Assembly (NCBI GenBank): GCA_003210655.1
Contig: QCUQ01000007.1
Span: 1-54,498 of the forward strand
Source: Prochlorococcus sp. AG-679-M10
GTDB lineage: Bacteria; Cyanobacteriota; Cyanobacteriia; PCC-6307; Cyanobiaceae
Length of the DNA: 54,498 bases
Reading direction: 5' to 3'
The notes beneath the pieces are model-generated. The model was not told the origin of the DNA. It saw only the letters and a list, made by a program, of their open reading frames with translations, and made no database searches. Shown piece after piece: positions 1 to 54,498 of the stretch; the stretch's first letter is position 1, and each line of letters begins with the position of its first letter. The position numbers and the translations under genes are program-made.

Positions 1-28
1 TGGAAGATGGCACGTAGAAACTTATTAA
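1..28 (+). CDS. petH: Ferredoxin-NADP reductase C-terminus (partial)
   Basis: The first 28 bases read in frame (from base 2) as GRWHVETY followed by TAA. WHVETY is the characteristic C-terminus of ferredoxin-NADP+ oxidoreductase, whose terminal Tyr stacks on the FAD. The enzyme passes electrons from photosystem I ferredoxin to NADP+. The rest of the gene lies before the window. petH followed by zwf and opcA on the same strand is a familiar Prochlorococcus order, linking NADPH supply by light and by the oxidative pentose phosphate pathway. The fragment is short, so the call rests on the tail motif and the context. Confidence 0.8.
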
Positions 29-140
29 ATTTTCATACAAATTTTTTTTAATAACTTAAAGACTTTTTTGGTTTAGACACAAAATGTAGCTAATTGGCCA
101 AAAAAAGACGATTTTACTTATATAAGACTTATAAATTCAT

Positions 141-1664
141 ATGCCCTCAACCTTAAGTAATCCTCTTAGATCAGGTTTGCGACAAGAAAGAGTGATCTCT
201 CCACAATGCCTAATAATATTTGGAGCTAGTGGAGATCTTACTCATAGGAAACTTATACCAGCCTTATTTGAACTTTATTTGCAAAGGAGGATTCCTAGTG
301 AATTCGCAATAGTTGGATGTGCAAGAAGGCCCTGGAGTGATGAAGATTTTAAGGAAAAAATGAAAGCTAAGTTAACTGATCAAATTTCTGAAAATGAGAA
401 GGAATGGGAACAGTTTTCAAATTATCTATTCTATGAACCAGTTGATTTGCAGCAAAGCGATCATGTTGTAAGACTTTCTAAAAGATTAAATGAAATTGAT
501 AAATTACAGGCTACACATGGAAATAAGACTTTTTACTTATCAGTATCTCCAAACTTCTATGGAAGCGGATGTAAGGCTCTAAAAGCTGCTGGATTACTTG
601 ATGATCCTAAGAAAAGTCGTATCGTTATTGAAAAACCCTTTGGAAGAGATTATTCAAGTGCTAAGAAATTAAATAAGATCGTTCAAAGTTGTGCAGATGA
701 AAGTCAGATATATCGAATAGATCATTATTTGGGGAAAGAGACTGTTCAAAACATACTGGTTATGAGGTTTGCTAATACTATTTTTGAACCTATATGGAAT
801 AGGAATTATATTTCAAGTGTACAAATAACATCATCGGAAACAGTTGGGGTCGAAGATAGAGCTGGTTATTATGAGAGCTCTGGGGCTTTAAGAGATATGC
901 TCCAAAATCATTTAACTCAAATGCTTGCTGTTACTGCAATGGAGCCTCCTGGTAAATTTGAACCTGAAGCAATAAGAAATGAAAAAGCAAAAGTTCTTCA
1001 AGCTTCAAAACTTGCCGATGAGAATGAACCTTGGAATTGCTGTATTAGAGGACAGTACGCAAAAGGAGGAAATAGTCTAAAAAGACTTAAAGGTTATAGA
1101 GAAGAAGATGGAGTAAATTTGAACAGCACAACAGAAACTTATATTGCTACAAAAGTATTTATTGATAATTGGAGATGGCAAGGAGTTCCTTTCTACTTAA
1201 GAACAGGCAAAAGACTACCAAAAAGACTTGGAGAAATTGTATTAACATTTAAAGATGTCCCAGTACATTTGTTTGAGTCAACAATAATTAATCCCGCGCC
1301 AAATCAGCTTATTCTTAGGATTCAGCCTAATGAAGGATCTACTTTTAAATTTGAAGTCAAATCACCTGGTTCTGGGATGAAATCAAGACCAGTTGAGATG
1401 GAATTTTCTTATGATGAATCTTTTGGAGAACCTTCTGATGAAGGTTATGTAAGGTTGTTAGCTGATGCTATGCTTTCTGACCCCACCTTGTTCACAAGAA
1501 GTGATGAGGTTGAAGCAGCTTGGAAACTTTATACACCGTTAATAGAATTAATGGAAGATGCTCCTTGGAAGTTACCTATTCATAAATACGAATCAATGAC
1601 TTGGGGACCTCCTGAGTCAGATCAATTACTATCCAAAGACAAGATTTTCTGGCGCAGACCTTAA
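141..1664 (+). CDS. zwf: Glucose-6-phosphate 1-dehydrogenase
   Basis: Oxidises glucose-6-phosphate to 6-phosphogluconolactone with NADP+, the entry step of the oxidative pentose phosphate pathway that supplies NADPH in the dark. The protein is 507 aa, normal for the family. The nucleotide-binding GASGDL is at residues 28-33, EKPFG at 164-168, and the substrate/catalytic signature RIDHYLGKE at 192-200 with its His at 195. It starts at ATG after a 112-bp AT-rich leader behind petH. The stop is only 7 bp before opcA, so the two are almost certainly co-transcribed. In cyanobacteria OpcA activates this enzyme. Confidence 0.97.
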   Translation: MPSTLSNPLRSGLRQERVISPQCLIIFGASGDLTHRKLIPALFELYLQRRIPSEFAIVGCARRPWSDEDFKEKMKAKLTDQISENEKEWEQFSNYLFYEPVDLQQSDHVVRLSKRLNEIDKLQATHGNKTFYLSVSPNFYGSGCKALKAAGLLDDPKKSRIVIEKPFGRDYSSAKKLNKIVQSCADESQIYRIDHYLGKETVQNILVMRFANTIFEPIWNRNYISSVQITSSETVGVEDRAGYYESSGALRDMLQNHLTQMLAVTAMEPPGKFEPEAIRNEKAKVLQASKLADENEPWNCCIRGQYAKGGNSLKRLKGYREEDGVNLNSTTETYIATKVFIDNWRWQGVPFYLRTGKRLPKRLGEIVLTFKDVPVHLFESTIINPAPNQLILRIQPNEGSTFKFEVKSPGSGMKSRPVEMEFSYDESFGEPSDEGYVRLLADAMLSDPTLFTRSDEVEAAWKLYTPLIELMEDAPWKLPIHKYESMTWGPPESDQLLSKDKIFWRRP

Positions 1665-1671
1665 CCTTATA

Positions 1672-2973
1672 ATGAAACCTCAATTAACACTTCAAACCCC
1701 ATTAGAGCTTCCTCATCAAGAAATATCTAATTATTTAAATCAATTATGGATTTCTGAAGATGAAGATAGCTCTGGAGCAAATACTTTTACGTTGATGGTC
1801 TGGCAGCCTGCATGGCTTGAACAATGTTTAGTTAAATCAGGCTTAATAAGTGGTCCAATTACTGGAACATTAAGTTCAGAGATAATTAATGTTGCTAAAA
1901 AAATCATTATAGATAAGGGATTATCACATACTACTTCTATATATAGTGAAGAGCTATTGACTTTATTGAAGGAAAATTTACTAAATAAAGATCATGAAGA
2001 CTTAAGAGGGCAATTCTTTGAATCTTCAATAAGCACTTTAAATCCTAGAAGATTAATTACATTAGCACCAACTTTAAATAAAGAATCAGAGATAAAAACT
2101 TTCGTATCTGCATATTGCCCACTTAGTGACAATACTATAACTCAACCTATATGTGGCGATTTAGTTGTTATCAGAGGTGATTCTAATTCTATTTACAAGG
2201 AAGGATTGAAAATTATTGATGACTTAACTATAAAAGATTTGCCTAAATGGTTATGGTGGAATGGCAGTCTTGATGAATCAAATGAAATTTTTAATTATCT
2301 TACTGATAAGGGCTTTCGATTAATTATTGATACTGCAAATGGGTCGCCCAAAAGATGCTTGAAAATCCTTTATCAATCAATAAAATCCAATAAGGCTATT
2401 AATGATTTAAATTGGGTTAGACTTAAAAGTTGGCGAGAATCATTAGCAATGATATTCGACCCTCCATCCAGGAGACCGATATTAGAGCATATCTCAGATA
2501 TAGATATAGATATAGCAGAAGGTAATTTTCTTCAAGCTTTACTTTTGATCTCTTGGATTAGTGACAAACTAGATTGGGAATTTTCAAAAATAGATAAAAA
2601 TGGGGAATATATTAAAATAGAATTTAATAGAAATAACGGTGAGATAATTTCGACATGTATAAACCCTGTACCTTTGGGAAATCCTAGTATTCATTCAGGC
2701 CAAGTAATCGGATTAAGGTTGATTTCCAAAATTAGTGAGGTTCGTAAAAACAATACGTGTGTAATTCTTGGCTGTGAATCTGTTGAATGTATGAGACTTG
2801 AAGCTGGAGGTATGGCTGATATGCAATTAATAGAGCAGGTTGTTCCAAACGCTTTTTCTTCATCAGAATTTGATGTAAGCAAGTTATTGGGAAGTAGTAG
2901 AGGAAATACTAGCCCACTTTTTGAAAATGCTATTAAGGTCGCGGTTCAAATATTTAATGGTTTTGATAAATAA
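1672..2973 (+). CDS. opcA: G6PDH assembly/allosteric effector protein OpcA
   Basis: A 433-aa protein directly downstream of zwf (7-bp gap). OpcA is the cyanobacterial effector needed for full glucose-6-phosphate dehydrogenase activity and links it to thioredoxin redox control. Length, position and the C-terminal segment with a Cys pair (CVILGCESVEC region, around residues 363-373) fit the family. It is a soluble cytoplasmic protein with no signal or membrane segment. The zwf-opcA pair points to one function: adjusting the oxidative pentose phosphate pathway between light and dark. Confidence 0.92.
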   Translation: MKPQLTLQTPLELPHQEISNYLNQLWISEDEDSSGANTFTLMVWQPAWLEQCLVKSGLISGPITGTLSSEIINVAKKIIIDKGLSHTTSIYSEELLTLLKENLLNKDHEDLRGQFFESSISTLNPRRLITLAPTLNKESEIKTFVSAYCPLSDNTITQPICGDLVVIRGDSNSIYKEGLKIIDDLTIKDLPKWLWWNGSLDESNEIFNYLTDKGFRLIIDTANGSPKRCLKILYQSIKSNKAINDLNWVRLKSWRESLAMIFDPPSRRPILEHISDIDIDIAEGNFLQALLLISWISDKLDWEFSKIDKNGEYIKIEFNRNNGEIISTCINPVPLGNPSIHSGQVIGLRLISKISEVRKNNTCVILGCESVECMRLEAGGMADMQLIEQVVPNAFSSSEFDVSKLLGSSRGNTSPLFENAIKVAVQIFNGFDK

Positions 2974-2983
2974 AAGTAATTAA

Positions 2984-4378
2984 ATGCCTTGTGTAATATC
3001 TTCTCCCTCAACTGATAGTGGCAAAACTACTTTATCTCTGTTGATTTCTTGTTGGGCTTTTTCAAAAGGGATAAAAGTACAAACTTTCAAGGTAGGACCA
3101 GATTATCTTGATCAACAACAACTTAGTTCAATTGGCCAACCTATCTGTCGGAATTTAGATATTTTTTTAAGTGGTGAAGAATGGGTTAAAAAAAATTTTT
3201 TAAAACATTCTTTGAATTATCAATTCTCATTAATAGAAGGGGCTATGGGTCTTTATGATGGATTAGGTGCAACTGCCTATTCAAGTACTGCGAATGTTGC
3301 CAAACTTCTTGATACTCCAATAATTTTTATTGTTAATGCTAGAGGTCAAGTAACTTCTCTTCTTCCAACAATTAGAGGTTTTAGAGATTTTGATAATGAA
3401 TTATCAATAAAAGGAATTATATTTAACAATGTCAATTCAGATAGACATAAAAGACTAATTAGAGAAGTTTTTGAAAATGAAGATATCGAAATCCTTGGGT
3501 TTTTACCTTTTGATTCAAAAATAAATGTTAATAAAGCTAATTTAGGTTTAATTTCTCCATTTGATAGTGATAGAAAAATTGATGTTGATTATTTTGCAAG
3601 TTATGCTGAAGAAAATCTTGATGTTGATTCTCTCTTTAAATTTCTGAAATCTCCTACAAAAAAAAATATATTAAATACCACTATTAGTAAAGATTTTAAA
3701 ATAGATAAAAAGAAACCTATCGCAATTGCAGAAGATAAAATCTTTCATTTTCAATACCCTGAAACGAAGGAGTTTCTTGATGAAATAGGAATTCCAATAA
3801 TTTCATGGAGCATTTTTAATAATGAAGAAATTCCAAATGAGGCTTCATCTTTAATTATTCCAGGAGGTTTTCCTGAAAAATATGCTAAACATATAAGTGA
3901 TTCAGATAAAAGCTTAAAGTCCTTGAGAGAATTTCGTAAAAAAGGATTTATTTATGCAGAATGTGGTGGAATGATGATTTTAGGAGACTTTATAAAAGAT
4001 GAAAATGGTAATAATCATAAAATGAGCGGAATACTACCTTTTAAATCAAAAAGAAGTAATTTGTCGGTAGGTTATAGATATATAAAGGGTTTAAAAGACT
4101 CTCCAATAATTAAACAAAATCAATCTCTTAGAGGACATGAATTTCACTATTGGGAAGTTGAACGTTCCTCCTCAGAATTTGATTTAAAAAAAAATGATTA
4201 TCAGAGACATTTATCTCCTCCATGGAAAATTAAATCGTGGGAGACTAAATTTAAAAATGAAGGTTGGTCAGATAAAAAGTTACATGCAAGTTGGATTCAT
4301 TTACATTTACCAAGTTGCCCAGAAGCTGCAAAAAACTTCATAGATGCTACTCAATTTAATTATTCTAAAGATTCTTAA
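2984..4378 (+). CDS. cobB: Cobyrinic acid a,c-diamide synthase
   Basis: ATP- and glutamine-dependent amidation of the a and c side chains of cobyrinic acid in corrinoid (B12-type cofactor) synthesis. The 464-aa protein has an N-terminal DTBS-like P-loop (SPSTDSGKTT, residues 7-16) and a C-terminal class I glutamine amidotransferase domain with nucleophile Cys327 in AECGGMM. Both domains are intact. It lies 10 bp after opcA and may be read through from it. The 3' end overlaps the convergent DUF212 gene by 4 bp. Prochlorococcus makes its own corrinoid for methionine synthase and ribonucleotide reductase, which fits. Confidence 0.93.
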   Translation: MPCVISSPSTDSGKTTLSLLISCWAFSKGIKVQTFKVGPDYLDQQQLSSIGQPICRNLDIFLSGEEWVKKNFLKHSLNYQFSLIEGAMGLYDGLGATAYSSTANVAKLLDTPIIFIVNARGQVTSLLPTIRGFRDFDNELSIKGIIFNNVNSDRHKRLIREVFENEDIEILGFLPFDSKINVNKANLGLISPFDSDRKIDVDYFASYAEENLDVDSLFKFLKSPTKKNILNTTISKDFKIDKKKPIAIAEDKIFHFQYPETKEFLDEIGIPIISWSIFNNEEIPNEASSLIIPGGFPEKYAKHISDSDKSLKSLREFRKKGFIYAECGGMMILGDFIKDENGNNHKMSGILPFKSKRSNLSVGYRYIKGLKDSPIIKQNQSLRGHEFHYWEVERSSSEFDLKKNDYQRHLSPPWKIKSWETKFKNEGWSDKKLHASWIHLHLPSCPEAAKNFIDATQFNYSKDS

Positions 4379-4854
4379 TTTAATAGCAAATCAATGATAT
4401 TGCGAGGAGAACCTATAAAAACAATTCCTGGTAATGTTATTAGGGGACCTAAAAGACTTCCTACAATAACCTCGAATTTTGTGTGACCAAGAGTTTCTTT
4501 TAAAGCAACTTGAGATTTAGGATCTAATTTTTTTGATAGTTTGTTAATTTCTGCAGCCTGAATACCGGCTGATTTCCTAACCCCACTGGCGTCGTACATA
4601 ACAATTAGTGAAAGTGCAATCGCTAATGCAAATATTGGGTTATCAAAGCCTAATTGAAAACCTATTCCTGACGCGGTACCTGTTATTAAAGCAGAATGAC
4701 TTGAGGGCATTCCTCCTGTCTCAAACATAATTCCAATTCTAATCTTTCCTGTTGAAAAAAAATTAAATATAATTTTTAAAAATTGAGCTATTAAACAAGA
4801 TAATAAACTCCAGAAAAGAACTGAATTATCTAAGAAAGCTGAAAACTCTGACAT
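4375..4854 (-). CDS. Divergent PAP2 family (DUF212) membrane protein
   Basis: 159-aa integral membrane protein with about four hydrophobic helices. The family signature GGMPSSHSALITGTASGIG is at about residues 46-65, followed by YDASGVRKSAGIQA. DUF212 proteins resemble the acid phosphatase/vanadium haloperoxidase (PAP2) fold; the substrate is unknown. It lies 14 bp downstream of the GGPP synthase gene on the same strand, so it may be in its operon, and a role in prenyl-diphosphate or lipid-phosphate metabolism is a possible inference. Confidence 0.85.
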   Translation of the reverse strand: MSEFSAFLDNSVLFWSLLSCLIAQFLKIIFNFFSTGKIRIGIMFETGGMPSSHSALITGTASGIGFQLGFDNPIFALAIALSLIVMYDASGVRKSAGIQAAEINKLSKKLDPKSQVALKETLGHTKFEVIVGSLLGPLITLPGIVFIGSPRNIIDLLLN

Positions 4855-4868
4855 AAGTTATATACTTT

Positions 4869-5771
4869 TCACCTATCTCTATTTGTAATAAAATCAGCTA
4901 ATGAGATTAAATATTTTGCATTTAAACCCCAAGGCTCAATTGCTTTCTTAGCTTTGTCCACTAAATCGAAAGCTTTTTTCTTTGATTCTTCCAATCCAAG
5001 TAATTTTGGATATGTAGTTTTATCTGCCAAAAGATCTTTACCTGCTGTTTTACCAAGCTTTTCACTGCTTGAGGTTAAATCAAGGATGTCATCTATTATT
5101 TGGAATGCTAAACCAATTCCCTCTGCATATGTAGTTAGGGCCTTTAATAATTCTTCATTAGCTCCGGCAATCATCGCACCAGTTCTTACACAAGCTTTCA
5201 GTAAAGCACCAGTCTTATGAAGATGAATATACTCAAGGGTTTCGAGGTCAACTTCTTTCCCTTCACATTCTAGATCGACAACTTGACCTCCAACTAGTCC
5301 AGGGGCTCCTGCTACTCGAGAAAGTTCCCCAACTACATTTAATAATCTATTCGGATCCACACCTGGACTTCTTAATGAGACCATTTCAAAGGCTCTCGTT
5401 AATAATGCGTCACCAGCCAGGATAGCTAAGGCATCTCCATAAACTTTATGATTAGTAGGTCTGCCTCTCCTCAAGTCGTCATTATCCATAGCAGGTAAAT
5501 CATCATGTATTAGTGACATGGTATGAATCATTTCTATGGCAACTGCTGTAGGAATAGCTAGAGAGGGTTCCCCTCCTGCTAGTGAACAAGATGCTAGACA
5601 TAAAATTGGACGTATTCTTTTACCTCCAGCTAGGAGAGAATATCTCATTGATTCTCTAAGTATTTCTGGATTCTCTGGGCCTAAGGAGAAATCAAGTGCT
5701 TCTTCTACGACCATTTTTGTGTCTTTTAAATATTTATCAAAATCAGAAATATTTTCGATAACTTCTGTCAT
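4869..5771 (-). CDS. crtE: Geranylgeranyl diphosphate synthase
   Basis: Trans-prenyltransferase that builds geranylgeranyl diphosphate from IPP and allylic diphosphates, precursor of carotenoids, the chlorophyll phytyl tail and quinones. The 300-aa protein has both Asp-rich motifs: DDLPAMDND at residues 90-98 and IIDDILD at 225-231. GGKRIRP (49-55) is the IPP-binding signature. It starts at ATG and lies 36 bp downstream of folD on the same strand. An FPP-synthase (ispA) label is possible because chain length cannot be read surely, but cyanobacteria usually use this one enzyme for C20. Confidence 0.93.
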
Positions 5772-5807
5772 TTTTTCGTTAAGTAATGTTTTTCTGCCTC
5801 GTGGGTT

Positions 5808-6704
5808 TCATGGCAGGAGGTTATTAAGAGTTGATGATAAACCAAATTGTTTTTGCCAGCTGAAAATAGTATTCACTAGTAACATTGTTACTGTCATTGG
5901 TCCAACACCCCCAGGTACAGGTGTGTAAGCAAATACTTTGGGAATGACATCTTCTAATAATACATCCCCACATAATCTGGTTTTGCTTTTATCAGTACTT
6001 GTTAATCTATGAATTCCAACATCAATAATTACAGCACCCTCCTTAACAAAACTTGAGTCTACGAGATTAGGTTTTCCTGCAGCAGCAATTAATATATCCG
6101 CTTCCTTACATATTTTATTTAAATTTATAGTTTTTGAATGCGTCATTGTTACCGTCCCATTTAGGTTTAACAACATAAGAGATAAGGGTTTCCCAACTAA
6201 AAGACTTCTACCAATAACTACAATATTCTTCCCTTCAATTATTATATTTTGGGATCTTAGTAAATTTATAATCCCAGCTGGTGTACAAGATCTCATTGCA
6301 GATTCATTTTTTACTAACTTTCCAATATTTTTTTCATTCAATCCATCTACATCTTTTTCTGGATTGATGAAACTTATCAATTTTTGCTCATCAAATTTCT
6401 TTGGTATGGGAAGTTGTAGTAACATTCCATCAATATTATTATCGAGGTTTAACTTATTTATTAATTGTTCAACTTCTTTTTGCTCTACTGTTTCTTTTAG
6501 ATGAAAAATAAAACTTTCTATACCAACTCTAGAACAAGCTTTTTCTTTGTTTTTAACATAAACCCCGCTCGCGGGATCTTCCCCTATTCTTATTACAGCC
6601 AAACCAGGGTTTCTTTTTACAGTTGTTTTATTAAGATAAATATAATTTTTTAATTTTTCTTCGATTTCTAAAGATAATTTTTTACCATCTAGTTTTAATG
6701 ACAT
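5808..6704 (-). CDS. folD: Bifunctional methylenetetrahydrofolate dehydrogenase/cyclohydrolase
   Basis: Interconverts 5,10-methylene-, methenyl- and 10-formyl-tetrahydrofolate, feeding one-carbon units to purine and fMet synthesis. At 298 aa it has the YVKNK active-site block (49-53), the [14 protein letters not shown] nucleotide-binding segment and the C-terminal PGGVGPMT (264-271). The start is the ATG at the right end, preceded by a short AT-rich gap from the divergent HD phosphohydrolase gene. GGPP synthase and DUF212 genes follow on the same strand. Confidence 0.95.
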
Positions 6705-6778
6705 TTTGAAAAACTTCTCCTTTTTATTCCTAGCATGCCTATAATTTTAGATTAATCAATTAGATTTAATTATATTCT

Positions 6779-8251
6779 GTGCAAAACCCTACAAGTTTTC
6801 TGAAAAAATTAAGATACTTTTGGAAAAGAAGTCAATTTCCAGTCCAGGGTCCTATTGAAATTTCAACAGTAGATAAATTAATCATATTCCTAATATGTAT
6901 TGTTATTTCTATAATTTCTTCCTATAAAATACTCCTGGTTCCATCTTTAGAAATTTCAGATATCTTTTCTTGGGGTGTGACTTTTGCTGAAGTCTTATTT
7001 GTTTGTGGATTTTTAATACTAATTTCTAGAAAAGAAAATCCAAACATTAATTCAAGACAAATCCTCTTAATTGTTGCACTTCTGTTAATTGTTCAAATGA
7101 TAAAAAATATATTTGGATCTGGACTTAGTCCTTTATCGATTATCGTACCTCCTGCTTTAATTATTTCTCAAGGTATGGGAACAATTACTGCTCTAGCTTG
7201 GGTTTCAATAGCAAGTCTAAGCTGGCCTGATTCTTTAACGAATATTAATAGTAACCTATTACTTATAACCTTGATTTGTGCATGCATCGTTTCAGTTCTT
7301 GGAGGGAAGATAAGAAGTCGAGCTCAATTACTTCAACTTTCTATATTTGTTCCAATAGGGGCATTGATTTCTCAATGGATATTAATTGGAAATGAAGAAT
7401 ATTCCTTAGTAGATAAGCAAGAAATTTTAACTTCGAACAGCAAAATATTTTCTGATTCCTTCTTATTAGCAATAATAATGCTTATTACAATATTATTTAT
7501 TCCTATTTTTGAGTCAATATTTGGATTGTTAACCAAGGCAAGATTATTAGAATTGGCTGATAAAGAAAAACCTCTCATTAGAAGACTCTCTATTGAAGCT
7601 CCAGGTACTTTTGAACATACTTTATTGATATGTGGACTAGCTGAAGAGGCAACAAGAATGATAGGAGGTGATATTGATCTTATTAAAACGGGTTCTCTTT
7701 ATCATGATGTTGGGAAATTACATGCCCCAAATTGGTTTATTGAGAATCAAGACGGGTCGAAAAATCCTCATGATGAAATAGATGATCCCTTAAAAAGTGC
7801 GGAGGTTTTACAAGCCCACGTAGATGAAGGTCTGAAGTTTGCAAGAAAAAATAGACTACCAAAACCTATAGCTAATTTCATCCCAGAACATCAAGGAACC
7901 CTAAAAATGGGATATTTTCTTAATAAGGCTGAAGAGAAAAAACTAAATTTCAATGAGAGCGATTTTAGATATAAAGGTCCTATCCCTCAATCTAAAGAAA
8001 CAGCTATATTGATGCTTGCTGATGGATGTGAAGCTGCATTAAGAGCAATGGATATTAATGCTTCTGGTAATGAAGCATTAGAAACAATATCTAAAATAGT
8101 TAATTCAAGAAAAGTTGATGGCCAATTAAAGGATAGTAATCTTTCCAAAGGAGAAATTTTTCTTATAAAAAAATCCTTTTTGAATGTCTGGAAAAGAATA
8201 AGACATAGACGAATTCAATATCCAACAACAAAAAATAACACTTTTTCTTAA
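6779..8251 (+). CDS. 7TM-HD family phosphohydrolase (PgpH-like, possible c-di-AMP phosphodiesterase)
   Basis: 490-aa membrane protein beginning at GTG. About six or seven hydrophobic helices fill residues 30-250, and a cytoplasmic HD domain follows: FEHTLL with His280, then YHDVGK with His309-Asp310. This layout is that of the 7TM-HD/HDIG phosphohydrolases. Characterised members such as Listeria PgpH hydrolyse cyclic di-AMP, so this is a candidate for that role here, but the substrate is inferred. It lacks the long extracellular 7TMR-HDED domain of PgpH, so the N-terminus is shorter. It is divergent from folD and convergent with the small membrane protein gene after it. Confidence 0.88.
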   Translation: MQNPTSFLKKLRYFWKRSQFPVQGPIEISTVDKLIIFLICIVISIISSYKILLVPSLEISDIFSWGVTFAEVLFVCGFLILISRKENPNINSRQILLIVALLLIVQMIKNIFGSGLSPLSIIVPPALIISQGMGTITALAWVSIASLSWPDSLTNINSNLLLITLICACIVSVLGGKIRSRAQLLQLSIFVPIGALISQWILIGNEEYSLVDKQEILTSNSKIFSDSFLLAIIMLITILFIPIFESIFGLLTKARLLELADKEKPLIRRLSIEAPGTFEHTLLICGLAEEATRMIGGDIDLIKTGSLYHDVGKLHAPNWFIENQDGSKNPHDEIDDPLKSAEVLQAHVDEGLKFARKNRLPKPIANFIPEHQGTLKMGYFLNKAEEKKLNFNESDFRYKGPIPQSKETAILMLADGCEAALRAMDINASGNEALETISKIVNSRKVDGQLKDSNLSKGEIFLIKKSFLNVWKRIRHRRIQYPTTKNNTFS

Positions 8252-8262
8252 TTTAGTAAGTT

Positions 8263-8655
8263 TTATAATCTAATATTTCTTCGATGTTGCGGATTGCACC
8301 AATATATAAGTGCCAAAATACCAAATAAAGCAGATAAAAGTGTAAAACCACCAATTCCAAAAATATCTTTAAGAGTGACTAATCGAAAAACAGAATATGG
8401 AGCTGTCCCAGTAATTAGCATTGAAAGAGATACCAGGGTTAAGGTAACTCCCCATTTCTTCTCAGCTAAAAGAGCAGAAGAAGAGACTATTCCAACTATT
8501 GCTGCAGGCCAACCAAGGCTTATAGCTAATGTAATATTAGCCACTTTTAAAGGAGGTCCATAACTTACTATTAAAGCGATTATAGGTAAAGCAATGATAT
8601 TGCCTATCAAACCAACCCATGCAAGAGTCCAATACCCAAATAACCTTTCTCTCAT
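8263..8655 (-). CDS. Conserved four-helix membrane protein, unknown function
   Basis: 130-aa, very hydrophobic protein with about four membrane helices and a short basic C-terminus. No catalytic motif is visible and I do not recognise a named family. It starts at ATG and ends 11 bp from the convergent HD phosphohydrolase gene. leuA lies upstream across about 90 bp on the same strand, so they could share a transcript. Confidence 0.8.
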   Translation of the reverse strand: MRERLFGYWTLAWVGLIGNIIALPIIALIVSYGPPLKVANITLAISLGWPAAIVGIVSSSALLAEKKWGVTLTLVSLSMLITGTAPYSVFRLVTLKDIFGIGGFTLLSALFGILALIYWCNPQHRRNIRL

Positions 8656-8743
8656 TCTTTATATGATAAATATAAAATTAAAGCTTCAATCTACATTATT
8701 ATGTTACTGCTTCTTAGCTAAACTTAATAATCTCAAAATTATC

Positions 8744-10384
8744 TTAATTCTTGGGATTTGATAATGTCTTTTTTTTATTATTTTCTAAATTATCAAATTG
8801 AGGATGAATAGAGTTTTTCTTCTCTGAAAATATAAGCCTGTTTAAAGCATTAACAAATGCATTTGCAGCAGCAACTACTACGTCTGTATCAGCAGAATGT
8901 CCTGAATATATTTTGTTATTGTTTCTAATTCTTATAGTAACTTCTCCTAATGCATCTATCCCTTCCGTTACAGATTTCACTGAAAACTCTATTAGCTCAT
9001 TAGGAACTTTAGCTAATTCATTTAGTGCTTCGCAAACTGCATCTACAGGACCAGTACCTATTGCAACAGCAGTGTCTTCTGTATGATCTTCTGTATTTAA
9101 AAGAGTTACTGTAGCGGTAGGCTTGGAGGTGCTGCCGCAACTAACTTGAACATGGCTTAGTTGAAATTTAGATTCCGGAAGTTGAACCTGTTCACTAACT
9201 ATAGCTTCTAAATCTCTATCAGTAATTTCTCGTTTTCTATCAGCCAGATCTTTGAAACGAGCAAAAGCGTCATTTAAGTCTTCTCGACTTAAATCGTATC
9301 CCATCTCTTCCAATCTTGCTCTAACAGCACTTCTTCCACTAAGCTTCCCTAATGAAATTTTATTATCATTCAAACCAACAGTTTTTGCGTCAATAATTTC
9401 ATATGTAAGTCTATTTTTTAGCACTCCATCCTGATGAATTCCTGACTCATGAGCAAAAGCATTTGCTCCAACAATTGCCTTATTAGGCTGAACATTCATC
9501 CCAGTCAAGTTGGATACTAATCGAGAAGTTTTTGTTATTTCTTCTGTTCTTATAGCAGTAAGCGGAGTGGGTGAATCTGCACTTCTTCCAAAAAAACTAT
9601 TAAAAAAACTTTTCCTCACATGTAAAGCCATTACTAGTTCCTCTAAGGATGCATTACCTGCTCTTTCACCTATCCCGTTTATAGTACACTCGAGTTGCCT
9701 AGCTCCATTCTTTGCTGCCTCTAGAAAATTAGCAACAGCTAAACCTAAATCATTATGACCATGAACTGAAATAACAGCTTCGTCAATATTTTGAACATTT
9801 TTATTAATATCATAAATAAGCTTTCCAAATTCACTTGGAGTTGTGAACCCAACAGTATCTGGAATATTAATAGTTGTAGCGCCTGATGATATTGCTAGTT
9901 GAATTACTTCATAAAGAAATTCAGGATCACTCCTTGAAGCATCTTCACAAGAGAATTCAATATCATCAACCAATGATTTAGCATAACTAACCATTTCGGG
10001 AACTATACAAAGAACATCTTTTCTTGTTTTTCTAAGTTTATGTTTTAGATGGATATCGCTGGTAGCTATAAAAGTATGTATCCTTTTTTTAGGGGCAGGG
10101 CTTATAGCTTCATAACAAGCTTTTATATCATTTTTAGATGCCCTAGCTAAACCACAGATTATTGGACCATTTTCTCCTCCAACTACTTCCGCAATTTTAT
10201 TGACTGCTTTAAAATCTCCATTACTAGCAAACGGAAATCCTGCTTCAATAACATCTACTCCTAATCTTGCAAGTTGATTTGCAATTGCAAGCTTCTCCTC
10301 AAGATTTAAACTTGCACCAGGAGATTGTTCACCATCTCTCAATGTTGTATCAAAGATCAATATCCTGCCTGGATCTTTGGACAT
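8744..10384 (-). CDS. leuA: 2-isopropylmalate synthase
   Basis: Condenses acetyl-CoA with 2-oxoisovalerate, the first committed step of leucine synthesis. The 546-aa protein has the HMG-CoA-lyase-like N-terminal barrel signature [15 protein letters not shown] (12-26) and the metal-binding [14 protein letters not shown] block. A C-terminal LeuA regulatory domain follows, which gives leucine feedback inhibition. The last 25 or so residues are a polar Asn/Lys-rich tail beyond the usual domain end. The start ATG faces a 236-bp AT-rich gap shared with the divergent GH57 gene. Confidence 0.96.
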
Positions 10385-10620
10385 TTGTTCAATACGATTA
10401 TTCTTATATTAAGCCAATTAAAAAAAAATTACTAGATATGGTTAAATTATTCTAACCGTTTTTAAGAAGTCTCCAATTATTATTGGTTGAATTTTTATAA
10501 ATAAAAAGCATCTACATTTATTAAATAAAGTATTCTTTATAAAAAAATAAATAATTAAATACATGCTTAAAGGTAAATTTTGAATATTTTAAAACGTTTA
10601 ATCTTAAATTATAAAAAACT
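10385..10620. other. Intergenic gap between leuA and GH57 gene
   Basis: 236 bp, strongly AT-rich, between divergent starts. It must carry promoters for leuA (leftward) and the GH57 gene (rightward), but no single -10/-35 pair or operator stands out by eye. No plausible small ORF or hairpin terminator is seen. Confidence 0.6.
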
Positions 10621-12204
10621 ATGAATGAGCCTTTCCCTAATAAAGACTACTTAGGCAGATTGGCAATAGTTCTTCATGCTCACCTCCCATATGTTAGAAA
10701 AAATGAAAAAAATTCCTTAGAAGAAGATTGGCTATTTCAAGCAATACTCGAATGTTATATTCCATTACTTCAAGCGATGGAATCAAGCAAAAAACAAGAT
10801 AATAGCAATACAAAATTAACAATCAGTTTATCTCCAACATTATTATCTCTTCTTGAAAATAAAAATATTCAAAAGAAATATTCATCTTGGATTAAAACGA
10901 GAATAGAATTTTTGAGTGATTTACCTCAAAAAGAAAAAACTGCCTCTGAATTTCTTCTTAGAAATATTAAAAATAATTATAGGTATTGGGAAAAATGCTC
11001 AGGTGATTTAATAGAGAGATTTAAAAATTTAAATTTGACTGGAAATCTAGATATTCTTACATGTGCAGCAACACATGGATATCTACCAATTCTTAGAGAA
11101 AACCCTGAAACAGTATCAGGTCAAATAAATACTGCCATAAGGAGTCATGAAGTTATTTTTGGATCAAGACCCTTAGGCATTTGGCTTCCTGAGTGCGCTT
11201 ATTATGAAAATCTTGATGAGATATTACTTAATTGCGGAATTAGATATGCTGTTTTAGACGGTCATGGGATTTTGAATGGATCACCAAGGCCAAGGTATGG
11301 AGTTTATGCCCCTATTTGTTCAAAAAAAGGTGTAGCTTTTTTTGGGAGAGATAGTGAATCAACATTGCCAGTCTGGTCTTCAAGAGAAGGATATCCCGGA
11401 AATCCAGTTTATAGAGAATTTCATAAAGACTTAGGGTGGGAATTATCTTCCTCAGAATTACAAAATAAAGGTATTCCAACAAGTAGGCCTTTAGGATTGA
11501 AATTTTATAGAATTACGAATAATAAAGTATCATTAGGCAAAAAAGAATTTTATATAGAAGATGAAGCTATAAAAAAAGTTGAGGAACATTCAGATAATTA
11601 TCTTTTATCAAGATCTAAACAATTAAAGAATCTTTCTTTGTCTGCATCATTTGACCCTTTGTTAATTGCACCATTTGATGCTGAACTATTTGGACATTGG
11701 TGGTATGAAGGGCCAAAATTTATTGAAAATATACTTAAAAAATCTAAAAATTATTTAATTAAGCTTACTAATCTAAAAGAAATTCTCCTTCAAAAGCCTA
11801 ATCTTCAAATTTGCGATCCTTCTCCCTCAAGTTGGGGACAGGGCGGGTTTCATAATTACTGGCTTAACGATAAGAATGCTTGGATAGTTCCAGAAATTAC
11901 AAAAGCGGGGTCTGTTTTTGTTGAATTATCTAACAGAAAGTTTAACGATGAATTTTCTATAAGATTATTAAAGCAAGCAGCAAGAGAGCTTCTTCTCTCT
12001 GAATCATCTGATTGGAGTTTCATTTTAAAGGCAGGGACTACAACTGAACTTGCTAAAGAAAGGATTGATAGACATCTTTTTAGATTCTGGAAATTAATTG
12101 AAATGTTAGAAAAAAAATCTATTATTGACTTTGAATTTCTTAAAAATATTGAGGAAGAAGATAAAATATTTCCAGATCTTAGACTTAAAGATTGGCAATT
12201 ATAA
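10621..12204 (+). CDS. Glycoside hydrolase family 57 1,4-alpha-glucan branching enzyme
   Basis: 527-aa GH57 enzyme predicted to form alpha-1,6 branches in glycogen. Conserved GH57 regions are visible: region 1 HAHLPYVR (19-26), region 3 GIWLPECAYY with catalytic nucleophile Glu191, and region 4 FDAELFGHWWYEGP with the catalytic acid Asp353. The C-terminal helical domain (DUF1957, about 420-520) is typical of branching enzymes rather than GH57 amylases. It starts at ATG and ends 6 bp from the convergent lycopene cyclase gene. It would act alongside or in place of a GH13 GlgB elsewhere. Confidence 0.9.
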   Translation: MNEPFPNKDYLGRLAIVLHAHLPYVRKNEKNSLEEDWLFQAILECYIPLLQAMESSKKQDNSNTKLTISLSPTLLSLLENKNIQKKYSSWIKTRIEFLSDLPQKEKTASEFLLRNIKNNYRYWEKCSGDLIERFKNLNLTGNLDILTCAATHGYLPILRENPETVSGQINTAIRSHEVIFGSRPLGIWLPECAYYENLDEILLNCGIRYAVLDGHGILNGSPRPRYGVYAPICSKKGVAFFGRDSESTLPVWSSREGYPGNPVYREFHKDLGWELSSSELQNKGIPTSRPLGLKFYRITNNKVSLGKKEFYIEDEAIKKVEEHSDNYLLSRSKQLKNLSLSASFDPLLIAPFDAELFGHWWYEGPKFIENILKKSKNYLIKLTNLKEILLQKPNLQICDPSPSSWGQGGFHNYWLNDKNAWIVPEITKAGSVFVELSNRKFNDEFSIRLLKQAARELLLSESSDWSFILKAGTTTELAKERIDRHLFRFWKLIEMLEKKSIIDFEFLKNIEEEDKIFPDLRLKDWQL

Positions 12205-12210
12205 AAAATT

Positions 12211-13422
12211 TTATTTTATACTTAACATTCCAAGCTTAACTTTTAAAGGTGAATTTATAAACATCTTACTCATCACATAAATTAGTTTTGGTAAAGGAAG
12301 TGTATTGGTAAGGAAGCCTACCCATTCTTTAGTTGATAATCTGAAGAAATTAGAAAAGAAACTTCTTAATCTACTCTCATCAAAGCTCATTAATCTCTGG
12401 AGTCCGTATTGATAGAGTCTATGTCTTTGAGTTAATTCATACGGCCATAAGACTGACCATCCTTTAGTTGCTAATTCTAGGGAGCTATAGTTTGGTTCTT
12501 TCAAAAAGATTGCTAATTTTTCAGCAAGAAGTGGAGCTCTTCTTAATAGAGATCCAATCATATATCCTGATGCGGGATGGACCATACTTGCGGCACCTCC
12601 AAAACCAAGAACTGATTGATTTTTATATGGTAGTGGTAAGTTCATAGGGAATAAGCAATTCTCCTCATGAAAAATTTCCTCTACTTTTACACCTTTGTTA
12701 TTTAATCTACTTAAGAGTCTTTTTTTTAGATGGTCTTGAGAAAATGCAGGATAACTAGCAAGTGATGTCTCTTCAACGAAATAAGTTTCGCTCCCCAAAT
12801 CCATTGCATAAAGAAAAGAGGGAGATGACAATAACTCTTCATCATTTAAATGGTCAGAACGAAAATCCATTAAAACAAACTGATCTTTATTTACAGGAGG
12901 AGTAGAAAATTTACCGACGATCCCATAAGCAGCTTGCTGGGCTATTTCTTTTATAAGTGGCCTTTTAATAAATTTACTATTATGCCCACTCGCATCAATT
13001 ACTAATCTTGCCTTTAACGTTAACCCTGATAAACAAATAACTTCAGAAATTTTGTTTTCTGATTTAATTAATTTTGCAGTTTCATTCAACCATTGAATAT
13101 CCTTGCAGGTCTTAAGAAGCTCATTCTGAAAAGCTTCCTGATTTATTAAGCCGTAATCATAACAATGTTTTGTGGAATTATTCCCTTTGTCTTTTGTTCC
13201 ATCTCCAAAATAGCTAACAGTTTTTGACCATCTATGAGATAACAAAGACTCTAGACCTAACTCCTCTAGCTCAGATGCCCAGATTCCATAGGTGTTTTCC
13301 CATTTTTCATGGGGGGATTTTGTTGATATTCCCTTGATAGAAAGATTTTGTTTGGCTAATTCTGAAGCCAAACATAATGCTGCAGGACCAGAACCTAAAA
13401 TTAAAATATCAAGAATTTCCAT
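12211..13422 (-). CDS. crtL: Lycopene cyclase (CrtL family)
   Basis: Flavoprotein that cyclises the ends of lycopene to beta (or epsilon) ionone rings, towards beta-carotene, zeaxanthin and, in Prochlorococcus, alpha-carotene. The 403-aa protein has an N-terminal dinucleotide-binding motif LILGSGPAAL (7-16) and the mid-protein LLMDFR-like segment VLMDFRSDH. The FPMNLPLP and GGAASMVHPASGYM blocks are typical of CrtL. Prochlorococcus carries two paralogs, a beta and a beta/epsilon cyclase; which one this is cannot be settled by eye, though beta is my first choice. gyrA lies 24 bp upstream on the same strand. Confidence 0.9.
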   Translation of the reverse strand: MEILDILILGSGPAALCLASELAKQNLSIKGISTKSPHEKWENTYGIWASELEELGLESLLSHRWSKTVSYFGDGTKDKGNNSTKHCYDYGLINQEAFQNELLKTCKDIQWLNETAKLIKSENKISEVICLSGLTLKARLVIDASGHNSKFIKRPLIKEIAQQAAYGIVGKFSTPPVNKDQFVLMDFRSDHLNDEELLSSPSFLYAMDLGSETYFVEETSLASYPAFSQDHLKKRLLSRLNNKGVKVEEIFHEENCLFPMNLPLPYKNQSVLGFGGAASMVHPASGYMIGSLLRRAPLLAEKLAIFLKEPNYSSLELATKGWSVLWPYELTQRHRLYQYGLQRLMSFDESRLRSFFSNFFRLSTKEWVGFLTNTLPLPKLIYVMSKMFINSPLKVKLGMLSIK

Positions 13423-13446
13423 AAGAACTTTCTAATCTAATTGTTG

Positions 13447-16047
13447 TTAGGTTTCTTCTTCATTAGAAATTAATTGATTTTCTTCTTCAATTTGTTCATG
13501 AGGAACCAACACAACCTCGGATAAATGATCTCCATCATCTAGTCGTTGTAATTTTACACCTGTAGCAGCTCTTGATTGTTGAGAAATTTTATCAGCATAA
13601 GTTCTTACAATTACACCTTTTTCGGTAACCAAAAGTAATTCTTCACCTTCTCCAAGAACCTTAAGTCCGATTAATGAATCATCTTTGATTCTGAATTTTA
13701 TTGCTCTTAGTCCCATGCCCGCACGTTTTTGTAATCTAAACTTTGTTACTGGAACTCTTTTACCAAGACCGAAAGCACTGGCTACTAGAACCCAAGGTCC
13801 ATTTGAAGACTTATTTTCAAGATCTTCCTCATTCTCAATATCTTCCTCATCAAGATTTGCCAATTGATCAACTAAGTCACAACTTAAAACATCCATTGAA
13901 ACAAGTTTATCCCCATCTTTTAGGTTCATTGATTTAACACCTCTAGCAGTTCTTCCAAGAGGTCTTAATTCATTAATATCTAACCTGAAATGAATAGTCA
14001 TGCCCCTGCTTGAGCCAATTAAAACACTATCTCCTTCTATTGATAATCTAACCCATGTTAAAGCATCTCCTTCTTCTAGATTAATTGCAATTAGACCATT
14101 TGAACGTACTTTTGAAAAAGCGGATAGTGGAGTCCTTTTTATAAAGCCAGCTTTGGTGAGCATTAATAAATAGCATTCGTTATCAAAAGAATCTACTGAA
14201 ATAAGAGAAGTAATTTGTTCTTCTCTTGGTATAGGAAGTAGTTGAACAGAGGGAGTCCCTTTAGCTGTTCTACTACTCAAAGGCACTCGATAAGCTGGAA
14301 GTGCATAAGCTACACCTCTCTCACTGAAAAGTAAAAGAGTATCATGATCATTACAGCTTATGAATAATTTAACTTCATCATCTTGTTGATTCTTTGTTCC
14401 AGCTTTACCTCTAGACCCCCTGCTTGTTGATTCGAATTCACTTACAGGCATTCTTTTTAAGTATCCTGCAGTAGTTAATAAAACAACGGATCTTTCGTTG
14501 GCTATTAAATCAATATCATCTAGCCCCCCGCCTAAATTAAGAATCTCTGTTTTTCTCGGAGATGAAAATCTTTCATCTAATTTAGAAAGCTCTTCAAGAA
14601 TAATTTCATTTATTCTTTCCTTATCATTCAATATATTTTTGTAATCTGTAATTTTTCTTATAAGCTCATCATGTTCTGCTTTAATTTTATCTGCCTCTAA
14701 AGCTGTTAATCGTCTTAATTGCATTTGTAAAATAGCATCTGCTTGAATTACAGATAATTCATGATCATTTTGCAATTGTTCTCTTGCTGAATTTGTATCT
14801 TTTGCAGATCTTATTAAATTTATAATGTCGTCCATAGAGTCAAGGGCTAATAGAAGACCTTTGATTATGTGATCTCTCTCTTCTGCTTTTTTCAATAAGA
14901 AGGTTGTTCTTCTTTTGATTGTTTCAATTCTAAATTCTAAAAATACATCTAGCATTTTTCTGAGAGAAAGGGTTGTAGGTTCTCCGTTGACAAGAGCTAA
15001 AATATTTGCACTAAAGTTATTTTGTAGAGGTGTTATTTTAAATAAATTATTTAGAACAACTTGAGGATAGGCGTCTCTTTTAAGCTCAATTACAATTCTC
15101 ATCCCATCTCTATCACTTTCATCTCTAATATCTGATATCCCATCTAATCTTTTCTCATTTACTAGATCTGCGATTCTTTCTATAAGAGCTGCTTTATTAG
15201 TTTGAAATGGAAGCTCAGTAATTATTACGGCATCTTTTTCTGCTCTTCCAGGAGATTTGATTTGTTCAATATCTGCAACACCTCTCATCGTTATTGACCC
15301 TTTCCCAGATTTGAAGGTCTCTCTGATACCATCTCTTCCTAATATTTGTCCTCCAGTTGGAAAATCTGGTCCTTTAATTAACTCAAAAAGTTCTTTATCT
15401 TCTGTTGAGGGATTTTTGATTATAGCTTTAAGGCCATCGATTAATTCTCCTAAATTATGCGGAGGTATATTAGTTGCCATTCCAACAGCAATACCTGATG
15501 ATCCATTTAATAGGAGTTGGGGGATCCTAGCTGGTAAAACATTTGGTTCTTGTTGTGAGCCATCAAAATTATCGGAAAAATCCACAGTCTCAGATTCAAT
15601 ATCCTCGAGCAAACTTTCATCTGTTAGGGATTGAAGACGTGATTCTGTATATCTCATCGCGGCAGGGGGATCATTATCTACGGACCCGAAGTTCCCATGT
15701 CCATCTATTAATGGCATTCTCATAGAAAAATCCTGTGCCATCCGTACTAAGGCATCGTAAACAGCAGTATCTCCATGAGGATGGTACTTTCCTAAAACCT
15801 CTCCAACTACCCTCGCGCATTTTCTATATGGCCTACTGCTTGTTAAACCAAGCTCATACATCGCATATAAGATCCTTCTGTGAACTGGCTTTAATCCATC
15901 TCTTGCATCAGGGAGAGCACGTCCGACGATAACACTCATCGCATACTCTAGATAAGAGCGTGACATCTCATTTCTTAAATCAGTCTGAATGATTCGATCG
16001 TTATTTTCACTCAAACCAGAATTCTCAGAATCAACAATATCAGACAT
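13447..16047 (-). CDS. gyrA: DNA gyrase subunit A
   Basis: Breaks and rejoins DNA for negative supercoiling, with GyrB. The 866-aa protein has the winged-helix/breakage-reunion domain with catalytic Tyr133 in [10 protein letters not shown] and the [17 protein letters not shown] segment (residues 89-105, the quinolone-contact region). The C-terminal beta-pinwheel has repeated blades. The expected GyrA box (QRRGGRG-like) appears only in degenerate form, [10 protein letters not shown], which leaves GyrA versus ParC-like paralog slightly open. An acidic stretch ([11 protein letters not shown]) interrupts the pinwheel. It starts at ATG. Confidence 0.92.
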
Positions 16048-16226
16048 ATAAAAGATCTTTATTTAATAATAATCCCTGATTGTCAGAATGAATAAAAAAA
16101 AGCTAATAATTAATTTTCAAATACTCACATTTATACACAAATAATAAAAAAACTCTTTTGTTTTTAAATAATTATTGGCTTATTACACCTTTAGTTGTTA
16201 ATTTAATCAGAATAAATAAAAAAATC

Positions 16227-17390
16227 GTGAATATTGAAATTGGTTTAAACAAAAAAGTTAGAAGAGCTTATGGTATTGATGAAATAGCGTTAGTTCCGGG
16301 GACTCGAACTCTTGATTATGATTTAACTAATCCTTCTTGGTCAATTGGAAATATTAAAAGAGACATTCCAATTATTGCAAGTGCAATGGATAGTGTGGTT
16401 GATGTAGATACAGCTGTAGAGCTCTCTAAGTTAGGAGCTCTTGGTGTTCTTAATATGGAGGGTATTCAAACTAGATATGAAAATCCAAAAGAAATATTGA
16501 GTCAAATCTCAACTGTTGGGAAAGGTGAATTTGTTCCTCTAATGCAAAAAATATACAGTGAACCTATAAAAGAAGACCTAATAATTCAAAGAATTAATGA
16601 AATTAAAGAAAAAGGAGGGTTAGCAGCTTTAAGTGGAACTCCTCAAGCTGCTATTAAATTTAAAGAAACACTTATCAAATCAAAAATAGATTTATTTTTT
16701 CTACAGGGAACAGTAGTTTCAACCGAGCATTTAGGTATGGATGGAAAAGAGACGTTAAATATTAAAAGTCTATGTAAATCTTTAAAAATCCCCGTTGTTG
16801 CTGGAAACTGTGTAACTTATGAAGTCGCAGATCTACTTATGAAAGCAGGCGTAGCAGGACTTATGGTGGGAATTGGTCCTGGGGCTGCATGTACTTCCAG
16901 AGGTGTTTTAGGCATCGGGATCCCTCAGGCAACAGCAATATCTGACTGCAGTTCAGCAAGAGATGATTATTTTGAAGAAACTGGTCGTTATGTCCCCATA
17001 ATTGCTGATGGAGGAATTATTACTGGTGGAGATATTTGTAAATGTCTTGCTTGTGGTGCTGATGCTGTAATGATTGGTTCCCCCATAGCAAAATCATCAA
17101 GTGCCCCAGGAAATGGATTTCATTGGGGAATGGCTACTCCCAGTCCAATTTTACCAAGAGGTACAAGAATTGAAGTTGGCTCTACAGGCTCTTTAGAAAG
17201 AATCATAAAAGGACCTGCATTACTTGATGACGGAACACACAATTTAATTGGAGCTATACGGACATCCATGAGTACTCTTGGAGCTAAAAATATTAAAGAA
17301 ATGCAAAAAGTTGAAATTGTTATTGCACCATCTCTCTTGACAGAGGGCAAGGTTTATCAAAAAGCCCAAAGACTTGGAATGGGTAAATAA
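16227..17390 (+). CDS. guaB: GuaB3-type IMP dehydrogenase family protein
   Basis: IMPDH/GMP-reductase TIM-barrel protein. I chose the GTG at 16227 (387 aa) because the family begins near MNIEIGLNKKVRRAYG; the upstream in-frame extension to 16158 is AT-rich and unlike the family. The catalytic loop is GPGAACTSR with Cys222, against GPGSICTTR in classical IMPDH, and no CBS pair is present. This fits the GuaB3 subfamily found in actinobacteria and cyanobacteria, which oxidises IMP to XMP for guanine nucleotides. The small RNA Yfr1 follows on the same strand. Confidence 0.88.
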   Translation: MNIEIGLNKKVRRAYGIDEIALVPGTRTLDYDLTNPSWSIGNIKRDIPIIASAMDSVVDVDTAVELSKLGALGVLNMEGIQTRYENPKEILSQISTVGKGEFVPLMQKIYSEPIKEDLIIQRINEIKEKGGLAALSGTPQAAIKFKETLIKSKIDLFFLQGTVVSTEHLGMDGKETLNIKSLCKSLKIPVVAGNCVTYEVADLLMKAGVAGLMVGIGPGAACTSRGVLGIGIPQATAISDCSSARDDYFEETGRYVPIIADGGIITGGDICKCLACGADAVMIGSPIAKSSSAPGNGFHWGMATPSPILPRGTRIEVGSTGSLERIIKGPALLDDGTHNLIGAIRTSMSTLGAKNIKEMQKVEIVIAPSLLTEGKVYQKAQRLGMGK

Positions 17391-17437
17391 CATAAAATGT
17401 AATCTCTTAATATGGAAAAATTTTCTCTTTAGGAGTT

Positions 17438-17443
17438 ATCATT
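17438..17443 (+). promoter_or_regulatory. Candidate -10 element of Yfr1
   Basis: TATCAT, with T at the last position, sits 7 bp before the G-run that begins the predicted Yfr1 transcript. Its placement fits a sigma-70 type -10 box. No clear -35 is visible, which is usual in Prochlorococcus. Confidence 0.45.
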
Positions 17444-17450
17444 AAAAGAT

Positions 17451-17505
17451 GGGGGAAACCCCATACTCCTCACACACCAAATCGCCCGATTTATCGGGCT
17501 TTTTT
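17451..17505 (+). ncRNA. yfr1: Small RNA Yfr1
   Basis: About 55 nt. A 5' stem (GGGG, AAA loop, CCCC, about 17452-17462) is followed by the single-stranded core ACTCCTCACACACC (17465-17478). A Rho-independent terminator stem GCCCG-ATTTAT-CGGGC (17484-17499) with a T-run follows. This is the known structure of the ultra-conserved cyanobacterial sRNA Yfr1, which is described between guaB and trxA in Prochlorococcus, exactly as here. In MED4 it is abundant and pairs with porin and other mRNAs. Ends are estimated to within a few bases. Confidence 0.95.
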
Positions 17506-17598
17506 AAGTCTGTTTTGTTACTTATATGTTTTTATCTGTAATGAAATCATCACTTAAAAGAATAGCTTGCTAAATTTTCTTAAAGGAATATCTAAATT

Positions 17599-17922
17599 AT
17601 GTCATCAGCCGCCGCCGTAACTGATTCTTCATTCGACAAAGAAGTTTTGCAAAGTGATCTGCCAGTCTTAGTTGATTTTTGGGCTCCATGGTGTGGACCC
17701 TGCAGGATGGTTGCACCAGTTGTAGAGGAGATTTCGAAAGACTTTGAAGGTAAAATCAAAGTATTTAAATTAAATACAGATGAGAATCCAAATGTTGCAA
17801 GTCAATATGGAATCAGAAGTATCCCGACCTTAATGATCTTCAAAGGTGGTCAAAAAGTTGACACTGTTGTTGGAGCAGTACCAAAAGCGACTCTTTCAAG
17901 CACCTTATCAAAACATTTATAA
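17599..17922 (+). CDS. trxA: Thioredoxin
   Basis: 107-aa m-type thioredoxin with active site WCGPC at residues 31-35 and the cis-Pro segment [10 protein letters not shown]. It reduces disulphides in target enzymes such as Calvin-cycle enzymes and OpcA/G6PDH using electrons from ferredoxin- or NADPH-thioredoxin reductase. AAAGGA about 12 bp before ATG is a reasonable ribosome-binding site. Yfr1 ends about 90 bp upstream. hisH follows after 9 bp on the same strand. Confidence 0.97.
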
Positions 17923-17931
17923 AATAAGGTA

Positions 17932-18549
17932 TTGTCTAAAATAGGACTCATAGATTATGGGATGGGTAATATTCATTCTGTAACAAAAGCCTTAGAAAGT
18001 CTTGAACAAGAGATAATTTTAATTAAAAATAAAGATCAAACAAAAGACTGTAAAGCTCTAATACTTCCTGGAGTTGGTTCGTTTGATCCTGCAATTAACA
18101 ATCTCATAAAAACAGATTTAATAAGTGATATTAAAATTTGGATTGATAGTGGGAAATCATTTTTAGGTATTTGTCTTGGATTACAACTACTTTTTGAATC
18201 AAGTGATGAAGGCTCAACTAATGGACTTGGAATAGTAAGAGGCCATATAAAAAAAATCCCTGAATTATCTGATCAAAGAACCCCTCATGTCGGATGGTGC
18301 GAACTTTTACCAACAAGTACTAATAGCATATTAAAAGAAGATGAATTAAATAATTGGGTATATTTTGTTCATTCTTATCATGCAGTGCCCTCAAATACTA
18401 ATTTAATAACTGCGTATGTTAGTTATGGCTCTGAAAAATTAACAGCAATGATAGAACGAGATAATTTACTGGCATGCCAGTTTCATCCTGAAAAATCAGG
18501 GAAAACTGGCGAAAAACTTTTACGTCGATGGGTTAAAAGTATTCAATAA
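17932..18549 (+). CDS. hisH: Imidazole glycerol phosphate synthase, glutaminase subunit
   Basis: Supplies ammonia from glutamine to HisF in histidine and AICAR synthesis. The 205-aa class I glutamine amidotransferase has its full triad: Cys81 in GICLGLQ, and His185 and Glu187 in QFHPEKSG. The start is TTG, the only sensible one given the N-terminal KIGLIDYGMGNIHS block. It is 9 bp from trxA and likely cotranscribed. Confidence 0.96.
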   Translation: MSKIGLIDYGMGNIHSVTKALESLEQEIILIKNKDQTKDCKALILPGVGSFDPAINNLIKTDLISDIKIWIDSGKSFLGICLGLQLLFESSDEGSTNGLGIVRGHIKKIPELSDQRTPHVGWCELLPTSTNSILKEDELNNWVYFVHSYHAVPSNTNLITAYVSYGSEKLTAMIERDNLLACQFHPEKSGKTGEKLLRRWVKSIQ

Positions 18550-18564
18550 TTTGATTTGTGATAT

Positions 18565-19152
18565 ATGAAAACAAATTTGAGGTTAATTGGAGGACGAAGG
18601 CTTGAAAGCCCGAGAAATATTGATACTAGGCCAACAACCTTAATGGTTAGAGAAGCAATTTTTAATATTTTGAAAAATACTGTAGAAAATTCTAATTGGT
18701 TAGATTTATTTAGTGGAACAGGTGCGGTGTCCTGTGAAGCCTATAATCATGGAGCAAAAAAAATAGTTGCAATTGAAAAAAATAAAAACAATTCAAAAAT
18801 TTGTTTAAAAAATCTTCACTCATTGCAAAATATTGATAATCGAAAAAATGATATTGAAGTTATTTGCAAAGATGTATTAGTTTGGACTAAGCCAAATACT
18901 GAGAGGAATATCTACTCTTCAAATGACTTTAATAAAATAAAATTTGACTTTATCTATTTAGATCCTCCATATAGAGCTGATTACCATGAATTAGTTTTAA
19001 ATCAAATATTTAATTGTAATTTTATAAAGAAAGGTACGATTGTTATCTGCGAACATTCATTAGATATTGATATTAAGACGAATATTCTATGGAGGATTGA
19101 TGATGTTAGGACTTATGGTCAATCAAAATTGACTTTTTTAATCAATATCTAA
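18565..19152 (+). CDS. rsmD: 16S rRNA (guanine966-N2)-methyltransferase
   Basis: 195-aa SAM-dependent methyltransferase. The SAM-binding motif is [10 protein letters not shown] (47-56) and the catalytic DPPY is at 133-136. Opening residues [12 protein letters not shown] and [15 protein letters not shown] match RsmD, which methylates G966 of 16S rRNA. It begins 15 bp after hisH. Its last 15 bp overlap the end of petG on the other strand. Confidence 0.93.
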
Positions 19153-19257
19153 CATTCCTGAGCCTCTCCTATATTGATTCCACGCGCTAACAAATAATCC
19201 TAGAAGGGTTATAGGAACTAATCCTAAAACTATTCCACATAAAAGAGGTTCAATCAT
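19138..19257 (-). CDS. petG: Cytochrome b6f complex subunit V
   Basis: A 39-aa single-helix protein starting [20 protein letters not shown] with a hydrophobic span followed by a basic segment (YRRGSG). This is an essential small subunit of the thylakoid cytochrome b6f complex. The ATG at 19255-19257 and TAA at 19138-19140 bound the gene. Its 3' end overlaps the end of rsmD by 15 bp on the opposite strand, so the transcripts are convergent. Confidence 0.95.
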
Positions 19258-19312
19258 TTTCTGGCATTTTTTTCATTTCTCATTCACAATTGTTACACAG
19301 AGACTTTTTTTT

Positions 19313-19696
19313 GTGACAACTTCTTCATCATCTGCAGCAGAAAAAACTTTAAAAACGAAAATCTGGAAACGGGGTTTTATTGTTTGTGTGATTTTATTAA
19401 TTAGTTGCTATTTTTTTTATTTTAATCATGAAGAAAATAATAAATATATTCTTAAAACTCTTGAACTCAACGGTTCTTTTCAAGAAGGAGATACTCTCTT
19501 TAAAATGAATTGTGTTGGATGCCATGGTATTACTGCGAGAGGATTAGTTGGACCAGATTTACATTCAATAACCCTGCGTTTAAATGATGCAGAAATCATA
19601 AAACAAGTTATTGAGGGAGTTACCCCTCCTATGCCAAGTTTTGAAATTGATCCTCAAAACATGTCAAGTCTATTAACGTATTTACATAGCTTGTAA
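19313..19696 (+). CDS. cytM: Membrane-anchored c-type cytochrome (CytM-like)
   Basis: 127 aa from a GTG start. One N-terminal membrane helix (about 20-37) is followed by a class I cytochrome c domain with haem site CVGCH at 67-71 and axial Met107 in PPMPSF. Size and single anchor fit cytochrome cM, which in cyanobacteria is thought to lower photosynthetic or respiratory electron flow under stress; its exact role is debated. The symbol is less certain than the haem-protein call. It is divergent from petG across 55 bp. Confidence 0.82.
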   Translation: MTTSSSSAAEKTLKTKIWKRGFIVCVILLISCYFFYFNHEENNKYILKTLELNGSFQEGDTLFKMNCVGCHGITARGLVGPDLHSITLRLNDAEIIKQVIEGVTPPMPSFEIDPQNMSSLLTYLHSL

Positions 19697-19701
19697 TAAA
19701 T

Positions 19702-20445
19702 TTGAAGAAAAAAAAACTTAACTTGAATGTTGTATTGGTCGAACCAAACGGACCTTTAAATGTTGGAAATATCGCAAGATTATGTTCTAATTTTGAGGTT
19801 AATGAATTAAGGATTGTTTCTCCAAAATGTGATATTTTTTCCTTAGAAGCAAAAAAAATGGCTCTTAAAGGATATAGATTTATTGATAATTGTAAAATTT
19901 TTAATAGTATTGAGCATGCAATTTTTGATTGTGATTTGGTCCTTGCTACGTGTGGAAGGATTGATTTAAGTAATGATATTAAATGCGAATCTCCTGAGGA
20001 CATATCAAAATGGATTTCGTCTTTTGTTGGGATTAATAATTTAGGTATTTTATTTGGAAGAGAGGATAGAGGATTAAGTAATAAAGAACTACTTTTTGCC
20101 CATAAGATTCTTAATATTAAAACTTCTCAAAACTATCCTTCTTTAAACCTATCTCATGCAGTTTCAATAATTTTGTATGAATTAAATAAATCTTCAACAA
20201 TTATTTCAGAGAAAGATTTACAAGTTTTTGACCTTGCATCATCAAATCAAATTCATGAATCTTTTAAAGAAATAGAAGAAATGCTTATTAAAACTGGGTA
20301 TCTTTTGGAACATACAGCTAATTCAAAAATCAGTAAATTTAAGAAATTTTTATTAAAAGCGAAGACATCAAGTAATGATATTAATGTCTTGAGAGGAATC
20401 GTTCATCAAATTAACTGGTTTTTAAATAATTCAAAAGGCAAGTAA
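19702..20445 (+). CDS. TrmH/SpoU-family RNA methyltransferase (TrmJ-like)
   Basis: 247-aa SPOUT methyltransferase that 2'-O-methylates ribose in tRNA or rRNA. Family blocks are the N-terminal VVLVEPNGPLNVGNIAR, the middle LGILFGREDRGLSN (SAM-binding knot) and YPSLNLSHAVSIILYEL. The order resembles TrmJ (tRNA position 32). It starts at TTG, 5 bp after the cytochrome gene. A 260-bp AT-rich gap follows. Confidence 0.88.
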   Translation: MKKKKLNLNVVLVEPNGPLNVGNIARLCSNFEVNELRIVSPKCDIFSLEAKKMALKGYRFIDNCKIFNSIEHAIFDCDLVLATCGRIDLSNDIKCESPEDISKWISSFVGINNLGILFGREDRGLSNKELLFAHKILNIKTSQNYPSLNLSHAVSIILYELNKSSTIISEKDLQVFDLASSNQIHESFKEIEEMLIKTGYLLEHTANSKISKFKKFLLKAKTSSNDINVLRGIVHQINWFLNNSKGK

Positions 20446-20708
20446 ATTTATAAAGTTAAGTAAAATCGAGGAAAAGTTGACATTTTTAGTTAATACTTTT
20501 TTTAAAATTATAGTTTTGAATATATTCTAAACGTCAGATTTTATGATAATAAATATACTTAAAAAATTTAAATTAGATTAAGAAATAAATTTCTATATAA
20601 ATAAGCTCAAATACTAGTCAAAATGTTCAATTTAATTTGGATATTTACTAAAAACATTTTCTGAAGTATCATCTATTGATCATTCGAAAATATAGTAAAA
20701 CTAAAACT
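20446..20708. other. AT-rich gap upstream of chlI
   Basis: About 263 bp without a convincing gene. TTGACA at about 20477 resembles a -35 box, and several TATAAT-like sequences follow, so chlI promoters are likely here. Only a 13-codon ATG frame (about 20623) is seen and is not convincing. Confidence 0.5.
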
Positions 20709-21797
20709 GTGAATACAACTAAGAAAAGAAGAGTTTTTCCTTTTACTGCTGTAATTGGTCAAGAAGAAATGAAATTAGCTCTTTTGTTAAATGTTATAGA
20801 TCCAAGAATTGGAGGAGTAATGATTATGGGTGATAGAGGAACTGGTAAATCTACAACTATAAGAGCTCTAGCAGACTTGTTACCCGCTATAGATGTTGTT
20901 AAAGATGATCCATATAATAGTTCACTTATAGATCCTGATTTACAGAGTAAAGAAGTTTTAGAGAAAATTGTACAGGGAGAAAGTTTGGAGAAAGATAAAA
21001 AACAAGTTCCAATGGTTGATTTACCTTTGGGGGCAACAGAAGACAGACTGTGCGGAACTATTGATATAGAAAAGGCTTTAAGCGAAGGAATTAAGGCCTT
21101 TGAACCAGGCTTATTAGCAAAAGCTAATAGAGGCTTGTTATACGTAGACGAAGTTAATTTACTTGACGATCATTTAGTTGATGTTCTTTTAGATTCCGCC
21201 GCATCTGGATGGAATACAGTTGAGAGAGAGGGTGTTTCAGTTAGACATCCTGCAAGATTTGTTTTAATTGGCTCTGGTAATCCAGAGGAAGGAGAACTTA
21301 GGCCTCAGTTATTAGATAGGTTTGGTATGAGCGTTGAGGTTAAAACAGTAAGAGAAGCAGAATTAAGGGTTAAAGTTGTTGATCAGCGAACTTCATTTGA
21401 TGATAATCCCGATGAATTCTCAATAAGTGTTGAGAAACAGCAAGATGATCTTCAGCAAAAAGTTATCAAAGCTCAAGAGATATTAAATTCAGTTCAATTG
21501 GATGATGATCTTAGATTAAATATATCTGCTATATGTGGCGAACTTGATGTTGATGGATTAAGAGGGGATATTGTAACTAATCGATCTGCAAGAGCAATTG
21601 CTGCATTTGAGGGGAGAACTGAAGTGCAAGAAGAAGATATCGCTAGAGTAATTACATGTTCTTTAAGACATCGATTAAGAAAAGATCCCTTAGAACAAGT
21701 CGATTCAGGAGAAAGAGTCATTCAAGCATTCTGTAAAGTCTTCGATTTGAATGAAAAAGAAGACCTTTCCAAATTTCAATTATCATCACAAGAATAA
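20709..21797 (+). CDS. chlI: Magnesium chelatase subunit I
   Basis: AAA+ ATPase of the Mg-protoporphyrin chelatase (with ChlD and ChlH), first committed step of chlorophyll synthesis. I chose the GTG at 20709, giving 362 aa as in other cyanobacteria; an in-frame TTG at 20676 would add 11 residues. Walker A is GDRGTGKS at 41-48, LLYVDEVNLLDDHLVD is the Walker B region, and GSGNPEEGELRPQLLDRFG is the sensor/arginine-finger block. ruvC follows after 4 bp. Confidence 0.95.
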   Translation: MNTTKKRRVFPFTAVIGQEEMKLALLLNVIDPRIGGVMIMGDRGTGKSTTIRALADLLPAIDVVKDDPYNSSLIDPDLQSKEVLEKIVQGESLEKDKKQVPMVDLPLGATEDRLCGTIDIEKALSEGIKAFEPGLLAKANRGLLYVDEVNLLDDHLVDVLLDSAASGWNTVEREGVSVRHPARFVLIGSGNPEEGELRPQLLDRFGMSVEVKTVREAELRVKVVDQRTSFDDNPDEFSISVEKQQDDLQQKVIKAQEILNSVQLDDDLRLNISAICGELDVDGLRGDIVTNRSARAIAAFEGRTEVQEEDIARVITCSLRHRLRKDPLEQVDSGERVIQAFCKVFDLNEKEDLSKFQLSSQE

Positions 21798-21801
21798 TTA
21801 A

Positions 21802-22275
21802 GTGAGGATTATTGGAATTGATCCTGGATTAGGAAGAGTTGGATATGGAATTATTGAGATTCAAAACGAAAAGAAGATATTGCTTGATTGTGGTGTAATT
21901 GAAACTAATAAAAATAAAGAGGAAGGAGATAGACTTTATGAAATTTTTAATGATCTCAATACATTGATTGATCAGTGGAAACCTGATATTGCTGCGGTAG
22001 AGAAATTTTTCTTTTATAGATCTAGTACTACCATTAGCGTTGTTCAGGCTAGGGGAGTTATTATGATGGTATTTGCTTCCAAAAGCATTAAGGTTAGTGA
22101 ATATGCCCCTTCTCAAGTCAAACTTACTATCGCAGGCTCTGGTAAAGCATCAAAGAAGGAAGTTATTGAAGCGGTAATGTACAACCTAAATTTAACCCGT
22201 GCGCCAAAACCTGATGACTCGGCAGACGCATTAGCAATAGCCCTTACAAAATTAAATGAAGAAGGATTTAATTAA
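21802..22275 (+). CDS. ruvC: Holliday junction resolvase RuvC
   Basis: 157-aa endonuclease that cuts Holliday junctions with RuvAB. The RNase H-like fold starts [13 protein letters not shown] with catalytic Asp7, has the internal [12 protein letters not shown] with an acidic residue, and ends with the [12 protein letters not shown] active-site block. It starts at GTG and is tightly packed between chlI (4 bp) and the 5-FCL gene (9 bp), so they form one transcription unit. Confidence 0.96.
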
Positions 22276-22284
22276 ATATAAATT

Positions 22285-22842
22285 ATGATTATCTCAGAAA
22301 AAAAGAATTTCGAAAGGAAATATTTTAGAAATTTGAGAAATAAAAGTTCAGCTATTGATATGAGAAAAGTTGAAATCAATGTAAAAACATATGTTGATTC
22401 AATTTTTAGAAAAGATTTAAAAAAAAAATATATAGGAATTTATTGGCCTCTTGAAAATGAAGTTGATTTAAGAAGTCTTGGTCATGAATATTTATTAGCT
22501 TTGCCGAGATGTGAAGAAAACAAAAATCTCTTATTTTGTGCCTGGGATAAGAAACAATTATCTAAGGATTTACATGGGATAATAGCTCCTTATTCTTCAA
22601 ATAAATTAAGTTATGAAAAAATTAGTATGATGTTTATTCCGTGTCTTGCCGTTGATAGAAACTTAATAAGATTAGGGTATGGTGGAGGATATTTTGATAA
22701 ATTAAGGGAAGATAAAAATTGGAGATCTATTCCATGTATTGGTATCTTAACCTCCAATTGTGTAAGCGATAAATTTTTGACTAGAGCTGATTGGGATATC
22801 CCTCTATCAGGTTTTATTACGGAAAAAGAAATATTAGTATAG
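22285..22842 (+). CDS. 5-formyltetrahydrofolate cyclo-ligase
   Basis: 185-aa enzyme that converts 5-formyl-THF to 5,10-methenyl-THF with ATP, returning it to the active folate pool. The family C-terminal signature RLGYGGGYFDKL is clear, and an FIPCLAVDR-like strand precedes it. It starts at ATG. It follows ruvC and comes before sufE in a same-strand run. Confidence 0.92.
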   Translation: MIISEKKNFERKYFRNLRNKSSAIDMRKVEINVKTYVDSIFRKDLKKKYIGIYWPLENEVDLRSLGHEYLLALPRCEENKNLLFCAWDKKQLSKDLHGIIAPYSSNKLSYEKISMMFIPCLAVDRNLIRLGYGGGYFDKLREDKNWRSIPCIGILTSNCVSDKFLTRADWDIPLSGFITEKEILV

Positions 22843-22878
22843 TGTGTATTTATTTAGTTATTTAATAGTTCTATAACA

Positions 22879-23304
22879 ATGGAAAAGAAAGAAACTTATA
22901 CTGAATTACATAAATTAGTTGAGAAACTGAAAAATGCAGAAGATCCCAAAAGAAAATATGAGTTTATTTTATGGTTAGGTAAAAAATTGAAAGTTCCGAA
23001 TAATAGCATTTTAATTCCCGAAAATAAAGTTCAAGGGTGTGTTTCTGAAGTCTTTGTTAAAGCAAGTTTTCAAGAAGGTAAACTTTTTTGGGAAGGCTAT
23101 TCTGATGCTCTGATAACAAAGGGTTTACTTGCATTCCTTATCAATGGAATGAATGAATTAACGCCAAAAGAAGTCGTTAATATAAACAATAAATTTATAG
23201 AAGATACTGGTCTAAAGGCAAGTCTAACCCCATCAAGATCAAATGGTTTTTTAAATATTCTCTTAAAAATGCAGTCGCAGGCAAATGATTTTTTGTCGAA
23301 ATAA
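22879..23304 (+). CDS. sufE: Cysteine desulfuration protein SufE
   Basis: 141-aa sulphur acceptor that takes persulphide sulphur from SufS and passes it to the SUF scaffold for Fe-S cluster assembly. The acceptor Cys54 lies in VQGCVSEV, and the C-terminal TGLKASLTPSRSNGF block is typical. It starts at ATG. The gene lies 36 bp from the 5-FCL gene and 35 bp from hom. Confidence 0.95.
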   Translation: MEKKETYTELHKLVEKLKNAEDPKRKYEFILWLGKKLKVPNNSILIPENKVQGCVSEVFVKASFQEGKLFWEGYSDALITKGLLAFLINGMNELTPKEVVNINNKFIEDTGLKASLTPSRSNGFLNILLKMQSQANDFLSK

Positions 23305-23339
23305 TATTATAAAATTGAAATTACAATAAAAGATAACTA

Positions 23340-24641
23340 ATGCAAAAATGTAAAATTGGAATTGTTGGTTTTGGAACTGTAGGAAAAGGTATTTATAAAA
23401 TCCTAAAATCGACAAATGACCTACATCCAATTTTAAAAGATATAGAAATCGTAGGAATAGCTGTTAAAAACATCAACAAAAAAAGGGACATTGATTTAGA
23501 GAATAATCTATTAATAAATGATCCTTATGAATTGATTAAAGATCCAAATGTTGACGTGATTGTAGAAGTAATGGGAGGGACAGATATAGCCAGGGATATT
23601 ATTCTGAAATCTTTAAAGGCTCGAAAATCAGTAGTTACAGCAAATAAAGCGGTAATTGCAAGATATGGGAGTGAAATATATTCCACAGCTGCTAAGAATG
23701 GAGTATATGTTTTAACAGAAGCAGCAGTATGTGGAGGGATTCCAATAATTGAACCTTTAAAAAGATCTCTTAAAAGTAATCAAATAAATAAAATGGTTGG
23801 GATAATAAACGGTACAACAAATTTTATACTTACAAAAATGTCAAATGAAAAAGCTGATTATAAGGCAACATTACAATTAGCTCAGAAACTTGGTTTCGCA
23901 GAATTTGATCCAACTGCTGATGTTGCAGGCCATGATGCGGCTGATAAGATTTCAATTCTTTCTGAACTCGCATTTGGAGGTAAAATTAATAGAGATTCAA
24001 TTAGTACAGAGGGTATAAATCAAATAGATATTAAAGATATTGAATATGCAAATAAACTAGGTTTTGAAATAAAACTTTTAGCATTTTCAGAAAGAAATGT
24101 TATCAACATGAATGATTCTCTCTCCCTAAATATTTGGGTAGGTCCTTCTTTAATCCCCAAATCTCATCCTTTGGCAAAGGTTGATGGTGTGAATAATGCC
24201 ATCCTAATAGATGCTGATCCACTAGGGGAAATAATGTTGTACGGACCAGGTGCGGGAAGTGGACCAACCGCTGCTTCTGTTGTTTCCGATATTTTAAATC
24301 TTCAGTCTTCATTAACAAAAGATACGAAATCCATTGATCCATTATTATCTTTTATTTTTTGGAGAGACTGTCATATCAATAATTTTAATCAAATATCAAA
24401 AAAAAATTATCTCAGAATTATTTGTTTAGATAGTCCAGGTGTAATTGGTAAGATTGGAGATCTTTTTGGTAAGAATGATGTATCAATAGAATCAATTGTC
24501 CAATTAGACGCAAGTGAAAATAAAGCAGAAATAGTTGTTATCACTCACGAAGTCTCAAATGGTAATTTTGAAAAATCAAAGAAGGAAATAAATGCTCTTT
24601 CTGAAGTTGAATTAATTGCTAGCCAATTAAGTTGTATTTGA
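23340..24641 (+). CDS. hom: Homoserine dehydrogenase
   Basis: Reduces aspartate semialdehyde to homoserine for threonine and methionine. The 433-aa protein has the N-terminal NAD(P)-binding GIVGFGTVGKGIY (8-20) and the catalytic GIINGTTNFILTKM and EFDPTADVAGHDAADK blocks. A C-terminal ACT domain (about 350-430) is typical of monofunctional threonine-sensitive enzymes. Confidence 0.96.
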   Translation: MQKCKIGIVGFGTVGKGIYKILKSTNDLHPILKDIEIVGIAVKNINKKRDIDLENNLLINDPYELIKDPNVDVIVEVMGGTDIARDIILKSLKARKSVVTANKAVIARYGSEIYSTAAKNGVYVLTEAAVCGGIPIIEPLKRSLKSNQINKMVGIINGTTNFILTKMSNEKADYKATLQLAQKLGFAEFDPTADVAGHDAADKISILSELAFGGKINRDSISTEGINQIDIKDIEYANKLGFEIKLLAFSERNVINMNDSLSLNIWVGPSLIPKSHPLAKVDGVNNAILIDADPLGEIMLYGPGAGSGPTAASVVSDILNLQSSLTKDTKSIDPLLSFIFWRDCHINNFNQISKKNYLRIICLDSPGVIGKIGDLFGKNDVSIESIVQLDASENKAEIVVITHEVSNGNFEKSKKEINALSEVELIASQLSCI

Positions 24642-24703
24642 AAAAAACATTTGCATATCTCTCCTTAGCTTGTTAAACCAAAGAGAGGAAATGTATTTAT
24701 GTA

Positions 24704-24964
24704 ATGAGTTTTTCAAAATTAGTAGAAAATAAAAATAATTTTAAATTTAATCCTAATAACAGTTTTAAAAACCTCTATAAAGGAGCGTGTGTGAAAATTA
24801 AAAATAGTCAAAAGACATTTCAGGTTGTAGGAATTAATCCAGAGAGTAAAGTTTGTTGGATAAGAGAGTGGCCCTTCGCTTTGGAAGTTAATAAGACATT
24901 CTCCTTGGAAATTAATCAAATTACACTGCAAACCTATTGCTCTGATACTTTTAATGAAAAGTAA
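24704..24964 (+). CDS. Conserved small cytoplasmic protein, unknown function
   Basis: 86 aa, no signal or membrane helix. The core around residues 27-75 is rich in beta-forming residues (GACVKI, FQVVGINPESKVCWIREWPF), suggesting a small barrel such as an SH3-like fold; this is an inference from pattern only. It follows hom by 62 bp on the same strand. GAGAGG lies 18 bp upstream of the ATG, rather far for a ribosome-binding site. Confidence 0.7.
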   Translation: MSFSKLVENKNNFKFNPNNSFKNLYKGACVKIKNSQKTFQVVGINPESKVCWIREWPFALEVNKTFSLEINQITLQTYCSDTFNEK

Positions 24965-24985
24965 ATTTCTGAAAAATCAAATGTT

Positions 24986-26557
24986 ATGCACAATAATTTT
25001 TTAATAGCTTTATTCGTTTTTTTAATTTCTTTATCACAATATTCTTGCGTTTCTAATAATAAATCCAAAAGAATTGTAGTTGCAAGTTCAGGTAAAATTG
25101 AATCCTTAGACCCTGCTAGGGCAAGTACTCTTAAATCACTACAACTATTAAGTTCGCTTGGTGATACATTATATGAATTAAATTCTGAAGGAGAATTGAT
25201 TCCTGAATTAGCATCAGGAATGCCAATTTTTTCAAAAGATAAATTACAAATAATAATTAAACTAAAAGAAAATGTTCTTTTTCATGATGGGACTTTATTT
25301 AATTCAAATGCTATAAAGTTTTCTTTTGATCGATTTAAAAGAATCGGAACAATGAATTATATCTTAGGGAATAAAATTAAATCTATAGAAACTCCAAGTG
25401 AATATAAGGTAATCATTAATCTAAACAAACCGTCAAGTTCTGTTAATGGTTTACTTACATCTATAAATTTGACACCTATTTCACCTACTTATTATAAAGA
25501 TTATTCTGATAAATTTTTAAATGATAAATTTGTTGGGACAGGTAAATATATATTGAAGAGATTTTCAAATGAAATTCAAATAATTGATCCAAATTTAAAT
25601 TATTGGAGTGATAAACCTAATAATGAAGGTATTAGTTTTATTGGATATTCCAATTCTTCTTCTCTTTTCGGAGCTCTAAAAAGTAAACAAATTGATGTTC
25701 TTTTATCAAATTCAATCGATGATATTCAAATAAATAATTTAAAGTTACTAAGCAATAATAAAGAAATTAAAGAAGGAAATAGTCCTGCTACAGAAATAAG
25801 TTTTATTAGTCTTAGAACAAATTCTTATCCCTTAAATAATCTTAATGTAAGGTTGGCTATAGCTAAAAGTCTTAATAGGGACTTCATTAGCGAAAAGGTT
25901 AGTTATGGATTAAGGCAACCATCAAGATCACTTGTTCCACCAATTTATAAAAAAAGTAAGAAAGAATTATGGCCAAAATATGATCCCTTACAAGCAAAAG
26001 TTTTACTACAAAAAGAAGGTTACTGTAACGGTAATGTTTTAGATTTTCCTCTTACTTATAGATCTAACGTACCTGCGGATAAACTTATTGCTCTTTCTTG
26101 GCAAGAACAAATAAAAAATATTTTGAATGAATGTATTAATATTCAACTCAACGGAGTAGAGTCCACAACTATTTACAAGAATCTAAATTTAGGGATATAT
26201 ACAGCCGTTATTCTTGATTGGACAGGTGCTTATTCTGACCCCGAGGCATATTTAACACCCCTTCTAAGTTGCAGTGAAATAGATGGTGAAAACTGTAAAA
26301 AAGGAGAATCTGTTTACAGCGGAAGTTTTTGGGGATCAAATACAGTAGAAGATTTATTTCTTGATAGCGAAAATTTAAACGGTAAAGAAAGATTAGCGAA
26401 ATTAGTTGAAATAGAGAAAATAGCTTCAGAATCAATACCTTATATTCCAATATGGATTTCATCTCAAAAAGCTTGGTCGCAAAATGAAATTTCAAAACCT
26501 ATTTTTAATGGTGCAGGAATTATTTTAATGAGTGATCTCAAATTCATTAATGAGTAG
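24986..26557 (+). CDS. ABC transporter substrate-binding protein, peptide/nickel (family 5)
   Basis: 523-aa extracytoplasmic solute-binding protein. An N-terminal signal with a Cys at residue 21 (SQYSC) suggests a lipoprotein, though the lipobox is not canonical. The family 5 hallmark KIESLDPARAST at about 37-48 is followed by the long two-lobed domain. Family members bind oligopeptides, nickel or glutathione; the ligand here is unknown. It overlaps the following DppB-type permease gene, so the two form a transport unit. Confidence 0.9.
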   Translation: MHNNFLIALFVFLISLSQYSCVSNNKSKRIVVASSGKIESLDPARASTLKSLQLLSSLGDTLYELNSEGELIPELASGMPIFSKDKLQIIIKLKENVLFHDGTLFNSNAIKFSFDRFKRIGTMNYILGNKIKSIETPSEYKVIINLNKPSSSVNGLLTSINLTPISPTYYKDYSDKFLNDKFVGTGKYILKRFSNEIQIIDPNLNYWSDKPNNEGISFIGYSNSSSLFGALKSKQIDVLLSNSIDDIQINNLKLLSNNKEIKEGNSPATEISFISLRTNSYPLNNLNVRLAIAKSLNRDFISEKVSYGLRQPSRSLVPPIYKKSKKELWPKYDPLQAKVLLQKEGYCNGNVLDFPLTYRSNVPADKLIALSWQEQIKNILNECINIQLNGVESTTIYKNLNLGIYTAVILDWTGAYSDPEAYLTPLLSCSEIDGENCKKGESVYSGSFWGSNTVEDLFLDSENLNGKERLAKLVEIEKIASESIPYIPIWISSQKAWSQNEISKPIFNGAGIILMSDLKFINE

Positions 26558-27572
26558 AGATCTTAATAAACTTTTAAATTATTCTTTATTAAAGATTTCT
26601 TTAATACCTTTAATGTTGTGGATTATATCTACATTAGTTTTTATTTTGTTGAGAGTTGCTCCAGGAGACCCAGTTGACGCAATTTTAGGATCTGGAGCTA
26701 ATGAAGCTTCAAGAGAAATTCTTAGATATAAATTAGGATTAAATGAATCTCTTCTTAGTCAATATCTTTCTTACATTAATAATATTTTGCACTTTAATTT
26801 TGGAGAATCTTTAAGTACTCAAGAACCGGTTCTTGATATTATTCTTAAATCATTACCAGCTAGTGTAGAACTAGGTATCTTTTCAATATTCTTTGCAATC
26901 TTAATAGGCTTTCCGCTTGGTTTTTTTGGTTTAAAAAATAAGGGAAAAAAAGGAGACTACATAGCTAGAATAATAGGAATCTCTTCATATGCAATACCAC
27001 CTTTCTGGGGGGCAATTTTAGCTCAATTAATATTTTCTGTATATTTAAGAATTTTTCCAATTGGTGGGAGGTTTCCAATCACTTATAGCCAACCTAAGAT
27101 TACAGGCTTTCTAGTTTTAGACAGTCTTCTAAATAATAATCTTATCTCTTTAAGAGAAAGCTTATATCATCTTGCGCTTCCTTCAATAACGCTTGGGTTT
27201 CTTTTGAGCGGGATTTTTAGTAGATCTTTAAGAATAAATTTAGACAAGACACTAAAAAGCGATTATGTAAATGCAGCTCTATGTAGAGGAATTTCAACAA
27301 GGAAAATTATCTTAAATCACTCTTTACCTAATGCACTTTTGCCTATTATTACGATTTCAGGCTTAACAATAGCTTCTTTAGCAGGAGGAGCGCTTCTTTT
27401 TGAAGTTACTTTTTCATGGCCAGGGATTGCTTTAAGGTTACATGAAGCTATTTCCCAGCGGGATTATACTGTTGTTCAAGGAATTGTAATTATCACCTCT
27501 TTACTAATAGTCTCATTAAATCTTTTTGTGGATATTTTAATTGCTATATTAGATCCTCGAATTGAATACTAA
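26532..27572 (+). CDS. ABC transporter permease, DppB/OppB type
   Basis: 346 aa with about six membrane helices. The family end block LLFEVTFSWPGIALRLHEAISQRDYTVVQG and the coupling-helix region DYVNAALCRGISTRKIILNHSLPNALLP are clear. The first in-frame ATG is at 26532; a second at 26550, giving an ATGAGTAG overlap with the upstream stop, is an equally good start and shortens it by 6 residues. No DppC partner or ATPase gene follows; the next gene is on the opposite strand. Confidence 0.9.
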   Translation: MISNSLMSRDLNKLLNYSLLKISLIPLMLWIISTLVFILLRVAPGDPVDAILGSGANEASREILRYKLGLNESLLSQYLSYINNILHFNFGESLSTQEPVLDIILKSLPASVELGIFSIFFAILIGFPLGFFGLKNKGKKGDYIARIIGISSYAIPPFWGAILAQLIFSVYLRIFPIGGRFPITYSQPKITGFLVLDSLLNNNLISLRESLYHLALPSITLGFLLSGIFSRSLRINLDKTLKSDYVNAALCRGISTRKIILNHSLPNALLPIITISGLTIASLAGGALLFEVTFSWPGIALRLHEAISQRDYTVVQGIVIITSLLIVSLNLFVDILIAILDPRIEY

Positions 27573-29131
27573 TTTTTGATTATTGCTTTTAAAGTCTTTC
27601 TATCTAAAAGATGAAAATCAAGATTGCTTTCAGTTTGATTTTTTATAACTTTAATGCTTTCATTATTTTTTATATTTTCTAAAAATTCTACTATAACTTT
27701 TAAAGATAAATTTTGAAAAGAGTAAGGATTAGATCCAATAAAAGATTTATTGATTTTAAAAATATCATTATTTTCGAAATTTTCTGAATACTTATCATTG
27801 ATTCTTATTGGTGAAAAATGACTTGATCCCTCAATAATCAAGAATCTATTCAAAGGATTATTAGTCGTAGATAAAAATACATTGAATTGTTCACTTATTA
27901 AGGGAGTTATAAGATCATAAGTCCCTCCAATTAACAGTACTGGAATCTCAATTCCAGAATTTTTTTCATTTGGCCAGATTAAGCTGCCAAATGAATTAAA
28001 TCCTATGATTCCATTTGCTTTCTTTGAATTGATTATTTCGGGTAATGGAATTTCGTTTAATTGACATTGGAGTAATTTTGATAAATTTGTTATTGCAAAA
28101 TCTTTTAAAGCTAAATCACATCTTTCTTCAAAGTCATCTTTAGGTAAATCACCTTCATATAAAAAAGCTATTAAAGCTCCTAATGAATGTCCCATTAAAA
28201 TATAGGAATCGTTAGCTAATCCTAATTTTCCATTATTATGCGCTTTTATTACTGTATCTAAATCTTTAATACGGTATAAGAAAAAGTCAGCACTAGTTGG
28301 AATTGAATTAGTACCTTCAATAACATCTATAAAAGCCTCCGAATTACTCCCTTCATGGTCAATTAATACTACGGGCCAACCTCTCTTACTTAATTCAATG
28401 CCAATCCATCTGAAATTATCAATATTTCCTCCAAGTCCTGGCATAAAAATAACTAGATCTTTATTTGATTTGGTTTTCTTATTTTTCCATAATTCAATTT
28501 TTAAAGGCTCACCTCTATGAGTCGAATAAATTTTCTTATTTATTTTTATAAGATCTGAATCATCTTTATGTACTTTATTCTTAGAAAAAGAGTTATTGGT
28601 TTTTTCTAAAGAATTTAATTTTAGGTTTAGAATTTGTTGCTTTGCTAATTCCTTTTTCCATGAAGAAATTATTAAAATTAAATTATCAATATCTAATGAA
28701 ATTTCTTCTGAAGGTAATGCCTTTAGAATGTCCAAAGTAGAAACTTCATTTTTAACTTCCAACAAACTTTCTATTGTATTAAAAACCTTAATACCATCTT
28801 TGTCATTGGGAACCAAAATAGTATTACTTAATTCTGAAAGAATCTTTCTCCCTACCCAACTTCTTAATACTTGCCTGTTTAAACTTTCTTCTTTAAATAC
28901 TGGGAATTTTAAAAATTTTGATATCTCAAATACTTTTAAAAATCCATTTTGCTTAAACCAGTCTATTACTTCTGTAGAATCATCCTTAGAATTCTCTAAG
29001 TTTAATAATTGATCTATAGTTAAAGGGATTGACATCTCTTCGAACTTGATATTTATCTTTTCAGCCGCTATTGCATCTTTTGCTGAACAAAAACTAAAGA
29101 AACTTAAAAAAAGTATAAAAATTAATTTCAA
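27569..29131 (-). CDS. Secreted alpha/beta hydrolase with N-terminal DUF1400-like domain
   Basis: 520 aa from a TTG start. A signal peptide (about 1-22, FILFLSFFSFCSA) is followed by an alpha-helical region resembling cyanobacterial DUF1400 (about 25-150). An alpha/beta hydrolase fold comes next, with oxyanion region FMPGLGG (229-235) and nucleophile elbow GHSLG (314-318, Ser316). A possible acid Asp lies in LLIGGTYDLITP and the His in EGSSHFSP. The product is probably periplasmic; the substrate is unknown. Its start lies 2 bp from the divergent MFS gene, and its end overlaps the permease gene by 4 bp. Confidence 0.83.
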   Translation of the reverse strand: MKLIFILFLSFFSFCSAKDAIAAEKINIKFEEMSIPLTIDQLLNLENSKDDSTEVIDWFKQNGFLKVFEISKFLKFPVFKEESLNRQVLRSWVGRKILSELSNTILVPNDKDGIKVFNTIESLLEVKNEVSTLDILKALPSEEISLDIDNLILIISSWKKELAKQQILNLKLNSLEKTNNSFSKNKVHKDDSDLIKINKKIYSTHRGEPLKIELWKNKKTKSNKDLVIFMPGLGGNIDNFRWIGIELSKRGWPVVLIDHEGSNSEAFIDVIEGTNSIPTSADFFLYRIKDLDTVIKAHNNGKLGLANDSYILMGHSLGALIAFLYEGDLPKDDFEERCDLALKDFAITNLSKLLQCQLNEIPLPEIINSKKANGIIGFNSFGSLIWPNEKNSGIEIPVLLIGGTYDLITPLISEQFNVFLSTTNNPLNRFLIIEGSSHFSPIRINDKYSENFENNDIFKINKSFIGSNPYSFQNLSLKVIVEFLENIKNNESIKVIKNQTESNLDFHLLDRKTLKAIIKN

Positions 29132-29133
29132 TT

Positions 29134-30363
29134 GTGCTTATTCCGAATAAATTTCTTACAACTAAACTTTGGTGGAGTCAATTTCCCTTTCATTTAAGGT
29201 TAATTACTAAAATAAGATTTTTTGCTTCATTTGGAGCAGGAGGAGTGATTTATTTAACATCCCTTATTTTCAATAATATTGGATTGTCAGCAACAGAAAT
29301 TGGTCTAGGTTTTACGATATCAGCAATCATAGGTACTTTAACAAGAATCATTACTGGTAATTACCTAAATAAAACAGGCAAAATTCATAGTCCTTTAGTT
29401 ATCTCTTCATTCATAAGTATTGCTGCAGGATTCTGTTTAATTATTTCAAAAGATACTTACTCTTACCTACTTGGTCAAGCTTTTATAGGAGCAGCCGCGG
29501 GGATATATTGGCCTACTGCAGAATTTGTAGTCCCATATTTTTGTCAACCTATTGAAACAAGAAAAGCTTATGCCCTGGTTAGAACTTCTGAGGCTTTGGG
29601 GATATTTTTAGGAGTATTTATTGGTGGATTTATGAATAATTTTATTTATCTCAAATCAATTTTTTTAAATGATATATTTTGTATGCTTTCAATTATTTTT
29701 TTGATTTTAAGTAATAAAAAGTCGATAAAAAAAACTTTAGAGAACTCTCAAAAAAAGGCTTTAGATCTCGTTAAAATCCATCAAGAGAGGTGGAATAAAA
29801 ATACAAACATAATAGTTTTATCTGTAATATTGATAACTACATCTCTTGCTTTAATTCAGGTGACATTACCACTTGATCTTGTTAAGGGAGGAGTTATTAG
29901 AGATATCTTAAATGAACAAGTTATTAGTTTTATCATTTCTTTTCAGTTGGTTTTATTATTAATCTTACAATGGCCAATTGGTTCATGGATATCAAAAAAA
30001 GGAAAATTATTTGGATTGAAATTTAGCTTAATCAACTTTTCTTTCGCATCACTTTTGTTATTTATTTCTAGTTATTTAAATATTGCAGCTTTTTATTTCG
30101 TGTTTTTTGCAATCTTCTTAATAAGTTTAGGCACATCTTCCTTCCTACCAACATCTACAGATGTTGTTTTCAGTATTGCTCCCACAAATAAAAAAGGTTA
30201 TGCACTAGCACTATTATCGCAATGTTTTGCAATGGGATATTTTTTTGGGCCATTTATTTCTGGGAGGGTACTAGATCTTTTTGGTTATGCATCGATTATG
30301 TGGGTAGCTATTTCTTTTTTTTGTTTTTTAATGTTTTCGATTATATTTAATAAATCTTTTTAA
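29134..30363 (+). CDS. MFS transporter
   Basis: 409 aa from a GTG start, about 12 hydrophobic helices in two halves separated by a basic loop (about 185-225). GNYLNKTGKIHSP is a MFS loop 2-3 type motif and SKKGKLFGLK is its repeat in the second half. The substrate cannot be read. It is paired head-to-head with the alpha/beta hydrolase gene with only 2 bp between start codons. Confidence 0.85.
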   Translation: MLIPNKFLTTKLWWSQFPFHLRLITKIRFFASFGAGGVIYLTSLIFNNIGLSATEIGLGFTISAIIGTLTRIITGNYLNKTGKIHSPLVISSFISIAAGFCLIISKDTYSYLLGQAFIGAAAGIYWPTAEFVVPYFCQPIETRKAYALVRTSEALGIFLGVFIGGFMNNFIYLKSIFLNDIFCMLSIIFLILSNKKSIKKTLENSQKKALDLVKIHQERWNKNTNIIVLSVILITTSLALIQVTLPLDLVKGGVIRDILNEQVISFIISFQLVLLLILQWPIGSWISKKGKLFGLKFSLINFSFASLLLFISSYLNIAAFYFVFFAIFLISLGTSSFLPTSTDVVFSIAPTNKKGYALALLSQCFAMGYFFGPFISGRVLDLFGYASIMWVAISFFCFLMFSIIFNKSF

Positions 30364-30383
30364 AAGTTTTATATAAATAATAT

Positions 30384-30752
30384 TTATTTTTTTTCTATTT
30401 CAATTATTCTTCTTTCTCTAAGAAATAAGAAAAAAGGAGCAGAGAAAGCAAATGCTATTAAAAAAGTTCCAATGTAAACAACCCACATATTTTTTATATT
30501 CAATTTTTTAGATTCATTTACTATCCAAATAAAAACTGCAGTGGCTCCCACTAATAAATCTCTAGAAATGGATTGAGCTGCTGGATTAGCATTTGCTAAT
30601 GAAATAAAATTTTTAATGTCAAAACTATTTCCATATTCAATAGCAAAATCAAAATTTGCCATCATGGGAAGAATTGCCCCAAGGATTGATAGAAAAAGGT
30701 AAAGATACGATAGTTTTTGTTTATTATCTTTTAGTATATTTAGTGAATTCAT
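30384..30752 (-). CDS. DUF2834 family membrane protein
   Basis: 122 aa with three to four membrane helices. It matches the DUF2834 layout: a first helix ending in LGAILPM, then FDIKNFISLANANPAA, then SRDLLVGATAVFIW, then the last helix FLIAFAFSAPFFLFLRER. Function is unknown. I prefer the ATG at 30752 over the in-frame TTG two codons upstream. It converges with the MFS gene and is divergent from the PfkB kinase gene. Confidence 0.8.
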   Translation of the reverse strand: MNSLNILKDNKQKLSYLYLFLSILGAILPMMANFDFAIEYGNSFDIKNFISLANANPAAQSISRDLLVGATAVFIWIVNESKKLNIKNMWVVYIGTFLIAFAFSAPFFLFLRERRIIEIEKK

Positions 30753-30793
30753 AATCAAATGATATATACCCTAATAATAGTATTTATAAACTT

Positions 30794-31666
30794 ATGATTG
30801 AAGAAGGAAATAATAAATTTCAAGATTTTAAATTTTTAAAAGGTAATTTAAGATTTGCTGTTATTGGACATATCGAGTGGATAAATTTTATTGAAGTAGA
30901 TCAATTACCTAAACCAGGTTTAATCTCTCATTCTAAAAAATCTTTAGAATATCCTGCCGGGGGAGGATCAGTAATAGCTAAAAGACTACGAGAATTAACT
31001 AATGGCGAAGTCCATTTCTTTACAGCTTTAGGGAATGATTTTTATGGCCAGCAATGTTTAAATATTCTTGAAAATATGGATATTAAATTACATGTAGCAT
31101 GGCGAGACAAACCAACCAGAAAAGGTTTCAGTGTAATTGACTCTGATGGCGAAAGATCTATCACTATAATTGGAGATAGATTGTCTCCTAATTATAATGA
31201 TGATTTGGGTTGGACTACTCTTAATGATATGGATGGGGTTTTTATTACAGCAGCCGATAAGGAATTATTTAAAAAATCAAGGGTAGCAAAAACATTATGT
31301 ACCACTCCCAGAGTAGGGTTAAATATAATTAATGAATCCGGGATATTCTTAGATGGATTAATTGGAAGTAATCTTGATCCCGGAGAAGTTTTTTCTTTAA
31401 ATGAATTAAAATTAAAACCGAAATATGTTTTTAAAACAGAAGGAGAGAATGGTGGAATAGTATTTCCAGGAGGAAGATATAAAGCTATTAAAACCAAAAA
31501 AAATAAGATTGACTCATATGGATGTGGAGATTCTTTCGCAGCTGGAATCCTTTATGGAATGTCCTCTAATTGGAATATAGAAGAAAGTTTAAATCTTGCT
31601 AAAATAATGGGTAGAAATTGCAGTGAACATTTTGGACCATATAAAAATGGTAACAACTATAGTTAG
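30794..31666 (+). CDS. PfkB family carbohydrate kinase
   Basis: 290-aa ribokinase-fold sugar/nucleoside kinase. The PfkB signature 2 YGCGDSFAAGILYG is near the C-terminus with catalytic base Asp246. The N-terminal GGG substrate loop is present in YPAGGGSVIAKRL. The substrate is unknown. It starts at ATG. The two small hypothetical genes after it are on the same strand, the first 11 bp away. Confidence 0.88.
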   Translation: MIEEGNNKFQDFKFLKGNLRFAVIGHIEWINFIEVDQLPKPGLISHSKKSLEYPAGGGSVIAKRLRELTNGEVHFFTALGNDFYGQQCLNILENMDIKLHVAWRDKPTRKGFSVIDSDGERSITIIGDRLSPNYNDDLGWTTLNDMDGVFITAADKELFKKSRVAKTLCTTPRVGLNIINESGIFLDGLIGSNLDPGEVFSLNELKLKPKYVFKTEGENGGIVFPGGRYKAIKTKKNKIDSYGCGDSFAAGILYGMSSNWNIEESLNLAKIMGRNCSEHFGPYKNGNNYS

Positions 31667-31677
31667 GTAAATTTTTG

Positions 31678-31869
31678 ATGAATAATTTGTTAAATAAAAA
31701 AAGAAGTTATCTTGTTGATTCAATTATGATTTTCTTCTTATTAATCTCTTTTTTGGTATTTGAATCTCTAAAAACTTTATCTGGGATTTTTACCTATGGG
31801 ATTTTTAAAAAGGAAATATTAACCACTAAAAGCAATTTAGGATTTGATTTCAAAATTAAAATTAGATGA
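31678..31869 (+). CDS. Small single-helix membrane protein, unknown
   Basis: 63 aa from the ATG at 31678; an in-frame TTG lies one codon upstream. One membrane helix spans about 14-33 and a basic C-terminus follows (FKIKIR). Its TGA overlaps the ATG of the next gene (ATGA), indicating translational coupling. No family recognised. Confidence 0.6.
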   Translation: MNNLLNKKRSYLVDSIMIFFLLISFLVFESLKTLSGIFTYGIFKKEILTTKSNLGFDFKIKIR

Positions 31870-32225
31870 ATATATATTTAATTGGCTTTGCTTTTGCTTT
31901 AGTTTTAATTTTACTAATTAATAAAATTACAAATATAAAAAAAAATAAGAATAATAAGTTATCTAAATTTAAAAAGAAACTTCTTAGTAAAGAGTCAAAT
32001 ATTGAAAAAATTTTTTCAAGAGATGATGAAAAAACATTTTCAGATCCGGATATTAATATCAATATAGGACTTTATGATAATGAAGATATTACAAATAGAA
32101 AATCCAATATTCATAGAGCAAGACTCTCAAAATTTAAGAAGTCAAAATTAAATGGAGAAACTATATTTATAGATCCAGATCAAAAGATCTATAAATATAT
32201 TAATGGGAAGAAGAAATTTATCTAA
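31866..32225 (+). CDS. Membrane-anchored basic protein, unknown
   Basis: 119 aa. One N-terminal helix (about 2-19) is followed by a highly charged Lys/Asn-rich region that looks largely soluble and cytoplasmic. The end contains GETIFIDPDQKIYKYINGKKKF. Translationally coupled (ATGA overlap) to the 63-aa membrane protein before it, so the two may act together. No recognised family. Confidence 0.65.
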   Translation: MNIYLIGFAFALVLILLINKITNIKKNKNNKLSKFKKKLLSKESNIEKIFSRDDEKTFSDPDININIGLYDNEDITNRKSNIHRARLSKFKKSKLNGETIFIDPDQKIYKYINGKKKFI

Positions 32226-32236
32226 TATAAAAGTAC

Positions 32237-32755
32237 TTAATTACATTCAAGACTATCTCTAGTAGAAACTCCTGTAGTTGGATTAACTCCTTCAGCAATT
32301 TTGCAAAGATTTCTCTGGTCTTCACTATCAAGAATCGCGTAAGAAAAATCTGCTCCTTCTATTTGAGCACCAGCAAAGCTACTCCCAGAAGCTATCATGT
32401 TTATCAAAATGGAATTCCTTAAATCTGTTTTTTGGAAATTTACTCTATCTGCGAGAGTATCAGTTAAATCTATTCCATTAAGATTAGAACCTTTTAAGTC
32501 AGATAAAGTTAATGTAGTTCCATGAAGATCGACTTCACTAAAGTCAGCATCTCTTGCTACTGCGCCTGCTATTGAGGATAAATGAAGATCCTCTCCATGA
32601 AAATCAAAACCAGTAATATTAGACCTTACGTAACTAGGAACCTCATCCCCCTCACCTTTAGTCGCCACATTTGCACCTGCAAAAACAGGAGAGGTAAAAA
32701 TTAGAAAAGAAAAAGTCAGACATAAAAAGTATTTCAAAAAGCTAGATCGATTCAT
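32237..32755 (-). CDS. Secreted pentapeptide-repeat protein
   Basis: 172 aa. A signal peptide (about 1-27, ending PVFAGA) suggests export to the thylakoid lumen or periplasm. Residues about 50-150 are A(D/N)LxX-type pentapeptide repeats that form a quadrilateral beta-helix, for example ADFSEVDLHGTTLTLSDLKG. The C-terminal cap carries two Cys (NLCKIAEG, SLECN) that could form a disulphide. Lumenal pentapeptide proteins of this size are common in cyanobacteria, with unclear roles. Confidence 0.85.
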   Translation of the reverse strand: MNRSSFLKYFLCLTFSFLIFTSPVFAGANVATKGEGDEVPSYVRSNITGFDFHGEDLHLSSIAGAVARDADFSEVDLHGTTLTLSDLKGSNLNGIDLTDTLADRVNFQKTDLRNSILINMIASGSSFAGAQIEGADFSYAILDSEDQRNLCKIAEGVNPTTGVSTRDSLECN

Positions 32756-32838
32756 ATTGAGATTTTACAGTGCCTTTATCTTATCTCAATAAGATAATGA
32801 TTTAAATTGTTTTTAAACTTTGAATAAAGTTTTTAAAG

Positions 32839-33426
32839 TTATTTAACACTATAAATTTTAAATTTAGGTTGTAAATTTGTTATGCAATCGTGAAGTTTTT
32901 TATTATCTTTGCTATTGGTAACTTTGAATTCGGATTCAACACTTCCTTCCTTATCTCTTATAGCTTGATTTAAAACAACAGAGCCATTTTCATCAGAAAC
33001 AGATCTATGAAAAGTTCCTCTAGGGATTTTTAAGATTAAACCACATGATTCTAATCTTACTTTGTAGAAAGGATATTCCCAGCCAAAGTTTACGAGATAA
33101 AAAGTTCTTCCTCCCGAAATAGCTAAAAGGTTATCCTCTTGTTTGTGATGAATATAAAACTGCCAATTGCCTAATTCTTTATCATTAGGTGGACTCACAG
33201 CTGGGCCATTATGAATTACTAAGTCTCTAAAATTTGAGTTATTAATACTAATATCGAAAAATCTGACATCTTCCGTATCGCGAAATTTTTCGTAACTTTT
33301 CAATTCAAACATTTCGGATTTGTTTGGCTTGGCAAGTTTGATTTTTAAAGTTGAGTTCAATTTATTTGAAATATTAATTAAATGAAAACAGATAAATTTT
33401 GAAGATAACGTATCAGTTAACACCAA
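32839..33426 (-). CDS. Cupin-like protein resembling sugar 3,5-epimerases
   Basis: Up to 195 aa from TTG; the in-frame ATG at 33312 (MFELKSYEKF, 157 aa) is a credible alternative because residues 1-38 look unlike a folded domain. The core has a beta-strand and Gly/Pro pattern (NWQFYIHHKQEDNLLAISGG, then LILKIPRGTFHRSVS), resembling the dTDP-4-dehydrorhamnose 3,5-epimerase cupin fold. The family assignment is tentative. It follows the transglutaminase gene by 83 bp on the same strand, so it may be a fourth member of that unit. Confidence 0.6.
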   Translation of the reverse strand: MVLTDTLSSKFICFHLINISNKLNSTLKIKLAKPNKSEMFELKSYEKFRDTEDVRFFDISINNSNFRDLVIHNGPAVSPPNDKELGNWQFYIHHKQEDNLLAISGGRTFYLVNFGWEYPFYKVRLESCGLILKIPRGTFHRSVSDENGSVVLNQAIRDKEGSVESEFKVTNSKDNKKLHDCITNLQPKFKIYSVK

Positions 33427-33509
33427 TTAAGGAACACCTCTATTAAATTTATAATTAAGCTTATTTTTTAAATATCCTTCAAAATAATTCAAAAGAATAA
33501 AAGGCTTAA

Positions 33510-34370
33510 TTAATTACAAATTTCTAAAGGCTTTATTTCCCATTTCAAAATATTCTTAAGGTTTGTTTTTCCTCTAAAGTTTCCAGTAATCACAGCCGTT
33601 AGGTTGGATTTTGAAGATGATACTAATGTTAAATACCTTTCGTCTATTAATCCTTTACCGCTTGGATCAAAACCTCTCCATCCTGCTCCTGGGATATATA
33701 ATTCGGCCCATGCATGTAATTCAAATTCTTTTGGTAAAGGATCTTCAAAATGATAACCACTAACAAATCTGCTTGGAATTCCTACTGATCTGCATGATTC
33801 AACCATTAACATTGCTAAGTCTCTGCATGACCCAACCCTTTCTCTAAGAGTCCTGCTTGCTGGCCATGCTGGGCCAGTATGTCTTTTCGTATACTTAACT
33901 CGATCCTGAATAATTTCTATAAGTTGAAATATGAAAGATAAGGCATTATTGCTACTTCCTGCTAATGACTCTTGCGCTAATTCAACAGCAGAAGGATCAT
34001 GCTGCCCATTTGGCATCCATCCTTCCAAAGCGCCCTGAAGATCTCTATTAATGATACTTCTACAAAAGGGTAAAGTAAGGTCCCTTTCTTTAACACCATC
34101 AAGAATGCAAGGATGTTTAAGTGTCTCAACCTCGCTTATTGCTTTAATAGATAATGAATCGGTATATCCCTCAAAGGTAATTCTATTAATCTCTTCACCA
34201 CTGGCGGCAAGCAAAGGATAAAGAATTTTAGGATTTGGAGAAATATTTAAATTAAAGTTTATTAGCCTTTGAAATCCATGCGATCTTGGCTTAATGCATA
34301 ATCGATGTTCCCCCAATTGAACTGATTCTTCATAGGAATATTCAAGGTTATGGATATATTTAATTTTCAT
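33510..34370 (-). CDS. Transglutaminase-like family protein
   Basis: 286 aa with an N-terminal bacterial transglutaminase-like beta domain (about 1-85) and a papain-fold transglutaminase core. The full triad is visible: Cys182 in RVGSCRDLA, His219 in ELHAWAE, and Asp235 in WRGFDPSGKG. No signal peptide, so probably cytoplasmic. Its ATG overlaps the stop of the alpha-E gene (ATGA). Such proteins accompany the circularly permuted ATP-grasp and alpha-E proteins in many bacteria and are predicted to hydrolyse or transfer peptide bonds in the product. Confidence 0.9.
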   Translation of the reverse strand: MKIKYIHNLEYSYEESVQLGEHRLCIKPRSHGFQRLINFNLNISPNPKILYPLLAASGEEINRITFEGYTDSLSIKAISEVETLKHPCILDGVKERDLTLPFCRSIINRDLQGALEGWMPNGQHDPSAVELAQESLAGSSNNALSFIFQLIEIIQDRVKYTKRHTGPAWPASRTLRERVGSCRDLAMLMVESCRSVGIPSRFVSGYHFEDPLPKEFELHAWAELYIPGAGWRGFDPSGKGLIDERYLTLVSSSKSNLTAVITGNFRGKTNLKNILKWEIKPLEICN

Positions 34371-35323
34371 TGATCAAATTCTTTATTTATAAAATATTTA
34401 TCTTCTATGAGATTATGCAGTTTGTTTAAATCAATTTGTAAGGAATCAATAGCCTCATGTAGTCCATCATTAATTATATCTTCAATTCTGATATAACTCC
34501 ACTTTGCTTTAAGTAAACCCCTCATGCACTCAAGTTTTGAGGGATTATCTGAACTTGGAGAGGTATCAATCATTTTTAGGGTATTACTAATACCATCCAA
34601 ACAGTATCTGACAGATCTTGGGAAATTATTATCTAGTAAGAGAAATCGTGCTACTGAATTCGGCTTTATAGAATTTTGTTCTGCTTTCCTGAACATTTGA
34701 TAAGCACCTGCCGAACGCAGAAGAGCAATCCACTGCAACTCATCCAGGACTCCTCCAAGCTCATCTAAGCTTGGAAGTAATAAGTAATATTTTACATCTA
34801 AGATTCTAGATGTCTTATCAGCTCTTTCTATTAATCTACCTAAAATACTAAATTGACACGCAAGATCTTTGCTAAGAGTGGCGTCTGTAATGCCATAAAA
34901 CAATTGACATCCTCTTCTTATTTCGCTTAATTGCTCTTGTCTTGGAAGGTCCCATATAGATTCCCCTTCTTGTAAATTCCAATATAAAATATTTATTTGT
35001 TCCCACATTTCAGATGTCATTACATCCCTTATTTGCCTAGCATTTTCTCTCGCCAATTGGATACAAGAGATTATGCTGTTGGGATTTATTCGATCCCTAA
35101 TTAAAAAATTAATAACATCATCCTGTTTCTTTTCAGGAAATCTAGAATCAAATGTTTCTCTATCACTTGAAGCATCAATTAGAGGCAGCCATGGTTCAGC
35201 ACTGCCTGGCGGACAATCTAAAGACATTGCTTCACTAACCTCCACGAAACGAGAAATATTTTCTGCACGTTCTAAATAACGATTAATCCAATAAAGAGAT
35301 TCAGCTACCCGACTTAAAAGCAT
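34367..35323 (-). CDS. Alpha-E domain protein (DUF403/COG2307)
   Basis: 318-aa, all-helical protein. The N-terminal signature LSRVAESLYWINRYLERAEN is the hallmark of the alpha-E family, and a second is RGCQLFYGITDATLSKD. It is always found next to the circularly permuted ATP-grasp protein. Its biochemical role is unknown; it is presumed a partner of the ligase. It starts 2 bp after the ATP-grasp stop and overlaps the transglutaminase start by 4 bp. Confidence 0.92.
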   Translation of the reverse strand: MLLSRVAESLYWINRYLERAENISRFVEVSEAMSLDCPPGSAEPWLPLIDASSDRETFDSRFPEKKQDDVINFLIRDRINPNSIISCIQLARENARQIRDVMTSEMWEQINILYWNLQEGESIWDLPRQEQLSEIRRGCQLFYGITDATLSKDLACQFSILGRLIERADKTSRILDVKYYLLLPSLDELGGVLDELQWIALLRSAGAYQMFRKAEQNSIKPNSVARFLLLDNNFPRSVRYCLDGISNTLKMIDTSPSSDNPSKLECMRGLLKAKWSYIRIEDIINDGLHEAIDSLQIDLNKLHNLIEDKYFINKEFDQ

Positions 35324-35324
35324 A

Positions 35325-36770
35325 CTAATTTCCTACAACCCATGTATCTTTGCAACCCCCTCCTTGAGATGAATTGACTACTAATGAACCTTTTTTTAAA
35401 GCAACTCTAGTTAGACCTCCTGGACTTACCCATGAATCCTTTCCTCTTAAAATGTAAGGTCTTAAATCAACGTGACATGGATAAAGTTCACCATCGCATA
35501 ATGATGGAACAGTAGAAAGTTCTAGAGTAGGTTGAGCTATAAAATTTCTAGGATTATTTTTGATTTTATCTGAGAATTCATTTATCTCAGTTGTAGTTGA
35601 TTGAGGACCAATTAACATTCCATAACCACCAGCTTCAGAGACTGATTTGACAACAAGTTTTGGAAGGTTCTTTAAGACATATTCTCTATCCTTCTCGTAA
35701 TAACAAATATAGGTTTCAACATTTTTTATTATTGGTTCTTCATCAAGAAAATATTTGATCATTTTAGGAACAAAAGAATAAATCATTTTGTCATCTGCTA
35801 TTCCTGTTCCGGGAACATTCGCAACAGCAACATGACCTGCATTCATGACATCTAGTAAACCACTAACACCTAAATATGAATCTTTTCTAAAATTTACAGG
35901 ATCTAAAAAATCATCATCTATCCTTCTATAAATAACATCTACTCTTTTTAATCCAGAAGTAGTCTTTAAGTAAACATATTCGTCGTTACAAATTAAATCG
36001 TGACCTTGAACTAATTGAATACCCATTTCTTGAGCTAAATAACTATGTTCAAAATATGCACTATTAAAAATCCCAGGTGTTAATAAAACTATTTTTGGTG
36101 TATCAGTCCAAACAGCTAGTTCTTGGAGAGTCTTTAATAAAAATGATGGGTATTCATCAATAGGTTTAACTATCCTGCCTGAGAAAAGATTAGGGAAGAT
36201 ATTCTTCATCACTAATCTATTCTCCAAAAAATAAGCCACACCAGAAGGACATCTTAAGTTGTCCTCTAAAACATGCCAAGTACCTTGACCATCTCTTATT
36301 AAATCAAGTCCTGATATTTGACACCATTTGTTTAATGGAGGTTTAAAACCTAACATTTGAGGCCTCCATCCATCTGAACTCTCAATTAGTTCCCTTGGAA
36401 TTATTCCATCATTAATTATATTTTGAGAATTATATATATCATCTAAGAAAAGATCGATTGCCTCAAGTCTCTGTTTTAAGCCTTCTTCTAGGGATATCCA
36501 GTCGTGCTTACTTATTATTCTCGGTAAAGGGTCAAAAGGTAATATTCTTTCTGTACCTTTTAATCCTGTGTCGTTTAACCTAAAAGTTGCTCCATGTCTT
36601 AGTAATAACTTCTTGGCCGCCGAATGATTTCTGTTTAGTTCTTCTAAACCCATGTTATCTAAGGAAGATAATAAGGGGGTTAAAATTTCTCTTGCAGAAT
36701 TTAAATTATCTTTAAAGTATTCATCAAAATTATTTTTAGGACGATAATCTGAAAACATATATCTCTTCAT
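35325..36770 (-). CDS. Circularly permuted ATP-grasp type 2 protein (COG2308)
   Basis: 481 aa. It has the DUF404/DUF407 layout: an N-terminal region with the RHGATFRLNDTG and LPFDPLPRII blocks, the middle ENRLVMKNIFP, then GTGIADDKMIYSFVPKMI and the nucleotide-binding VVKSVSEAGGYGMLIGP. The family is related to glutathionylspermidine synthases and is predicted to ligate amino or peptide groups with ATP. It is first gene of a tight three-gene operon with alpha-E and transglutaminase. The substrate is unknown. Confidence 0.92.
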   Translation of the reverse strand: MKRYMFSDYRPKNNFDEYFKDNLNSAREILTPLLSSLDNMGLEELNRNHSAAKKLLLRHGATFRLNDTGLKGTERILPFDPLPRIISKHDWISLEEGLKQRLEAIDLFLDDIYNSQNIINDGIIPRELIESSDGWRPQMLGFKPPLNKWCQISGLDLIRDGQGTWHVLEDNLRCPSGVAYFLENRLVMKNIFPNLFSGRIVKPIDEYPSFLLKTLQELAVWTDTPKIVLLTPGIFNSAYFEHSYLAQEMGIQLVQGHDLICNDEYVYLKTTSGLKRVDVIYRRIDDDFLDPVNFRKDSYLGVSGLLDVMNAGHVAVANVPGTGIADDKMIYSFVPKMIKYFLDEEPIIKNVETYICYYEKDREYVLKNLPKLVVKSVSEAGGYGMLIGPQSTTTEINEFSDKIKNNPRNFIAQPTLELSTVPSLCDGELYPCHVDLRPYILRGKDSWVSPGGLTRVALKKGSLVVNSSQGGGCKDTWVVGN

Positions 36771-36896
36771 TTGTTAACTTTTTACTTTAGCTTGGGACGA
36801 TATTTAGTATTTAAAACTACAAAAAGAAATATCCATAAACTAAATCTATTTCAATAATTTATACATTGAACTATATTTCTTAAAAATATAAAAAAC

Positions 36897-37133
36897 ATGA
36901 ATTCTGGCAATTGGCAATTTGTTTTTTTTAGATATTTTGCGAGTTTACTTTTTATTCTCTCTCATAGTTTACTTGTTTTAGATCATCTACCTACTGGTGC
37001 TGCACTTCATGGTTTGGGAGAAGTTTTTATAGCGCCTTGGGCCTTTAGGGAAAGGGCCTGGGATTTAGTTGCTATTGCAATTTTATTTTTCTTTTTTGAT
37101 ATTTGGGGATTGATTAACACTCCTTGGAATTAG
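36897..37133 (+). CDS. Small two-helix membrane protein, unknown
   Basis: 78 aa with two hydrophobic segments (about 8-28 and 58-72) separated by a loop rich in His, Gly and aromatic residues (HGLGEVFIAPWAFRERAW). It starts at ATG and overlaps the next ORF by 10 bp. No family recognised; probably cyanobacterial-specific. Confidence 0.65.
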   Translation: MNSGNWQFVFFRYFASLLFILSHSLLVLDHLPTGAALHGLGEVFIAPWAFRERAWDLVAIAILFFFFDIWGLINTPWN

Positions 37134-37153
37134 TTGATAATATCAATCCAGGC

Positions 37154-37396
37154 ATGGTAAATAATTTACTAAAAATGAAATCCAAAATAAAACAAACTTT
37201 TAAATTAATCTTATTTATCTTTTTAACAAATACTCACTTCTTACAAGCTCACGATTCATTTAATGGAGGATGTAAAAATCATTGTAATGAATCTGTTAAA
37301 CCATCAATTATAAATAAAGAGTTGAATAATTCTAGTTATAAAAATCAAATTGAGGATAATGATTCTTGTTTAAGTAAATCACTTTGTAGAGGTTGA
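37154..37396 (+). CDS. Small secreted Cys-containing protein, unknown
   Basis: 80 aa from the ATG at 37154; 37124 and 37175 are alternatives. A signal peptide (KIKQTFKLILFIFLTNTHFLQA) ends before HDSFNGGCKNHCNES. Four Cys lie in two pairs (GCKNHC and SCLSKSLC), which could form disulphides or bind metal outside the membrane. Its 3' end overlaps the zinc-ribbon gene on the other strand by 52 bp. No family recognised. Confidence 0.55.
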   Translation: MVNNLLKMKSKIKQTFKLILFIFLTNTHFLQAHDSFNGGCKNHCNESVKPSIINKELNNSSYKNQIEDNDSCLSKSLCRG

Positions 37397-37671
37397 TAAA
37401 ATCTTGTATTTGAATTTTTCTCTATAAAATTTGTACTTGCTTTGTAATTTCTAGTTGGAGGATTTACTTGGTTTTTAATTAAAATAATAAACGTATAAAT
37501 CAATGGAAGTACTAGCGATAAGGAGGCAACTATAGCAATTATTTGATTAATTTTAATCAATGGCTTTTTTACTAGAGGGTCACCACATAAACCACATATT
37601 AATTCTCCAGATGTTGATTTTTTTTGAAATTGATATTTGGGATTACAATATGGACAATAGTAATTATTCAT
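37345..37671 (-). CDS. Zinc-ribbon membrane protein
   Basis: 108 aa. An N-terminal zinc ribbon is seen as CPYC at residues 6-9 and CGLC at about 26-29. A single membrane helix (about 43-64) and a polar Asn/Ser-rich C-terminus follow. Likely binds zinc structurally; function unknown. It is convergent with, and overlaps by 52 bp, the small secreted protein gene. Confidence 0.7.
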   Translation of the reverse strand: MNNYYCPYCNPKYQFQKKSTSGELICGLCGDPLVKKPLIKINQIIAIVASLSLVLPLIYTFIILIKNQVNPPTRNYKASTNFIEKNSNTRFYQPLQSDLLKQESLSSI

Positions 37672-37796
37672 GGATTAAAACAAAATTATTTTTCTTATTA
37701 TTAGAAATATAAAAAATTTATTTTGTAATAAGACTTCTAGCCAAAGTAAGATTTTTGAAGTAAAAGATTTATACCAATAGTTCAATTTAGTCTCCT

Positions 37797-37943
37797 TCAC
37801 TTTGAATTAAAGTGGTGTGATCTCTGATCATCTACATCGGCCATAAGATCATTTTTCTCTAATTTTTTAAGAACATTTTTGTATTCGATTTCATTAACAG
37901 CTCTAGCTAATAAATCAGAAAAATATTTAAGTTTTTTTGACAT
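37797..37943 (-). CDS. 48-aa soluble protein, unknown
   Basis: ATG at 37943 to TGA. The product is MSKKLKYFSD followed by a helical, charged segment and the acidic/His end MADVDDQRSHHFNSK. The coding look and amphipathic helix support a real gene, but no family is recognised. It stands alone between the zinc-ribbon gene and a 30-bp palindrome. Confidence 0.55.
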   Translation of the reverse strand: MSKKLKYFSDLLARAVNEIEYKNVLKKLEKNDLMADVDDQRSHHFNSK

Positions 37944-38033
37944 TATTTTATCTCTATCCAAATAAAGTTTCTTATTACAATAGATAGCTAAAAAATTTTA
38001 ATAATGCCAAAGTTTGTTTATTTATCCCAAATA

Positions 38034-38063
38034 AAAAGGAGAGCTTTTAAAAGCTCTCCTTTT
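38034..38063. terminator. Perfect 30-bp palindrome, probable bidirectional terminator
   Basis: AAAAGGAGAGCTTTT joined directly to AAAAGCTCTCCTTTT: two perfect 15-base arms with no spacer. As RNA it would form a GC-containing stem (GGAGAGC/GCTCTCC) with an A/U loop and flanking A and T tracts, as expected of a terminator acting in either direction. It does not lie directly after a recognised gene on either strand. Confidence 0.6.
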
Positions 38064-38111
38064 ATTCTCTTACTTATTTTATCTATCAAAATTAACAACT
38101 AGCCTAAATCA

Positions 38112-38261
38112 TTGATCCTTGTTGTTAATTATTCTTCAGCTAAAAATAAACTTAAAAAACTAATAGTTTTTAACTGGGGCAAAGACTCTAGAATTGAACT
38201 TTTTCCTGTAGGGCACCTAAACGATGCGAAAGAAGTAAGTTCAGACATTAATAAAAAATAA
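38112..38261 (+). CDS. Possible 49-aa protein
   Basis: An open frame from TTG (38112) to TAA encodes MILVVNYSSAKNKLKKLIVF and then a charged tail ending SSDINKK. The mix of residues looks protein-like, but there is no ATG/GTG, no clear ribosome-binding site and no recognised family, so it may be chance or part of an RNA. Confidence 0.3.
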   Translation: MILVVNYSSAKNKLKKLIVFNWGKDSRIELFPVGHLNDAKEVSSDINKK

Positions 38262-38559
38262 TTGGAGCAGTTAATTAAATTAGTTCGGGATTATTCCGAA
38301 ATTGCAGGCAGGCTATCGATCATTTTGAAAGACCTCCTAAAACTCAACAATCACAAATTAATAAAAAACTTTTAAAAAAACAATCCGTTTTTATACGCAT
38401 TGATTTTTAATTCAAAATGTCCGATAGTAATAATCAATTTGTTTATTTTCCGCTTTAAATTTTATATATTTCTTGTTTAGTTTTTTAGTAAGTTTTGCTT
38501 ATTTCTTTTCTTATCTCTCTCGTTTATGTTAACCCTAAATGAATTGAGGAGATCTATTT
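38262..38559. other. Gap with small hairpin and a 10-codon frame
   Basis: 298 bp. It contains a TTCGG-gattatt-CCGAA hairpin (38284-38300). On the minus strand a perfect AGGAGGT (38332-38338) lies 8 bases before an ATG opening a 10-residue frame (38291-38323). Nothing else is recognised; promoters for the 57-aa gene after it should lie here. Confidence 0.4.
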
Positions 38560-38733
38560 ATGACTAATTCAAGAATTCAAAATAATCATAATAATGATAT
38601 TAATAATAATAAAAATAATCCCGTAGATGAATATTTACAATGTCTTTCATATTGCGATATTCATCCAAAAGGTATTGATAATGATTGCGAAGTGATTTGT
38701 ATTGAGAGACATTTGAAAACTAATTATTGGTAA
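38560..38733 (+). CDS. 57-aa Asn-rich protein with Cys/His cluster
   Basis: ATG at 38560 preceded by a strong GAGGAG ribosome-binding site 8 bp upstream. The N-terminal half is Asn-rich (NNHNNDINNNKNNP). The C-terminal half has four Cys and two His (CLSYCDIHPKG, DCEVICIERH), a possible metal-binding set. It lies between the zinc block and region 2 and converges with the WD40 gene (16 bp). A role in metal handling is only a guess from the residues and neighbours. Confidence 0.7.
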   Translation: MTNSRIQNNHNNDINNNKNNPVDEYLQCLSYCDIHPKGIDNDCEVICIERHLKTNYW

Positions 38734-38749
38734 ATATATAAGCTAGAAA

Positions 38750-39823
38750 TTACTTGAACCCTTTTGAAGAGGAACTTGTTCGGACTTTAAAATTCCAAAC
38801 GGTTACAACACCCTTTGCATTAACTGCAGCTAAAGCGCAGTCATCGGGTCTCCAAGCAATATCCCCAACTAAATCTCCAGCAAAAGCAGCTCCTACAGGA
38901 TCCCCATTTCCGTCGTTTTTAAGAAAACTAGCTACTACTGAACCATCTCTTGAACCTGAAGCAACAAGCAAACCTTTATTAGAAAAAGCTAGGCTAGAAA
39001 TTGGTTCAGTATGATGACATAATTCTCCCGGCATTGTTCCTTCAGGACCATTTCCTGAAAAACTCCATACTGTAATTCTTTCGCTACCACTAGTTGCTAA
39101 TAGCATGCCACTATCATCGAAAGAAAGGTGAGAAGGCTTTCCAGGATAACCTGTCATTTCAGCATCAAGTCCAGTTGATCTCCGCCAGAAATGTACCGAA
39201 TTATCTTGACTCCCACAGGCGACAATATCTCCATCAGGGCTTAACTGCATTGAAACTAGTGAACCTTGCCATTCAAGTTTCTGATTAGTCTTTTTATTTG
39301 TTACATCAAAGAAAGTTACGCGTCCGTAGCATGCAGTTGCTAATTCATTCTTATTCGACCACGATAGGGCACTTACTGTACTCGGATGTTCTTCTGAAAC
39401 CCATTGTTCATTACCATCTTGATTAAATACATATACTTTTTTGGAAAATGCTACGGCTAAATATAAACCTCCATTTGACCAACTTAAATGTTCTACCCAA
39501 CCTTTACCGAGTTTAATGGCTTTAATTCCCTCCCCATTATTGCAATTTAATATTCGAACTATTCCGTCTTGCCCTGAAGTTGCAAAAATCTCTCCATTCG
39601 GATGGATAGACATTGCAAGAAGACCTCCGGAATGGACTTCATCCTTTTTCCAAATAAGCTTTCCTGTATCTCCTTGGAACCCATAAAGCCCTCCTAGTAC
39701 GTCTCCAACGATAAAGAGTTTCCCTTTTAAAGCCCAACCACAAACTATTGCATAATCATCAACTTCAGCAGACCATCCTTGATGAAACATTCCTCTAGGA
39801 CTAAAAGGTTCTATATCAGGCAC
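38750..39823 (-). CDS. WD40 repeat protein linked to CobW
   Basis: 357 aa from GTG, made of about seven WD40 repeats from end to end, for example HSGGLLAMSIHPNGEIFATS and EPISSLAFSNKGLLVASGSR. It should fold as one beta-propeller, usually a protein-binding platform. There is no signal peptide. The start lies within the last codons of the CobW gene (13-bp overlap), so the two are translationally coupled and it is probably a partner of the zinc GTPase. Confidence 0.88.
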   Translation of the reverse strand: MPDIEPFSPRGMFHQGWSAEVDDYAIVCGWALKGKLFIVGDVLGGLYGFQGDTGKLIWKKDEVHSGGLLAMSIHPNGEIFATSGQDGIVRILNCNNGEGIKAIKLGKGWVEHLSWSNGGLYLAVAFSKKVYVFNQDGNEQWVSEEHPSTVSALSWSNKNELATACYGRVTFFDVTNKKTNQKLEWQGSLVSMQLSPDGDIVACGSQDNSVHFWRRSTGLDAEMTGYPGKPSHLSFDDSGMLLATSGSERITVWSFSGNGPEGTMPGELCHHTEPISSLAFSNKGLLVASGSRDGSVVASFLKNDGNGDPVGAAFAGDLVGDIAWRPDDCALAAVNAKGVVTVWNFKVRTSSSSKGFK

Positions 39824-41169
39824 TTATCAAATCCCTCTTGCATTTCTTTTTCATTTAGATTTCTTCCAATAAACACGAGTTGATTTCTTCGTGGTTCATT
39901 TCCCCATTCTTTATCTGGTTGAGCAGTAAATAACATATGAACTCCTTGAAATACTATTCGTCGTGGGTTGCCTGAATAACTAATAAAACCTTTTGTTCTG
40001 AATATATCAACTCCTTTCTCGGAAAGAAGTCTTCCCATCCAAGTATTCAACTTTTCAGGATCAACATCTCCAAAACGCTCTATTGCAATTGATACAACTT
40101 CATCATCATGTTCATGTTCTGCGACCCAGTTTCTTTCAGTTTTAAAAGGAATTTCCTTAACATTATTTTGGGAATCTATTTCTAGCAATTTCATATTGAA
40201 TTCTTCAGCAGTATGTTGTGTGAACAATCCAACTTTTGACGCTTTTTCAACATCCAAAATAAAAGATTTAGATCCTTTATTTTGCAATTTAAGACTTACA
40301 TGCTCATCATATGGAATAGTATTTCCAGGTTCTAAGTTTTTAGCTTTTTCTGCATAAAGTCTTACAGAGGCTTCTGCACCCTCTTTTAATTCTTCTTCAC
40401 TAAATCCTTGATTAGCAAAAGCTACTAAGGACATTTCAGGATCAGGCCCTTCTTCAAGTTTTAATTCATATTTTCCAGGATCAAGATCATAAACTCCTGA
40501 CCATTCAAAAGGATATTCAGGTTCTAAGAAAGTTGGTCTACGCTTTAATATTTGGTCAAGATCAAATGCACTCAAATTTAAAACTGTCTCAATAGGAACC
40601 TCTGCTTTCTCTGCTCTAATAATACGAGTCATTCGATTCATATCTCTTAATCTTGATTCAAGGTTATCAAGAGCATCATCTGAGACTAAATCAGTTTTAT
40701 TAAGGACTAAGACATCTGCAAATGCCACTTGCTCAGAACTCTCATCACTACGCCCTAGTTGTTGATCAATATGAGCTGCATCAACTAATGTAACTATTCC
40801 ATCAAGTGTGAATTCAGAACTAATTTCTTCATCCATAAAAAATGTTTGAGCAACAGGACCAGGGTCAGCTAACCCAGTTGTTTCAACTAAAACGTAGTCA
40901 AATTTATCCCTTCTTTTCATTAAATTACCAAGGACTCTAATAAGATCTCCGCGAACAGTACAACAAATGCAACCATTAGACATTTCAAATACTTCTTCAT
41001 CGGCGTTGATAACCAATCCTTGATCAATTCCAACTTCCCCATATTCGTTCTCAATTACAGCGATTCGCTTACCATGTTCTTCGCTTAATATTCTATTAAG
41101 AAGAGTCGTTTTGCCAGAACCAAGAAATCCAGTCAGGATTGTCACAGGCACTTTTTCTTTAATACTCAT
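39811..41169 (-). CDS. CobW/ZNG-family zinc chaperone GTPase
   Basis: 452-aa G3E GTPase. The P-loop is GFLGSGKTT (14-22), the metal site GCICC is at 66-70, and NKTD is near 155. The CobW C-terminal domain follows (about 355-450). Proteins with CxCC after the P-loop hand zinc (or cobalt) to client enzymes when metal is scarce. A Zur-like dyad lies 61 bp upstream (41230-41244), consistent with induction by zinc lack. A long middle region (about 215-350) is larger than in minimal CobW proteins. Confidence 0.92.
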   Translation of the reverse strand: MSIKEKVPVTILTGFLGSGKTTLLNRILSEEHGKRIAVIENEYGEVGIDQGLVINADEEVFEMSNGCICCTVRGDLIRVLGNLMKRRDKFDYVLVETTGLADPGPVAQTFFMDEEISSEFTLDGIVTLVDAAHIDQQLGRSDESSEQVAFADVLVLNKTDLVSDDALDNLESRLRDMNRMTRIIRAEKAEVPIETVLNLSAFDLDQILKRRPTFLEPEYPFEWSGVYDLDPGKYELKLEEGPDPEMSLVAFANQGFSEEELKEGAEASVRLYAEKAKNLEPGNTIPYDEHVSLKLQNKGSKSFILDVEKASKVGLFTQHTAEEFNMKLLEIDSQNNVKEIPFKTERNWVAEHEHDDEVVSIAIERFGDVDPEKLNTWMGRLLSEKGVDIFRTKGFISYSGNPRRIVFQGVHMLFTAQPDKEWGNEPRRNQLVFIGRNLNEKEMQEGFDKCLI

Positions 41170-41229
41170 TAACCAATTAACCTAAAAAAATAACGTCTAA
41201 TAGATAATATATTAGACATTAATTGATAA

Positions 41230-41244
41230 TGAAAACCGTTATCT
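41230..41244. promoter_or_regulatory. Candidate Zur operator of cobW
   Basis: TGAAAAC-C-GTTATCT, a 7-1-7 dyad upstream of the CobW gene. It matches the reverse complement of the znuA/znuC dyad at 12 of 15 positions. Fur-family repressors bind such sites; with a zur gene 3 kb away, Zur is the likely binder. Confidence 0.65.
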
Positions 41245-41254
41245 ATAGAAAACT

Positions 41255-42763
41255 TTAATTTTGAAGAGAATTCCAAGTGCCTTCAAGGTTGGAGCCTGCT
41301 TCTTTATCACATGATCCACCTAATGAATTAACAATGGTACATGTATTGTGAACTGCAACCGAAACTGTATTCCCTGTCATCATTAATCCATCAACAAATA
41401 TTTGATTAGAAGCTAAAGGAACTGAACTTTGTCTACTCAAGTTTTTTAATAACTTAGAAGCTGGTATTTGTTCTGGAAATATTGCCTTAACATTTTCTTC
41501 ATCAAGCATCTTCAACGTTGATTGAATATTGTCAGGTCTTAGACTTGATGAGTCACCAAGAAAATCTAGTAAGCTAATAGTCTCAAATCCAAAAGCATCG
41601 CCGTAATATTCCATTGCTTTATGTTTAGATACAATAACTCTGTTTGATTTTGGAATTGTTGAGACCTGTGCAACAATCCAGCTATCGAGTTCTTCTAGTG
41701 TTGAATCTACTGAAGCAAAGCTCGCATTGATTGATTTCCTGTCAGATCTATTAAAAACAGATATATCTTTCTTTAAACTTTTACTTACAACTTCTCCCAT
41801 TTTTATAATGTTATGAGGATCATGCCAAACATGAGGATCTAATCCTCCGTGATCATGATGGTGATGTCCCTCTCCTTCATCTGGAACTTGTGCAATTGGT
41901 TCAACATCGCTATTAGATAAATCTTTAAAGAAGTGTTCTTCGGCTTCAAACTCAAAAGGCATATGTTCAGTGAAGAATGTATATTGGCCATCTTCTTGAA
42001 TTTCTATATTAAATACTGTACTCTCCCTCCCTTGATCAAAATTAAGTACATAAGCTTTATTACTCGCTACGAGAGTTCCATTATTTTTTTTGTTTATTGA
42101 ATCCTTAGATCCTAATAGCTCTTTAGCTAGTTCCTCAGAAGATTCAATATCATTTGATTCGAGAATCACCATTTTCATAGCTGGATCTGCATATTCCCCA
42201 CCTACCTTTGCGAATGACCATTTGTAGGAACCTTTAGAGAGTTGAAATTTTCCTGCCCATTCAAATGAACCTTCGGCATGGTCATCATGTCCAGCGTGAT
42301 CATCATGGTCGTCATGTCCATCATGATCATCTACTTTTGCTGCCGAGTGATCATCGTGGTCATCATGCCCACTATGATCAGAGTGGTCATCTACATCTAT
42401 AGCATTTACGCCAATTACAACTGTTTGAGGTTTACCCTCCCAATTTTTCATGCTTGGGGTCATCTCTTTCCCTAGAGTAAAAACTTTATCCGCACTGTTA
42501 AGTAACTGAGCTTGTCTTGGAGTTATTTTAAAGTCATGTACATCTTGTTTTCTATCAACCAAGCAGGTTACTTCATCAGAAGGTAAGGCAATAGATTTTA
42601 CTAAATCGCAAGTGAGTGGCTCTACAGCTACATATGATTTTTCTTTCGCTAAAACGTCTTGACCAACTGTTGATAATAATACGGTTCCAGCTAATAAAGA
42701 GTTTTTGATAACAGAATGATTAGATTTCTTATTACTAAAAATTACTTTTTTAAAAATTGACAT
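41255..42763 (-). CDS. znuA: Zinc ABC transporter substrate-binding protein with inserted domain
   Basis: 502-aa cluster A-I solute-binding protein, well above the usual 300 or so. After an N-terminal signal (about 15-40) the N-lobe carries His75. A His/Asp-rich loop (125-163) follows, then an extra beta-rich region of about 125 residues (about 165-290, starting SFEWAGKF and containing YTFFTEHMPFEF). A second His loop (GHHHHDHGG) leads into LDPHVWHDPHN with a metal-ligand His, and the normal C-lobe. It captures Zn2+ in the periplasm for ZnuBC. It is divergent from znuC, with a Zur-like dyad between them. Confidence 0.92.
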   Translation of the reverse strand: MSIFKKVIFSNKKSNHSVIKNSLLAGTVLLSTVGQDVLAKEKSYVAVEPLTCDLVKSIALPSDEVTCLVDRKQDVHDFKITPRQAQLLNSADKVFTLGKEMTPSMKNWEGKPQTVVIGVNAIDVDDHSDHSGHDDHDDHSAAKVDDHDGHDDHDDHAGHDDHAEGSFEWAGKFQLSKGSYKWSFAKVGGEYADPAMKMVILESNDIESSEELAKELLGSKDSINKKNNGTLVASNKAYVLNFDQGRESTVFNIEIQEDGQYTFFTEHMPFEFEAEEHFFKDLSNSDVEPIAQVPDEGEGHHHHDHGGLDPHVWHDPHNIIKMGEVVSKSLKKDISVFNRSDRKSINASFASVDSTLEELDSWIVAQVSTIPKSNRVIVSKHKAMEYYGDAFGFETISLLDFLGDSSSLRPDNIQSTLKMLDEENVKAIFPEQIPASKLLKNLSRQSSVPLASNQIFVDGLMMTGNTVSVAVHNTCTIVNSLGGSCDKEAGSNLEGTWNSLQN

Positions 42764-42789
42764 TCAAATAGGTTTTTATTTACTTAAAA

Positions 42790-42804
42790 TGATAATCGTT
42801 TTCA
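42790..42804. promoter_or_regulatory. Candidate Zur operator between znuA and znuC
   Basis: TGATAAT-C-GTTTTCA, a 7-1-7 inverted repeat 27 bp from the znuA start and 100 bp from the znuC start. It resembles cyanobacterial Zur boxes and the cobW-upstream site. One operator could control both divergent genes. Confidence 0.7.
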
Positions 42805-42903
42805 TAATTAATGGCAATATTTGGTATCAATTGTTATGAAAATACAACGTATTCCTAAGTATTGATAAACTATAAATTATAACTGATTTTAATATATTCA
42901 TTA

Positions 42904-43674
42904 ATGGCTACTTTAATTGCAGATAATTTAACTTATTCTTATTCAAAACAAAGCAAGCAAGCTTTAAATAAAGTTTCAGTTCAAATAAAACCAGGAACAT
43001 TGACTGCGCTTGTTGGACCAAATGGAGCTGGTAAATCAACTCTTTTGAAATTATTGCAAGGACAAAAAAATCCTGATATTGGAGATATAACTATTGATGG
43101 TGAAAGTTTAGTTAGAACTAGATCCCAGGTTGCACTTATGCCACAAAGAAGCTCAATGAATTGGAAATTTCCTATTACTGTTGAAAAATTAGTCTCATTA
43201 GGTCAAATAAAATATTCAAAATCAAAAAATACTAATCTATTCCAAATAAAGGCTCTTCTCGCAAATCCAAAGTCTTGGGTTAATAAATGTTGCGAATTGG
43301 AAGCAACAATGCAAAGAGTTGGCATTTCAAATCTTGCAAATAGAAGACTTGATTCTCTTTCAGGTGGACAACAACAAAGAGCACTTTTAGCTAAAACTTT
43401 AATGTCTCCTGCAAGAATTCTTCTGCTAGATGAACCATGTGCTGCATTAGATCCTCCCGCAAAGGACGATTTTCTTAAGATAGTCCGTCAACTTGCAGAT
43501 GCAGGCTTAGCTTTGTTTATAAGTAGTCATGATTGGGGCTCATCTCTCAATAGTTATGATCATGTAGTTGTTTTAGATAAAACAGTATTAGCTTCCGGAA
43601 CTCCCAATTCAATACAAGACAAATTAGATGATCTTAATATTAGTTCTTTAAAAGAAAATAATTCTTGTGATTAA
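42904..43674 (+). CDS. znuC: Zinc ABC transporter ATP-binding protein
   Basis: 256-aa ATPase. Walker A is GPNGAGKST (38-46), the Q-loop region is LMPQRSSMNWKFP, the ABC signature LSGGQQQR is near 155, and Walker B is ILLLDEPCAALD. An insertion of about 20 residues (NLFQIKALLANPKSWVNKCC) lies before the signature. It powers zinc import with ZnuA and ZnuB. It converges with zur (14 bp). Confidence 0.92.
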   Translation: MATLIADNLTYSYSKQSKQALNKVSVQIKPGTLTALVGPNGAGKSTLLKLLQGQKNPDIGDITIDGESLVRTRSQVALMPQRSSMNWKFPITVEKLVSLGQIKYSKSKNTNLFQIKALLANPKSWVNKCCELEATMQRVGISNLANRRLDSLSGGQQQRALLAKTLMSPARILLLDEPCAALDPPAKDDFLKIVRQLADAGLALFISSHDWGSSLNSYDHVVVLDKTVLASGTPNSIQDKLDDLNISSLKENNSCD

Positions 43675-43688
43675 AGATATTTTTAAAT

Positions 43689-44087
43689 TTAACTCTGAGT
43701 TTGATAACAGTTTTGGCAAAGGCCGAAATATTCAAGTGTATGAAACAAAAGTTGAAATTTTTTTGGGTTTTTCTTAGGACTATGAATATCTTTTACCGGA
43801 CAACCTTCCATTTTGGATGTTTCTCCACATTGAACACATGTCAGATGGTGAATATCTCTATCAACCGGAGTGTAAAGTACTTCACCTGTTGGAAGATGTC
43901 TAGATCGAATTAATCCATGTTTTATAAGAACTTGAAGATTTCTATAAACTGTTGTCAAACCCATAGGTTTGCCATCAATAATCAATTGCCTATGCAATTC
44001 TTGACCACTCAATTCATCATCACATTTTTTAAGTTCTTCAAGAAGTTGCTCTTGTCTTTTGGTAATGTCAGGCTTGGTTACCATCAT
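43689..44087 (-). CDS. zur: Fur-family zinc uptake regulator
   Basis: 132 aa from the ATG at 44087; an in-frame TTG two codons upstream is less likely. It has a winged-helix DNA-binding half (about 5-85, with MGLTTVYRNLQVLIKHGLI as recognition helix). A dimerisation half carries HHLTCVQCGET and CQNC, the structural zinc Cys pairs. Placement inside the znu cluster and the dyads near znuA/C and cobW favour Zur over Fur or PerR. Confidence 0.88.
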   Translation of the reverse strand: MMVTKPDITKRQEQLLEELKKCDDELSGQELHRQLIIDGKPMGLTTVYRNLQVLIKHGLIRSRHLPTGEVLYTPVDRDIHHLTCVQCGETSKMEGCPVKDIHSPKKNPKKFQLLFHTLEYFGLCQNCYQTQS

Positions 44088-44140
44088 TTTCAAGGTCTTT
44101 TAATGTCCTGTTTTTCTGATCATAACGAATCATACGATTA

Positions 44141-44929
44141 ATGTCTTTTTTAAACAACTGGTGGTTAATTCCTTTAATAATTACTATTTTCTCTGGAATC
44201 TTATGCCCAGCTATGGGAACAGTATTGATTACTCATAGAAGACTATTACAAGTAAATTTAATTTCTCATTGTGTTTTACCGGGACTAGCTTTAGCTCTAG
44301 CTTTAGGTATTCATCCTTCAATTGGAGGAGTTATAAGTGGTCTTGTTGGTGCAATTATTGCGGAGAGTTTAACTAATAAAAAAAGTGAAAATTATGAAGC
44401 AGTTATGAATACAATTCTTGCTGGCATGCTTGGTTTTGGGGTTTTACTAATTCCACTTCTTGGGATAAGAATTGATTTAGAGGCAGTATTATTTGGGGAT
44501 TTATTAACCGCAAACCTTAGCGATTTGTTAAGAACAATTATTGCTTTTCTAACATTCATTTTATTAGTAACGTTCGGATATGAAAAAGTTGTATATGTCG
44601 GCTTAGATCCAGAGGGCGCCTCAGCTAGTGGAATAAATGTGTCTTTGTTAAACCTAGCTCTAAGTTTCACGACGGCACTCGTTATCGTTAGTTCAATGTC
44701 AGCTGTTGGAGTAATTTTAGTAATTGCATTACTCTCAACACCTACTTTATTAGGACTTGATAAAGCACAAAGTCTAAGGATTGCAATGATGAGATCTTCA
44801 TTCTTTGGACTTTGTATTTCTCTATTGGGTTTTATTCTTTCAATTGTTTTTAACTTATCTCCTGGACCTGCAATAAGTGTTATTTGCGTTGCTTCGTTAA
44901 TAATTCCAAAAATTGGAAATAAATTTTAA
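44141..44929 (+). CDS. znuB: Zinc ABC transporter permease
   Basis: 262 aa with about eight membrane helices. It has the ABC-3 family blocks MGTVLITHRRLLQVNLISHCVLPG and GVILVIALLSTPTLLG. It is the membrane channel of the ZnuABC importer. It is divergent from zur across 53 bp and separated from znuC by the reversed zur gene, so it has its own promoter. No clear match to the Zur dyad is visible upstream. Confidence 0.92.
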   Translation: MSFLNNWWLIPLIITIFSGILCPAMGTVLITHRRLLQVNLISHCVLPGLALALALGIHPSIGGVISGLVGAIIAESLTNKKSENYEAVMNTILAGMLGFGVLLIPLLGIRIDLEAVLFGDLLTANLSDLLRTIIAFLTFILLVTFGYEKVVYVGLDPEGASASGINVSLLNLALSFTTALVIVSSMSAVGVILVIALLSTPTLLGLDKAQSLRIAMMRSSFFGLCISLLGFILSIVFNLSPGPAISVICVASLIIPKIGNKF

Positions 44930-44937
44930 AACTTTTT

Positions 44938-45084
44938 TCAGAGTTTAAATGTCCAATCAGAATTAAGGACCTCCGCTTCTGGATTGTTTCTTAAAGCCAC
45001 TTCAATAGCATCTTTCTTATTGTTTGCTATAACAACCTCATCAAACTCTTTGCCGTCTTTTTTTAAACTTACTTTGAAGCGCAT
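44938..45084 (-). CDS. 48-aa small soluble protein, unknown
   Basis: ATG at 45084 to TGA. The sequence MRFKVSLKKDGKEFDEVVIA, then a short amphipathic helix with AIEVALRNNP, ends WTFKL. The strand-turn-helix-strand pattern and normal coding look suggest a real small alpha/beta protein. It converges with znuB with only 8 bp between stops. Confidence 0.65.
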   Translation of the reverse strand: MRFKVSLKKDGKEFDEVVIANNKKDAIEVALRNNPEAEVLNSDWTFKL

Positions 45085-45177
45085 TGATATATTAAAAAGT
45101 TATTTCTATCTTAAATATTATTAAAAAAGAAATAAATACTTTATTGCAAAAAATTTAATTTATAAATTTAATTTTAT

Positions 45178-45426
45178 TTAATTATTTTGAAGCTTTTCTA
45201 CTACACTTTCTTTCTCAATTTTTGCAACATCTTGAAGTCCGTTAGCATCAAACCAAGGAGCACTTTCCCAATCAAATCCTTCTCCAAAGGTATTATCTGG
45301 TGCGGCGACATACCAATGACACGAAGTATCCGGAACATCTACGGCACACTTTGACCAATCAGCTTCCCATTGAGGAACTTGAACCCACATAACAGAAGCT
45401 AGAAAAATTGAAATAATAAAATTCAT
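45178..45426 (-). CDS. Small secreted Trp-rich protein, unknown
   Basis: 82 aa. A short signal peptide (about 1-15, MNFIISIFLASVMWVQV) is followed by a Trp-rich region with two Cys (SKCAVDVPDTSCHWYVAAP) that could form a disulphide. It starts at ATG. I know of no family, but the composition suggests a small periplasmic protein. Confidence 0.65.
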   Translation of the reverse strand: MNFIISIFLASVMWVQVPQWEADWSKCAVDVPDTSCHWYVAAPDNTFGEGFDWESAPWFDANGLQDVAKIEKESVVEKLQNN

Positions 45427-45435
45427 AATTTTTGG

Positions 45436-45576
45436 TTAGCAAAATTTAGAGAGATTCTTTTCACATTCTTTTCTTCTTTTGCTCCAGTATTCTTCCACTA
45501 TTTGATAATTATGTTTAGCTTTAAAGTCTTCCAGATTATTATCTTTATTTTTAAAAAAGTTAGGTTTTCTTTTCAT
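45436..45576 (-). CDS. 46-aa basic soluble protein, unknown
   Basis: ATG at 45576 to TAA. The product starts MKRKPNFFKNKDNNLEDFKA and continues as a charged helix ending CEKNLSKFC. It lies 9 bp upstream of the secreted Trp-rich protein gene on the same strand, which suggests a joint transcript. No family recognised. Confidence 0.5.
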   Translation of the reverse strand: MKRKPNFFKNKDNNLEDFKAKHNYQIVEEYWSKRRKECEKNLSKFC

Positions 45577-45607
45577 AAAGTCTTCCAATCATTGAGGAGT
45601 TTATAAG

Positions 45608-45673
45608 ATGGATTTAATATTTTGGAAAGTGGATTTATACTCAAATTATTTCTTTTTATTCTATGTTTTTTAG
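45608..45673 (+). CDS. Possible 21-aa hydrophobic micro-protein
   Basis: ATG at 45608 follows GAGGAG with 8 bp spacing, the kind of site seen before real genes here. The 21-residue product is aromatic and hydrophobic (MDLIFWKVDLYSNYFFLFYV, then F). With such length it may be chance or a leader peptide. Confidence 0.25.
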   Translation: MDLIFWKVDLYSNYFFLFYVF

Positions 45674-45742
45674 TATTCAGAATTTAAGTTTAAAAATAGG
45701 GAATTTGCAAATATAATTTAATAAATCTGATTAATAAAAAAA

Positions 45743-45913
45743 TTAAATTATTATTTGCTTCGTTTTAGGAATATATTTATCAGGATTCTCCTCAATATAT
45801 CTAAATGAATATTTTACAATTCCACCAATAATTGAAAAAAGAATAATTGTAGTAAAAATGTAAATTACTTTCTTGTACCTTTTTTCTTTTGAAAATATCT
45901 TGCACCAATACAA
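45743..45913 (-). CDS. 56-aa single-helix membrane protein, unknown
   Basis: Starts at TTG (45913), the only start codon after an in-frame stop. It has a basic N-terminus (SKEKRYKK), one membrane helix (VIYIFTTIILFSIIGGIV, about 16-33), then YSFRYIEENPDKYIPK. The layout is convincing for a real small membrane protein. It is upstream-divergent from the Yfr10-like RNA. Confidence 0.6.
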   Translation of the reverse strand: MYWCKIFSKEKRYKKVIYIFTTIILFSIIGGIVKYSFRYIEENPDKYIPKTKQIII

Positions 45914-45992
45914 GTATTCTAGTTTTATTTTTTAATAAGTAAATAAACATAAATAGGGATTAATACCGTAGCTTTTTTAATTCGAATAAGTG

Positions 45993-45998
45993 TAGATT
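45993..45998 (+). promoter_or_regulatory. Candidate -10 element of Yfr10-like RNA
   Basis: TAGATT sits 5-6 bp before the first base of the AATCAGAAA stem at 46004. The spacing fits a sigma-70 type start at about 46004. No clear -35. Confidence 0.4.
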
Positions 45999-46003
45999 AA
46001 TTG

Positions 46004-46073
46004 AATCAGAAACTCCTCACACACATTTTTCTGATTGTAATAAGTACTCGCACAATAGTTTGAGTACTTTTTG
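46004..46073 (+). ncRNA. Yfr10-like small RNA (Yfr1 motif in a hairpin loop)
   Basis: AATCAGAAA (46004-46012) pairs perfectly with TTTCTGATT (46028-46036). Their 15-base loop CTCCTCACACACATT contains the Yfr1 core motif. A terminator hairpin follows: AAGTACTC (46042-46049), loop, GAGTACTT (46062-46069), then T's. Sharing the Yfr1 motif without Yfr1's structure is how the Prochlorococcus Yfr10 family is described. Ends are predicted, about 70 nt. Confidence 0.8.
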
Positions 46074-46143
46074 TTTTTAGCTTTGTGACAGTTAATATAC
46101 TTGCCCAATAAGTATTTACTCTCTCAAAAAATCATGTGAAATT

Positions 46144-46149
46144 TATATT
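46144..46149 (+). promoter_or_regulatory. Candidate -10 element of the Yfr2-family RNA
   Basis: TATATT at 46144-46149 would place transcription start at about 46156. If the real start is a few bases earlier, the transcript would hold the whole GTGTGTAGGAG segment. Confidence 0.4.
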
Positions 46150-46152
46150 GTG

Positions 46153-46238
46153 TGTAGGAGAGGTTTTACTAAATCAGTGGAAACAAGGAAACACTTGATT
46201 TATTAGAACCGATTTAGGCCCCTTTCAGGGGTCTTTTT
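46153..46238 (+). ncRNA. Yfr2-family small RNA
   Basis: A hairpin at 46171-46201 (AAATCAGTG pairing with CAC-T-TGATTT) presents two GGAAACA copies (46179-46185 and 46187-46193), the hallmark of the cyanobacterial Yfr2-5 family. A terminator follows: GGCCCC-TTTCA-GGGGTC (46217-46233) and five T's. The 3' end overlaps the stop codon of the convergent gene at 46237. The 5' end is estimated from a TATATT box. Members in Prochlorococcus are abundant and respond to light and nitrogen. Confidence 0.85.
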
Positions 46239-46527
46239 ATTTGCTGTAAAGGTTATATTGATTTAATAATTTGTTGAAATTTTCAACTCTTTCATTTTTC
46301 TCATTTAAAGGTCTTGAAAAATCAAGTACTGCAGCACAACATAATTGCCAGCAAGATTTTTCCTTAAGTTCTAATTTTTTGCATATATCCTTTGGAGCCA
46401 TTGTTAATGTATTTATCTCAGAAATATGTTGAATGGTTTCCCATAATTCTCCTTCTAAAAAGTCAAGTTCAATACTAGATAATAATTCTGTGGCTATATA
46501 ATCTTTTATTAGTTCAGTTAATTCCAC
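46237..46527 (-). CDS. Conserved 96-aa helical protein, unknown
   Basis: Starts at GTG (46527). The sequence is soluble and mostly helical, with three Cys and paired aromatics (DICKKLELKEKSCWQLCCAA). No membrane segment and no family I can name. Its stop codon overlaps the T-tract of the convergent Yfr2 RNA terminator, so Yfr2 transcription could interfere with its 3' end. Confidence 0.6.
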   Translation of the reverse strand: MELTELIKDYIATELLSSIELDFLEGELWETIQHISEINTLTMAPKDICKKLELKEKSCWQLCCAAVLDFSRPLNEKNERVENFNKLLNQYNLYSK

Positions 46528-46653
46528 AATATTTAGATTTATTTAAACTTAATTCTAAATCTTAGAAGTTTTTAATTCTTCTATAAGATATAAATTTTAC
46601 TAAATATTATTCCACCAAATTTTTATTTTTGTTGGTTAGATTAAGAAAAGTTC

Positions 46654-47049
46654 ATGCTTGTTTTAATGAAAATCGTTTTTGTAAGTTTTTTTATATTAAT
46701 AGGATTTATATTTCCCTCAGCTTCATTTGCTTCTCACATTGAATTGAGTGAGTGTGTTGAAATTGCGCATTGTGTCAGAGAAGAATGGGAAGCCGACTCA
46801 ATCGAACAACCTTTTGAGGAAGTTAAAGAAATTATCGAGAATACCCCAAGATCAGTAATAGTTGAACTTGATGGAGATTATCTTCATGCTGAAGTAACAA
46901 GTAAATGGATGAAATACGTTGACGATTTAGAGGTATCTTTTGTTCCTGAATCTCGTAAATTGCTTGTTAGGTCTGAATCTAGAGTCGGTGAAAGTGACCT
47001 AGGTGTGAATCAAAAGAGGGTTGATTTATTAAAATCGAAGTTGTTTTAA
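46654..47049 (+). CDS. DUF1499 family secreted protein
   Basis: 131 aa with a signal peptide (about 1-26, ending SASFASH). The body matches DUF1499: an N-terminal CVEIAHCVREEWE, then PFEEVKEIIENTPRSVIVELDGDYLHAEVTS split over two strands, then VDDLEVSFVPESRKLLVRSESRVGESDLGVNQKRVD. Two Cys may form a disulphide outside the membrane. Function unknown; found widely in photosynthetic and marine bacteria. Confidence 0.82.
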   Translation: MLVLMKIVFVSFFILIGFIFPSASFASHIELSECVEIAHCVREEWEADSIEQPFEEVKEIIENTPRSVIVELDGDYLHAEVTSKWMKYVDDLEVSFVPESRKLLVRSESRVGESDLGVNQKRVDLLKSKLF

Positions 47050-47190
47050 ATTAATTTAGATCCATAGTTTTTCAAAAATATTTATAGATAAAAATTAATA
47101 TCTTTAATATAAATTGATTTTAAAAATGTAATATTTATTATCTCCTTTAACCAAAGCATTATTATTAACAGGTGTTATTAATGAATTTAA

Positions 47191-47478
47191 ATGATAATAA
47201 ATCTATTTTTATTATTTATTTTTGGAGCTATTTTCTTTTGGTTCTACAAGAACATAAGGAAACGAGGTTTTCTATGGATAGCTAAGGGATTATTGCAAAT
47301 TGGAATACTAATATTATTTATTGGTAGCTTTTTTAAATTGTTTCTTACTTTACCCTCTAACTTATATATAAAGTTGATATTTTGTCTTACATACTTATGG
47401 TGCACTGTAGGTATAAATGTTAATTTCATGATTCCTTTAATTGATTTAATTGATAAAAAAATTGATAAATATAAATAA
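47191..47478 (+). CDS. Small three-helix membrane protein, unknown
   Basis: 95 aa from ATG, three hydrophobic spans (about 2-18, 30-52, 58-82) and a basic C-terminus (DKKIDKYK). The positive-charge pattern fits a membrane protein. No family recognised. An open frame on the other strand here is a shadow. Confidence 0.55.
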   Translation: MIINLFLLFIFGAIFFWFYKNIRKRGFLWIAKGLLQIGILILFIGSFFKLFLTLPSNLYIKLIFCLTYLWCTVGINVNFMIPLIDLIDKKIDKYK

Positions 47479-47561
47479 TTCAAAAATTGTTTTAAATTTA
47501 TTATTTAATAAAAGTAATTTTTCTCTATTGGCAAAATGACAAAAGACAGTAGATTAAGTCT

Positions 47562-47708
47562 TTGAAAAAATATTTTCTTAATTTTTTAAGTATTTTTAAT
47601 CATAAAAAAGATACTAAAATCTATCCTATTCAAGAGTTAAATCAACTTAGGCAAAGAGAGAAAAAAATCCAATTAGCGAGGAAATCTCGAGCATACATCT
47701 CAGATTAA
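47562..47708 (+). CDS. Possible 48-aa basic protein
   Basis: TTG start (47562) to TAA. MKKYFLNFLSIFNHKKDTKI is followed by a strongly basic helix (LRQREKKIQLARKSRAYISD). The amphipathic pattern supports coding, but the TTG start and lack of a ribosome-binding site keep this tentative. Confidence 0.45.
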   Translation: MKKYFLNFLSIFNHKKDTKIYPIQELNQLRQREKKIQLARKSRAYISD

Positions 47709-47807
47709 AATAAAAGGCAAAAATCATGGGTTGAAAAAAAAATAATAGAAAGTCCAGAAAAGTATCCTAAATAATTTCTAATATATGGATTTATAAGAAC
47801 ATGAATA

Positions 47808-47924
47808 TTATTCATTCTTGTTTTTATTGGACAGTCTTTTTCTGGTATATCTAGTTTTAAATGCTAAATCAGTAATTATAAATATTCCAAGTAAAAGAAT
47901 AATTATTCCTATGAAGTATTTCAT
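47808..47924 (-). CDS. 38-aa single-helix membrane protein
   Basis: ATG at 47924. One membrane helix (MKYFIGIIILLLGIFIITDL) is followed by a basic tail (FKTRYTRKRLSNKNKNE). A typical picocyanobacterial micro-protein layout; function unknown. OsmC lies upstream on the same strand across 41 bp. Confidence 0.55.
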   Translation of the reverse strand: MKYFIGIIILLLGIFIITDLAFKTRYTRKRLSNKNKNE

Positions 47925-47965
47925 ATAATCCTATTGTTAAAAATTAAAAATTATTTTTATAAAGT

Positions 47966-48373
47966 TTATTGGTTATGCCAATTTATTTTAATATCAAGCG
48001 ATTCAGAAAGATTTCGAGTGACAGGACAATCTTCAGAAGCATTTTTTATAAAATCAATTTTTTCTTTTGATAAGTCATCAGGAATATAAATATCTATTTT
48101 TAGTTGTGCTATTTTCCTTTCTTTATTCTTAGTCATTATTTTCTCAATATCTAAATAAATATTTTTTAATTCCCAACCATTTGATCTTGCTTTGATGGAC
48201 ATTATAGTTAGAAGGCAAGAGCCTAGGGAGGTTGCGAGTAAATCAGTTGGTGAGAAGTTTTCACCTTTCCCGCAATGATCTATAGGTGCATCAGTTGTGA
48301 TTGCATTCCCAGATTGGAGATGTTTAGCTTCGCATTTTAAGTCCCCTAAATAAGAACATGTAATTTTACTCAT
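47966..48373 (-). CDS. OsmC/Ohr family peroxiredoxin-like protein
   Basis: 135 aa. Family blocks: PTDLLATSLGSCLLTIMSIKA with Cys53, and the second Cys in NASEDCPVTRNLSESL. The two cysteines reduce hydroperoxides in OsmC/Ohr proteins. This version is nearer the YhfA/OsmC-like group than to Ohr; the substrate is unknown. It starts at ATG, 7 bp after the 72-aa gene upstream. Confidence 0.88.
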   Translation of the reverse strand: MSKITCSYLGDLKCEAKHLQSGNAITTDAPIDHCGKGENFSPTDLLATSLGSCLLTIMSIKARSNGWELKNIYLDIEKIMTKNKERKIAQLKIDIYIPDDLSKEKIDFIKNASEDCPVTRNLSESLDIKINWHNQ

Positions 48374-48380
48374 TTAAAAA

Positions 48381-48599
48381 CTATAAATTAGAACTATTGT
48401 TTTTAACTTCAGGATATGAAGTCATTATTGCATCAGCTAAATCTCTCAACATATCAGCTATGTATTGTGGTGGGCATTCGAGTTCATTGATATAAGCAAC
48501 ACATCTCTTAGAAAGATCGGTATAGGCAGGAAGAATGATATTATCGATTTGCAGTTTTGTTGGTTCCCATCTATTAATATTATTTTTATCCATAAACAT
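48381..48599 (-). CDS. Conserved 72-aa helical protein, unknown
   Basis: Starts at ATG 48599 or at ATG 48593 (MDKNNINRWEP). Soluble, helical, with two Cys (KRCVAYINELECPPQYIADM). It lies 7 bp upstream of the OsmC gene on the same strand, so it is likely cotranscribed and could work in the same redox context. No family recognised. Confidence 0.6.
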   Translation of the reverse strand: MFMDKNNINRWEPTKLQIDNIILPAYTDLSKRCVAYINELECPPQYIADMLRDLADAIMTSYPEVKNNSSNL

Positions 48600-48661
48600 T
48601 TTTATTTATGCTAGATGAGTTATTTAAAAAGATATAAGTAGTTGAGCATATGCTAATTAAA

Positions 48662-48904
48662 TTATTTTTCAGATCCAAATTCTTCTAAACAATATTCAAT
48701 CAATTTCATCGAGTCATTTATAGTTCTCTTACTCTTGTTTTTAAGATCAAAACATTCACTCAAGATTTCAGCTGATTTTTTCAATTTATTTTTTTCTTCA
48801 TTTTTTAAATCACTAGAAATAATAAAATCACGATATGTTTTTAAACTAATTAGGAAGGCTATAGATAAAAAAATCACTACGATATTTCTCCTTAAAAATT
48901 TCAT
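48662..48904 (-). CDS. Small membrane-anchored protein, unknown
   Basis: 80 aa. One N-terminal helix after basic residues (MKFLRRNIVVIFLSIAFLIS), then a charged coiled region (KNEEKNKLKKSAEILSECF) with two Cys. It probably faces the periplasm or lumen. No family recognised. It starts at ATG. Confidence 0.55.
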   Translation of the reverse strand: MKFLRRNIVVIFLSIAFLISLKTYRDFIISSDLKNEEKNKLKKSAEILSECFDLKNKSKRTINDSMKLIEYCLEEFGSEK

Positions 48905-48993
48905 GTATTTATTGTTCTTATCTAATTTTTTGATTAATTAATCATTCCTATTGAATTATTTTATACATTATTCATAAACAATGCACTTAAGTA

Positions 48994-49095
48994 CTAAATA
49001 ATTATATTTGTAGTAGCAGCAATAGTAATAGCAGCAATTGAGACAAATATATATGGAACTACTTTTATAGGTATATAAAAACTTTTCTTTGGCAT
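48994..49095 (-). CDS. 33-aa single-helix membrane micro-protein
   Basis: ATG at 49095. MPKKSFYIPIKVVPYIFVSI is followed by AAITIAATTNIII: basic start and one hydrophobic span. The size resembles small photosystem or respiratory subunits, but no such subunit matches. It may be real, like other micro-proteins in this stretch. Confidence 0.5.
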   Translation of the reverse strand: MPKKSFYIPIKVVPYIFVSIAAITIAATTNIII

Positions 49096-49182
49096 AATGT
49101 TATTTTCTTTAAAATATAATCATTATTCAATACATTCTTAAGTCTCCAAATATACTAAAACTTAATTTTGAAAAGCATTTAT

Positions 49183-49386
49183 TTAAATTTTCATCAAATA
49201 AAGAATCTCCAGATCCTGCCTAGAATCAGATATTTTTCTTTTCAAAAAACTTAATTCCTCTTGATTCATTTTTGATTCTTTGATCATCATTTCTGCTTGA
49301 TCTATGGCATGCTCAATATTTTTTATCTTAAGGTCTCTTATTGTTGGATTCTCCTTGCAGGTTTTTATTGTTTGTGAATCAAGCAT
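49183..49386 (-). CDS. Small coiled-coil protein, unknown
   Basis: 67 aa from ATG, entirely charged helix with heptad-like spacing (IEHAIDQAEMMIKESKMNQE) and one Cys. Soluble; no family recognised. Such short coiled-coil proteins recur in Prochlorococcus. Confidence 0.5.
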   Translation of the reverse strand: MLDSQTIKTCKENPTIRDLKIKNIEHAIDQAEMMIKESKMNQEELSFLKRKISDSRQDLEILYLMKI

Positions 49387-49565
49387 AGTTTATTTTAATA
49401 ATTACTTTAAAAATTCTTTTTGTTTAGTAAAAGAAATTCTAATCGCAAAACTCATCAAAATTAATTATTATTATATGAAGAACTTTATTCTTAACTAACC
49501 TTCTCTTCATTTGATCGAGTGGGTTTTTTTTATGGTGTAATATACCCCTAGCGAGAATTTAAAAT

Positions 49566-49919
49566 TTGGAAGAGTCAAAGCAAATCCCTGAGGAGAAAAA
49601 TTCAATTGAATCATCTTCCGAAATAAAGAAAGAGAGTAATAAAGAGGAGAATGTTAAAGCATTTACTGAATTTCTTGAAAAAGCAAGTAATCAAGACATT
49701 GAAGAAGAAAAAGGTAACTCTGATTTAAAAGGAGATAAAGAAGAAACTAACGAAAATTCATTTTTTAAAAGAATTCTCAATGATGGATTTGATGGGATCA
49801 CATCAAATCCTAACTATAAAATGTTGGCACTATTAATAATTCTTTTGATTAATTTGTCTCTCTTTTTTGTTATTGGCAATATAGGTAAAGCTTTCTTGAG
49901 GAATGCAGGAATAATGTAG
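49566..49919 (+). CDS. Acidic protein with C-terminal membrane anchor, unknown
   Basis: 117 aa from TTG. The first 70 residues are extremely Glu/Lys/Ser-rich and probably disordered (EEKNSIESSSEIKKESNKEE). A membrane helix (about 88-108, LALLIILLINLSLFFVIGNI) is near the end, so it is a tail-anchored-like protein. No family recognised. Confidence 0.6.
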   Translation: MEESKQIPEEKNSIESSSEIKKESNKEENVKAFTEFLEKASNQDIEEEKGNSDLKGDKEETNENSFFKRILNDGFDGITSNPNYKMLALLIILLINLSLFFVIGNIGKAFLRNAGIM

Positions 49920-50016
49920 AAGTTGATTATATCTATTTAATAAACTGTTCTTCACATTATTTGGACTTGAAAAAAATCTATGATAATTTGATCTCAAAAT
50001 TTATTTTTTATCAATA

Positions 50017-50178
50017 TTGGATAACAAAGAACCTGAGAATCCTGTCGTTTATCTCTCTAATTTAATTAAAAAGCTAGATGTAAAAAATAGAAATGGAATA
50101 GTTGCTTTAGTAATTGTTAATTTACTAGTTATTCTCTTATTTAAGTTTTATTTGAAAGGAGCAGGTTTATTATCTTGA
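50017..50178 (+). CDS. 53-aa single-helix membrane protein, unknown
   Basis: TTG start (50017). A polar N-terminus (DNKEPENPVVYLSNLIKKLD) is followed by one membrane helix (GIVALVIVNLLVILLFKFYL). The same plan as the 117-aa gene before it (soluble head, C-terminal helix), 97 bp away. It converges with the TM2-like gene. Confidence 0.5.
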   Translation: MDNKEPENPVVYLSNLIKKLDVKNRNGIVALVIVNLLVILLFKFYLKGAGLLS

Positions 50179-50193
50179 CTGCATATGATTTGA

Positions 50194-50535
50194 TTACTCA
50201 GCGTTTTCAAATTGTTTTGCTAACCTGAAAGCCTTTTTGATTATAAGAAACCCTCCATAAGCTCCAGCAAGTAAAGGTAAAATAATTAAAGGATTTGGGG
50301 AGTAATCTGAATAATTTTTTACACCATCAACATATTCATATCCAGAACATTTCAGGTAGAGGAAAGTAAAAAATGTAATACTCCATCCAATAATTGATAA
50401 GACTCCACCTTTTTTATCTCCTTCATAAAATCTATCTAAACCTAAACCCCAACCTCCAATTAAAAAGATTCCTCTTACTACAGAATTTTTTTCTTTATTT
50501 TTAAGCATAGTTTTCAAAATGTCCATTATGAACAT
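50194..50535 (-). CDS. TM2-domain-like membrane protein
   Basis: 113 aa; ATG 50535, with ATG 50526 also possible. The TM2 hallmark is visible: a first helix with GGWGLGLDRFYEGDKKGGVL (the G-x-D-RFY turn) and a second helix IIGWSITFFTFLY. A third hydrophobic span (PLIILPLLAGAYGGFLII) ends the protein. TM2 proteins are small two-helix membrane proteins of unknown function. Confidence 0.75.
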   Translation of the reverse strand: MFIMDILKTMLKNKEKNSVVRGIFLIGGWGLGLDRFYEGDKKGGVLSIIGWSITFFTFLYLKCSGYEYVDGVKNYSDYSPNPLIILPLLAGAYGGFLIIKKAFRLAKQFENAE

Positions 50536-50643
50536 AACTCATTTATTCCAATCTTGCTATGTTCCCTTAAGTTATTTACTTGATTCAGATTTGTATTTCT
50601 AGTGTCTTAGTAATAAATACATAGATAAATCACAAGAAATTTT

Positions 50644-51399
50644 TTATTTAGAATTAAGTAAGGATATTGTTGGTCTAATATAAACAAAGATTGATCCATA
50701 AATATCTTTCATGACTCTTACCTCGTCATCTAAATAAATTACGGATACTTCGCAAGAAGGTAATTCTTTATTCCAAGGCAATTTTTTCCATACTTCTTTG
50801 ACTGGATACCATCTTTCCATTAATAGCGCACTGATCAATGGAATCTTATTAAGTCCATCAACTTTGGAGACTTTGGTTTTCTTCAAATTCATTTTAAGTA
50901 CCTTATCTTCTAAAATTAAATCATTAGCAAGCGTTATTACTCTTCCTCCAAAAGTTGGAAGAAGCTTGAACCAACCAAGAATTGGAATTGTTGTAAGCCC
51001 AAATATTGTGGTATCAAATGTTGATAAAAATTCTTTTTTATCAAAATCAATATTTTGAGCAATTCTTCCAATGGTAGAAAGACCAAATGATCCAACTTGT
51101 AATTGATGTAGTTTAAAAAAAAGATTACTTTTAAATTCATCATTTAACGCTTTTTCTATAGCTAAAAAGAACGGTGAACTTCTAAATAATTCAACTGTTG
51201 AATAAATTAATTCCCACTCTCCAGATAATTTTTCTTCAGAAACTTCAATATTAAAATTTTCAAGACTCTTTATAAGTTTTTCCATCTCTTTCGATTTTTC
51301 TTGATACATAGGTGCAATTAATTTATTCAGTCTTTGCCCCCTGTCAGTGATAGCTGCTATTTGATATATCTTCTTTTTAATCTCCTCAATATCAGTCAT
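50644..51399 (-). CDS. PAP/fibrillin family protein
   Basis: 251 aa. The signature SGEWELIYSTVELFRSSPFF is the PAP/fibrillin opening, followed by the VGSFGLSTIGRIAQ strand region and a C-terminal DDEVRVMKDIYGSIFVYIR, the family's closing block. Plastoglobulins/fibrillins are lipocalin-like proteins that bind lipids or quinones at thylakoids and lipid globules. A second, shorter paralog lies at the end of the window. Confidence 0.88.
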   Translation of the reverse strand: MTDIEEIKKKIYQIAAITDRGQRLNKLIAPMYQEKSKEMEKLIKSLENFNIEVSEEKLSGEWELIYSTVELFRSSPFFLAIEKALNDEFKSNLFFKLHQLQVGSFGLSTIGRIAQNIDFDKKEFLSTFDTTIFGLTTIPILGWFKLLPTFGGRVITLANDLILEDKVLKMNLKKTKVSKVDGLNKIPLISALLMERWYPVKEVWKKLPWNKELPSCEVSVIYLDDEVRVMKDIYGSIFVYIRPTISLLNSK

Positions 51400-51486
51400 A
51401 ATATTATTTTTACAATCTTTATATTAATTTATTTTGTGAGTATTGGTGCGACTTAAATTATTTTTATTGGTTGGATATTAATTTGT

Positions 51487-51669
51487 TTAATATTCTCCCC
51501 ATCTTTTGCCAATTTCAAAACCCCATTTGGAAGTTAAGCAAATTACTTCTTCATGATTTTTACAATCCGATAACTCTTTCTTTTTTATAGGATTATTTTT
51601 AATTAACTCTGATATCTTGTTTAATTGTTCTATTTTTTTAAGAAAATTAATTAAATCTTTTTCTGGCAT
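51487..51669 (-). CDS. Nif11-domain protein
   Basis: 60 aa from the ATG at 51669; the longer TTG version would overlap the 35-aa gene upstream. MPEKDLINFLKKIEQLNKIS fits the Nif11 start helix, and the CLTSKWGFEIGKRWGEY end matches the Nif11 GF-x-RWG tail. There is no GG leader cleavage site and no core peptide after it, so it is not a lanthipeptide precursor by appearance. Nif11 proteins are common in picocyanobacteria; role unknown. Confidence 0.72.
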   Translation of the reverse strand: MPEKDLINFLKKIEQLNKISELIKNNPIKKKELSDCKNHEEVICLTSKWGFEIGKRWGEY

Positions 51670-51676
51670 TTTGATA

Positions 51677-51784
51677 TTAAGAACTATATTTCTGATCGTA
51701 GGTGAAAATATAATATAAGACCCAGCCAACTCCTCCAATTAATATTGCAACCATTATATTTACTGACCAAACTATTTCTATCAT
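51677..51784 (-). CDS. 35-aa single-helix membrane micro-protein
   Basis: ATG at 51784. MIEIVWSVNIMVAILIGGVG then WVLYYIFTYDQKYSS: one membrane helix with a Gly-rich centre and a short polar end. It ends 7 bp before the Nif11 gene, so the two probably share an mRNA. This also supports the shorter Nif11 start. Confidence 0.6.
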   Translation of the reverse strand: MIEIVWSVNIMVAILIGGVGWVLYYIFTYDQKYSS

Positions 51785-51913
51785 TTTGATTTTATCAATA
51801 TTTGTATATTAACTAAATTTTTAATCATATCTGTAATCAGATTTTGGAAGTATCTAAGTTTTGTCTTTGAACATATATGGATTATATTTGTTTTAAAGTA
51901 GGTAATTTAAAAA

Positions 51914-52093
51914 ATGGGTGAAGCTAAAAGAAGAGAAGAATTAGGATTGCCGCCTAGAGAGAAGAAAGTAGCAAAAAAAGATTCAAAAAGTAATTTAAAT
52001 CAAATCTTGAATAAATACCCTTTTGCTCCATATATCTTGGGAATTTCACTCCTTACAATTTTAATAATCGATCTAGTTAATTACTATAAATAG
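51914..52093 (+). CDS. DUF2839-like small membrane protein
   Basis: 59 aa. The opening MGEAKRREELGLPPREKK is the signature of the cyanobacterial DUF2839 family. A basic linker and one C-terminal membrane helix (PYILGISLLTILIIDLV) follow. Function is unknown. It starts at ATG. Confidence 0.8.
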   Translation: MGEAKRREELGLPPREKKVAKKDSKSNLNQILNKYPFAPYILGISLLTILIIDLVNYYK

Positions 52094-52217
52094 TTTTATT
52101 TAAAAAAATTTCATATCTTAATTTTTAATTCATAAATCTGTATTCTTTTGTTCCGCATTTATAAAAATATTTTTCCATAATTAATATATTACTTAAATAA
52201 AAAAACTAGAATCGCCA

Positions 52218-52520
52218 ATGTTTGATAATATCGGTACCGCATTAGTCCAAGCAATAGGATTTTTTGGTGTTTTTGGATATTTTGTCTATCAGCTATTATC
52301 AGATGGTAAAAAACCAATACAGAATCAATCTAAATCTCCTGTCAAAAAAGTAAATCAGAATAAAGATTTAAATGATAGACCTAAGAAGCAAGGATTATTT
52401 AGTAGAAAAAAAGAACTGATAACTGAGGATGTGAAACCAAAGAAACAAGGATTATTTGGTAAAAAATTAGAACCAGTAAAAGTTGTAGAAGAACCTAAAA
52501 AGAAAGGTTGGTTTAGGTAG
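52218..52520 (+). CDS. Membrane-anchored protein with Lys-rich repeats
   Basis: 100 aa. One N-terminal membrane helix (about 8-27, VQAIGFFGVFGYFVYQLL) is followed by a Lys-rich tail with three copies of a short repeat: PKKQGLFSRK, PKKQGLFGKK and PKKKGWFR. The tail is very basic and could bind nucleic acid, membrane phosphates or acidic proteins; that is inference. No family recognised. Confidence 0.6.
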   Translation: MFDNIGTALVQAIGFFGVFGYFVYQLLSDGKKPIQNQSKSPVKKVNQNKDLNDRPKKQGLFSRKKELITEDVKPKKQGLFGKKLEPVKVVEEPKKKGWFR

Positions 52521-52613
52521 ACAATTTAAGAGAATTTAAAAACGATTCTGATATCTTTTATACAAAAAATTTTTAATTCTATTTTTATAATTTAAATTAA
52601 TAAATTCAATTTA

Positions 52614-52745
52614 ATGAACCATAGAGAAATTACAAAAAGATATAGTGATTTAATTGATAAAGCAGAACAAGCCAATGGTAGAAAAGAAATTGTTGGTTTA
52701 CTTAAAAAAGCTGCTAAATTAAAATCCAAAATTGAAATTAAGTAA
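52614..52745 (+). CDS. 43-aa helical basic protein
   Basis: ATG at 52614. MNHREITKRYSDLIDKAEQA then NGRKEIVGLLKKAAKLKSKIEIK: two helices joined at Asn-Gly, charged and soluble. The codon pattern and amphipathicity look real. No family recognised. Confidence 0.55.
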   Translation: MNHREITKRYSDLIDKAEQANGRKEIVGLLKKAAKLKSKIEIK

Positions 52746-52833
52746 TAATTATTAGAAAAAATTATTTTTCTAAATGTTAAATTTATTTAAACAAAAAAAT
52801 ATTCGTGCGATAATCATATGAAATTTTTTAGTT

Positions 52834-53004
52834 ATGAATAAAAAAGGTTATACAACTGAAAGCGGTGGAAGACAAAACGGGTTTGCAATTGAACCAGAAA
52901 TTAATCAAATAACACAGGGAGAATCAAAGAAATCGTTTTTATTATTTATAGGGATATTATTACCTTTCTTGATTGGTGGGATTTATTATTTTAAAACGCT
53001 TTGA
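52834..53004 (+). CDS. ssl1498-family light-harvesting-like protein
   Basis: 56 aa. YTTESGGRQNGFAIEPEI matches the opening of the cyanobacterial ssl1498 family (TTExGGxxNNFAxEPxxY), and one membrane helix (FLLFIGILLPFLIGGIYYF) follows. Members are annotated as light-harvesting-like small proteins of thylakoids, with unclear function. It starts at ATG. Confidence 0.78.
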   Translation: MNKKGYTTESGGRQNGFAIEPEINQITQGESKKSFLLFIGILLPFLIGGIYYFKTL

Positions 53005-53017
53005 ATAAAAACATTTT

Positions 53018-53197
53018 TCATAAATCATTTTTGGAAATATATTCTTGAGAACTTATAATATCCTGCATTAGACCCTGGGAAGATGAGTTGAATCCATTCT
53101 TCTCAAGAAAAGTTTTAACTTCCTTAAATTTTTTTTGAATTTTTTTGGTGTAAGGGGTTGTCATTAAATAATCTTCTTGTTCAGTGGAGTAATTCAT
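53018..53197 (-). CDS. 59-aa soluble protein, unknown
   Basis: ATG at 53197 to TGA. MNYSTEQEDYLMTTPYTKKI followed by a basic helix (QKKFKEVKTFLEKNGF) and a polar tail. Soluble and mostly helical; the coding look is good. No family recognised. It converges with the ssl1498-type gene (13 bp). Confidence 0.55.
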   Translation of the reverse strand: MNYSTEQEDYLMTTPYTKKIQKKFKEVKTFLEKNGFNSSSQGLMQDIISSQEYISKNDL

Positions 53198-53216
53198 TTA
53201 ATTTAAATTGTTAATT

Positions 53217-53288
53217 ATGGCTTACTTAAATTGTGCTGAATATTTTATGAATAGAGAAGTTATAACCATTACAAAAAATGATTACTAG
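53217..53288 (+). CDS. Possible 23-aa micro-protein
   Basis: ATG at 53217 to TAG. MAYLNCAEYFMNREVITITK then NDY. It lies in the gap between two leftward genes, with no clear ribosome-binding site. Kept as a weak candidate only. Confidence 0.25.
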   Translation: MAYLNCAEYFMNREVITITKNDY

Positions 53289-53368
53289 TAGTAAATACTT
53301 AATTTGCAAATATCGACTTGTGCTTTTTTGCCGGCATATATTATTTTGAGAAATTTATTTTTTTAATA

Positions 53369-53653
53369 TTAAAGAGTGCTTATTGTAACTAGTTCCATTA
53401 AATCTCTTGATCTCAAATAGTCTTGAAATACATCAGAATAAAAAGCTCTTTTTGCAGCTATCTTGGAATCAAATTCTATTACTATACCTAGTTGACCCCC
53501 ATCCCACTTGTGTGAATTAGAGTCTTGGGTAATATCTTTTTTTACTACAACCCCACCCATTGATTTTATCCATGGCAATACTGTTCTTAGGTATTCAAGA
53601 AACAAATCAGCATTTGGAATAGATATTTTCTTAAGCCAGTAACTCTTTGTCAT
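53369..53653 (-). CDS. DUF1330-like small protein
   Basis: 94 aa. The pattern KKISIPNADLFLEYLRTVLPWIKSMGG with the later WDGGQLGIVIEFDSKIAAKRAFYSDVFQDYLRSRD resembles the DUF1330 dimeric alpha/beta barrel. Function unknown. It starts at ATG and is divergent from the second PAP/fibrillin gene. Confidence 0.7.
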   Translation of the reverse strand: MTKSYWLKKISIPNADLFLEYLRTVLPWIKSMGGVVVKKDITQDSNSHKWDGGQLGIVIEFDSKIAAKRAFYSDVFQDYLRSRDLMELVTISTL

Positions 53654-53730
53654 GGAATCAAAACATTTTGAGTAGAATATAGCACATCAACCTAAGTATT
53701 TTTGCTTAAGTCCTTTTTTAATCTATTTAA

Positions 53731-54273
53731 ATGAATTTAGAACAACAACTATTGGACTTACTCCTCTCAAGTCCTAATAGTAAAAAGATTAAAAATATGG
53801 CTGAAGAACTAGAGCAGGAATCAAAATTTACTCTTAGCAAGGATATTGAGAAGTTAAAAGGAATATGGGAGCTTAGATGGAGTAGTTCAAAAGCTCCATT
53901 TCTAAATTACTCTCCTTTTGTTGATAATCTTCAAATTCTTGATCCTTTAAATTTAGATGGTTTGAATTTACTCAAACCTAAAGGAATTAATGCAATTATT
54001 GGAACGGGAATAGTAGCAAAATTGAGGTCTTTAAATCAAAAGAAAATTGGAGTTAGTTTTACTCATGCTGGAATTATTGGACCTTATCTAGGAATAAGGA
54101 AGATAAACGCTTTAACTAAGATTAAAAAAGAACAAAAAGGATGGTTAGAAATTACATTTTTAAGTAAAGATCTTAGAATTTGCAGGGGAGATAAAGGAAC
54201 TTTATTTATTCTTAGAAGAATTGAAGGTAATACCTTATTTGAAAGGTTTCAAGAATTTATAGAGTCTCTCTAA
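53731..54273 (+). CDS. PAP/fibrillin family protein (short paralog)
   Basis: 180 aa. GIWELRWSSSKAPFLNYSPF is the PAP/fibrillin opening, and a lipocalin-like strand series ends in DLRICRGDKGTLFILRR, the family closing motif. About 70 residues shorter than the paralog at 50644-51399. It starts at ATG. It converges with the partial gene at the window end. Confidence 0.85.
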   Translation: MNLEQQLLDLLLSSPNSKKIKNMAEELEQESKFTLSKDIEKLKGIWELRWSSSKAPFLNYSPFVDNLQILDPLNLDGLNLLKPKGINAIIGTGIVAKLRSLNQKKIGVSFTHAGIIGPYLGIRKINALTKIKKEQKGWLEITFLSKDLRICRGDKGTLFILRRIEGNTLFERFQEFIESL

Positions 54274-54280
54274 ATTGTTT

Positions 54281-54498
54281 TTATCTTTTAATCCAAATAT
54301 ATTTTAAAAAAAAGAATATTGGGACATATTTAAAGGACTCTTTTGGTATCTCATATGATAAAAACTTTAATAATTCCTCTATCCAATAACCCATGTCAAA
54401 TCCTAAAAGGTATCTTTCCAAAACGAACCAAAATTCATTATCAAAAATGGTTCTTAAATTAAGGTAGATATATTCCCAATGGAAAGTATTCCAATATT
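54281..54498 (-). CDS. C-terminal part of an aromatic-rich protein, unknown (partial)
   Basis: A leftward frame is open from the window edge to TAA at 54281-54283 (about 71 residues). It reads WNTFHWEYIYLNLRTIFDNE, then FDMGYWIEELLKFLSYEIP, and ends FFFLKYIWIKR. It is rich in Trp, Tyr and Phe. The N-terminus lies outside, so no family can be given. Its length and residue pattern argue for a real gene. Confidence 0.6.
   Translation of the reverse strand, partial: YWNTFHWEYIYLNLRTIFDNEFWFVLERYLLGFDMGYWIEELLKFLSYEIPKESFKYVPIFFFLKYIWIKR

Follow-up and report, generated by a model that had tools for sequence, protein, structure and literature searches.

In MED4, the small RNAs Yfr10, Yfr12 and Yfr18 are encoded directly adjacent to Yfr2, Yfr4 and Yfr5, respectively, and the near-complementary pairing of the two motifs involved was already written out in 2008 (PMC2518516). 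Table 1 of that paper prints sizes of 78 and 270 nt for Yfr10, the 270-nt form being a precursor of Yfr10 and Yfr2, and of 29 and 76 nt for Yfr18, for which the table gives no long form; Yfr18 itself was detected by northern blot and 5′ RACE. The same source names GlmY and GlmZ of E. coli as RNAs acting on each other, a likeness by description only, in that one small RNA alters the activity of another. Further functional data were published in 2019 (PMC6778093). In particular, Yfr2 enriches Yfr1 and Yfr10 in pull-down, relieves Yfr1 repression in E. coli as seen by GFP rescue, and inhibits ppa binding by Yfr1 or Yfr10, both of which in turn protect it from RNase E. According to the same paper, Yfr10 homologs lie upstream of Yfr2 homologs in high-light strains, and this proximity possibly enhances their interaction. 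The MED4 binding tests used Yfr10, Yfr1 and Yfr2, only bait enrichment (Yfr1/Yfr10) being given for the Yfr5 homolog, and Yfr18 is named nowhere in PMC6778093. Since adjacency, pairing, precursor and the proximity idea are in print, both the finding described here and its interpretation are already known. In other words, neither the motif pairing nor the proximity idea is new, and what was recognised, from the letters alone, is a published system in a genome whose assembly is incomplete. To this known system the present analysis adds small extensions, namely the reassignment of the pair to yfr18-yfr5, a broader distribution among relatives, a predicted read-through duplex and a candidate operator.

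The yfr18-yfr5 pair in the window

The window is the whole stretch of Prochlorococcus sp. AG-679-M10 DNA that was analysed (contig QCUQ01000007.1, 54,498 nt), from an assembly of 1.0 Mb that is 62% complete. Three Rfam families reach the gathering threshold across it, namely Yfr10, Cyano-1 and Yfr1, and the first two share a single gap between genes. The features to which the text refers are the following:

17449..17502, plus strand: Yfr1, the other bearer of the motif (Rfam RF01116, 58.8 bits)
45959..45971, plus strand: candidate operator ATTAATACCGTAG, at about -46 to -34 of a start at 46005
45993..45998, plus strand: -10-like box TAGATT of the first RNA, with T, A, T and T invariant over 53 loci
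46005..46079, plus strand: Yfr10-family RNA, ortholog of MED4 Yfr18 by Rfam RF02362, MED4 alignment and fold (-16.1 kcal/mol, z -3.6)
46012..46024, plus strand: loop motif ACTCCTCACACAC, common to Yfr1, conserved except for its last base
46042..46079, plus strand: intrinsic terminator of the first RNA, an 8-bp stem followed by a T-run
46084..46093, plus strand: TGTGACAGTT, candidate GntR (CGRE1-like) site ahead of the second RNA, from conservation
46138..46143, plus strand: -10-like box GAAATT of the second RNA, within TGTGAAATT, 6 nt before 46150
46150..46239, plus strand: Yfr2-family RNA (Cyano-1), ortholog of MED4 Yfr5 by Rfam, mapped 5′ end and fold (-29.5 kcal/mol, z -4.1)
46150..46160, plus strand: anti-motif GTGTGTAGGAG, predicted to pair with the first RNA's loop and with Yfr1, invariant over 53 loci
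46179..46193, plus strand: GGAAACA-A-GGAAACA loop motif, invariant over 53 loci
46216..46239, plus strand: intrinsic terminator of the second RNA, from the terminator scan

A preliminary description of this DNA had placed two plus-strand units, named Yfr10-like and Yfr2-family, in a gap of 320 bp. Places, strand and family names agree with the Rfam matches, both of which exceed the gathering cut-offs: Yfr10 RF02362 matches at full length at 46005-46085, plus strand (60 bits vs a cut-off of 43), and Cyano-1 RF01701, the GGAAACA-repeat Yfr2 family, at 46148-46215, plus strand (65.1 bits vs 41). The gap measures 320-323 bp between flanking frames ending at 45913 and 46237, and the earlier size is correct provided that two listed open reading frames, of 49 aa (45801-45950) and 43 aa (45977-46108), are non-genes. 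At E 0.001, Pfam gives no match for the frame adjoining the second RNA. Close to the gap, at 42904-44929, lie an ABC ATPase, a Fur-family regulator and an ABC-3 permease, genes that likely form a metal-uptake cluster.

The assignment to one of the three MED4 pairs is based on alignment of the pair and of the DNA around it. The window aligns with the MED4-like genome G015 over 5506 nt at 95.2% identity, which is the entire G015 stretch compared, and the pair lies in the same place with the same neighbours. It aligns with MED4 yfr18-yfr5, with which it shares order, strand, spacing, motifs and flanking DNA at about 95% identity; the differences consist of scattered substitutions and of an upstream element that reads GTGG in MED4 and GTAG in the window. 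The MED4 pairs yfr10-yfr2 and yfr12-yfr4 comprise the same two families in the same order (PMC2518516), but they sit elsewhere in the genome, the Yfr12 motif is changed, and the yfr10-yfr2 type has a spacer of about 88 nt, whereas that of the window's yfr18-yfr5 type is about 66 nt. Judged by this comparison, the window's pair is the ortholog of yfr18-yfr5 and not of yfr10-yfr2, which corrects the preliminary description. G015, a member of the window's genus, carries Yfr10 at 346661-346738, the very coordinates printed for MED4 Yfr10, and the window is therefore placed among high-light Prochlorococcus. In the window's genome, Yfr10 matches three times (on C8, C7 and C11) and so does Cyano-1, with a same-strand Cyano-1 match after every Yfr10 match. 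For the window's copy, identity, orthology, conservation and predicted pairing are direct results of the analysis, and we consider it very probable that the gap holds the yfr18-yfr5 pair of high-light Prochlorococcus, with a regulator and its neutralising antagonist as neighbours.

In the first RNA, ACTCCTCACACAC occupies the 15-nt loop of an 8-bp stem (46005-46035); the fold thus bears out the hairpin loop recognised earlier, and a Yfr1-type motif within such a loop is in keeping with membership in the Yfr10 family. Apart from its last base, the motif does not vary, either in an alignment of 44 distinct rows or in one of 53 loci; in the 44 rows both stems are paired in 99.6% of cells, the terminator stem in 100%. 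Covariation was dropped as proof of the stems: the signal is weak, because the sequences hardly vary, with one cell changed on both sides and 25 of 500 shuffles reaching as much. The terminator, composed of AAGTACTC...GAGTACTT and the T-run, has a 12-nt loop and was for this reason missed by the terminator scan, whose limit is a loop of 8; the one terminator that the scan found, vs 0.2 expected, is that of the second RNA.

The second RNA bears the GGAAACA repeat in its 5′ hairpin loop, in agreement with the part of the Yfr2-family definition taken from PMC1242208, and its 5′ end is complementary to the Yfr1 motif. Both copies of the doubled GGAAACA to which attention had been drawn (46179-46185 and 46187-46193) lie in the apical loop. 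Transcription starts had been proposed near 46004 and 46153. The second stands, although shifted to 46150, the position to which the published 5′ end of MED4 Yfr5 maps. The first, at about 46005, is less certain, because the data printed for MED4 Yfr18 disagree: its coordinates, complement(972284..972388) (PMC2518516), would place the start near 45938 in the window and suggest an end further upstream, whereas its 76-nt length, together with the Yfr10 start, fits about 46005 better.

Promoters and upstream elements

The preliminary description had attributed to each unit its own terminator and its own -10-like box. The terminators are upheld, and the boxes stand by conservation but not in the sigma-70 consensus scan, which returned four promoters vs 3.7 expected, hence no excess, and lists neither box; the promoters therefore rest on conservation. 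TAGATT sits 6 nt ahead of A46005. Further upstream, most of the ATTAATACCGTAG element is invariant over the 53 yfr18-type loci. A looser form, A[TA]T[AT][AT]TAC, begins 54 nt ahead of CTCC at 51 of these loci and 55 nt ahead of it at 2; among 24 yfr10-type loci it is found at 54 nt in 19 and at 55 nt in one, and is absent in four, and none of 14 other loci has it at that offset. In many strains the ATTAATACCGTAG element is, by eye, nearly palindromic (AGTA-N5-TACT).

The strict ATTWATACYSTAG pattern has 27 matches in 12 genomes, 15 at pairs and 12 elsewhere (hand count), vs 13 matches of its reversed control in the same genomes. Consequently, ATTWATACYSTAG as the mark of a larger regulon was rejected, the 12 matches elsewhere being no excess over the 13 of the control. 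MED4 yfr18 misses the strict pattern by one base, and the yfr10-type copy of G265 is not among the strict matches. The ATTWATACYSTAG-like element may be a candidate operator for a light/dark regulator; at its activator-like position, it could serve as DNA bait for the light regulators of yfr10, which PMC6778093 states to be unknown.

Ahead of the second RNA, the first seven bases of the candidate GntR site, TGTGACA (46084-46090), are invariant over 53 loci. A CGRE1 promoter motif bound by a GntR regulator has been described in two MED4 Yfr2-family homologs (PMC6778093). The longer TGTGACARTTA occurs once in the window's genome, as far as its 62% completeness allows this count to be read. In L026, L077 and MED4 yfr12-yfr4, TGTGACAGTT appears by eye as half of a palindrome resembling AACTGTCACATGTGACAGTT.

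Predicted pairing of the two RNAs

According to the explanation that we favour, the first RNA would expose the Yfr1-type motif CUCCUCACACAC in its hairpin loop and pair with mRNAs, and the second, endowed with the complementary GUGUGUAGGAG at its 5′ end and with the GGAAACA-repeat loop, would bind both the first RNA and Yfr1, thereby keeping them off their targets. Each RNA would have its own promoter and terminator, some read-through possibly giving a joint precursor, and adjacency would keep regulator and antagonist together, probably near each other when made. By analogy with the MED4 RNAs, the window's copy would be expected to behave likewise with respect to binding, loss of target binding, protection from RNase E and precursor formation.

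The near-complementarity of the motifs, put forward from the letters alone, is reflected in predicted pairing both in cofolding and in the read-through fold. The duplex of GTGTGTAGGAG with the first RNA's loop amounts to -16.9 kcal/mol. Cofolding the two RNAs yields a gain of -11.0 kcal/mol; dinucleotide-shuffled versions of the second RNA equal it in 2 of 200 cases and, less favourably, those of the first RNA in 13 of 200; for Yfr1 and the second RNA the gain is -14.9 kcal/mol, equalled by none of 200 shuffles. By energy, Yfr1 is thus no worse a partner of the second RNA than the neighbour is, and the idea that the second RNA would favour the neighbour over Yfr1 is unsupported (-11.0 vs -14.9). 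Yfr1 shares with the first RNA the motif and the partner Yfr2, but it carries the motif between two hairpins and not in a loop (PMC6778093), and it lies apart, at 17449-17502.

When 46005-46239 is folded as one molecule, the first hairpin is open in the minimum-energy structure (-66.6 kcal/mol, z -5.8), its motif being base-paired with the 5′ end of the second RNA. Taking at least 6 expected pairs per locus as the threshold, this intramolecular duplex is predicted in 51 of 53 yfr18-type loci, in 20 of 22 yfr10-type loci (from a set of 24 that includes one of g41 and two without a recognised 5′ end) and in 12 of a further 14, which comprise 11 of g56 and one each of g28, g31 and g11, vs 45 of 159 controls with a shuffled 5′ end.

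Spread of the tandem and alternative readings

Of 303 positions compared over 53 distinct yfr18-type loci, 110 show no variation, among them the anti-motif; the loci were selected for the presence of the motif and of the GGAAACA core, whose invariance is to be read accordingly. In these loci the loops, whose loss in related strains would have spoken against the RNAs, are kept, the core entirely and the first motif except for its last base. A survey of 151 genomes of the window's genus considered 150 matches each of Yfr10 and Cyano-1. Among the matches listed, 112 of the 150 Yfr10 copies are followed on their own strand, after 59-97 nt, by Cyano-1, in at least 92 genomes and with two spacing modes, about 66 and about 88 nt; 38 of 150 Yfr10 and 38 of 150 Cyano-1 copies have no listed partner.

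An exact tandem pattern (motif, 130-160 nt, AGGAG, 14-30 nt, GGAAACA) is matched in 96 of 400 family genomes and 6 of 59 genera, its reversed control giving 0 in every row listed. By hand count, the matching genomes number 60 of 68 in the window's genus, 30 of 41 in g56, 3 of 14 in g11 and one each in g28, g31 and g41; the exact pattern is unmatched in 8, 11 and 11 genomes of the first three genera, respectively. The unmatched g56 genomes include G258, as well as G294, which has the pair at a spacing shorter than the pattern allows (L109), and five g11 stretches (L161, L164, L167, L169 and L170) have it with a motif variant that the pattern misses. Among 19 further stretches outside the genus, 6 have a same-strand pair, with the motif upstream of the second RNA (the same five and L172), L163 is a possible case and L156 a facing one, and 11, including L159 and L160 of one genome, have no pair. 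Outside the genus, the exact motif lies upstream of Cyano-1 in 7 of 20 loci (L105-L124), all 7 from g56, and a low-light-type pattern, scanned in named genomes, returned 9 stretches, all Prochlorococcus. On these sequence matches, high-light strains are not the only bearers of the tandem. This spread goes beyond the high-light strains of PMC6778093, though others may know of it already, and it makes the proximity question comparable across clades.

Co-inheritance, also proposed in the preliminary description, holds insofar as the pair is kept together in the genomes examined, but there are exceptions. The repeat core lies downstream in 37 of 45 loci of the window's genus. Of the 8 scored without it, L022, L026, L077 and L095 have a mutated core, and L003 and L027 do have the core, their first hairpin being missed by the search word; L032 has a degraded second member and L028 none within 260 nt. 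L003 is the C11 pair of the window's genome (G000:C11:17066-17142), in which the first member, at 37 bits, falls below the cut-off, carries the motif TCTTCTCACAC and has a damaged hairpin, and in which the second member is intact despite the decay of the first. Some Yfr2 copies, MED4 yfr3 (L104) among them, stand alone, which speaks against the favoured explanation.

An alternative reading is that adjacency is an accident of the duplication of one ancestral pair and confers no present advantage. The three-out-of-three succession of Yfr10 and Cyano-1 in the window's genome would fit this account, as would the degraded first member of the C11 pair and, among 7 loci inspected, L028 without a second member in 260 nt and L032 with a degraded one. 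Nevertheless, the pair persists at spacings of about 66 and 88 nt across many genomes and several genera, and in L091 (g11), a single case, motif-bearing units flank the second RNA on both sides; we therefore find an accident of this kind rather doubtful. A different objection is that the pair could be mainly one read-through transcript, whose motifs pair internally to give an inert 1:1 dimer that is cut to release the RNAs. The minimum-energy fold and its recurrence across loci point in this direction, as does the 270-nt Yfr10-Yfr2 precursor printed in PMC2518516. That fold, however, represents just 0.3% of the ensemble, and its prediction ignores the order of transcription; during co-transcriptional folding the first hairpin would already be in place by the time the second RNA is made. 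Moreover, 45 of 159 controls with a shuffled 5′ end attain 6 pairs as well, the g28 and g31 loci (L125 and L126) fall below 6, and the table in PMC2518516 gives Yfr18 without a long form. The conserved first terminator and the conserved -10 box of each RNA favour separate transcripts, and we deem a predominant dimer unlikely.

Still less room is left for the idea that the first unit is merely a leader or terminator of the second and not a separate RNA. The common strand and the distance of about 70 nt would agree with it, but a -10 box, a terminator and a conserved loop motif all belong to the first unit itself, and in MED4 both northern blot and 5′ RACE detected Yfr18 (PMC2518516); by analogy with these data a mere leader is highly improbable and would already be refuted, unless the window's genome differs. 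For the preferred reading of two neighbouring RNAs, the transcriptional coupling suggested in the preliminary description may apply to the window's copy, with the MED4 Yfr10-Yfr2 precursor as precedent (PMC2518516). A bolder version, which we hold to be improbable as a whole, is that the pair is selected as a unit. Its halves would silence each other when read through, and the ratio of read-through to separate starts would set the amount of free motif. A light/dark regulator on ATTWATACYSTAG and a GntR regulator on the second promoter would let opposite light signals meet, and the arrangement would predate the high-light clade.

Individual loci depart from the usual layout. In L086/L156 (g2), a single case, the two RNAs appear by eye to face each other, and L028, with its Yfr10-type RNA and no second member in the 260 nt downstream, offers a natural test case for a lone RNA.
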